Part shown: piece by piece, positions 1-35,380 of the stretch
Position numbering within the stretch: position 1 is the first letter of the stretch
Layout: each line of letters begins with the position of its first letter
Assembly (NCBI GenBank): GCA_031276675.1
Contig: JAISMO010000158.1
Coordinates: 1-35,380 of the forward strand
Direction: 5' to 3'
Length of the DNA stretch: 35,380 nucleotides
DNA from: Tannerella sp.
Lineage (GTDB): Bacteria > Bacteroidota > Bacteroidia > Bacteroidales > Tannerellaceae
Program-made: the position numbers and the translations under genes
The notes under the pieces: model-generated
Told to the model about the DNA's origin: nothing
The model's database searches: none
The model's input: only the letters and a program-made list of their open reading frames with translations

Positions 1-2
1 AA

Positions 3-125
3 ACAGGGAACAAAATAAAAGGAGCGAGGTACTGTTATAAGTCCCTGAGAGATTTATCGGCAGCCGGTGAGTTTGCCGAACCTGTATGTATGAAGATAAC
101 GAATAGTACATCAAAAAAGAAATAG
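3..125 (+). CDS. possible 3' end of a gene truncated by the window edge
   Basis: An open frame enters from the left edge and ends at TAG 123-125, giving about 40 residues that include YKSLRDLSAAGEFAEPV and a lysine-rich tail. I do not recognise the family. An open run of 40 codons has a fair chance of arising randomly, so this is only a candidate for the gene upstream of glyA. An 8-bp inverted repeat (40-47 with 135-142) overlaps its end. Confidence 0.3.
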   Translation, partial: TGNKIKGARYCYKSLRDLSAAGEFAEPVCMKITNSTSKKK

Positions 126-168
126 CCCCTTTTACAGGGACTCTTACAAACATGAAAAAAAAAATCAA

Positions 169-176
169 TATCTTTA
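169..176 (+). promoter_or_regulatory. possible -7 promoter element for glyA
   Basis: TATCTTTA resembles the Bacteroidetes -7 consensus TAnnTTTG with the last base changed. It lies 37 bp before the preferred glyA ATG at 214. No clear -33 TTTG is visible, so support is modest. Confidence 0.35.
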
Positions 177-213
177 CGCCCTCAAACCGAAAAAATTTTA
201 ATTGCAAATAAAG

Positions 214-1494
214 ATGAAGAAAGACATTGCTGTTTTTGAGCTTATTGAAAGAGAGCGTCAACGCCAACTAAAAGGGATAGAATTGATTGCATCGGAGAAT
301 TTCGTGAGTGGACAGGTGTTGGAAGCGATGGGCAGCGTGCTGACCAACAAGTATGCGGAAGGTTATCCCGGAAAACGTTACTACGGCGGGTGTGAAGTGG
401 TAGATTGCAGCGAAAGTCTTGCCATTAAACGACTGAAAAAGCTTTTTAATGCCGAATGGGTAAATGTGCAGCCCCATTCCGGGGCGCAGGCCAACGCAGC
501 CGTCTTTCTGGCCGTGCTGAATCCTGGCGACACGTTTCTGGGACTGAACCTTTCTCACGGCGGACATTTGTCGCACGGTTCGCCCGTCAACAGTTCCGGG
601 ATTCTTTACCGTGCCACCGAATATAATGTCAAGGAAGATACCGGCCGCGTGGATTATGACCAGATGGAAGAGGTTGCATTGCGCGAACGTCCGAAACTGA
701 TTATCGGTGGAGGGTCGGCCTATTCGCGCGAATGGGACTACAGGCGTATGCGTGCCGTTGCAGACAAGGTTGACGCCTTGCTGGTGATCGACATGGCACA
801 TCCGGCCGGACTGATTGCTGCCGGCTTGCTGGATAATCCGCTGAAATACGCGCATATCGTTACTTCAACGACGCACAAGACGTTGCGCGGACCTCGGGGA
901 GGCGTTATTTTACTGGGCCGTGATTTTGAGAATCCATGGGGTAAAAAGACGCCGAAGGGTGAAATCAAAATGATGTCGCAACTGCTGGATTCGGCCGTCT
1001 TTCCTGGAATCCAGGGCGGACCGCTGGAACATGTAATTGCGGCCAAGGCTGTGGCATTCGGAGAAGCGCTCGAACCGGAATACAGTACCTACCAGACGCA
1101 GGTGAAAAAGAATGCGGCTGTGATGGCGCAGGCTTTTGCGGATGCAGGCTATAAGGTAATTTCCGGTGGAACGGATAACCACAGCATGTTGATTGACTTG
1201 CGTCCCAAATTCCCGGATTTGACGGGGAAGGTTGCCGAGAAGGCGCTCGTAGCTGCCGATATTACGGTAAACAAGAACATGGTACCCTTTGACAGCCGTT
1301 CTCCGTTCCAGACCTCCGGCATCCGTGTCGGAACGCCGGCCATCTCGACACGCGGCGTCAAAGAGTCGCTGATGGGCGAGATTGTGGAATTGATTGATAC
1401 GGTCCTGTCCAATCCCGAATCGGACGCAACGCTCGTTTCCGTCCGCGAAAAAGTGAACGCAATCATGAAGGATTATCCGCTGTTTGCATGGTAA
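214..1494 (+). CDS. glyA: serine hydroxymethyltransferase
   Basis: This cytoplasmic PLP enzyme interconverts serine and glycine while charging tetrahydrofolate with a one-carbon unit. The protein is 426 residues from the ATG at 214, the usual family length. An in-frame TTG at 202 would add four residues, but [14 protein letters not shown] lines up better with relatives. Family signatures are clear: [10 protein letters not shown] near residue 24, [17 protein letters not shown] near 45, PHSGAQAN near 87, the PLP-lysine motif [14 protein letters not shown] (lysine about 222), and SGIRVGTPA near the C-terminus. The gene stands alone, converging on a minus-strand gene that ends at 1682. I see nothing odd in it. 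Confidence 0.97.
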
Positions 1495-1681
1495 AATTCA
1501 ATGATTCCATGATTCTATCTTGAAAACGGGTCTTCCATTTGCGAGAATGAGGCAGACGATGGTATTATGAATGGAGCCATTTCAACTTGATGCACAGTGG
1601 GAGTGCAGTCGTTCGAACAGATACTTTTTTTGAGGAAATCCTTTTTGGACTCTTGCAACTCTTTCCGACGTTGCTGGAAAG

Positions 1682-2380
1682 TTATTTTTCTTCCGGTTTG
1701 CGGACGCTGCGCACTTTTTTTACCAGATTGCGGAAGGTATATTCCTGCACCTTCACGGCATCTTTGCCCATATACAGGACTTTGCCCGTTTCGCAAATTT
1801 CCAGGATTTGGCTGTGCAGGTCGTTCAGAATATGGAGGTTTTCCTGTATGAGCCTCTTCCGGTTACTGACTATGTCATACTGTTTCTGATTTTCTTCCAA
1901 AAGGACTGCGTATACCGCATTTATTTCTCCGATCATGGCGTCGGTCAAACCCTGTTTCTTCAGCGCATTGTTGTATTTCCGCACATGACCGAGCACCAAA
2001 CGGAGGCTTTGCAAAGTTCCGGCGAGATCTCTCCGGCGAATTCTGTTCCTCAGGACGATGATGCCTGTATCAGCTGCCGTCAGGAAGATTTCCGATCTCA
2101 CCGTCTTGAAATAGATGGACAGGCGGTTGACACACTCACCCAGACGGCCCATCTGCACATAAAGCCCGGCGTTGATGGTCTTTAAGGCTGCCGCTTCTTC
2201 CCTGGGATTGACAAGCAGGGTGCAATTGTTCACCCTCTCCTTGAAGCCGCTAAGGTAATCCGCATTAAACCTGGAGGAAAAGGCGCTAAAATCAGCCATA
2301 TCCCTGGTCAGTCCGGAAGTAAGATAACTGCCCATAGCGGGCAGTTCTTCGTCTTTACAATTGTAATTTCGTGTTCCCAT
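1682..2380 (-). CDS. conserved protein of unknown function, helical
   Basis: A 232-residue protein without signal peptide or membrane segment, so probably cytoplasmic. The open frame extends upstream to 2566, but the first 62 codons are not protein-like and the ATG at 2380 starts a plausible product (MGTRNYNCKDEELPAMGSYL). The sequence is rich in charged, heptad-like stretches such as LLEENQKQYDIVSNRKRL and LVKKVRSVRKPEEK, suggesting a helical bundle. From memory, proteins of this type (a conserved early D-M-A-D-F segment and an LYxxxDxVxxQEYTF-like end) occur in many Bacteroidales, often in several copies, with no known function. It is monocistronic, convergent with glyA and divergent from the GH92 gene. 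Confidence 0.8.
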   Translation of the reverse strand: MGTRNYNCKDEELPAMGSYLTSGLTRDMADFSAFSSRFNADYLSGFKERVNNCTLLVNPREEAAALKTINAGLYVQMGRLGECVNRLSIYFKTVRSEIFLTAADTGIIVLRNRIRRRDLAGTLQSLRLVLGHVRKYNNALKKQGLTDAMIGEINAVYAVLLEENQKQYDIVSNRKRLIQENLHILNDLHSQILEICETGKVLYMGKDAVKVQEYTFRNLVKKVRSVRKPEEK

Positions 2381-2515
2381 ACATCGTTTTCTCTTGAAAT
2401 TAAACGGCGGTAAAGATAACATACTGTTTCCAGTTTTCCAATTTTTTTTCTCAAAAAATATCACGCCGCTGTTCGCAAAGCCTTGTCGCCGTGCGGAACA
2501 ATCCGGATTTAATTG

Positions 2516-2523
2516 TATCTTTG
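2516..2523 (+). promoter_or_regulatory. -7 promoter element for the GH92 gene
   Basis: TATCTTTG is an exact match to the Bacteroidetes -7 consensus TAnnTTTG. It lies 79 bp upstream of the preferred ATG at 2603, predicting a leader of roughly 70 nt. No convincing -33 TTTG is visible. Confidence 0.5.
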
Positions 2524-2602
2524 CATCGAAATTTTTAATAAATACATACTCGTGAAAGTAATACATTATTTTTTAGCTACTCTTCGGTTTTGTCCCTGGA
2601 AG

Positions 2603-4945
2603 ATGAAGAGCAGCGTCCTTATTTCAGTCGCCTTGCTGGGTGTTGTCCGGTTATACGGACAGGAGAAACGGGTGTCGCTGGTCGATCCGATGATCGGTAC
2701 CACCCGGATGGGGCATACGTTTCCCGGCGCCTGCGTGCCTCATGGCGCCGTCCAGTTGAGTCCCGATACGGACACGATTCCACACAATCTTAACGGTGTA
2801 TATCAAAAGGACGTTTATCGCTATTGCGCCGGTTATCAATATGACGATTCGACGATTGTCGGATTCAGCCATACGCATTTCAGCGGTACCGGCCATTCCG
2901 ATCTGGGAGACATTCTGCTGATGCCGGTCACCGGCACGCCGAAACTGAATCCCGGCACGGCCGCACAACCGGAAACGGGCTACCGTTCACGGTTCTCGCA
3001 TGACACGGAACAGGCGCAACCGGGCTATTATGAAGTCATGCTGGACGACTACAGGGTGCGGGTGCAACTGACGGCCACCGAACGGACGGGTATCCACCGC
3101 TATACGTTTCCTGCCGGCGAAAAGAAACAACTGATCCTGGATTTAATTCACGGTATCTACAACTACGACGGCAAGACGCTGTGGGCAAACGTGCGTGTCG
3201 AAAACGACACGCTGTTGACCGGCTACCGCATCACCAACGGCTGGGCGCGCGTGAACCATACCTTTTTCGCAATCTCCTTCTCGCTGCCTGTTGCGCATTA
3301 CAGGTACGAAGACCGGGAGACGCCGAAGTATCCCGGCTTCTGGCGAAAGTTTCCCGGAACGGACTTCCCCGAAATCGGCGGGCGGAAGATCGTTGCCTGT
3401 TTTGAGTTTGAGCCTTCAGCCACGCCCGAACTGGAGGTACGGGTAGCGCTTTCGGCCGTCAGCACGGCCGGCGCACTGCGCAACCTGGAGGCCGAAACGG
3501 CTGGCAAATCCTTCGAACAACTCCGCGCCGGAGCGTCGGACAAATGGGAAAAGGAACTGGCATGTATGGAGGTGGAAGGAACGGACGAACAGAAGACCAT
3601 GCTGTATACTTCTCTCTACCACGCGCTCATCCATCCTTCCCTCTACATGGACGTGGACGGGAACTACCGGGGGATTGACCACAACATTCACCGGGCCGGG
3701 GATTTCACCAACTACACGGTCTTCTCCGTCTGGGATACCTACCGGGCGCTGCATCCGCTTTTCAATCTGCTTAACCGCCGGCGGAGTCGCGACATGGTTG
3801 AATCCATGCTGGCGCACAGTGCGCAGAGCGTGCACGGGATGCTGCCGGTCTGGTCGCACATGGGGAATGAAAACTGGTGCATGATCGGCTATCATTCCGT
3901 CTCTGTCCTGGCCGACGCCATTGCCAAAGGCATTCCGGTTGACCGGGAAAGGGCGCTGAAGGCCATGCACCATACGGCGAACGTGCCCTACTACGGCGGG
4001 CTGAGCGACTATGTCCGGAAAGGTTACGTGCCGACGGACGTGAAGGACGACGGCGCTTCCATGACACTGGAATATGCCTATGACGACTGGACGATCTGCC
4101 ATACGGCGCAGCTGGCCGGACGTCCCGATCTGGCCGAAATCTACCGGCAGCGCGCCCTGAACTACCGCAATGTCTTCCATCCGTCGATGCAGTTTGTCGG
4201 CGCCAGATTGAGTGACGGCGGCTGGAAAAAGGATTTCAGCCTGCTGAGCACGCACGGTCAGGGATTCATTGAGGGCAATTCGTGGAATTATTCCTTCAGC
4301 GTGCCTCACGATGTGAACGGCCTGATCCGGCAGATGGGCGGGGAGGCGCAGTTTGTCCGGCGGCTGGATTCGCTTTTCACGATGCACCTGCCCGACGAGT
4401 TTTTTGCCGAGACCGAAGACGTCTCCAAAGAAGGAATCATGGGCAACTACGTCCACGGCAACGAGCCGAGCCATCATATCGCCTACCTGTATGCCTGGAC
4501 GTCGCAGCCCTGGAAGACACAGTACCGGGTGCGCGAGATCATGAACCGCATGTATCGCAAAGGCATCGCGGGCCTGTGCGGAAACGACGACTGCGGACAA
4601 ATGTCGGCATGGTATATTTTCTCGGCGATGGGATTCTATCCCGTCTGTCCCGGATCCGACCAGTTTGTGCTCGGTGCGCCCTGTTTCCCTTACCTCAAGG
4701 TGAATCTGGAAAACGGAAAGTCGATTGTCATCAGGGCCGACAGGGTAAGCGACCGGATGCGCTACGTGAAATCCGTCAAACTCAACGGACGGCCCTACCG
4801 GAAAGCTTTCATCACCTATGACGATCTCAGGGACGGAGCGGAACTGACGTTTGAAATGAGTGCGGCGCCGAATAAAAAACGGCTTTTCGGTGAAGACGAA
4901 AAACCGTATTCTCTTTCAGGCCATGACGATCGTTTTGACAGATAA
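2603..4945 (+). CDS. secreted GH92 family alpha-mannosidase
   Basis: A 780-residue exported glycoside hydrolase. GH92 enzymes are calcium-dependent, inverting exo-alpha-mannosidases that trim host or fungal mannose glycans. The open frame reaches back to a TTG at 2513, but the ATG at 2603 begins a signal peptide (MKSSVLISVALLGVVRLYGQ). GH92 signatures run through the protein: VDPMIGTTRMGHTFPGACVP at the start, FSVWDTYRALHPLFNLL in the middle, EGNSWNYSFSVPHDV with the likely acid glutamate near residue 557, GNEPSHHIAYLYAW, and GNDDCGQMSAWYIFSAMGF with aspartates near 662-663 that match the proposed base. No SusC/SusD pair or regulator is nearby, so it is an orphan rather than part of a polysaccharide utilisation locus. 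Exact linkage specificity cannot be read from sequence. Confidence 0.95.
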   Translation: MKSSVLISVALLGVVRLYGQEKRVSLVDPMIGTTRMGHTFPGACVPHGAVQLSPDTDTIPHNLNGVYQKDVYRYCAGYQYDDSTIVGFSHTHFSGTGHSDLGDILLMPVTGTPKLNPGTAAQPETGYRSRFSHDTEQAQPGYYEVMLDDYRVRVQLTATERTGIHRYTFPAGEKKQLILDLIHGIYNYDGKTLWANVRVENDTLLTGYRITNGWARVNHTFFAISFSLPVAHYRYEDRETPKYPGFWRKFPGTDFPEIGGRKIVACFEFEPSATPELEVRVALSAVSTAGALRNLEAETAGKSFEQLRAGASDKWEKELACMEVEGTDEQKTMLYTSLYHALIHPSLYMDVDGNYRGIDHNIHRAGDFTNYTVFSVWDTYRALHPLFNLLNRRRSRDMVESMLAHSAQSVHGMLPVWSHMGNENWCMIGYHSVSVLADAIAKGIPVDRERALKAMHHTANVPYYGGLSDYVRKGYVPTDVKDDGASMTLEYAYDDWTICHTAQLAGRPDLAEIYRQRALNYRNVFHPSMQFVGARLSDGGWKKDFSLLSTHGQGFIEGNSWNYSFSVPHDVNGLIRQMGGEAQFVRRLDSLFTMHLPDEFFAETEDVSKEGIMGNYVHGNEPSHHIAYLYAWTSQPWKTQYRVREIMNRMYRKGIAGLCGNDDCGQMSAWYIFSAMGFYPVCPGSDQFVLGAPCFPYLKVNLENGKSIVIRADRVSDRMRYVKSVKLNGRPYRKAFITYDDLRDGAELTFEMSAAPNKKRLFGEDEKPYSLSGHDDRFDR

Positions 4946-5048
4946 CGGTTCGGATGCCTCTGCCGAAAACTTCAAAAATGTTTTACCCATATTATGCATC
5001 ATCCATCGGGCAACCTCGATGCAGGCAATCAGGCCGTCCTGTTTGATC

Positions 5049-5236
5049 ATCCCAAAATGTCCATTAGGAGCATTCATTCATTCCTTTTGGATATTTGGGG
5101 ATTATACGCTGCCCGCCGCCACGGTTCCGTGATCACCGGAGACCGTCCTGTCCGGATTCAGGTTCTGTTTCCGTCTGAAATATTCGCAAGCCGTCCGGAT
5201 TACTGTCTGTTCAGTCTGAAATGGACATTTTGGGAT
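5049..5236. repeat. 17-bp perfect inverted repeat flanking a 154-bp interior
   Basis: ATCCCAAAATGTCCATT at 5049-5065 is the exact reverse complement of 5220-5236. Flanking bases do not extend the match, so the arms end sharply. The 188-bp unit has no transposase and no obvious target duplication. It could be a small non-autonomous mobile element or a long-range RNA stem between convergent genes. The right arm abuts the first unit of the tandem array. Confidence 0.75.
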
Positions 5237-5340
5237 AATGCATAGCGGCATCCCGATCCAATGCATGGCGGCACCCCGATCTAATGCAGATCGGCACCCC
5301 GATCCGGCGCAGATCAGCATCCCGATCCGGTGCACAGCGG
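5237..5340. repeat. 23-bp tandem array, four units plus a degenerate fifth
   Basis: Units start at 5237, 5260, 5283 and 5306, each 23 bp. The best-kept part is GGCAnCCCGATCC at the end of each unit, and the first three begin with AATGCA. A diverged fifth unit runs from 5329. The array lies about 50 bp beyond the 3' end of bamA. Period and word content resemble the array at 18287. Confidence 0.85.
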
Positions 5341-5389
5341 CGTGTCTGCCATAGCGAGGAATAAGTCCGGATCATTATTGTAACGTGAG

Positions 5390-8122
5390 TCAGAACTCCT
5401 GACCGAGATAGAAGTGGAACTGGCCTCCGCCCTTTTCCGAACGTCCCAGCGGCGTGTCGAATCCGTAGGCCCAGTCGATTCCCATCATGCCGATCATCGG
5501 AAGGAAGATGCGTGCACCGACGCCCGCCGAACGTTTCAGGTTGAAGGGGTTAAATTCGCGGATGGTTGCCCAGGCATTGCCGCCTTCGACAAATACCAGC
5601 CCGTAGATCGTAGACGAGGGTTCCAGGATGAAGGGATAGCGCAATTCCAGCGACAGGCGGGAGTAGGCATGGGCATAGGGCACCGAGTTGTTCTGTCCGG
5701 CCAGCGAACCGTTTTCATAGCCGCGCAGGGGAACGGTTTCCGTCGCAAAATCATAGTAACTGTAACCGCTCATCCCGTCTCCACCTACGTAATAGGATTC
5801 AAACGGGGAGATTTTGTGTTTGTTGTAGTAGCCCAAAAAACCGTACTCCACACGCGACATCATGACCGGTGTCCGTTTCGGACCGTTGTTTTGCGGCAGC
5901 GGCGCCAGCGGGAAAAACAGTTTCGCCTGGAATTTCCACTTGTGGTATTCGATCCATCTGTGCTTCTCGCTGTTGTCGGTGCTCATGGATGCGTAATCCA
6001 CGCCATCCCACAGCGAATAGGGCGGGGTCACCGACAGGGAGGCCAGGAACTGGGAACCGTAACGCGTATAGAGCGGGTTGTCGATGGAATTGCGCTGCAG
6101 CGAAAGGTCGAAGCTGATTTTATTGCAGGCGCCGTCGCTGATTATAAAATACTCGTACTCTTTCATCATGTATCGCTGATAATGCAGGTTGGCCATGAGG
6201 ACGAAATAGTCGTCCGGCCAGCTCAGGCGTTTGCCGTAACCGATCGAAGTGCCGACCACCCGCATGTACTTGTCGGGGTCGTATGCGTTTTCCTGCAGGG
6301 CGCTGCCGTAGTCGCTGCCGTAACCGCTGCCGTAGCCGTAACCGTACATCATGCTCGCGTAATTACTGTATTGCCGTTGATAGTAACTGCTGTTGATACC
6401 TGTTATATTGGAGTAGAAGATGCTGGCAGAGAAATTGTTGGGTCGTTTGCCGCCAAACCAGGGATCCATGAAGGAAACGGTGTATGACTGATAATATTTT
6501 CCGCTCGTCTGGCCGCTGATGGTCAGCGTCTGACCTTCGCCCTGCGGCAAAATCCGCCGCGGGCCGTCGGGATTGAAGAGATTCTTCATGGAAAAGTTGG
6601 TGAATTTGAGACTCAGTTTCCCGAGGATACCGGTTCGTCCCCAGCCGGCGGATACTTCCACCTGATCGCTGGCCTTGGAAACCAGGTTGTAACGAATATC
6701 AACCGTTCCGTTTTCGGGATTGGGGATGGGTTCGGGATTCATGTTTTCCGGGTCAAAATGTCCCGTCTGTGCCAGTTCGCGGGCGGAACGTATGATGTCT
6801 TCCTTGCTGAACAGCTGCCCCGGCTTGGTACGCAATTCGCGGCGGACGATGTCTTCATATACCCGGTCATTTCCGCTGATCACCACTTTGCTGATGGTTG
6901 CCTGCGGTCCTTCCTGAATCCGTATCTCCAGCGAAATCGAATCGTTCTGCACATCGACTTCCACCGGGTCGGTCTCAAAGAACAAATAGCCGTTATTCAT
7001 GTAGACGTTCGCCACGGCGTCGTCGTCGCTGACCAGTCGCTCCATCAGTTTTTTCTGGTTATACACGTCGCCGCTTTTCATGTTCAGCAACGTCTCCAGC
7101 ATTTCGGACGGATACTTGGTGTTCCCTACGAATAATATATCCTTGATATAGTATTTCTGTCCTTCATCGATACGGAGGAAGATATCCACGTATTTTTCAT
7201 TGACGGTTGCAATGCTGTCCGAAATTAACACCGCGTCGCGATAACCGTATTCATTGTATTTGGCAATCAGGTTCTTCTTGTCATTGTTGTATTCTTCGGT
7301 AGTAAACTTTTTCGTGCTGAACAACTCCAGCACGCTGGTCTTCAGTCGTTTTTGCAGGTTGAATTTCTCATTGGTTTTCTTCATGGTTTTTTTCAGCACG
7401 AAATCCGACAATGCCGCATTCCCTTCGATATGAATTTCCTGAATTTTCGTCTTCAGGTTTTTGTTGATATTGATGTCGACAATCACTTCACCTTCCCTGG
7501 CCAGATTGTCATGCTGGATGATATCCACATCCACGTTTTTAAAGCCTTTGGCATCAAAGTGCTTTTTTATCAGGGCGATTGCCCGGTCGGACACGTTGGG
7601 GGTGATGGTATGGCCAACCCTCAATCCCAGTTTCGATTCCAAATCTTCCCGCTCGCTTTTTTTCACGCCGTGATAACGGATTTCAGAAATGCGGGGACGT
7701 TGCTTCAAGCGGATTTCCAGCCAGACTTGATTGTCTTTGATGCGGGTCGCTGCAATTTTCACATCGGAGAAAAGTCCCTGTTTCCAGAAACGTTTCACCG
7801 CTTCGGTGATTTCGTCGCCCGGAATTGAAATCTCATCGCCTACCGAAAGACCGGAGAAACCGATCAGTACAAAATCGTCGTAATTCTTGACTCCCGAAAC
7901 CGCAATATGGGCAATGGTATATCGTTTGGGAGTGAGCGAATAAGAAATGACCGGCACTTCTTCCGGAGGGATATCCGACGCAACCGGTGTCATGTCTTTT
8001 ACCGGAATGGTGTCCTGCTGTACCGGAACGGTATCCTGCCGCACCGGATTCATTTCCTGCGCATACCCTCCGAAAACCGTCAACGCTGTCAAGGCGATAA
8101 ATAAGCCTGTTCTTTTACACAT
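5390..8122 (-). CDS. bamA: outer membrane protein assembly factor BamA
   Basis: This is the central Omp85-family component that folds and inserts beta-barrel proteins into the outer membrane. The 910-residue protein starts at ATG 8122; a TTG six bases earlier is less likely. It has a signal peptide (MCKRTGLFIALTALTVFGGYA), a low-complexity linker rich in V, P, D and T, then POTRA repeats up to about residue 490. The C-terminal half is the barrel, with many aromatic strand segments, an insertion of Y/G/S residues (YGYGYGSGYGSDYGS) and a final phenylalanine in FHFYLGQEF as expected for a barrel signal. It is the last gene of porG-uppS-bamA, 16 bp after uppS. The skp/ompH chaperone genes that follow bamA in relatives are absent. 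Confidence 0.96.
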   Translation of the reverse strand: MCKRTGLFIALTALTVFGGYAQEMNPVRQDTVPVQQDTIPVKDMTPVASDIPPEEVPVISYSLTPKRYTIAHIAVSGVKNYDDFVLIGFSGLSVGDEISIPGDEITEAVKRFWKQGLFSDVKIAATRIKDNQVWLEIRLKQRPRISEIRYHGVKKSEREDLESKLGLRVGHTITPNVSDRAIALIKKHFDAKGFKNVDVDIIQHDNLAREGEVIVDININKNLKTKIQEIHIEGNAALSDFVLKKTMKKTNEKFNLQKRLKTSVLELFSTKKFTTEEYNNDKKNLIAKYNEYGYRDAVLISDSIATVNEKYVDIFLRIDEGQKYYIKDILFVGNTKYPSEMLETLLNMKSGDVYNQKKLMERLVSDDDAVANVYMNNGYLFFETDPVEVDVQNDSISLEIRIQEGPQATISKVVISGNDRVYEDIVRRELRTKPGQLFSKEDIIRSARELAQTGHFDPENMNPEPIPNPENGTVDIRYNLVSKASDQVEVSAGWGRTGILGKLSLKFTNFSMKNLFNPDGPRRILPQGEGQTLTISGQTSGKYYQSYTVSFMDPWFGGKRPNNFSASIFYSNITGINSSYYQRQYSNYASMMYGYGYGSGYGSDYGSALQENAYDPDKYMRVVGTSIGYGKRLSWPDDYFVLMANLHYQRYMMKEYEYFIISDGACNKISFDLSLQRNSIDNPLYTRYGSQFLASLSVTPPYSLWDGVDYASMSTDNSEKHRWIEYHKWKFQAKLFFPLAPLPQNNGPKRTPVMMSRVEYGFLGYYNKHKISPFESYYVGGDGMSGYSYYDFATETVPLRGYENGSLAGQNNSVPYAHAYSRLSLELRYPFILEPSSTIYGLVFVEGGNAWATIREFNPFNLKRSAGVGARIFLPMIGMMGIDWAYGFDTPLGRSEKGGGQFHFYLGQEF

Positions 8123-8138
8123 ACACAAATTTTGTTTA

Positions 8139-8885
8139 TCAATTCAATTGCTCGCTTGTCTTACCGAACCGGCGTTCCCGCTGCTGGTAGTACAAGATTG
8201 CTTCATACAACTCATTTTCTCTGAAATCAGGCCAGTACACGTCCGTGAAGTAAAGTTCGGCATAAGACAGCTGCCATAAAAGGAAATTGCTGATACGCTT
8301 CTCTCCACCCGTACGAATCAATAAGTCAGGGTCGGGAATCTCCCTTGTCGTCAGATAGCCGGCAAACCGTTCTTCCGAGATTTCCTCCGGAGTGATTTTT
8401 CTGTTTGCTGCGTCGGCAGCCAGCAAACGCGCCGCATTCGTCAGTTCCCATCGCGAAGAATAGCTCAAGGCCAGCACCAGCGTCGTTCCCGTGTTCACCG
8501 AAGTCTGACGGATGCTGTCCAGCAAGGTCTGCTGGACATCCACCCGCAGGCGTGCCAAATCACCGATTGCCAGTAGCCGGATATTGTTTTTCATCAAATC
8601 CGGTGTTTCCCGGTGAATAGCCGACACCAGCAATGCCATCAGGGCTTGTACTTCCGACGCCGGACGGTGCCAGTTTTCCATCGAAAACGTATAGACCGTC
8701 AGATATTTCAAGGAAATAGCTGTTGCCGCTTCCAGCACTTTACGCACGGAAACGACGCCCTCCTGATGCCCCGTACTGCGATCTTCTCCGCGTGCTTTGG
8801 CCCAGCGTCCGTTGCCATCCATAATGATTGCAACATGTTGCGGCAATCGCGTTTTATCTATATTATCTATCAATGACATTGCCAT
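8139..8885 (-). CDS. uppS: isoprenyl (undecaprenyl) diphosphate synthase
   Basis: A cytoplasmic cis-prenyltransferase that extends farnesyl diphosphate with isopentenyl diphosphate to make the C55 lipid carrier for peptidoglycan and surface glycans. Length is 248 residues, typical for the family. The catalytic motif [10 protein letters not shown] (aspartate 23) is present, as are the central [13 protein letters not shown] segment and the C-terminal pyrophosphate-binding block [19 protein letters not shown]. Two starts are possible: ATG 8885 and ATG 8879 (MSLIDNIDK); the second resembles relatives and the difference is two residues. It begins 3 bp after the porG-like stop and ends 16 bp before bamA, so the three are very likely co-transcribed. 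Confidence 0.97.
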
Positions 8886-8888
8886 TTA

Positions 8889-9602
8889 TTAAAATAATAA
8901 TCCCTCTTTGCTGTTACATAGACAGTTCCGTAGCCCGAAGTCCCATGTCACCGAAAATGTCAGCATTAAATACCAATCCTTGTTTTTCACCACACTGCTG
9001 CTGATGCCATAAGGATTGTTCAGTATGCGGTTACTCTCGTCCGTCACATCCAGCCCGTCTCCAAACAACTTGCGAACAGACAGTTCACAACCGAGATTAA
9101 GCCGGTTTTTCAACTTGTATTTCGCGCCTACACCCACCGGAAGATTCAGTCCTGCAAAGGTCGAACCATTTCCGGGCGCCACCGTAGCGCCTAATCCGAC
9201 CAGCAGATAGGGCGAGAAACGCTTCGTGTTCAAATAGGCGTATTTGTCGCTGTAAGGAAAAAAGTTAAACTCAAACTGTCCTCCCATTTCAAACACGTTA
9301 CGGGTGAATGAGGCTTGCGCCCGTTCCGGGAATACGTTCTCCAAGCCCTCCGTACTGCCTGAGATTCTCGCCCAGGCCAAATTGGCCTTGAGTGCAATCC
9401 TGAAATTGGCATTGTAGCGGAACAGTATGCCTCCGGCAGGATTCAATCCCTTGAGAGGAGCCGTTTTGTTGACATCGCCCATATACGATGCCCCTCCCCC
9501 CATGCCGCCTGCCTCGTACAGATATTCCTGTGCGTAAATCAAAACAAAAGAAAGACATCCCGCGAGAAACATGCAGCATCGTCGAAAAAAAGTTGAAGAC
9601 AT
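8889..9602 (-). CDS. porG: PorG-like outer membrane protein (DUF6089 type)
   Basis: A 237-residue protein with an N-terminal signal sequence (core MFLAGCLSFVLIYAQ), followed by alternating glycine-rich and aromatic segments typical of a small outer membrane beta-barrel: EAGGMGGGASYMGDVNK, FEMGGQFEFNFFPYS, PYLLVGLGATVAPG. It matches my memory of the DUF6089 family. The Porphyromonas gingivalis member, PorG, sits just before uppS and bamA and is part of the T9SS assembly. The same order here supports the assignment. It is the first gene of the block. The symbol rests on family resemblance and synteny, and not every DUF6089 protein is a proven T9SS component. Confidence 0.75.
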   Translation of the reverse strand: MSSTFFRRCCMFLAGCLSFVLIYAQEYLYEAGGMGGGASYMGDVNKTAPLKGLNPAGGILFRYNANFRIALKANLAWARISGSTEGLENVFPERAQASFTRNVFEMGGQFEFNFFPYSDKYAYLNTKRFSPYLLVGLGATVAPGNGSTFAGLNLPVGVGAKYKLKNRLNLGCELSVRKLFGDGLDVTDESNRILNNPYGISSSVVKNKDWYLMLTFSVTWDFGLRNCLCNSKEGLLF

Positions 9603-9727
9603 GTCGTTTTAATTTTATTGCCCACCTCATTTCTAACGGGAAAAGCCGCCCGAAATTATTCAGGGATTCAAAATTCAATGGATCGAAGATTCAAAAACGT
9701 AATGAACGGAAAATCTTCATCCCTCTG

Positions 9728-11092
9728 TTATTCTTCAAACCCCAAGCGATTGATTCGTCCTCGCCACAATTCTTCCAGCATAGTTGCGCCGTTGCCTTCT
9801 TTTCCTCCGAAAAGAAGCAGGAACTGTTCCTCGTCTACCAGCACGGAAGCATAACCCCGTGCCCGATAGCCCTCCGGCAACACAATCAACGTATCGGCCA
9901 GAAGCCAGGTAATTCCCTTGTCTTCCGACCGGTATATATCTTTCAACGCACGGTTCGATGCGCTGATTCCGCCAATCAAAAACAGTTTGTTGTCATATTG
10001 CGTTAACATGACGCCTTCCCGTTCTTCATAGAACGATTGCTTTTCATTCGTCAGGCGTACCCACGTCAGTCCGTCCATGGTGTCCCACGAGACGTTGCTC
10101 AACCGGCCGTTTCGATCCTTTCCAGCCACTATGGTCAAGTGTGGATAATACATCAGTTCGTAAGAGACGTTGCCAAATCCGGCGACGGGGAACGCTTCCG
10201 GAACAGCCGTTCCCGTTTCCCACTGCCTGTTTTCGTCCATGCGGGCAAAAAGCCAGGCGTCGCCTTCCCTGATTACAGCCGTCAACACCGACGGACGTCC
10301 GGTTTGCGTGCCGGCCTCCAGTATGCCCGGCAAAGCCTTGATATTCGGCGCATCTGCCTGCACATCCCAAAGGATGCCGTCCAGGGAATAATACAGCGAT
10401 CCGTCCGTTGCCGGAACGTAGAATGTTCCGGCGTATTTTGTCATCTGCGAAAGCAGCAGTTCCTTGTTTGAAAGACCGTTCAATGCAGTTACCTGCCAGG
10501 ATTTCACATCTGTTTTCCGGGAGGTATGCAGTTCGTATCCGGCCGTGTTTCCTGTAAACATCCAATATGAATCGCCGGAGGCAAAAACCTTTTGTTCCCG
10601 AATGTTTTTTCCGGCCAGTTGCTCCGAATGAAGCGTCCACGTCATGGAATCCGGTTGCTGCTGATGAATATTCACTTTGGCGATATACGTTTTATAAAAT
10701 TTTCCATTGTATGAATATACTCTGAAACGGACGAAATTAGAGAAATCCAGTGAATCGGTGCCGTTCCAGTAAGTCGAATCTTCGGTCGCTGCCTGATAGA
10801 CTTCCACGGCGGAAGGAGACAGACCCATGTCGTAACCGATTGTACAAACCACCTTCCGGTCGATAATTGTGCCGTACGGCATGGAATCTTTATTGAAAAT
10901 CCGGCCGTTTACCTGGTCAATTGTAAATTTCAGGGTGCTCAACTCCGGGAGAGAATCGTTTTTCAGGGAAAAAGAGATGATTTGGCAATTTGACAAAGCG
11001 TCTTCGTCAATATTATCACTGCCATCCAAACACGAGGACAATAAAAGAACTGCACATCCTATCATCCATAACTGCAACCTATTCTTTTTCAT
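9728..11092 (-). CDS. lipoprotein with propeller-like C-terminal region (DUF6242-like)
   Basis: A 454-residue lipoprotein. The signal peptide ends in a lipobox (LLLSSC, cysteine 21). Residues of about 35-145 look like a beta-sandwich domain. The rest contains repeated blade-like segments with sugar- or kelch-like phrases: SGDSYWMFTGNTAGYELH, GTFYVPATDGSLYYSLDG, NKLFLIGGISASNRALKD, EEQFLLLFGGKEGNG. From memory this fits the DUF6242 family, widespread in Bacteroidales and without known function. It likely sits in the outer membrane or periplasm. It has its own promoter-like element upstream (11120-11127) and lies 73 bp after ribD on the same strand. Confidence 0.85.
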   Translation of the reverse strand: MKKNRLQLWMIGCAVLLLSSCLDGSDNIDEDALSNCQIISFSLKNDSLPELSTLKFTIDQVNGRIFNKDSMPYGTIIDRKVVCTIGYDMGLSPSAVEVYQAATEDSTYWNGTDSLDFSNFVRFRVYSYNGKFYKTYIAKVNIHQQQPDSMTWTLHSEQLAGKNIREQKVFASGDSYWMFTGNTAGYELHTSRKTDVKSWQVTALNGLSNKELLLSQMTKYAGTFYVPATDGSLYYSLDGILWDVQADAPNIKALPGILEAGTQTGRPSVLTAVIREGDAWLFARMDENRQWETGTAVPEAFPVAGFGNVSYELMYYPHLTIVAGKDRNGRLSNVSWDTMDGLTWVRLTNEKQSFYEEREGVMLTQYDNKLFLIGGISASNRALKDIYRSEDKGITWLLADTLIVLPEGYRARGYASVLVDEEQFLLLFGGKEGNGATMLEELWRGRINRLGFEE

Positions 11093-11119
11093 TCATGCAA
11101 TTTATTTGTTACAAGCGTA

Positions 11120-11127
11120 CAAAAGTA
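11120..11127 (-). promoter_or_regulatory. -7 promoter element for the DUF6242-like gene
   Basis: On the minus strand the bases read TACTTTTG, matching TAnnTTTG. It lies 27 bp upstream of the ATG at 11092, a usual spacing for this phylum. A -33 element is not clear. Confidence 0.5.
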
Positions 11128-11165
11128 GAAACATTTTTTGCTTTCCGCGCCATACAGACGGTTAT

Positions 11166-12287
11166 TTATAAAATTTTAGTGTCCACTCCTGTGTCCATAT
11201 CTGAATGTTTATGGGCATAAAAGGCAATTTCAGAGGCCTGTCCGGAAACAGGAAAACAAACAGTCCTGAGGTGTTTGACGGTTGGGTCGGTTGGGTCGGT
11301 TGGGTCGGATTGAATTTCAGCCGGCCGGATCCCGTTGCCCAGTTGGAAGGAAACCGTCTCTACCTGTAATTCATCCCACAAACCGGACGCCAGAAAACTG
11401 CGATGCAGCCGGGCGCCCCCTTCCACCAGCAGGGAATAAAGCTGCCGATTATATAAATGTAACAGCATCTGGGGAATTACAGGCTGTGAAAAATCAAGAC
11501 GGATGTATTCCACCCCGGGTCGTCCGGCAGCGGACCGGCCGGTGAATACCAGCGTGCGTACGGAGCCGTCCAGCAGATGATATGCGGACGGGATACGCAG
11601 ATTGCGGTCGATGAGTACACGTACGGGCGAAGCGCCGGCCCAGTGGCGTACGGTCAGGGAAGGATTGTCAAGCCATGCCGTTTGCGTGCCGACCAGCACA
11701 GCGGCTACCTCGGAACGAAGTTTGTGGACCATACGGCGTGTAACGGGAGTAGACAACTGCGTCGGCCTTTCGGACGGCCCGGTCCGGATACGGTCAATGA
11801 ACCCGTCCGCACTCTGTGCCCATTTCAGAATAATATAGGGTCGCTGCCGCGTTTGTGCCGTTATGAAAAAAACATTCAGCGCGACGGCTTCCTGTTCCAG
11901 CACGCCCGTAATCACTTCCACACCTGCCTTTCGCAGGATGCTTATACCCCGTCCCGCCACTTCCGGATAGGGATCCCGGCAACCGATCACGACCCGTGGA
12001 ATGCGTTTACGGATAATCAGTTCCGTACAGGGAGGCGTCTTTCCGTAATGGGAGCACGGTTCCAGATTAACGTATAACGTGGCGCTGCGCAGCCACGATT
12101 CCTCACGAACGGATGCAATGGCGTTCACTTCGGCATGAGGTTCGCCGAACCGCCGGTGATACCCTTCGCCGATGATGCGTCCCCGGTACGTCACCACCGC
12201 GCCCACCATCGGATTCGGCGCTACGGACGATGCTCCCGCTCTGGCCAGTGTCAGGCAACGCATCATATAGCTTTCTTCTTCCTGCAT
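11166..12287 (-). CDS. ribD: bifunctional riboflavin deaminase/reductase RibD
   Basis: Catalyses two steps of riboflavin synthesis: deamination of the diaminopyrimidine intermediate and NADPH-dependent reduction of its ribosyl side chain. The frame extends upstream to 12455, but the ATG at 12287 (MQEEESYMMRCLTLA) matches the family start, giving 373 residues. The N-terminal zinc deaminase domain shows HAE at 51-53 and PCSHYGKTPPC with zinc cysteines 78 and 87. The C-terminal reductase domain has ILKWAQSADGFI and LLVEGGARLHRSFL. Unusually, three perfect 9-bp repeats encode Asp-Pro-Thr three times at about residues 328-336, and the protein continues past the usual fold with a tail ending GVDTKIL. 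The start lies 27 bp from the divergent prmC start. Confidence 0.95.
   Translation of the reverse strand: MQEEESYMMRCLTLARAGASSVAPNPMVGAVVTYRGRIIGEGYHRRFGEPHAEVNAIASVREESWLRSATLYVNLEPCSHYGKTPPCTELIIRKRIPRVVIGCRDPYPEVAGRGISILRKAGVEVITGVLEQEAVALNVFFITAQTRQRPYIILKWAQSADGFIDRIRTGPSERPTQLSTPVTRRMVHKLRSEVAAVLVGTQTAWLDNPSLTVRHWAGASPVRVLIDRNLRIPSAYHLLDGSVRTLVFTGRSAAGRPGVEYIRLDFSQPVIPQMLLHLYNRQLYSLLVEGGARLHRSFLASGLWDELQVETVSFQLGNGIRPAEIQSDPTDPTDPTVKHLRTVCFPVSGQASEIAFYAHKHSDMDTGVDTKIL
11281..11307. repeat. 9-bp microsatellite, three copies, inside ribD
   Basis: Three perfect copies of GTTGGGTCG on the plus strand. On the coding strand they encode Asp-Pro-Thr three times near the RibD C-terminus. Unit gain or loss would keep the reading frame. 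Confidence 0.9.
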
Positions 12288-12302
12288 TTTCGTTTTTTTT
12301 CG

Positions 12303-12310
12303 TATGTTTG
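12303..12310 (+). promoter_or_regulatory. -7 promoter element just before prmC
   Basis: TATGTTTG matches TAnnTTTG exactly and is followed after only four bases by the prmC ATG at 12315. With the usual -7 to +1 spacing, the transcript would start at or next to the ATG, giving a nearly leaderless mRNA. An eight-T run lies just upstream. Confidence 0.5.
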
Positions 12311-12314
12311 CAAC

Positions 12315-13196
12315 ATGAACGAGACGACCGCATACATCAGAGACTCGCTGCAAACGCTTTATCCCCCGGAAGAAATACGGAGCCTGACCCGCCGGGTCAT
12401 CGAATACGTTTGCGGCCTTCCGCTTCACGAGCAAATGCTGCGCAAAGATACGCAATTATCCTGCGCGGAAAAAAGACGTATCCGGGAGGTTGTGCAGCGC
12501 CTTGAACAGTCGGAACCCATTCAGTACATCATGGGAGAGGTCTCCTTCGGAGGACTGTCTTTCGAGGTGAATCCGTCGGTGCTGATTCCCCGTCCGGAGA
12601 CGGAAGAATGGGTGGAATATCTCCTCCAAACGGAAACCGCTTCGGGTCTGCGCGTGCTGGACATCGGCACGGGAAGCGGTTGCCTGGCAATTACACTGGC
12701 CAAACGTCTCGCCGGCGCAAAAGTCACGGCCATTGATATTTCGACCGAAGCGCTGGCTACGGCCGAACGGAATGCACTGCGGAACCGCGTTTCCGTCACT
12801 TTCCGTCAGGCGGATATGCTTGCGGAGCCGGCGTCAGCTTTTCCGACATTCGACCTGATTGTCAGTAATCCACCCTACGTGAGACACAGCGAAAAAGCGG
12901 CCATGGCACGCAATGTACTGGATTATGAACCGCATCAGGCCCTGTTTGTCCCCGACGGCGACCCGTTGCTGTTTCACCGCCGGATTGCCGCTCTGGCGCG
13001 GGAAAGGCTGGCCGAAAACGGCGCGCTGTATGTTGAAATCAACGCAGCCTGCGGAGAACTCACGACAGGCATGTTACGGGAAAAAGGCTTTCATCCGGTG
13101 ACGCTCATGCGGGATATGTCCGGCAAAGACCGTTTCGTCACAGCGCATATCCCGCCCAAATCTTTGCATGGTTGCATCCTTGAATTTCACTCATGA
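12315..13196 (+). CDS. prmC: release factor glutamine methyltransferase PrmC
   Basis: Methylates the glutamine of the GGQ motif in peptide chain release factors, using S-adenosylmethionine. The 293-residue protein starts at ATG 12315; the longer frame from 12135 overlaps divergent ribD and is not protein-like. The N-terminal helical domain includes EPIQYIMGEVSFGG, the SAM-binding motif is LDIGTGSGCLAI around residues 115-125, and the catalytic NPPY is at 185-188. It overlaps recX by 4 bp (ATGA), and comF follows. The pairing of prmC with recX is common in Bacteroidales. The release factor gene prfC, elsewhere in the window, is not its substrate class. Confidence 0.96.
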   Translation: MNETTAYIRDSLQTLYPPEEIRSLTRRVIEYVCGLPLHEQMLRKDTQLSCAEKRRIREVVQRLEQSEPIQYIMGEVSFGGLSFEVNPSVLIPRPETEEWVEYLLQTETASGLRVLDIGTGSGCLAITLAKRLAGAKVTAIDISTEALATAERNALRNRVSVTFRQADMLAEPASAFPTFDLIVSNPPYVRHSEKAAMARNVLDYEPHQALFVPDGDPLLFHRRIAALARERLAENGALYVEINAACGELTTGMLREKGFHPVTLMRDMSGKDRFVTAHIPPKSLHGCILEFHS

Positions 13197-13684
13197 AGCA
13201 GCGAAATGAATCCGAACTTTTACACCTGGCGGCCGGCTGGTGTTCTTCCTGTGAACGCTGCGTCTCCGAAGTTCGGAAAAAGTTGACCGAAGCGGGCGCA
13301 TCGCCGGAAGTTTCCGAACGGATCATCACCCGGCTGGTGGAGGAAAAATTCATGGACGAAGCCCGCTTTTGCCGCAGTTTTGTGAAGGACAGGTTCCGGT
13401 TTAACGGCTGGGGACGCATTCGTATCCGCCACGAACTGCAACAAAAGGGCATTGCTTCCCGTTTGATTGCCGAAGCGCTCGACGAACTGGATGATGAAAC
13501 CTGCCGGTCGGCTTTGTCGAATCTGCTCAAAACGAAAAAACGCACAGTCAAAGGACGTTCGGAATACGATGTTTTTCGGAAACTGTACCGTTTCGCCTGC
13601 GGCCGGGGATTTGAAGGCGCGTTGATTTCTTCCTGTCTGAAACCCTTATTCAACGAAACGTACAGTGTGGATGAAGAAATTTGA
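13193..13684 (+). CDS. recX: regulatory protein RecX
   Basis: RecX-family proteins bind RecA filaments and modulate recombination. The 163-residue product is built from three-helix repeats: residues 1-50 (AAGWCSSCERCVSEVRKKL), a middle unit (EEKFMDEARFCRSFVKDRF) and a third (WGRIRIRHELQQKGI), which is the typical RecX pattern. Its ATG overlaps the prmC stop as ATGA and its 3' end overlaps the comF start by 14 bp, so translation of the three is probably coupled. In many Bacteroidales pyrE follows recX; here comF does instead. Confidence 0.88.
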   Translation: MKQRNESELLHLAAGWCSSCERCVSEVRKKLTEAGASPEVSERIITRLVEEKFMDEARFCRSFVKDRFRFNGWGRIRIRHELQQKGIASRLIAEALDELDDETCRSALSNLLKTKKRTVKGRSEYDVFRKLYRFACGRGFEGALISSCLKPLFNETYSVDEEI

Positions 13685-14357
13685 CATTCTGCAACTGTTT
13701 TATCCGCGCCTGTGTCTGCTGTGCGGTCAAACCTTGCTGACGGTGGAACAGCATTTGTGTCTGCACTGTCTTTGTGATTTGCCCCGCACGTATTATCACA
13801 AGCGATCCGATCATCCGATGCACAAACACTATGCAGGTATTCCGCAGATACGGAACGTCTCGGCTTTTCTGTTTTTCGAGAAGGACGGAAAAGCGCAGAC
13901 GCTGATTCATGCGATTAAATATTACGGAAACAAACACCTGGCCGAGCAGTTGGGCTGTCTGGCGTCGCTTGAGATGAAGCCGTACGGACTGCTTGAAGAC
14001 ATTGACTGCCTGATTCCCGTGGCGCTGCATCCGAAAAGGGAACGGCAACGCGGTTACAATCAGTCCGAATGGATTGCACGCGGCATTGCATCCGTCTGCC
14101 GGCGACCCGTCAATCGCGACACGCTGTACCGCAACGTCTTTACCGTTACCCAAACACGCAAAACCTTCTACGAACGTCATCTGAATACGGAAAAGATTTT
14201 CGGCCTCAGGAATCCCGATGCGCTGGCAGGCAAACACGTCCTGCTGATTGACGACGTGATTACGACCGGAGCCACTTCCATTGCCTGCATCGAAACGCTG
14301 ACGACGGTCCCGGATATCCGTATCAGTGTCTTCGCCCTTGCGGTTGTCTCGCCGTAA
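13671..14357 (+). CDS. comF: ComF family phosphoribosyltransferase-like protein
   Basis: A 228-residue member of the ComF/GntX family, associated with DNA uptake or with use of extracellular DNA, though the biochemical role is unsettled. N-terminal cysteine pairs (CLLC at 13-16 and CLHC further on) form the family zinc site. The PRPP-binding motif VLLIDDVITTGAT lies near the C-terminus, preceded by the typical RGYNQSEWIARGIA. The ATG at 13671 is preferred over a GTG six bases earlier. It overlaps recX by 14 bp and is the last gene of the prmC-recX-comF operon. A hairpin follows before the convergent radical SAM gene. Confidence 0.9.
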   Translation: MKKFDILQLFYPRLCLLCGQTLLTVEQHLCLHCLCDLPRTYYHKRSDHPMHKHYAGIPQIRNVSAFLFFEKDGKAQTLIHAIKYYGNKHLAEQLGCLASLEMKPYGLLEDIDCLIPVALHPKRERQRGYNQSEWIARGIASVCRRPVNRDTLYRNVFTVTQTRKTFYERHLNTEKIFGLRNPDALAGKHVLLIDDVITTGATSIACIETLTTVPDIRISVFALAVVSP

Positions 14358-14391
14358 TGCGGTCGGCATACCGAATGATGCGGTTACACGT

Positions 14392-14411
14392 CGACTTGCC
14401 TTCGCGGGTCG
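14392..14411. terminator. hairpin between convergent comF and radical SAM genes
   Basis: CGACTTGC pairs with GCGGGTCG across a CTTC loop: eight base pairs including two G-T pairs. It ends exactly at the radical SAM stop codon. There is no T-run, so it would be a weak or bidirectional terminator at best. Confidence 0.35.
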
Positions 14412-15683
14412 TCAGTCGGGAAAAGGGATGGATAACTGACGCCGGTCCTGCTGCACCCGGCGCTTGCCGGATCCGGTCAGCACTCGACGAACATATTCGG
14501 GTGTAACCTCGTTCACCGTAAGCACGGGCAATTCGCGGCACGTGATGAAATACTGCGCCTTTTTCATCACCACACCGATCTTTTTCAGCTGTGCGGAGGT
14601 CAGCCGCCCGAAACGCCGCGCGGCGACGATCAGTCTGGCCGAATTGACCCCGATGCCCGGCACGCGCAGCAGCATCGCATAGTCGGCCACATGCACGTCT
14701 ACGGGAAACTGTTCCGGATGACGCAACGCCCAGGCCAGTTTCGGGTCTACCTCAAGGTCGAGATCCGGATAGCGTTCGTCCGCAATCTCGTCGGCGCGGA
14801 ACTCATAAAAACGCATCAGCCAGTCGGCCTGATAGAGCCTGTTTTCACGCACCAGCGGCGCCTGTTTCACGGCAGGCAGCCGGCTGTCGCCGGCGTTAAC
14901 GGGAATGTAGCCGGAATAATAGACCCGTTTCATGCCGGGACGCCGGTAGAGGGCGGAAGAAAGGCGGAGAATCTCGCAGTCGCTTTCGGGCGTGGCGCCG
15001 ATGATCAGCTGCGTACTCTGTCCGGCGGGCACGAAACGGGGCGCGTGCGGGAATTTGCGGCGGTCTTCAAGGCTCTGCTGCATTCCCTGCCGGATGTAGT
15101 GCATGGGTGCGAAAACGGCCCGGTAGTTTTTCTCCGGCGCCAGCAGTCGCAGGTTGGTTTCGCTGGAGATTTCGAGATTGACGCTCATGCGGTCGGCATA
15201 CAGGCCGCCGCGGTCGATGAGTTCGCGGCTGCAGCCGGGGATGCTCTTGAGGTGGATATAGCCGTTGAAGCGGTGTAGCTTGCGCAGGTCTTCCGCGATG
15301 CGCACCAGGCGTTCCATCGTGTAGTCGGGACTGCGCACCACGCCCGAACTGAGAAACAGTCCCTCGATATAGTTCCGGCGGTAAAATGCGATGGTCAGTT
15401 CCACCAGTTCGCTCACGGCAAACGTGGCCCGCCGGATGTCGTTTGTCCGCCGGTTGATGCAGTAGGCGCAATCGTAGATGCAATGATTGGTGAGCATGAT
15501 CTTGAGCAGCGACACGCACCGCCCGTCTTCCGTGAAGCTGTGGCAGATACCCATTCCTCCCACGGTGTTTCCCACTCCGCCGGGCCGGTTCCGCCGGACC
15601 GTACCGCTGCTTGCACACGACACGTCGTACTTGGCCGACTCTGCCAGCACCCTGAGTTTCTCCAATACCGTTTCGCCGATCAT
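14412..15683 (-). CDS. radical SAM protein of the DNA repair/modification type (TIGR03916-like)
   Basis: A 423-residue enzyme with an iron-sulfur radical SAM domain and a C-terminal DNA-binding element. The cluster motif is CIYDCAYC, cysteines 68, 72 and 75. Near residues 345-365 is a helix-hairpin-helix (LLRVPGIGVNSARLIVAARR), typical of DNA-binding proteins. The ATG at 15683 (MIGETVLEKLRVLAESAKYD) is preferred; the longer frame to 15932 overlaps prfC. Family knowledge: these proteins are thought to repair or modify DNA and are usually encoded beside a partner fused or related to a uracil-DNA glycosylase domain. No such partner is next to it here. It is third in rfbD-prfC-rSAM, 38 bp after prfC. 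Confidence 0.9.
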   Translation of the reverse strand: MIGETVLEKLRVLAESAKYDVSCASSGTVRRNRPGGVGNTVGGMGICHSFTEDGRCVSLLKIMLTNHCIYDCAYCINRRTNDIRRATFAVSELVELTIAFYRRNYIEGLFLSSGVVRSPDYTMERLVRIAEDLRKLHRFNGYIHLKSIPGCSRELIDRGGLYADRMSVNLEISSETNLRLLAPEKNYRAVFAPMHYIRQGMQQSLEDRRKFPHAPRFVPAGQSTQLIIGATPESDCEILRLSSALYRRPGMKRVYYSGYIPVNAGDSRLPAVKQAPLVRENRLYQADWLMRFYEFRADEIADERYPDLDLEVDPKLAWALRHPEQFPVDVHVADYAMLLRVPGIGVNSARLIVAARRFGRLTSAQLKKIGVVMKKAQYFITCRELPVLTVNEVTPEYVRRVLTGSGKRRVQQDRRQLSIPFPD

Positions 15684-15721
15684 GGTTGCAGAAGAAAAAG
15701 ACGGTCCGTCGCGGCAGGCGA

Positions 15722-17302
15722 CTAAAACTCCGAGGTGAAATGAAACTTTATCTCCGGGAAATCCTGCCGTGCCATGGTCAGGACATACGGAGATTCGGCC
15801 AGATAGACCTCCCGGCCGTCCCGGTCGGAAGCCATGTACTGCACTTTGCGTTTCCGGAAGTTCTCCAGCTGCGCTGCGTTCGCGCTTTCGATCCAGCAGG
15901 CCTTGTAGAGGCTGACAGGCTCCCAGCGGCACTGTGCGCCGTATTCGTGCAGCAGGCGGTAGTGAATCACTTCAAATTGCAGCGTTCCCACCGTGCCGAC
16001 GATTATCCTGCCGTTGAAGCGGTTGACGAACAGCTGGGCGACGCCTTCGTCCATCAGCTGCTCAATGCCTTTGCGGAGCTGTTTCGCCTTCATGGGGTCG
16101 GCATTTTCGATGTAGTTGAACATTTCCGGCGAAAAGCTTGGCAAGCCCCTGAAGTGCAGGTTTTCGCCGGCGGTCAGGCTGTCTCCGATCTTGAAATTCC
16201 CGGTGTCGGGCAGTCCGACAATGTCGCCGGCAAAGGCTTCGTCCACGATTTCCTTTTTCTGCGCCATAAAAGCCGTCGGGCTGCTGAAACGCATCATCCG
16301 GTCGAGCCGCACGTGTTTGCAGTTGGCGTTGCGTTCGAATCGTCCCGAACAGACCTTCACAAAGGCAATGCAGCTGCGGTGATTCGGGTCCATGTTGGCA
16401 TGAATCTTGAACACAAAGCCGGAAAAAGCGGCTTCTTCCGGCCTCACCTGCCGTTCGATTGCCTGCACCGGACGCGGCGAGGGTGCAATCTGTACGAAAC
16501 AGTCCAGCAATTCCTTTACGCCGAAATTATGGAGCGCCGAGCCGAAAAACACGGGCGCGAGTTCTCCCTCCAGATAGCTTGCCACCTCAAAGGCGGGATA
16601 CACACCCTCGATCAGTTCGATGCCGTTGCGGAGCTTTTCGGCCGGCCCCGGGTCCAGGTGTTTTTCCAGTTCGGGGCTGTGAATATCCGTAAATTCAATG
16701 CTTTCCGTGACGGTCTGCTTGCTCGGGGTGTAGAGGTCCAGTTTCCCCGCATGGAGATTGTACACCCCCCTGAATCGCTGCCCCATCTCTATCGGCCAGC
16801 TCAGGGGACGCACCCGGATGTGCAGTTCCGCCTCGACTTCGTCCAGCAGGTCGAAGGGGTCTTTTCCTTCGCGATCCATCTTGTTGATGAACACGATCAC
16901 CGGCGTCCGCCGCATCCGGCAAACTTCCATCAGCCGGCGCGTCTGCGTTTCGACGCCTTTGGCCGCATCCACCACGATGATCACGCTGTCTACGGCCGTC
17001 AGCGTGCGGAACGTGTCTTCCGCAAAATCCTGATGGCCGGGGGTGTCCAGGATGTTGATCCTGTAATTCCGGTAATCAAAGGCCATGACCGAGGTGGCCA
17101 CCGAGATGCCCCGCTGTTTTTCGATTTCCATCCAGTCGGAGGTGGCCGTCCTGCGGATTTTGTTTGATTTCACCGCGCCGGCTATGTGAATCGCTCCGCC
17201 GAACAGCAGCAGTTTTTCCGTCAGGGTGGTCTTGCCGGCGTCGGGATGGCTGACGATGGCGAACGTTCTTCGCCGCTGTATTTCTTCCTGATAAGCAGCC
17301 AT
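15722..17302 (-). CDS. prfC: peptide chain release factor 3
   Basis: A translational GTPase that recycles release factors RF1/RF2 from the ribosome after termination. The 526-residue length is normal. G-domain motifs are intact: IVSHPDAGKTTLTEK (G1), ATSDWMEIEKQRGISV (switch region), DTPGHQDF (G3) and FINKMDREG (G4). The C-terminal half has the RF3-type domain with VGTVGTLQFEVIHYRL. The start is ATG 17302, 3 bp after the rfbD stop, and the radical SAM gene follows. Pairing of rfbD with prfC is frequent in Bacteroidales although the functions are unrelated. Confidence 0.97.
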   Translation of the reverse strand: MAAYQEEIQRRRTFAIVSHPDAGKTTLTEKLLLFGGAIHIAGAVKSNKIRRTATSDWMEIEKQRGISVATSVMAFDYRNYRINILDTPGHQDFAEDTFRTLTAVDSVIIVVDAAKGVETQTRRLMEVCRMRRTPVIVFINKMDREGKDPFDLLDEVEAELHIRVRPLSWPIEMGQRFRGVYNLHAGKLDLYTPSKQTVTESIEFTDIHSPELEKHLDPGPAEKLRNGIELIEGVYPAFEVASYLEGELAPVFFGSALHNFGVKELLDCFVQIAPSPRPVQAIERQVRPEEAAFSGFVFKIHANMDPNHRSCIAFVKVCSGRFERNANCKHVRLDRMMRFSSPTAFMAQKKEIVDEAFAGDIVGLPDTGNFKIGDSLTAGENLHFRGLPSFSPEMFNYIENADPMKAKQLRKGIEQLMDEGVAQLFVNRFNGRIIVGTVGTLQFEVIHYRLLHEYGAQCRWEPVSLYKACWIESANAAQLENFRKRKVQYMASDRDGREVYLAESPYVLTMARQDFPEIKFHFTSEF

Positions 17303-17305
17303 AAA

Positions 17306-18175
17306 TCAAATGTACCGATGCGTTAATATCCGGATGCAGCGCCGCAGACTTGTTTCCCAGTCGGGTACCTCTACCCGGTAGGTTCGTTTTATTTTTTCCT
17401 TGTCCAGGAGGCTGTATGCCGGGCGGACGGCGCGCGCCGGATAGTCCCGCGAGGCCACCGGAGATACCCGGCAGTCCAGTCCCGCCAGCGTCATGATCTT
17501 CTCGGCGAAAGCGTGCCACGTGCACACGCCTTCACCGGAATAATGATAGATGCCCGGCGGGGGCGCCGGATGGTCCGTCACGGCCAGCATTGCGGCCGCC
17601 AGATCGCCGGCATAAGTGGGCGTGCCCGTCTGGTCGGCAACGACGTGTATCTCCTTCCGTTCGCGGCCCAGACGTAACATGGTCTTCAAGAAATTGGCGC
17701 CGAACTCGGAATACAGCCAGGCGGTACGGATGATCACCGCTTCCGGGCAGGCCTGTTGCAGGGCCTTTTCGCCCTCCAGCTTGCTCTGTCCGTAGACCGA
17801 CAGCGGGCGGGGAGGGTCTGCTTCGCGGTAGGGCCGCGCGGCGCGACCGTCGAACACGTAGTCGGTGGACAGGTGAATCACCCTGATTCCCTCTGCCCGG
17901 GCCACCTCTCCGACGGTTTGTACCGCATCGCGGTTGATGCGCATACACGTCGACACATCGTCTTCCGCCCTGTCAACCGCCGTATAGGCCGCGCAGTTCA
18001 GCAGCCAGTCGATGTGATGTTCGCGGACAAAGGCGGTCAGCCTGTCGGCGTCGCAAATGTCCAGCGTATCGACGTCCGTAAAATAAAACGCGGCTCCGTC
18101 GTAATCCGGAGCCAGTGTCCGGAGGGCATGGCCCAACTGTCCGTCTGCTCCGGTGACTAAAATAGACTTCTTCAT
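17306..18175 (-). CDS. rfbD: dTDP-4-dehydrorhamnose reductase
   Basis: Catalyses the last step of dTDP-L-rhamnose synthesis, an NAD(P)H-dependent reduction that supplies surface polysaccharides. The 289-residue protein has the extended short-chain dehydrogenase signatures: VTGADGQLG at 7-15, STDYVFDG near 103-110, and the catalytic YGQSK with tyrosine 128 and lysine 132. The rfbA, rfbB and rfbC genes are not nearby. It is first in an operon with prfC and the radical SAM gene, with a good promoter match upstream at 18201-18230. Confidence 0.95.
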   Translation of the reverse strand: MKKSILVTGADGQLGHALRTLAPDYDGAAFYFTDVDTLDICDADRLTAFVREHHIDWLLNCAAYTAVDRAEDDVSTCMRINRDAVQTVGEVARAEGIRVIHLSTDYVFDGRAARPYREADPPRPLSVYGQSKLEGEKALQQACPEAVIIRTAWLYSEFGANFLKTMLRLGRERKEIHVVADQTGTPTYAGDLAAAMLAVTDHPAPPPGIYHYSGEGVCTWHAFAEKIMTLAGLDCRVSPVASRDYPARAVRPAYSLLDKEKIKRTYRVEVPDWETSLRRCIRILTHRYI

Positions 18176-18200
18176 CTGAAATTTTTCTGCTATTGCGGTG

Positions 18201-18230
18201 CAAAGTTACGCAAAATTCCCGCCGGGCAAT
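18201..18230 (-). promoter_or_regulatory. promoter for rfbD-prfC-rSAM operon
   Basis: On the minus strand, TAACTTTG (18208 to 18201) matches the -7 consensus and is preceded after 18 bp by ATTG (18230 to 18227), a partial match to the -33 TTTG. The -7 element is 26 bp upstream of the rfbD ATG. This is the best two-part promoter I can see in the window. Confidence 0.6.
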
Positions 18231-18286
18231 GTGCAACAGGACGGCGCGGAGGCATTTCAAAGGGTTGCTTTCACGGATCATTTTCC

Positions 18287-18447
18287 GATGCAGCACAGCA
18301 TCACATCTCGATGCAGGGTTGCATCACATCTCGATGCAGGGCTGCATCACATCTCGATGCAGGGCTGCATCGCATCTCGATGCAAGGCTGCATCACATCC
18401 CGATGCAAGGCTGCATCACATCCCGATGCAGGGCGGCGTCACACTCC
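18287..18447. repeat. 23-bp tandem array, seven units, each with a hairpin
   Basis: Seven units start at 18287, 18310, 18333, 18356, 18379, 18402 and 18425. The typical unit carries GATGCAGGGCTGCATC, a 6-bp perfect stem with a 4-nt loop, plus a 7-nt spacer close to ACATCTC. Units 2-6 keep the stem exactly, unit 1 keeps five pairs, and unit 7 has degraded. A partial eighth unit fades into GC-rich sequence. It fills most of the 303-bp gap between the TonB receptor stop at 18479 and the rfbD promoter. Confidence 0.92.
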
Positions 18448-18478
18448 AATGCGCGGCGGCCCCGCCCGCTCTTTCATT

Positions 18479-20527
18479 TCAGAAGATCCATCTCGCACCC
18501 AGTTTGATTTGCCGTCCGAAGTCGGGGTATATCGGGGAAACCGTTGCGTAGCGGACGTCCGACAGGTTGAGGATCAAAGCGTATAATTCCATGCGCAGCG
18601 GCGGAACAGGGTATATGACGTGCAGGTCGGCATTGCAGTAATTCCCCATGTGGACCTCGGCGCTCAGAAAACGGTCGGTACGGTAGGAGGAAACATATTT
18701 CGCCATGAAATGAATTTCCAGCGCTTTTGGCGTGAAGGAAAGACAGGCGTTGGCAATCAGCGGAGGCTGCCTGTGGTAGCGCGTTCGGCCCGAAGGCTCC
18801 GAGCGGTACACATATTTGCAGGACACGTTGCCGAAGGCGCTGAAGCGGTTCAGCCATGTCCGGCTGCGGAAAGCCAGTTCGACGCCCCGGGTGCGCAGGT
18901 CGATGTTTTTCATGTAGTAGCGCAGGATGTTATTGCTGTCGTAATAGGGCGTGCGGGTATATTCCGAGGTGTTTTTCTGATTCAGCAGGAAGAGCGTCCA
19001 GGTGAAATGACCGGCGCCTTCCAGGTGCTGCTTCAGGCCAAGTTCAACGCCTGTCCGGTGTTCGCCCTTCATGGAGGCGACGGACGTTTTGCCCGTGTCT
19101 TCCTCCCTGACGGGGTTGCCTGCCGCATCGGTTTGCTGTTGCAGGGCCGTCCGGTCAACCGGCAGGGCGCCGCTGTTGACCACGCAGTTCAGGAGGTAAT
19201 CCGCATTCAGTTGCAGGGAAACGCCCGTGCTGACATTGATCAGCATCGGCTGCCATTCGTCGGAGACGGCGTTTACCTCACTTCCAAAACCCTGATAGGG
19301 GACGTAATAGTCATAATATTCGCGGATCAGTTTCACGCCCAGATGCGCATCCGCACGTCCGAAGGTATGCTGGTCGAGCAGCGTGGCCGAGAGGATTTTC
19401 TTTTTCGATTTCCCGTGCGCATAGTTGGCCGAAGAAGCGAACATCACCCCGGCGCGCAGGGCATTGGAAGGTGTGGGGAGGAAGGTTTGAAAAACGGCGG
19501 CCGTAACGATCGAATCCGGTTCGTCAAGCATCCGGTTGCGGACAATGGAATCCGAGAGTGTGACGACCCGTCCGGCGGAGGTGAAATGATAGCGGTCGGG
19601 ATACAGGTCCATCCGGTTCAGGATGTGGCTGAACTGCACTTCGGTGGAGGCCGTCCGGGAGGCGTGCCAGCGGAGGCGGAGGGTGGAAACGGCATAGCGC
19701 ATGGGGTCATATTCCCACAGGTCGGCGAGCTGGCTCTGGGGCGCGGCCAGCGTGTCCGCCACCGCCTGCGTGACAAAACGTGTTCCGTAAACATAGGAGG
19801 TTTCAAGATTGACTTCAAACCGGTCGTTATACCTGTAACCGATTTTCCCGTAAAAGTTCCACAGGCTTTCGCGGCTGTGGCGTCCCGCAGGGCCGTCCGT
19901 ACGGTCGTGACCGAGGGCAAAGGCATAGTGCAGGCGGTGGATGCGTCCGCCGTGCAGCAGCCCTGCGCGAAGGGTGTGGAAGGTGCCGTAATCGACTTCC
20001 GCCCGGGTGGTTGCCCTGTCGAACGTTTTTGTTTTCACGTTGACGACCCCGTTCAGCCCGCTGAATCCGAGCAGCAGGGAATGGCCGGAACGGACAATCT
20101 CGACCGACTCAATCATGCTTTCGGGCAGGAGCGAAGGCGCTTCCACCCATTCGGCCATGGGGCCTGCGCCGTTGGTGGACAGGGAGACGCCGTTGACGGC
20201 ATAGTCGGCGGCCACGTTCTGTCCGCGCAGGAGGTAGTAGTGTTTTTTCCGTCGTCCCTGGGTAGAGGCCATGCCGTTGAGCGAATACTTCAGGACGTCG
20301 AACAGTTGATGCGCCGCCGTTTTGCGGTTATCCTCCGCGGTGATGCGGGTGACGGACGTTTCCCAGGCCGGCGGTTCGGCGGTCAATACCCTGAGCGGCG
20401 AGGTGCGCCGGCGTCCCAGCACCGTCACCTCCGGCAGGGAATCGCACAGCTGCACCTGGGCCAAGGCCGTTCCGGCGTTCAGCAGCACAAGCCATCCCAG
20501 GCAGGTCTGTCGGAGCATCCTCTTCAT
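18479..20527 (-). CDS. TonB-dependent outer membrane receptor
   Basis: A 682-residue outer membrane transporter that would import a scarce ligand using TonB-ExbBD energy. A signal peptide (MKRMLRQTCLGWLVLLNAGT) is followed by a plug domain (HQLFDVLKYSLNGMAST, YYLLRGQNVAADYAVNGVSL, ESMIESVEIVRSGHS) and a barrel ending in GRQIKLGARWIF. It lacks the N-terminal carboxypeptidase-like extension of SusC proteins, so it resembles metal, heme or cobalamin receptors rather than glycan transporters. It overlaps the upstream binding-protein gene by 4 bp (ATGA) and is last in a five-gene operon. The ligand cannot be read from sequence. Confidence 0.93.
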   Translation of the reverse strand: MKRMLRQTCLGWLVLLNAGTALAQVQLCDSLPEVTVLGRRRTSPLRVLTAEPPAWETSVTRITAEDNRKTAAHQLFDVLKYSLNGMASTQGRRKKHYYLLRGQNVAADYAVNGVSLSTNGAGPMAEWVEAPSLLPESMIESVEIVRSGHSLLLGFSGLNGVVNVKTKTFDRATTRAEVDYGTFHTLRAGLLHGGRIHRLHYAFALGHDRTDGPAGRHSRESLWNFYGKIGYRYNDRFEVNLETSYVYGTRFVTQAVADTLAAPQSQLADLWEYDPMRYAVSTLRLRWHASRTASTEVQFSHILNRMDLYPDRYHFTSAGRVVTLSDSIVRNRMLDEPDSIVTAAVFQTFLPTPSNALRAGVMFASSANYAHGKSKKKILSATLLDQHTFGRADAHLGVKLIREYYDYYVPYQGFGSEVNAVSDEWQPMLINVSTGVSLQLNADYLLNCVVNSGALPVDRTALQQQTDAAGNPVREEDTGKTSVASMKGEHRTGVELGLKQHLEGAGHFTWTLFLLNQKNTSEYTRTPYYDSNNILRYYMKNIDLRTRGVELAFRSRTWLNRFSAFGNVSCKYVYRSEPSGRTRYHRQPPLIANACLSFTPKALEIHFMAKYVSSYRTDRFLSAEVHMGNYCNADLHVIYPVPPLRMELYALILNLSDVRYATVSPIYPDFGRQIKLGARWIF

Positions 20528-21594
20528 TCCCCTGCATACAGCAACGCAAGATCGCTGTCCGTTATTTCCACGTGATAAAACAGCCGGAAACAGCCTTGAA
20601 GCGCCTCATTCAGGTCAAGCGTCACCGTTTCCGGATAGAGCCGACAGGCCAGCCACAGGACGCCCGGCACGCAGTTGACGCTCGGCGGACGGTCCGTCCA
20701 GCCGAAAGGCAGCGACGGCACCTGAAAGACCCTGCCGTTCCTCACCGCGTTCATCCGTTTCCAGAGCGGATCGGTCAGGATGTGTTCCTTCGTACTCTCT
20801 TCCCTTTTCACCTGCCGCGGCAGCCCGGCTCCCGAAGGAAAGCCCGGCCAGACGAGAATCACGTCGGGATTCCACCTCCACACCTGTTCGATGGTTACGG
20901 CCGCCATGCCGTGTACGCCGCCGACCTGAACGGTTGCCACGTTGCGGGCGTGGAGGTAATCAATCACCTGACTGTGGAGCGATCCGGCCGGTTCCGTATT
21001 CAGTCCGCGGCTGCCTTCGGCGTAATAGACGGACGGACGTTTCTCTTCGGGGATTTTTCCCGTCCGTTCATGCAGGGGAATCAGGTAGCGGTCCAGAAAA
21101 TCAATGATTCGTCCGGCCGCCTCCCGGCGATGCAGCGCCTGTCCGAGAAATTCGTAGGCGCTGCGGTAATCCGCAATCCCGAATTTCACCAGCAGCACGG
21201 GGATATGCAGTTTGGTCTGCATCCGGTCGGCCGCCTGAACGGAGGAGGCGTCCAGAAAAGACCACAGGATCACGTCGGGACGCAGTTTCAGGATTTCCTC
21301 CTCGTTCGTTTCGGCCAGAGGCTTATCCCTGTAGTAGGCAGCCGAGATGTATTTCCCGGCGGCCGGCGAGACGCGAAACGTCGCATTGCAGGTCATCCCG
21401 GTATCCAGCGCAAAGGCCATAAGCGAAACAAAACGGTCGGTAAACACCCTGTTCACGGTATGCGGTATGCTCACGCGGCGCCCCGCCATGTCTGTCACTT
21501 CGCGCTGCCGCGGCCCGGCAGCCGTGCCATGAAGCGCGTGAAGCGGCAGCACACAAAGCCAAAGCCATACGCCTGTTCTCAACATCCGTTTCAT
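20524..21594 (-). CDS. periplasmic binding protein, FecB/BtuF-like
   Basis: A 356-residue solute-binding protein of the helical-backbone type used for iron chelates, heme or corrinoids. It has a signal peptide (MKRMLRTGVWLWLCVLPLHA) without a lipobox, so it should be free in the periplasm. Family features include VTDMAGRRVSIPHTVNRVF at the start of the mature protein, LKLRPDVILWSF, and WRWNPDVILVWPG with a later NGRVFQVPSLPFGW. It starts 3 bp after the lipoprotein stop and overlaps the receptor gene by 4 bp. No ABC permease or ATPase gene is present in the operon, so these must be encoded elsewhere if it works with an ABC importer. Confidence 0.9.
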   Translation of the reverse strand: MKRMLRTGVWLWLCVLPLHALHGTAAGPRQREVTDMAGRRVSIPHTVNRVFTDRFVSLMAFALDTGMTCNATFRVSPAAGKYISAAYYRDKPLAETNEEEILKLRPDVILWSFLDASSVQAADRMQTKLHIPVLLVKFGIADYRSAYEFLGQALHRREAAGRIIDFLDRYLIPLHERTGKIPEEKRPSVYYAEGSRGLNTEPAGSLHSQVIDYLHARNVATVQVGGVHGMAAVTIEQVWRWNPDVILVWPGFPSGAGLPRQVKREESTKEHILTDPLWKRMNAVRNGRVFQVPSLPFGWTDRPPSVNCVPGVLWLACRLYPETVTLDLNEALQGCFRLFYHVEITDSDLALLYAGE

Positions 21595-21597
21595 CCT

Positions 21598-22395
21598 TCA
21601 ATCCTCCGTTGCACTCATGGACCAGACCCACAAATCATGAATCCTGACCGCGCGATTGATGCCGTCGTTCAGCGGATTTTCCTTTCCGGTGAGGGAGGGC
21701 ACAAATTTCAACTGTACCTTCCGCTCGTAAATGTCTGCCGAAAAGGTTTCGCCGGCGGCCGGGTCGGCAGGAAGAAAGTCGCCGACCTTCGAAAAGGCGG
21801 TTTCGCCTTCGGCTTTCTTCCAGAGCGTAATGCCCTTTGTGTCTTCAATCCGTCCGCCGAGCGACACGGAGAAGCGTACCCGCGAAACCGAAGGCAGCGG
21901 CGAAAGGAGCATCATGGCGTCTGAGTCATGCTGTCCGCACTCATAAAACAGGAGTTGCTGCAGGGCGACATACCCGCTGCTGATCTCCGAACCGGCAGCC
22001 GGCGTACCGGCCATGACGCCGCATTCGGGATTGACGGCAAAGTCGACCAGCGTGTAGGCTACCGTCCATCCGTCGTATTCCGCTATCCGGGGCTTGCTCG
22101 GGACGTACATGACCTGGGAAGAGATCATCCGGTCCGCCTCGCAGTCCTGTCCGGTCGGCTCCGTATAGCCTTCCCGTTTCCACGACCGGAAATCTTCGTG
22201 GAAGAGGAGGGTATCACCGGAAGAAGTGCGGTCCGCGTCGGGCAGCGTCATGTAAACTTCCTCCTCATCGGGTATGCCCCTGAAGCGGTAATTGCTCTCC
22301 TGTTCGCACGAGAGGCAGAGGAGACAGAAGAGGCAAAGCCGGACAGCCGCACCCGGCGCCCCGACGCTGCGGCCTGTTGGAATTACAGGTTCCAT
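21598..22395 (-). CDS. lipoprotein of unknown function in the uptake operon
   Basis: A 265-residue lipoprotein. The frame extends to 22500 but that would overlap the TrmO-like gene, while ATG 22395 starts 13 bp after it. The hydrophobic signal ends in a lipobox (LLCLSC, cysteine 30) and the mature start EQESNY has an acidic residue at +2, a pattern often seen in surface-exposed Bacteroidetes lipoproteins. The body has LLFHEDFRSWKREG and VRFSVSLGGRIEDTKGITLW, resembling a carbohydrate-binding or concanavalin-like beta-sandwich, but I do not recognise a specific family. Its place between TrmO-like and binding-protein genes suggests a role in ligand capture with the receptor. Confidence 0.82.
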   Translation of the reverse strand: MEPVIPTGRSVGAPGAAVRLCLFCLLCLSCEQESNYRFRGIPDEEEVYMTLPDADRTSSGDTLLFHEDFRSWKREGYTEPTGQDCEADRMISSQVMYVPSKPRIAEYDGWTVAYTLVDFAVNPECGVMAGTPAAGSEISSGYVALQQLLFYECGQHDSDAMMLLSPLPSVSRVRFSVSLGGRIEDTKGITLWKKAEGETAFSKVGDFLPADPAAGETFSADIYERKVQLKFVPSLTGKENPLNDGINRAVRIHDLWVWSMSATED

Positions 22396-22408
22396 ATCCG
22401 GTCTCTTT

Positions 22409-22894
22409 TCAGGCAAACCGGCTGTCCGAACGGACGCTGCAACAGTGTGCATGGGCCGCATGTTCAAGCCAGCCGGATTTCGTGTCGGCAGGGCTGTCAT
22501 ATCCGGGATAATAGGGTTTGATGTCTATCAGCGGCGTACCGTCGAGCATGTCGGCGCCGTCGAAGGTAACGGTATCGCCCGCCGTCGAAAGGATACGCAC
22601 CACGGACAGTCCGATGTGATTCGGACGCTTGGGGACGCGGGTGGCAAACACGCCGTGCGGCTTTGTATCCATAAACGGAACCGGAAGGAGGAGGTATCCC
22701 TCCGTCCGGTGAAAGTGATACACAAGGATGATGTGCGAGAAGCCCTCCAGATCGGTCAGCCCATCGACGTAGGCCTTCTCCACCACGGCTTTTCCCGTGA
22801 AACCCGCCGCGCCCGCCGGCTGTACCGGCATGTTCTCGATCTGTCTGTGCGGCGTATGAATGATGCCTATCGGCTCAATGATAATCTGATTCAT
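22409..22894 (-). CDS. trmO: TrmO/TsaA family methyltransferase-like protein
   Basis: A 161-residue protein of the TsaA beta-barrel family. The founding member methylates N6-threonylcarbamoyladenosine at tRNA position 37 with SAM. Family motifs are clear: IEPIGIIHTPHRQIENMPVQ, GLTDLEGFSHIILVYHFHR, PFMDTKPHGVFATR and RPNHIGLSVVRI. E. coli TrmO carries RPNPIGLS and an extra C-terminal domain; this protein has histidine in place of that proline and lacks the domain. It is second in a tight operon of uptake genes, 21 bp after the surface protein and 13 bp before the lipoprotein. That context leaves open whether its substrate is tRNA, so the symbol is provisional. Confidence 0.85.
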   Translation of the reverse strand: MNQIIIEPIGIIHTPHRQIENMPVQPAGAAGFTGKAVVEKAYVDGLTDLEGFSHIILVYHFHRTEGYLLLPVPFMDTKPHGVFATRVPKRPNHIGLSVVRILSTAGDTVTFDGADMLDGTPLIDIKPYYPGYDSPADTKSGWLEHAAHAHCCSVRSDSRFA

Positions 22895-22915
22895 ATGACT
22901 GTCCAGCAGGGATGA

Positions 22916-24391
22916 TTATTTTACGAAGATTTTGACCGCAGAATCGTCCACTCGCACGATATAGATGCCCTGCGTCGCCACCGGGATGGTTTCCCTGTCC
23001 GATGCGGCGACAAGGGAGGCGGCGATGGAACCGTTGATGCGGTAAACCGTAATGAGGCTTCCGGGCGTTACGTTCCAAACCGTGACGGCGCGGCTTTCGC
23101 TCCCGACCCGCCACTCCGGCCGGCCTTCCGGCAGCCCGGCATATGTGTCGCCGCCCGGATCAAACCCTGCGATGGCCGCGCTCACCTCTTCCGCCGTGGC
23201 GTGAATATCGTACAACACTTCCCGCGCCGCGGAAAGCACGGAAGGATCCGCCTGCGCCGTGTCAAGGAGCAGGGCCAGTTCAAACTTCCGGTCTTCCGGC
23301 GCGCGATACGGATAGTGATAAACAACCCACGACAGTTCCTCGCCCGCCGCGGGCCGGAGGGCCGTCAGCCTGATGCAGGGACTGTTTTCGTCGTCGGGAG
23401 TCTCCACCGCTTCAAGCCTGTAGCCCGCCTTTTGCAGCGTGTCGACGTTGGCCGCGCCGGTGAGCGTCGTGAAATGAACGGCCGGCGTCATGGTGAAAAA
23501 ACTGTGGCTGTGGATCGTGAAATATTCCTTTGCCAGCCAGCCCCCGGGGTGATTGCTCCGGTTGCTCCGGGCCTGCAAAAAGTTCATCCCGCGCACAAGC
23601 GGAATGGACGACATCCGATAGATAACGCTTGCCGGCACGGAAACCGATCCGGTCACCCCGTTCACCCTTTCCAGCGCCAGACCGGTGGGCTGAACGCTCT
23701 GGATCGGCAGCAGATTCACCGCCCTGCCCTCAGCATCCCGAAGGGCCGTTATCCACCCGGCCGCACTGACAGCCCGCAGGGTGATTGCGCCGTTGGTCTG
23801 CGCCGTTACGGACACCGAGGGCATCGTGATGTCCAGCACGGTCGGATCCAGCCGGTTGATGCCGAACACCACTTCGCGACCGGCGTCTTCGGGCGCCAGC
23901 AGCCCCGGCAGCCTTATATCAAACTGGCTGCGCAGTTCCTCCTCCGATGCCTCCGTATGAATGACGCCGTCGAATTTGATCTGCACGTGCATCACCTGTC
24001 CGTCTTCCCTGATTTCCGACGGAACGGTTGTGGCCACAAGGCCGTTATTCGAATCCCACAGCTTGTAGCCCACAGAACGGGTGGCGTTTACGACGGCAAA
24101 ATGCCGCGTCAGCGTACCGGTGTAATTCCCGATGCCGGTAACCGTCACACGGGCAGTGCCCGCGTCCGTATGATCGCTGTAAGCCAGGGTATAGTCAACG
24201 TCCTTCACCAGCGTCAGGCCGTCCCTGCTCACCACCGGTTCAGGCCTCACCGCATATCCCGGCGTATAAAGATATTCATCCTCCATTCCGCCGATGTCAA
24301 AAAGCGCAATGTCTTCCGCCGCACCCGCCTGAACAGCCAGACACAGGGTCATGGACAGAACCGTCCATTTAAATAATCCGTACTTTTTCAT
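22916..24391 (-). CDS. surface protein with T9SS C-terminal sorting domain
   Basis: A 491-residue exported protein. Frames upstream of ATG 24391 are not protein-like; this start begins a signal peptide (MKKYGLFKWTVLSMTLCLAV) and has GGAG 7 bp before it, an unusually clear Shine-Dalgarno for this phylum. Residues of about 45-105 resemble an MBG or Ig-like domain (VKDVDYTLAYSDHTDAGTAR, then GIGNYTGTLTRHFAV). The central part is unknown. The last 70 residues fit a type A T9SS sorting domain: VTVWNVTPGSLITVYRINGS, then VATQGIYIVRVDDSAVKIFVK-like ending, which would be cleaved on export. It heads the five-gene operon with TrmO-like, lipoprotein, binding protein and receptor, so it may bind the ligand at the surface. 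Confidence 0.85.
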   Translation of the reverse strand: MKKYGLFKWTVLSMTLCLAVQAGAAEDIALFDIGGMEDEYLYTPGYAVRPEPVVSRDGLTLVKDVDYTLAYSDHTDAGTARVTVTGIGNYTGTLTRHFAVVNATRSVGYKLWDSNNGLVATTVPSEIREDGQVMHVQIKFDGVIHTEASEEELRSQFDIRLPGLLAPEDAGREVVFGINRLDPTVLDITMPSVSVTAQTNGAITLRAVSAAGWITALRDAEGRAVNLLPIQSVQPTGLALERVNGVTGSVSVPASVIYRMSSIPLVRGMNFLQARSNRSNHPGGWLAKEYFTIHSHSFFTMTPAVHFTTLTGAANVDTLQKAGYRLEAVETPDDENSPCIRLTALRPAAGEELSWVVYHYPYRAPEDRKFELALLLDTAQADPSVLSAAREVLYDIHATAEEVSAAIAGFDPGGDTYAGLPEGRPEWRVGSESRAVTVWNVTPGSLITVYRINGSIAASLVAASDRETIPVATQGIYIVRVDDSAVKIFVK

Positions 24392-24492
24392 TTTTCTCCA
24401 AATTAACTGTTTTACCTGTTTAAAAAACGTTCCGGCATCCGTTTCCGGCGCTGTTATTCCACCAGCCCGTAAACGTCCGCCCATATAAAACT

Positions 24493-24501
24493 CAAAAGAT
24501 A
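24493..24501 (-). promoter_or_regulatory. possible -7 element for the surface-protein operon
   Basis: The minus strand reads TATCTTTTG, the -7 consensus with one extra T. It would give a leader of about 95 nt before ATG 24391. It lies immediately downstream of the nested inverted repeat. Confidence 0.3.
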
Positions 24502-24502
24502 A

Positions 24503-24591
24503 CGGAATCCGCAAAAACAGCCCGGAACGCCGGAAGCCGGAAACATACGGAATCTGCTGCCGGGGCGCCCGTTCCGGCCATGCGGATTCCG
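24503..24591. repeat. nested GC-rich inverted repeat
   Basis: CGGAATCCGCA (24503-24513) is the exact complement of TGCGGATTCCG (24581-24591). Inside it, CCGGAACG (24522-24529) pairs with CGTTCCGG (24570-24577). Together they form a two-part 19-bp stem with a small internal loop and a 40-nt apical region. It may be a regulatory structure or operator for the operon downstream on the minus strand. Confidence 0.75.
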
Positions 24592-24760
24592 GCACGGGAA
24601 AAAAACCTTCCCTCCTTCTCCGGCTCAACCTCTGCCGCTGTCCCGAACATGCCGTGTATCCCTTTTCGTTTACAGTCATTCATCAAAAACCGTGCCGCCA
24701 CGCCTAACCCGAATATTTCCAGAAAGGTATGCATGACCTGCCGCGAGCATCCCCCGGCAG

Positions 24761-24783
24761 AACCGTACATTTATGTGACGGTT
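24761..24783. repeat. hairpin
   Basis: AACCGTACAT pairs with ATGTGACGGTT, with one bulged G, around a TT centre. On the plus strand a short T-run follows. No gene ends nearby, so a terminator role is unsupported. Confidence 0.5.
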
Positions 24784-24900
24784 TTCGACAGATTGTTACC
24801 GTAAGGTAGCGGCCCCGCCGTTGGTTCAGTCGGCGGTCGATGCGTTACCGGAATAGCCGCCCTGCTCCGGCGGAAAATCAGGTATCCCCAATCATTATCC

Positions 24901-24928
24901 GCTAACTGCTAACCCCTAACCGCTAATT
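24901..24928. repeat. 7-bp tandem repeat, four copies
   Basis: Consecutive heptads GCTAACT, GCTAACC, CCTAACC and GCTAATT. It precedes the 20-bp array by 32 bp. Function is unknown. Confidence 0.6.
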
Positions 24929-24960
24929 ATCAGCCACTGAAACCGGATGTAAGTCGGCGA

Positions 24961-25200
24961 AATCAGATTTAATCCGACGAGATTAAATCTAATCTGGCGA
25001 GATTAAATCTAATCTGACGAGATTAAATCTAATCTGGCGAGATTAAATCTAATCTGGCAGGATTAAATCTAATCCGGCGAGATTAAATCTAATTTGACGA
25101 GATTAAATCTAATCTGACGAAATTAAATCTAATCTGGCAGGATTAAATCTAATCTGACGAGATTAAATCTAATATGACGGAATTAAATCTAATCCGGCGG
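24961..25200. repeat. 20-bp tandem array, twelve units, each with a small hairpin
   Basis: Twelve units of exactly 20 bp in register, typically GATTAAATCTAATCTGGCGA; the first (24961) is diverged and a partial unit continues to about 25211. With the last base of the preceding unit each forms AGATTA-AATC-TAATCT, a 6-bp stem and 4-nt loop. Some variants keep pairing: at 25060-25075 the outer pair is G-C instead of A-T. The array runs right up to the stop codon of the phosphopantetheinyl transferase gene at 25212. Confidence 0.95.
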
Positions 25201-25211
25201 GATCGGATTTA

Positions 25212-25835
25212 TTACGGGAACCGGGTAAGTACAAAATCGGGAGCAATGTTGTAATGGATTTGACAGGTAGCAGACCGGGGTGTTAAAGTCTCCTTTACGG
25301 TCAGCAGGCCGTGTGTTCGGGAAAAATCACAGGCAAGGATGTGAAGGTCTTTCTGCCAGTCGGCAAAATGTTGTCCCGTCATTTTGAAGGCCGTTTCCTT
25401 GGCGCTCCAGCAGATTAACAGTTCGGTGCTTCCCGGATGCTCGCCCAGCAGACGCAGTTCCGGCTCGCTTAAAAAACGCGATTTCAGTTTTTGGATACGT
25501 TCCGAACGGTATTCTATGTCAATGCCTGCCGGATGATCCGGATGAAGCAGTACGGCAGCATAGCCCCTGGTGTGTGAAATGCTGATATGAAAGGGTGCAT
25601 CCGGCAGGCAGGGCGCTCCGCCGGCCCGATAGGCGATGCGTGTTTCGCTGCCGGTCAACTCCTTCAGCAGCATCCGGACGGCCAGCCATTCGGCTTTTCT
25701 GCTGTCCGACCGGCTGCCGTTCAGGAAGGGCAGATAGGCGTCCGGACATTCCGACAGCGCGAGCAGTTCTTCCCAGCTTTCCTCAATTTTCCAGATACCC
25801 CACAGCGGGAAAACGGATTTTTGCAGAACCGGCAT
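25212..25835 (-). CDS. 4'-phosphopantetheinyl transferase superfamily protein
   Basis: A 207-residue Sfp-type enzyme that moves phosphopantetheine from coenzyme A onto carrier proteins. The magnesium and CoA motifs are present: HISISHTRGYAAVLL (83-97), GIDIEY with aspartate 106 and glutamate 108, and WSAKETAFK with glutamate 147. It is last in an operon of ssb, gldE, gldD and this gene, starting 3 bp after gldD. No polyketide or peptide synthetase is nearby, so the target may be the fatty acid carrier or an aryl polyene or flexirubin-type pathway elsewhere. The 20-bp array begins directly after its stop. Confidence 0.92.
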   Translation of the reverse strand: MPVLQKSVFPLWGIWKIEESWEELLALSECPDAYLPFLNGSRSDSRKAEWLAVRMLLKELTGSETRIAYRAGGAPCLPDAPFHISISHTRGYAAVLLHPDHPAGIDIEYRSERIQKLKSRFLSEPELRLLGEHPGSTELLICWSAKETAFKMTGQHFADWQKDLHILACDFSRTHGLLTVKETLTPRSATCQIHYNIAPDFVLTRFP

Positions 25836-25838
25836 AAT

Positions 25839-26405
25839 TTATTTCCACTGAAAGGACTGAATCAGCTCGACGATGTCTTTTCCCACATAGTCGGTCACCG
25901 GCGCCAGCGAATCGGCATCCATCCTGCACTGATAATAGAGTGCGCCGCGAAAAAAATGGCTGACGCTGTCCGTCAGCGTAAACTGAATCGGAGAGGCCGA
26001 TTCGCCGGCTATCCTGAACAGCGTGGCATGGAGATGAATCTCCCGGTTTTCATAACACTGTTCCGTGATGGCTGTCGCGTCTTTCACGCTGTGGAGGAGT
26101 AACATCCGGCATTCCTCCGCGACGGCCGGAAGTGTTTTCGGCGTGATTGCGCGATAAGTGCAGTAAACTTTGGCGTTCAGGGTTTCGTACGAAAGATTGA
26201 CCCATTCGGCGGAGCTTCCCTCCGGCGGCAGTTCGACCGTGACTGACCGGGAGACCCTGAATGTACAGGGCAAACCGTCTGCGGAGAACTCGCTGTACTG
26301 TGCCCCGGGAATATCAATCCGGTAAAGTCCGCGGGGCTTGGGCGTATACTCTGCACACGACACGCCCGTTCCCAGAAGTATGCTGCCAATGACGAGGAGA
26401 CGCAT
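25839..26405 (-). CDS. gldD: gliding motility lipoprotein GldD
   Basis: A 188-residue lipoprotein with lipobox GVSC at cysteine 17. In Flavobacterium GldD is needed for gliding; homologues also occur in non-gliding Bacteroidales with a T9SS. The mature start EYTPKPRGLYRIDIPGAQYS is characteristic of the family. The C-terminal half includes ESASPIQFTLTDSVSHFFRG, also conserved in my memory of GldD. It starts 4 bp after the gldE stop and ends 3 bp before the phosphopantetheinyl transferase start, so they are co-transcribed. Confidence 0.9.
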   Translation of the reverse strand: MRLLVIGSILLGTGVSCAEYTPKPRGLYRIDIPGAQYSEFSADGLPCTFRVSRSVTVELPPEGSSAEWVNLSYETLNAKVYCTYRAITPKTLPAVAEECRMLLLHSVKDATAITEQCYENREIHLHATLFRIAGESASPIQFTLTDSVSHFFRGALYYQCRMDADSLAPVTDYVGKDIVELIQSFQWK

Positions 26406-26409
26406 GAGG

Positions 26410-27729
26410 CTATTCTTTTATTTCCGCCGTGGAATCCATGGCGTTGAATTTGATTTTCAATACCCGGCGTTCGTCGGCCTCCAGTATCTGGAAACGAAAA
26501 CCTCTGAATTCAATTGTATCCCGGCGTTTTGGCAGGGTGCCTTTGATTTTCATCAGAAGACCGGCAAGGGTTTCGATTTCTTCCGCCATTTTCCCGAACC
26601 GGTCCGGGTCAATGTCCGTTTCGCGGAAAAAGTCGTTTAGCTGGATTTTTCCTTCAAAGATATAGCTCCCGTCCGGCAACCTGAAGAACTGTTTTTCATC
26701 ATCATCATATTCATCGGCTATTTCACCCACGATTTCTTCGATGACGTCTTCCAGCGTGACCAGTCCGGAAGTGCATCCAAATTCGTCGACGACAATCGCA
26801 ATATGCATTTTGCGGGTACGGAAATCTTCCAGCAGGTTGTCGATCTTTTTTGTTTCGGGAACGAAATACGCCGGTCGCATCAGACTTTGCCATTTGAACG
26901 TATCCTGATTTCTGATGACGGAAAGCAGGTCCTTGACGTACAGAATGCCTTTAATATTATCTTCCGATTCGTTGCATACGGGGATGCGCGAAAAGCCGGT
27001 TTTGAGAATCAGCTTCATCAGTTCCTCAAAACTGCACCTGATGTCGACCATCACCATGTCCAGCCGGGGAATCATGATTTCGTCCACTCGCTTGTTGTAG
27101 AAATGAATGATTTCGTCCAGCATTTCCTTTTCATCCATCGGATCTTTGGAAATCATGGGCGGGTCGCCGGTCGATGTCTTTTTCCTGTGGTAGCTCACGG
27201 ACGGAGGGAGAATGGGTCCGGTCACGGGTCCGAGTATCCGGACGACAGCTTTCAGGAGCGGCGCGAGGTTTTGAATGACGCGCAGTGCGCGATCGTGATT
27301 CCGCACCATAAGTCCGGGAATCAGTCCGTCGAAAAGATAACCCGCAACCATCCATCCGGAGACGGCATACAGGTAAATCAGCAATGGACGGAGCGTTCCG
27401 CCGCTTAAAATGCCGATACCGTATATGCCCAGTACAATACAGCCTGCATGTATCAGCGAACGGGCAACAGACAGTGCAAGAAACGTCCGGTACGGTTGAT
27501 CCGACAGTTGCCCGACAAAGCGATTTCCGGGAGAATCATCCGCTCTGAGGTCGCTCTTCCCGTCGGGAGAGAGGGAAAACAACGCCCTCTCTCCCGCAGC
27601 AAGCAGACATAAAAGGAACAGCAGGACGGCAATGCCGACAAAAGCAGGGATCGCAAAGGCGACCGGCTGTCCACAGGAGACGGACAGCATGAGCAGGCCC
27701 GGTAAGTAGTCGTCAGAGTCCAATGACAA
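26410..27729 (-). CDS. gldE: gliding motility-associated membrane protein GldE (CorC/HlyC type)
   Basis: A 439-residue inner membrane protein of the CNNM/CorC family. The N-terminal part has hydrophobic segments (AIPAFVGIAVLLFLLCLLAA, then PLLIYLYAVSGWMVAGYLF). A pair of CBS domains spans about 215-330 (VDEIMIPRLDMVMVDI, IVVDEFGCTSGLVTLEDVIE), followed by a CorC/HlyC domain. GldE usually sits beside gldD and is thought to stabilise it. No ATG fits: starts are TTG 27729, TTG 27723 (would read MDSDDYLPG), or ATG 27690, which would cut the N-terminus. It lies 20 bp after ssb. Confidence 0.92.
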   Translation of the reverse strand: MSLDSDDYLPGLLMLSVSCGQPVAFAIPAFVGIAVLLFLLCLLAAGERALFSLSPDGKSDLRADDSPGNRFVGQLSDQPYRTFLALSVARSLIHAGCIVLGIYGIGILSGGTLRPLLIYLYAVSGWMVAGYLFDGLIPGLMVRNHDRALRVIQNLAPLLKAVVRILGPVTGPILPPSVSYHRKKTSTGDPPMISKDPMDEKEMLDEIIHFYNKRVDEIMIPRLDMVMVDIRCSFEELMKLILKTGFSRIPVCNESEDNIKGILYVKDLLSVIRNQDTFKWQSLMRPAYFVPETKKIDNLLEDFRTRKMHIAIVVDEFGCTSGLVTLEDVIEEIVGEIADEYDDDEKQFFRLPDGSYIFEGKIQLNDFFRETDIDPDRFGKMAEEIETLAGLLMKIKGTLPKRRDTIEFRGFRFQILEADERRVLKIKFNAMDSTAEIKE

Positions 27730-27749
27730 GGTTTGCTGGTGAATACTTC

Positions 27750-28226
27750 TCAGAATGGCAAATCATCCGCGCTGTCCTGTGCCGGCGGTTCCGCCACCGA
27801 AGGCTGATAGGACGGTGCAGGCTGATAGGACGGTGCAGGCGCACTGGTTGTGGCAGAGGGCGCACCGGCGTTATCTGCGGGTTCCTGTCTCCTGTCGGCC
27901 GTATAAAACTCGACCCTGTCGGCGTAAATCTCCGTGACATAACGTTTTGCACCACTCTGGTCGTCGTAACTGCGAGTACGGATTTTTCCTTCAACATAGA
28001 CCAAAGAGCCTTTCTTGACATATTTCTCCACAAATTGAACCCGGTCGCGACTTACAACAACGTTATGCCACTCCGTCCGTTCGGGAACTTCCGTCCCGTT
28101 GGCCAGCGTATAGCCTCTATCCGACGTGGCCACGGAAAAATTGGCAACAGCATTTCCGCTGTCAAAATACCTTACTGCGGGGTCTTTCCCCACATTTCCG
28201 ATTAAAATAACTTTGTTCAATGACAT
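27750..28226 (-). CDS. ssb: single-stranded DNA-binding protein
   Basis: A 158-residue SSB that coats single-stranded DNA in replication and repair. The OB-fold occupies about residues 1-110, opening with MSLNKVILIGNVGKDPAVRY. A flexible linker follows, rich in A, P, S, T and Q, and the acidic tip DSADDLPF ends the protein for partner binding. The linker includes a perfect duplication of six residues (APSYQP twice) encoded by an 18-bp direct repeat. Order mutY-ssb-gldE is common in Bacteroidales. A -7 element lies 30 bp upstream. Confidence 0.97.
   Translation of the reverse strand: MSLNKVILIGNVGKDPAVRYFDSGNAVANFSVATSDRGYTLANGTEVPERTEWHNVVVSRDRVQFVEKYVKKGSLVYVEGKIRTRSYDDQSGAKRYVTEIYADRVEFYTADRRQEPADNAGAPSATTSAPAPSYQPAPSYQPSVAEPPAQDSADDLPF
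27802..27837. repeat. 18-bp direct repeat, two copies, in ssb
   Basis: Two adjacent perfect copies of an 18-bp unit (27802-27819 and 27820-27837) containing CTGATAGGACGGTGCA. They encode a repeated six-residue block in the SSB linker. Gain or loss keeps the frame. Confidence 0.9.
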
Positions 28227-28255
28227 ATTTATGAATGGATTTATAATTTACAACA

Positions 28256-28263
28256 CAAATGTA
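28256..28263 (-). promoter_or_regulatory. -7 promoter element for the ssb operon
   Basis: The minus strand reads TACATTTG, an exact match to TAnnTTTG, 29 bp before the ssb ATG. A run of eight A lies upstream on the minus strand. The -33 element is not obvious. Confidence 0.55.
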
Positions 28264-28324
28264 AGGACTTTTTTTTACCTGTCCGCGCAATGCTGTTAAA
28301 AAAACAGGGCGTGGCGGTAAAATC

Positions 28325-29398
28325 TCAGACGGTTTCCGACAAATAGTTGTATATCAACTTTGGAACGGGGTAGTTGCCCAGGGTACTTTTTTCTATTTTC
28401 AGATAGTCTCTCAGCGCGGCATTTTCCGTTTGAATTTCGGCCCGGTAAAAGGTCGCATACAGAATCTGGTGAGACAGGACATGTTTGACGCCACTCTTTT
28501 CAACCGTCAGTGCAGACGTGCCAGTGGCATTGAACAGTTTCCTGAAGGCCGGCGTTTCCCGCAGTTCGGCAAAATCCATCGTTCGCTCCGTCTCTATCAG
28601 AGGCAGTTCAAACAGTCCTTTCCAGATGTCGTTTTGGGTACGGCGATACAGGTAAGTGTATTCCCTGTCATAGATGATATATAAATAATGGAAATAGCGG
28701 TTGCGTGTTTTGGTCCTGTGTTGCCTGACCGGAAACTGCTGCGGATTTCCGGAGGCATAGCCCATGCACCGGTTCTCAAACGGACACTGACGGCAGTCCG
28801 GATTCTGCGGAACGCACTGTAATGCGCCAAATTCCATGACAGCCTGATTGTGCAGTCCGGCCATCTGTGGATTCATGATGAGGCGAGCCAGCTCGGAGTA
28901 CTGTTTTTTTCCTTCCCCCGTATCAATGGGTGTTTGAATCGCATAAAGTCGTCCCAGCACGCGGAAGACATTCCCGTCGACGACCGGATAGGGCCGGTTC
29001 CATGCAAAAGACGCGATAGCGGCTGCCGTATATTCGCCGACGCCTCTCAGGGAAAGAATGTCCTCATAACGCTGAGGGAATGTGCCGTGAAAACGGGTTT
29101 GAATATCTTTCGCCGCTTCGTGCAGGTTGCGGGCACGGGAATAATATCCCAGTCCCTGCCAGTATTTCAATACGGTTTCCTGCGTGGCTTCGGCCAGACT
29201 TGTCACATCGGGGAACCGCCGGACGAATCGCAGGTAATACTCCATGCCCTGTACAACCCGGGTTTGCTGGAGAATAATTTCCGAAATCCATATCAAATAG
29301 GGATCCTTTGTTTGTCTCCAGGGCAAATCCCGTTTATTTTCCTCATACCAGGTAAAAAAAATTTCGCTCTCCTGATTTTTTTCATACAATTGACTCAT
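28325..29398 (-). CDS. mutY: A/G-specific adenine DNA glycosylase
   Basis: Removes adenine mispaired with 8-oxoguanine. The 357-residue protein has the catalytic glutamate 40 in ISEIILQQTRV, a helix-hairpin-helix (LSLRGVGEYTAAAIASFAW) and catalytic aspartate 141 in YPVVDGNVFRV. The iron-sulfur cysteines are 195, 202, 205 and 211, in the standard 6-2-5 spacing. The C-terminal Nudix-like domain for 8-oxoG recognition ends with KLIYNYLSETV. It is upstream of ssb on the same strand with a 98-bp gap and separate promoters, and divergent from the HU gene. Confidence 0.97.
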   Translation of the reverse strand: MSQLYEKNQESEIFFTWYEENKRDLPWRQTKDPYLIWISEIILQQTRVVQGMEYYLRFVRRFPDVTSLAEATQETVLKYWQGLGYYSRARNLHEAAKDIQTRFHGTFPQRYEDILSLRGVGEYTAAAIASFAWNRPYPVVDGNVFRVLGRLYAIQTPIDTGEGKKQYSELARLIMNPQMAGLHNQAVMEFGALQCVPQNPDCRQCPFENRCMGYASGNPQQFPVRQHRTKTRNRYFHYLYIIYDREYTYLYRRTQNDIWKGLFELPLIETERTMDFAELRETPAFRKLFNATGTSALTVEKSGVKHVLSHQILYATFYRAEIQTENAALRDYLKIEKSTLGNYPVPKLIYNYLSETV

Positions 29399-29432
29399 AG
29401 ACTGTTATATTTTTTGTCGTATAATTTCGGCA

Positions 29433-29440
29433 CAAACATA
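29433..29440 (-). promoter_or_regulatory. -7 promoter element for mutY
   Basis: The minus strand reads TATGTTTG, an exact TAnnTTTG match, 34 bp upstream of the mutY ATG at 29398. No clear -33 word was found. Confidence 0.5.
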
Positions 29441-29506
29441 CGGATATCTCGCGAAAATTTATCTCACTTTTTCGGGAAAAAGAACGGCATATTGAAATAA
29501 ATACTA

Positions 29507-29514
29507 TATATTTG
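29507..29514 (+). promoter_or_regulatory. -7 promoter element for the HU gene
   Basis: TATATTTG matches TAnnTTTG exactly, 43 bp upstream of the HU ATG. It is divergent from the mutY promoter, with about 66 bp between the two elements. Confidence 0.55.
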
Positions 29515-29557
29515 CAATCCAAAAAATTAGAATTTTATTCATTTAAATAGTTATGAT

Positions 29558-29836
29558 ATGACAAAGGCAGACATTGTTAGTGAGATTTCAAAGAGTACAG
29601 GTATTGACAAAAGTACAGTTTTGTCTACCGTTGAGACGTTTATGGATGTAGTAAAGATTTCTTTATCCAGGGGGGAGAATGTGTATTTGAGAGGTTTTGG
29701 CAGCTTTGTGGTTAAAACGCGAGCTCAGAAAACCGCGCGTAACATTTCAAAGAACACAACGATTATTATTCCGGAACATGACATTCCGTCATTCAAACCG
29801 GCAAAAGTATTTTTGAACAGTGTGGCTGAGAAGTAA
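29558..29836 (+). CDS. HU family DNA-binding protein
   Basis: A 92-residue histone-like protein that bends and compacts DNA. It begins MTKADIVSEISKSTGIDKST, has the dimer-core motif VYLRGFGSFVVKTRAQKTAR and the beta-arm segment IIPEHDIPSFKPAK, and ends FLNSVAEK. Length and motifs are normal for HU/IHF. The bS22-like gene starts 34 bp later and rng follows, a conserved Bacteroidales arrangement. Confidence 0.96.
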   Translation: MTKADIVSEISKSTGIDKSTVLSTVETFMDVVKISLSRGENVYLRGFGSFVVKTRAQKTARNISKNTTIIIPEHDIPSFKPAKVFLNSVAEK

Positions 29837-29870
29837 TAGTCTGAAGTGTTGAATTTAAAATTGGGAATTT

Positions 29871-29960
29871 ATGCCTAGCGGTAAAAAGAGAAAAAGACAT
29901 AAAATGTCAACGCACAAGCGTAAAAAAAGACTTAAAAAAAATAGACATAAGAAGAAATAA
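29871..29960 (+). CDS. 29-residue bS22/mS38-like small ribosomal protein (AURKAIP1/COX24 domain)
   Basis: A very short gene between HU and rng encoding 29 residues, of which 20 are K, R or H. It begins MPSGKKRKRHKMSTHKRKKR and ends LKKNRHKKK. This fits the AURKAIP1/COX24 family from memory, which includes mitochondrial small-subunit protein mS38 and mycobacterial bS22, a peptide bound to rRNA near the decoding site. Position between HU and rng is conserved in Bacteroidales. It is easily missed because of its size. A strong terminator follows 13 bp after its stop. Confidence 0.85.
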   Translation: MPSGKKRKRHKMSTHKRKKRLKKNRHKKK

Positions 29961-29973
29961 GTCTTAGTGAGCG

Positions 29974-30015
29974 AAAAGAACAAACTTAATGAGAAACTTT
30001 TAAGTTTGTTCTTTT
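29974..30015 (+). terminator. strong hairpin terminator after HU and the bS22-like gene
   Basis: A perfect 16-bp stem: AAAAGAACAAACTTAA (29974-29989) with its complement at 30000-30015, around a 10-nt loop. The 3' arm ends in four T and continues GTTTAAA. It separates HU and the small ribosomal gene from rng. The symmetric A/T ends could let it work in both directions. Confidence 0.85.
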
Positions 30016-30042
30016 GTTTAAATACATAGAAAATAGTCAGTT

Positions 30043-31614
30043 GTGGTAAGTGAATTAGTTGTAGACGTAAGATCGAAAGAAATCTCAATCGCTGTATTGG
30101 AAGATAAGAGTTTGGTGGAGTTTCAAAAAGAACCCCGAAGTGATTCTTTTGCCGTAGGTAATATCTATCTGGGGAGAGTAAAAAAATTACTTCCGGGATT
30201 GAATGCCGCGTTTGTTGATGTAGGCTGTAAAAAGGAAGCCTTTCTGCACTATCAGGATTTGGGCTCCACTTTTAATACACAGCAAAAATATTTGAAGCAA
30301 CTGAAAGATGACCCGAAAAAGCGCCCGTCCGTTTCCAAAATACAGATATTACCTGAAATAGAGAAAGAGGGAAGCATCGGTAACGTGTTAACTGTAGGGC
30401 TGGACGTGCTTGTGCAGATTGCCAAGGAACCGATTTCAACGAAAGGCCCGCGTTTGACGGCAGAACTCTCATTCGCAGGCCGTTTTCTGGTGGTGATGCC
30501 GTTTTCAGACAAAATTTCCGTTTCCACCAAAATCAAGTCCAATGAAGAGCGGGCACGTTTACGTCAACTGATCCAGAGCGTAAAGCCGAAGAATATCAGT
30601 GTCATCGTGCGCACGTCGGCCGAAGGAAAGCGAGTAGCCGAATTAGACGGAGAATTGAAATCTTTGCTCAAACGGATGGAAGACACTCTGTTCAAGATGC
30701 CGAAACTGAAAGCGCCAGTGATTGCGTATGAAGAAACGGCGCGTATCGTTGCGCTTTTGCGTGATATTTTTAATGCTTCCTTTCAACACATCTACATCAA
30801 TGATCAGGAAGTATACCGGAGTGTATACGAATATGTGAACCTGATTGCGCCGGAACAGAAAAACATCGTGAAACTGTATTCCGATGAGTTGCCGATCTTT
30901 GACAAATTCGGCATTACGAAACAAATCAAGTCTCTGCTTGGACGTACGGTGACCTACAAAGGCGGTGCATACCTGATCATTGAACATACCGAGGCCATGC
31001 ATGTGATTGACGTGAACAGCGGCAATCGCATGAAAGGCAGTACGGAACAGGAAAAAACGGCTTTTGAGGTGAATCTTGCAGCAGCCGATGAGATTGCCCG
31101 CCAGTTGCGTTTGCGCGATATGGGCGGAATTATTGTAGTCGATTTCATAGACATGGCAGAAGCGTCGAACCGCCAGCAGCTCTATGAACACATGAACAAG
31201 GCGATGTCGAATGATCGAGCTAAGCATAATATTCTTCCGCTTAGCAAGTTTTGCCTGATGCAACTCACTCGTCAGAGAGTGCGTCCGATTCTGGATATAC
31301 AGACCTCTGAGAGTTGTCCCTCCTGCTTCGGGACAGGCGTCGTGAAATCATCCATCCTGTTTACCGACAGTCTGGAAGAAAAGATTGACTGCCTGGTGAA
31401 CGTACATAATGTAAAAAAAATCACCCTGCATGTGCATCCTTATGTAGCTGCCTATATCAATAAAGGTATATGGTCGCTGGGATTGCAGTGGAGGATGAAG
31501 TATTCGGCCGGGATGAAAATCATTCCCGATCAAAGCCTGGCCTTTCTGGAATATAAATTCTATGACTGGGAAAAAAACGAACTGGATATGAAGGAAGAAA
31601 AAGAGATGAAATAG
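30043..31614 (+). CDS. rng: ribonuclease E/G family protein
   Basis: A 523-residue endoribonuclease for rRNA maturation and RNA turnover. It starts with GTG at 30043 (VSELVVDVRSKEISIAVLED), which matches the N-terminus of Bacteroides relatives; no ATG is close. An S1-like domain comes first (NIYLGRVKKLLPGLNAAFVD). The metal-binding aspartates lie in IDVNSGNRM and IIVVDFIDMA. The zinc-link motif is CPSCFGTG near residue 430. It follows the terminator by 27 bp, so it needs its own promoter or read-through. Confidence 0.95.
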   Translation: MVSELVVDVRSKEISIAVLEDKSLVEFQKEPRSDSFAVGNIYLGRVKKLLPGLNAAFVDVGCKKEAFLHYQDLGSTFNTQQKYLKQLKDDPKKRPSVSKIQILPEIEKEGSIGNVLTVGLDVLVQIAKEPISTKGPRLTAELSFAGRFLVVMPFSDKISVSTKIKSNEERARLRQLIQSVKPKNISVIVRTSAEGKRVAELDGELKSLLKRMEDTLFKMPKLKAPVIAYEETARIVALLRDIFNASFQHIYINDQEVYRSVYEYVNLIAPEQKNIVKLYSDELPIFDKFGITKQIKSLLGRTVTYKGGAYLIIEHTEAMHVIDVNSGNRMKGSTEQEKTAFEVNLAAADEIARQLRLRDMGGIIVVDFIDMAEASNRQQLYEHMNKAMSNDRAKHNILPLSKFCLMQLTRQRVRPILDIQTSESCPSCFGTGVVKSSILFTDSLEEKIDCLVNVHNVKKITLHVHPYVAAYINKGIWSLGLQWRMKYSAGMKIIPDQSLAFLEYKFYDWEKNELDMKEEKEMK

Positions 31615-31685
31615 AGCAGGAAAACCGCCTTTCCGTTGCTTTGATTTCGTAGTTTTATCTTGTGAATGATCCATATGTATGAACG

Positions 31686-32564
31686 ATGGAAAAAAAGATT
31701 TTTATTTCTCTTTGTGTCATGAGTTTGTATTTCTCTTCCGTTGCGCAGGAAAAAATTATCAGACTGTTTCCGGCAGGAGCTCCGGGTAATACAATTGCGT
31801 CGGAAGAGGTAGCCGATGAAAGTGGTAACCGAGTGGCAAATGAAACCGTACAGCGGATCACGAACGTCAGCCAGCCGGTCATCACGATTTACGAACCTTC
31901 TGAAGAATTGGCAAATGGCTCGGCTGTCATAGTTTGTCCCGGCGGCGGATATAACTTGCTGGCGTATGATTTGGAAGGAGATGAGGTATGCCTTTGGTTA
32001 AATGAGTTGGGTATTACAGCCATTTTGCTGAAATACAGGGTGCCTCAGCCTCCCGAACAAAAAAAGCACGAAGCGCCGTTACAGGATTTGCAACGGGCTG
32101 TCAGTTATGTTCGGGCTAATGCAAGCGAGTTGAATATTGATCCGGATCGCATTGGCGTAATGGGTTTTTCGGCAGGTGCACACTTGTCGGTAATGGCCTG
32201 TAATTCGTTTGACAAGCGTGCATATCTGCCGCTGGATGAGGTGGACCGGACAAGCAGCAGGCCGAATTTCTGTCTGTTGGTTTATCCGGCCTACCTGGAC
32301 GGAGAAAATTTCCGGCTTGCCCCGGAAATACAGGTCTCGTCCAAAACGCCGCCGACGATGCTGATTCAAACCGAAGACGATCGATCGTATATCAACAGCA
32401 GTTTATTCTACTATTATGCGCTGAAGGAGGCCGGTGTCCCCGTCTGGATGCACCTTTACCACCGCGGCGGACATGGTTACGGGTTGCGCGATACGGGCGC
32501 CATGGTGAACAGCTGGCCGGACCGGGCAGAAGACTGGTTCCGGGAAATCGGAATCATAGATTGA
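31686..32564 (+). CDS. secreted alpha/beta hydrolase (esterase/lipase type)
   Basis: A 292-residue exported hydrolase with signal peptide MEKKIFISLCVMSLYFSSVA. The fold signatures of BD-FAE or acetyl-xylan-esterase-like enzymes are present: oxyanion-hole CPGGGYNLLAYDLEG, the nucleophile GFSAGAH, an acid in TEDDRSY and the histidine in GGHGYG. Such enzymes usually deacetylate plant or host glycans, but the substrate is not certain. An upstream ATG at 31677 is possible; 31686 is preferred for the signal peptide. It stands alone, not inside a visible glycan locus. Confidence 0.9.
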   Translation: MEKKIFISLCVMSLYFSSVAQEKIIRLFPAGAPGNTIASEEVADESGNRVANETVQRITNVSQPVITIYEPSEELANGSAVIVCPGGGYNLLAYDLEGDEVCLWLNELGITAILLKYRVPQPPEQKKHEAPLQDLQRAVSYVRANASELNIDPDRIGVMGFSAGAHLSVMACNSFDKRAYLPLDEVDRTSSRPNFCLLVYPAYLDGENFRLAPEIQVSSKTPPTMLIQTEDDRSYINSSLFYYYALKEAGVPVWMHLYHRGGHGYGLRDTGAMVNSWPDRAEDWFREIGIID

Positions 32565-32724
32565 CCGGTGATGACGTTATACGACAAACCCCTGTCAACC
32601 ATAAAAAAGTGATTGAAAATTATTCCATTTCATCAACAATGACACGCTGAGTGTTGAGGGATACATGGTCCCTGTAAGCCTGAGTAAATTAAATAGATTT
32701 ATAAACAACAAAAGAAAGAATATT
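32565..32724. other. gene-free stretch before the pseudogene
   Basis: No open frame of interest. A 5-bp stem (AGGGA with TCCCT) is present near 32656-32674 and AT-rich sequence follows. It forms the first part of the 424-bp gap between the esterase and the lipoprotein genes; the rest is the probable pseudogene. Confidence 0.5.
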
Positions 32725-32976
32725 ATGAAAGCAAAAGTATTTTATTCGGTTTTATGTCTGTTGGCTTGACGTCAGAAACAGGAAAAAGCCAACAAATATT
32801 ATGCGGCAAAATCATCAAAGTAAAAAGAATTATCCGGATTTCATTACAATTCTTCTTTAAGTGCCATGCTTAAAGTTTCAGGTGATGAAAAGTCCTGAAA
32901 GGACCTTCGAGAGAAAACGGATAATGCATTTTTTATTGATGAAAATGAGGAAACTGTGATTGTAAAACATAATTAA
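32725..32976 (+). pseudogene. probable remnant of a small secreted protein gene
   Basis: From ATG 32725 one frame runs 84 codons to TAA with three internal stops: TGA after MKAKVFYSVLCLLA, TAA after a lysine-rich stretch, and TGA after SLSAMLKVSGDEKS. The final part, KDLREKTDNAFFIDENEETV, looks protein-like and ends before the next gene. A signal-peptide-like start and continued coding character in one frame suggest a decayed gene. Two small hairpins (32855-32875, 32892-32904) lie inside, so a structured RNA is the alternative. Confidence 0.35.
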
Positions 32977-32988
32977 TTCCACAAACAA

Positions 32989-33777
32989 ATGAAGAAACTA
33001 TGGTCTCTATTCTTTTTGATACTGTACATGTCGTGTAACAATAATGTCATGAATGACCGGATGTTCAACGGCAATGAGTACGCAGATCAACCGGATTGCA
33101 AACAGTTGACGGACACAACCGGTTTGAATCTCTATCCCTTCACGCCTTTTACGGATGAAGAGGTGAAAACGCTGGCTTACGGCACAAAACTGAAACGGCG
33201 GCAAATACCCGACGACGCTTTGCGCGGGATGACGACGAAAGAGTTGTTTTATCAATTCGTTCTGTGTGACATGTCCCCCGGCATGTATTTGCATCATTCG
33301 GCTCAGGCAGGTTTCCGGGCAACGGTGAAACAGCTGAACATGCTCCCCGAACTGCTGAACCGCCCCGATGCCGGACGTGTCCTGCTTGATCTGCTCGGGG
33401 GAGTGGAACTTGCGGCGCTGGACGGAGCGGGCTGCTTTCATGCTTACGAATGTATGCAGCGAATCATTGCACAGGCGGAAGTAATTGACCGCATGAGGGA
33501 GGAGGAGATTGACGAATACATCGCGCTGATGATGTACCATCAGGAAACAGTCCGGGAGTTGTCCGAAACAAATGACAGCTGGAATTATCCCGAAAGCCTG
33601 GCTGCTGTCTTCTACGGACTGGGTAATGTGATGCTCAGGTTTGAATATGAACCGTTTCACCGGCTTGTTGAAACCGATGCCGGCGTAAGCGGACTGATGG
33701 CGGGAAACAATCTGAAAAGTGCGCAAACCGTTTCGCTGATTAATAACTGTATCGCTCATTTTAAGGATGTCTTCTAA
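32989..33777 (+). CDS. lipoprotein of uncharacterised Bacteroidales family, paralogue 1
   Basis: A 262-residue lipoprotein (signal MKKLWSLFFLILYMSC, lipid cysteine 16). A conserved-looking region starts near residue 55: FTDEEVKTLAYGTKLKRRQI, then IPDDALRGMTTKELFYQFVL, and TVKQLNMLPELLNRPDAGRV. From memory, phrases like IPxxxLxxMTTxxLxxxxLxxP and FNxLxELxxRxDA mark a family of unnamed lipoproteins in gut and oral Bacteroidales. The remainder looks alpha-helical. The neighbouring gene at 33860 shares the same motif order, so the two are probably ancient duplicates. Function is unknown; an outer membrane or surface location is likely. Confidence 0.85.
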   Translation: MKKLWSLFFLILYMSCNNNVMNDRMFNGNEYADQPDCKQLTDTTGLNLYPFTPFTDEEVKTLAYGTKLKRRQIPDDALRGMTTKELFYQFVLCDMSPGMYLHHSAQAGFRATVKQLNMLPELLNRPDAGRVLLDLLGGVELAALDGAGCFHAYECMQRIIAQAEVIDRMREEEIDEYIALMMYHQETVRELSETNDSWNYPESLAAVFYGLGNVMLRFEYEPFHRLVETDAGVSGLMAGNNLKSAQTVSLINNCIAHFKDVF

Positions 33778-33786
33778 ACGGAAGTT

Positions 33787-33849
33787 ATGGATGATGCCGT
33801 ATTGATTCATGAAACAGTTAGAATGACAGACCGTTTTATTAAACAGTAA
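33787..33849 (+). pseudogene. possible C-terminal remnant of a third paralogue
   Basis: A 20-codon frame between the two lipoprotein genes encodes MDDAVLIHETVRMTDRFIKQ. Its helix resembles the C-terminal helices of both neighbours (TVSLINNCIAHFKDVF and FDAVEKYARQFL). It may be the tail of a deleted copy, or a chance frame. Confidence 0.25.
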
Positions 33850-33859
33850 AAGGATTGGC

Positions 33860-34633
33860 ATGAAAAAGATATCACATATTGTGCTGGCGATGCCTGTTTT
33901 ATTGATGGCATGTTCGGAAAACAGCACCTTCACCGCTCTGTTTGATGCGGAATGGAATGAAACGGTTGCCGACTATGGCGTGCAGATATGTCATTCGACG
34001 CCGGATGCCATTCTGTATCCGTCTCCCTGGACAAAGGAAATGGAAGAAACATTCGTTATTCCGGATGCAACCATTCAGTCCATGAGTACATGCGGACTGT
34101 TGGATTCCTGGCTCAATCATCCCCGGCGTCAGCAGGGACCCTGGTGTTCTGTGTGTTCTTCCCTGAAGATACGGGGAGTAACCCGTTTCAATGAGATGCT
34201 TGCAAATGACAGGATTGCAATGGAACTGTTGAGCAGAAACGATTGCGTGCCCGTACTTGCTGCAAGATATTTGTCTGTCATCGTGCAAAAAGAGGAAAAA
34301 GCAGGTAAGGTACAATGCCTTGAAATGCTTCTGGCAAATGATGCATGCATATCGGCAATGAACCGGGACGAACGGCGCCGGTTTCTGGTGATGGCTTTAA
34401 AAATGACTGAAAAGGAAACGGGACGGGCCAATGAAACGCGCCATATACTGGTTGGCATCATGAAGGCATTCAATTATACGCCTTTTCTGGAAGAAGCAGC
34501 ATCCGAAAAATATCATCAGTCATTTTTCGAAAATCAGGGAAATGGATTTGACGAGTGGCTGGAAGGGTATACCATTTGCCGTTTTGATGCAGTAGAAAAA
34601 TATGCAAGACAATTTTTGAATGAATCGTTATAG
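33860..34633 (+). CDS. lipoprotein of uncharacterised Bacteroidales family, paralogue 2
   Basis: A 257-residue lipoprotein (signal MKKISHIVLAMPVLLMAC, lipid cysteine 18). It shares the motif order of the gene at 32989: IPDATIQSMSTCGLLDSWLN, then FNEMLANDRIAMELLSRNDC and VLAARYLSVIV. A cysteine-rich patch, GPWCSVCSSLK, is its own. AAAAGGA lies just before the ATG, a possible Shine-Dalgarno. The C-terminal part is helical (DEWLEGYTICRFDAVEKYA). Function is unknown. It is 82 bp downstream of its paralogue and likely co-transcribed. Confidence 0.85.
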   Translation: MKKISHIVLAMPVLLMACSENSTFTALFDAEWNETVADYGVQICHSTPDAILYPSPWTKEMEETFVIPDATIQSMSTCGLLDSWLNHPRRQQGPWCSVCSSLKIRGVTRFNEMLANDRIAMELLSRNDCVPVLAARYLSVIVQKEEKAGKVQCLEMLLANDACISAMNRDERRRFLVMALKMTEKETGRANETRHILVGIMKAFNYTPFLEEAASEKYHQSFFENQGNGFDEWLEGYTICRFDAVEKYARQFLNESL

Positions 34634-34699
34634 ATATAAAAAACAGAAAACTGTAAAAAGAGACAAAGTCAGCAACAGGACGACTGCAATGGACGGCAC

Positions 34700-34715
34700 G
34701 ACCGGTACTCCGGTC
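34700..34715 (+). terminator. palindromic hairpin after paralogue 2
   Basis: GACCGG-TACT-CCGGTC: a perfect 6-bp stem with a 4-nt loop, 66 bp past the lipoprotein stop. There is no T-run. Confidence 0.3.
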
Positions 34716-34775
34716 ACGCAACACATTCATCTGCCTATTTGTGATCATTAACTGAAAGAATTTGGCTGACAGGCG

Positions 34776-34800
34776 AACGGTTTCTAATTTTGGAACCGTT
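34776..34800 (+). terminator. hairpin after paralogue 2
   Basis: AACGGTTTC pairs with GGAACCGTT around a 7-nt AT-rich loop: nine pairs including one G-T. There is no T-run after it, so its role as a terminator is uncertain. Confidence 0.4.
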
Positions 34801-35037
34801 TACTGAAACGAAACATGAAGAATGGCTGTTATTATGGAGACAATTTTTCTATTTGATATGATTTGCCTGATGGCAGGTATTTCGTCCGTCTGCCGGCTGA
34901 TTGGCCGGTTGCCGGAAGATTCGGCAGACATTTGTGTGCCGGACGGCAGCAGAACCCTATCCGGGCGACTGTCCGATGCAAATGAACCCGTTATTCAATC
35001 GATTTTCAGACCCGCCGCACGCAACGGCGTTTCACAT

Positions 35038-35065
35038 CGCCCCCGTTACCGGTTTAACGGGGGCG
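35038..35065 (+). promoter_or_regulatory. GC-rich hairpin upstream of the last lipoprotein gene
   Basis: CGCCCCCGTTA (35038-35048) pairs perfectly with TAACGGGGGCG (35055-35065) around a 6-nt loop. It ends 54 bp before ATG 35120. CTTTT follows 13 bp later. It may be an upstream terminator or an element in the leader. Confidence 0.55.
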
Positions 35066-35119
35066 TCACCCGAAGGCTTTTAACAAATTCGATTATAAAC
35101 AAAATAAAAACAGATGATT

Positions 35120-35380
35120 ATGAAAACATATAAGATATATGAAACCTTTCTCCGGGGGAAGAAACGTTTGTGCCCTGTGCCACTCCTGCTTGTGGTTGGC
35201 GTGCTGATATGCTGCGGCTGCAAGGATGAACTTTCCATTCCCGTTCCTCTGGCTGGCACCAAATGGAAACTGGCAGGCATTGTGGATATGGAAACAGGCG
35301 CACTGAGAGAACTGGAACCGAAAGATTGTGCCGGGTGCTACACGCTTGTTTTCGATTCGGATCATACCGCTTCGGGATGC
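35120..35380 (+). CDS. lipoprotein, 5' part only, runs off the window
   Basis: The first 87 residues of a lipoprotein. ATG 35120 (MKTYKIYETFLRGKKRLCPV) is preferred; ATG 35114 would add two residues. A hydrophobic segment (PLLLVVGVLI) ends in CCGC, so the lipid cysteine is among residues 31-34, probably 34. The mature part begins KDELSIPVPLAGTKWKLAGI and continues VDMETGALRELEPKDC, CYTLVFDSDHTASGC. From memory, a GTKWKLxGIVDxxTG...ELEPKDC block occurs in lipoproteins with a META- or lipocalin-like beta fold in Bacteroidales. No function is known. It is on the same strand as the two paralogues but separated by 486 bp. Confidence 0.8.
   Translation, partial: MKTYKIYETFLRGKKRLCPVPLLLVVGVLICCGCKDELSIPVPLAGTKWKLAGIVDMETGALRELEPKDCAGCYTLVFDSDHTASGC

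Follow-up and report, generated by a model that had tools for sequence, protein, structure and literature searches.

A conserved five-gene operon

The window analysed here, a stretch of 35,380 nucleotides from Tannerella sp., carries an operon of five minus-strand genes (18479..24391), encoding proteins of 491, 161, 265, 356 and 682 amino acids. All five open reading frames lie where the preliminary description had placed them, and its account of the spacing, with gaps of 21, 13 and 3 bp and one 4-bp overlap, is borne out by the coordinates. The same five genes are found together in identical order in six further Bacteroidales loci (L085–L090), which answers the question raised earlier of whether the set recurs in related genomes, and because both content and order are kept the arrangement is not due to chance. 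A contig end truncates L086 within gene 1 and L088 within gene 5, and L087 reads through between genes. It had also been asked whether gene 1 might have a promoter of its own. In L085, L087, L088 and L089 it is the first gene and the preceding gene is on the opposite strand; L086 is truncated at this point, and in L090 a gene of 123 amino acids on the same strand lies 23 bp ahead of gene 1, which may there be part of a longer operon.

Gene 1 (P0001; 22916..24391, minus strand) encodes a secreted surface protein with a signal peptide, a conserved core starting at about residue 103 and a C-terminal tail (nt 22925–23110). It also has a repeat-like segment, approximately residues 37–103, which three homologues lack out of four in the initial alignment. 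The tail matches DUF6383 (28.6 bits vs a Pfam cut-off of 23.7), and its motif GIYIVRV...K..V is found in all five aligned sequences, i.e., P0001 and four homologues, so the suspicion that homologues might lack it is not borne out. It was earlier called a type A T9SS sorting tail; that label is better softened to a DUF6383/T9SS-type tail, as the score against the NCBI type A model TIGR04183 (13.6 bits) is below the cut-off of 23. The translocon SprA/Sov is encoded in the genome (TIGR04189, 2889 bits vs a cut-off of 200).

Gene 2 (P0002; 22409..22894, minus strand) encodes a single-domain TrmO-like SAM methyltransferase that matches TrmO_N and TIGR00104 above cut-off (111.5 bits vs 93.25 for the latter) and is the sole TrmO-like match in its genome. 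TrmO-like matches were present in only six of 14 genomes tested, four of them operon copies and two relatives at 30–33% identity, a distribution that does not fit a housekeeping TrmO. Elsewhere the TrmO-like family is fused to FmdE. Gene 3 (P0003; 21598..22395, minus strand) was recognised by eye as a lipoprotein from its signal peptide and lipobox. Searches of Pfam and NCBIfam at E<=1 matched it to no family, and a low-confidence structure model predicts a jelly-roll-like beta sandwich in the C-terminal half.

The labels given earlier to the last two genes, a FecB/BtuF-like protein and a TonB-dependent receptor, both hold. Gene 4 (P0004; 20524..21594, minus strand) encodes a periplasmic binding protein of the Peripla_BP_2 family (PF01497). 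In a profile search of solved structures the molybdate-binding protein MolA (HI_1472) ranked third (E 3.4e-25; E 5.6e-13 in a single-sequence search); two other chains score higher, and MolA is the top relative with a known ligand, ahead of those chains whose names mark them as iron binders. Gene 5 (P0005; 18479..20527, minus strand) matches the plug domain PF07715 (36.8 bits vs a cut-off of 23.9) and has an N-terminal TonB-box-like sequence, PEVTVLG, identified by eye; its barrel domain has no Pfam match. Matches to siderophore and B12 receptor models are weak and all far below cut-off. Together these results support the earlier reading that the genes form a single conserved operon for TonB-dependent uptake, complete with its own binding protein.

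Nitrogenase and molybdenum genes

Among 98 genomes of the family a class A or B binding protein (E<1e-70) was found in seven, and all seven are among the nine genomes with a nif/anf-type nifH (eight with NifH scores of 448–457 bits and G095, where NifH is cut by a contig end). The hypergeometric probability of this overlap is 3e-9, and 6e-8 to 8e-7 once genomes with a NifH fragment or a divergent 400-bit NifH are added, the genomes being treated in both cases as independent. The two remaining nifH-bearing genomes, G002 and G009, lack the binding protein. The association is also seen as physical linkage. In MS502-39 (L089) the operon ends 241 bp upstream of a run of nifH, nifD, nifK and nifE, all of which exceed their cut-offs, together with a nifN-like gene that does not (287.8 vs 326.8 bits), and in Barb4 (G013, locus L090) it adjoins an Fe-only nitrogenase cluster, anfH...anfD-anfG. 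A further Tannerella contig (L092) combines nifH with a ModE_repress-type HTH gene, binding proteins and a gene for Mop (molbindin) downstream of a binding protein. The genome containing the window has MoFe-type nifH and nifD on contig C10. The two alternative nitrogenases typed were both Fe-only, with anfG scores of 177.3 in G013 (above 124.7) and 177.9 in G076 and vnfG scores of 94.8 (below 141.7) and 89.9, respectively; neither is a V-nitrogenase. G076 carries a class B system along with its Fe-only nitrogenase genes.

Molybdenum or tungsten genes are also found around distant relatives of the binding protein: of 43 loci, most of them proteobacterial, 26 have such a gene at a distance of no more than 10 kb, counting ModA, MFS_MOT1, TupA, TupB-like, Mop and FdhA genes, of which representatives were checked. 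Of nine class A loci only one carries a gene for Mop or ModE within the sequence retrieved, and molybdenum genes were found at three of 23 class B loci of Bacteroidota and Chlorobi. Neither ModA nor a TOBE match was found in the genome of the window. ModA is missing from 13 of 14 genomes tested, including eight of nine nif+ genomes, and is present in G013. As the nif-minus relatives tested also lack it, its absence is not specific to nif+ genomes.

The preliminary description had noted that no permease or ATPase is included. This is true of the operon but not of the genome, where the only strong FecCD permease match (290 bits; the second reaches only 36) is on contig C26 and an ATPase is on contig C160. 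The permease is 67% identical to a class B permease and is encoded directly behind a ModE-like HTH gene, and the ATPase is 68% identical to one encoded near the operon in G013. These proteins may be the partners of P0004.

Elements upstream of gene 1

A ModE-box-like palindrome, CGTTAT-N12-ATATGG (24481..24504, minus strand), lies 90–113 bp upstream of gene 1 and matches at 10 of 12 positions. From background counts such a match has a p of about 0.03 over the upstream region, a single-region figure, and the whole window contains one 10/12-type match where 1.07 are expected by chance. Exact boxes are confined to nif+ genomes: nine were found in 16 genomes, four before nifH, one before nifB, one before gene 1 of G054, one before another receptor/binding-protein pair and two near contig ends. 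The G054 box (12/12, at -112) is the only exact one upstream of gene 1 in seven regions. No good ModE-type box precedes anfH in G048 or in G013 (9 and 8 of 12, respectively). The ModE-like proteins tested score 78.7–83.3 bits against a family cut-off of 98.5 and lack the molybdate-binding part; this includes the HTH protein encoded beside the FecCD permease (TIGR00637, 83.3 bits).

Further upstream, at -306, is a sigma-54-like -24/-12 element, CGGCACGGTTTTTGAT (24682..24697, minus strand), which is weak when taken alone: its p over the upstream region is 0.016, again a single-region figure, and six such matches are found in the whole window where 4.87 are expected by chance. Corresponding values upstream of gene 1 are 0.006 in G048, 0.008 in G054 and 0.009 in L089, and scores were not significant in G061, G013 and L087. 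In sequence the element is similar to the promoters that these genomes have before nifH.

Candidate ligands and known uptake systems

With the nif linkage, the molybdenum genes beside relatives, the kinship with MolA, the permease behind a ModE-like gene and the ModE-type boxes of sister genomes in its favour, the operon probably serves TonB-dependent uptake of molybdenum, as molybdate or tungstate, free or chelated, for the nitrogenase of Tannerella-related Bacteroidales. Within this reading we infer which ligand is carried, that the permease and ATPase work with P0004, how the operon of the window is regulated and what genes 1, 2 and 3 do. The surface protein and the lipoprotein would help to capture the ligand outside the cell, and the receptor would move it across the outer membrane, energised by TonB. 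The binding protein would then take it up in the periplasm and pass it to the permease and ATPase encoded on C26 and C160, and the TrmO-like enzyme may act inside the cell on the ligand or its chelate. Transcription would be coupled to the nif genes through a sigma-54 promoter and a ModE-type box. It is tempting to go further and speculate, though we consider it somewhat doubtful when taken as a whole, that this is a dedicated outer-membrane receptor system for molybdenum. The proteins of genes 1 and 3 would collect molybdenum, or pirate molybdophores, in the gut for delivery to the receptor, the TrmO-like enzyme would process the imported complex, and ModE and sigma-54 would link the entire operon to nitrogenase.

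The preliminary description had named iron, heme and corrinoids among the likely ligands; uptake by receptor and binding protein stands, but given the nif and molybdenum context these are not the best fit. Iron remains the main rival: PF01497 proteins, FecCD permeases and TonB receptors mostly belong to iron or corrinoid systems, and import of a ferric chelate could meet the iron demand of nitrogenase, the links to molybdenum genes being a by-product of nif clustering. The operon adjoins an Fe-only nitrogenase cluster in G013, which has ModA as well, a class B system accompanies Fe-only genes in G076, and the receptor has its weak siderophore-type matches. We nevertheless regard this as unlikely; against it stand the molybdenum and tungsten genes beside the family in Proteobacteria, the ModE-like gene directly before the permease, the ModE-type boxes, the position of Mop in L092 and the rank of MolA over named iron binders. 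Less likely still, the imported substrate could be vanadium or tungsten, or a metallophore that other oxyanions share, instead of molybdate itself. The oxyanions are chemically alike, some relatives have TupA/TupB-like neighbours and the presence of a TonB receptor hints at a ligand that is large or chelated, but no V-nitrogenase was found among the two typed. Heme or corrinoid uptake is very improbable. It draws on the TonB-B12 receptor match (37.2 bits, below a cut-off of 599.7) and is at odds with the nif and molybdenum context and with the Rfam scan of the window, which gave no match at gathering score, riboswitches included. A relaxed search of 24350–25300 returned 27 sub-threshold matches with no riboswitch among them, so that in these searches the operon lacks the upstream cobalamin riboswitch looked for as a mark of cobalamin uptake.

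Whatever the ligand, it is conceivable, if rather unlikely, that the surface protein and the lipoprotein are adhesins or glycan binders riding in the operon. Against this, genes 1 and 3 keep their order with receptor and binding protein, and in L093, which gave no match to gene 1, gene 3 is still accompanied by genes 4 and 5.

In Gram-negative diazotrophs molybdenum is mostly taken to cross the outer membrane by diffusion through porins, followed by ModABC. A TonB receptor that is linked to nitrogenase and has a binding protein of the MolA type would show active import across this membrane, which would help to account for nitrogen fixation in the crowded environment of the gut. It would also provide a testable ligand for a binding-protein family that spans Bacteroidota, Chlorobi and Alphaproteobacteria, and would link the uptake of metals with a TrmO-like enzyme that has a single domain. 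If the more speculative version is correct, this would to our knowledge be the first TonB-dependent molybdenum system, and the TrmO-like family with its FmdE fusions would gain a part in handling molybdenum.

Several known systems resemble the operon in part. MolBC-A of Haemophilus influenzae is a type II ABC importer of molybdate whose binding protein, MolA, ranks close to P0004 among proteins of solved structure (PMC4031551); the available portion of that paper names neither a TonB receptor nor a surface protein or lipoprotein among the components of the importer, and permease and ATPase are in trans here. The nif clusters of Inoue et al. (2015) come from the same bacterial order and have molybdenum-supply genes nearby, but these are modABC, which contrasts with the 13 ModA-free genomes above, and the word TonB is absent from the main text (PMC4356463). 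The ModA of Pseudomonas aeruginosa, secreted by the H2-T6SS and acting with IcmP, likewise pairs an exported molybdate-binding protein with an outer-membrane partner; as far as the available parts of the two reports go, the proteins and the secretion system are different ones, and IcmP is described as an insulin-cleaving metalloproteinase rather than a TonB receptor (PMC8602904, PMC11734730). The BtuB-BtuG vitamin B12 systems of Bacteroides share a TonB receptor and a surface lipoprotein with the operon and, from the sections available, differ in genome context and in accessory genes (PMC10404256); no riboswitch was matched in the window.

A further partial counterpart is found in the class B loci (L094–L116) of Chlorobaculum, Bacteroides, Paludibacter, Capnocytophaga and others, which encode a SUMT-like methyltransferase, a TonB receptor and a PF01497 protein, often with FecCD permease and ATPase. 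No relative of gene 1 or gene 3 was found in these 23 loci, and their binding protein is approximately 35–41% identical to that of gene 4. A SUMT-like gene is present in 19 (the one representative tested scores 186 bits, cut-off 198), a ModE-like HTH gene in five and a TrmO-like gene in four. A permease is encoded nearby in 14 of the 23, whereas that of the operon is in trans.

Gene content and recurrence of the operon

We consider it fairly probable that the five-gene minus-strand operon at 18479..24391 imports molybdenum for nitrogenase. The coordinates of its open reading frames in the preliminary description were borne out, with intergenic gaps of 21, 13, 3 and -4 bp. Pfam and NCBIfam models identified the tail of gene 1 as DUF6383, gene 2 as TrmO, gene 4 (the binding protein) as Peripla_BP_2 and gene 5 (the receptor) as TonB plug; neither collection yielded a family for gene 3, the lipoprotein. 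The type A T9SS sorting tail ascribed to gene 1 stands in part: a terminal motif is common to 5 of 5 aligned sequences, but the type A sorting model scores below its cut-off. SprA is encoded in the genome. The first ~100 residues past the gene 1 signal peptide form a repeat-like segment that three of four homologues in the first alignment lack, and the part following it was therefore taken as the core. The predicted structures, both poor models, suggest that gene 1 probably encodes a beta-rich surface protein and gene 3 probably a jelly-roll lipoprotein. A 20-bp unit is repeated 11.2 times between the upstream region of the operon and the next gene (24970-25194), and a 23-bp unit 6.9 times directly downstream (18286-18443).

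At E<=0.001 the binding protein of gene 4 finds relatives in 13 of 98 family genomes; seven reach E<1e-70, and six have weaker relatives only. Gene 1 matches 26 of the 98 at the same threshold, with the core covered in only five and the rest being repeat or tail matches; in one of the five, G054, gene 3 comes after gene 1 where the contig ends, with no TrmO gene between. When 295 genomes of the order were sampled, four matched the gene 3 family, including the window's own and one weakly. An alignment built from nine binding proteins was run against 84,980 named genomes and gave 175 relatives. Of the 80 that were kept, nine form class A (close binding proteins, at least 58% identity), class B lying near 40%. 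In the recurrence check proposed in the preliminary description, all five genes were found in the same order (L085, L086, L087, L088, L089 and L090), with contig ends truncating the sets at L086 and L088 and read-through at L087. The remaining class A loci hold genes 3-4-5 (L093), gene 4 alone (L091) or gene 4 beside a class-B set (L092). At four further loci where they were measured, the gaps are mostly <20 bp, with one of 124 bp and one 67-bp overlap. The class A genomes comprise MAGs of Tannerella and of other Bacteroidales, among them Barb4 and MS502-39; judging by isolate names, they probably come from termite or wood-roach guts. At L087, open repeat-like spacers join TrmO and lipoprotein (2469-3836) and binding protein and receptor (3787-7311) into single ORFs, and at L089 a short gene 1-like fragment (4398-4649) lies ~3 kb upstream of intact gene 1.

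Association with nitrogenase genes

The nifH model scored above its cut-off in 12 of 98 genomes, eight with 448-457 bits and four with only a divergent match near 400 bits; in G095 nifH is interrupted by a contig end. In the one genome tested for the divergent kind (G065), the neighbours are NifD/NifE-like proteins far below every nitrogenase cut-off. All seven class A/B genomes are among the nine with a 448-457-bit or cut nifH (hypergeometric 3e-9, kinship ignored), or 8e-7, likewise ignoring kinship, when all 16 genomes with any nifH match or fragment are counted. In MS502-39 (L089) a 241-bp spacer separates the five genes from a downstream run of nifH, two small nifI-like genes, nifD, nifK, nifE and a nifN-like gene, with nifH, nifD, nifK and nifE all above cut-off. 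In Barb4 (L090) one flank of the operon carries a class-B set together with genes of NifV-like and NifA-like type, and the other a third binding-protein/receptor pair, an ATPase and anfH-nifI1-nifI2-anfD-anfG-anfK (anfH, nifI and anfK by eye). One 7-kb contig (L092) combines nifH and a ModE_repress-type HTH gene with class-B genes, a Mop protein and the class-A binding protein. Contig C10 of the window's genome encodes nifH, nifD and a nifK-like gene, nifD fitting the MoFe type best of all models (649.2 bits, just below the 653.55 cut-off).

Molybdenum genes, proposed transport partners and regulation

The best solved relatives of the gene 4 protein by profile are 4pag, 4ovk and then HI_1472, i.e., MolA, which according to a passage in PMC4031551 binds both molybdate and tungstate. 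Loci were gathered with binding-protein residues only, and representative molybdenum-gene neighbours were checked. ModA, MOT1, TupA, TupB-like, Mop or FdhA lay within 10 kb in 26 of 43 mostly proteobacterial loci (L121-L123, L125-L164), or 25 without counting TupB and FdhA; the other 17 had none of these genes within that distance, and TrmO genes were present in eight of the 43. Among Bacteroidota and Chlorobi loci (L094-L116), molybdenum genes were found in 3 of 23, ModE-like HTH genes in five and TrmO in four, and among archaeal or Syntrophomonadaceae loci molybdenum genes in one of five. A FastTree phylogeny of 78 proteins placed the window protein in class A, next joined by class B (support 0.97), both nested in a larger group with proteobacterial proteins.

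The window's genome (assembly 93.7% complete) has no ModA or TOBE match, and ModA was not found in 13 of 14 genomes tested, with and without nif alike. The single strong FecCD permease of the window's genome shares 67% identity with that of class B and lies on contig C26 directly behind a ModE-like HTH gene, a pair with an equivalent downstream of the nif genes in Barb4; a matching ATPase is on contig C160. Judged by identity, this permease and ATPase may act in trans; the import steps at the receptor and binding protein follow from what is known of their families.

The ModE consensus is spaced as CGNTAT-N12-ATANCG (quoted in PMC545781). The exact box CGTTAT-N12-ATAACG occurs at nine sites in 16 genomes, carried by 6 of 9 nif+ genomes versus 0 of 7 congeneric nif-minus genomes, and a reversed-pattern control gave two sites, both in nif-minus genomes. 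Seven sites were assigned: four lie before nifH, one before nifB (which scores above its cut-off) and, in G054, one each before gene 1 and before another receptor/binding-protein pair. The other two, near contig ends, could be assigned to no gene. Inexact boxes score 11/12 at G054 nifH and 8-9/12 at Barb4 nifH and two anfH promoters. The sole box with at most two mismatches in the 35-kb window stands before gene 1, at -113 versus -112 in G054, though ~1 such match is expected by chance over 35 kb. Good scores for sigma-54-type sites were obtained upstream of gene 1 in the window, G048, G054 and L089, and also ahead of the window genome's ModE-FecCD pair; those before gene 1 in G061, Barb4 and L087 gave no good score. 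A third receptor/binding-protein pair with a 117-123-aa partner (L208 3913-7459, box at 7488; L054 17001-18402) is preceded by an exact ModE-type box in G054 and adjoins the window-type operon in Barb4.

The TrmO-like gene and other receptor sets

TrmO-like matches occur in only 6 of 14 genomes, four of them operon copies, so this is no housekeeping gene here. Related systems give a further sign of its place in metal uptake: at L064 (2260-3126), L066 (8442-9386) and L067 (5450-6427) a TrmO-like domain neighbours genes for a TonB receptor, binding protein, permease or ATPase. Each of these proteins has an FmdE-like part; Pfam confirmed the fusion for L067, the one tested, and L064 and L066 share the motif in alignment.

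Systems that pair a TonB receptor with a PF01497 protein are already known. Our literature search found no such system directed at molybdenum and tied to nitrogenase, and a confirmed ligand would strengthen the case for novelty beyond a variant of this kind. A passage of Inoue et al. (2015; PMC4356463) places modABC near Bacteroidales nif genes, and the word 'TonB' is absent from its main text. Class D sets (L060, L061, L062, L117, L119) comprise binding protein, lipoprotein and receptor, some adding a CobW-like GTPase and an unassigned 350-aa protein. In G161, gene-3-like lipoproteins (L214, L215) adjoin SusC/SusD-like pairs on a contig that also bears a sulfhydrylase-like gene and a nifH-like/NifEN-like/NifB-like cluster (labels assigned by eye); this cluster is possibly a sulfur-salvage nitrogenase relative.
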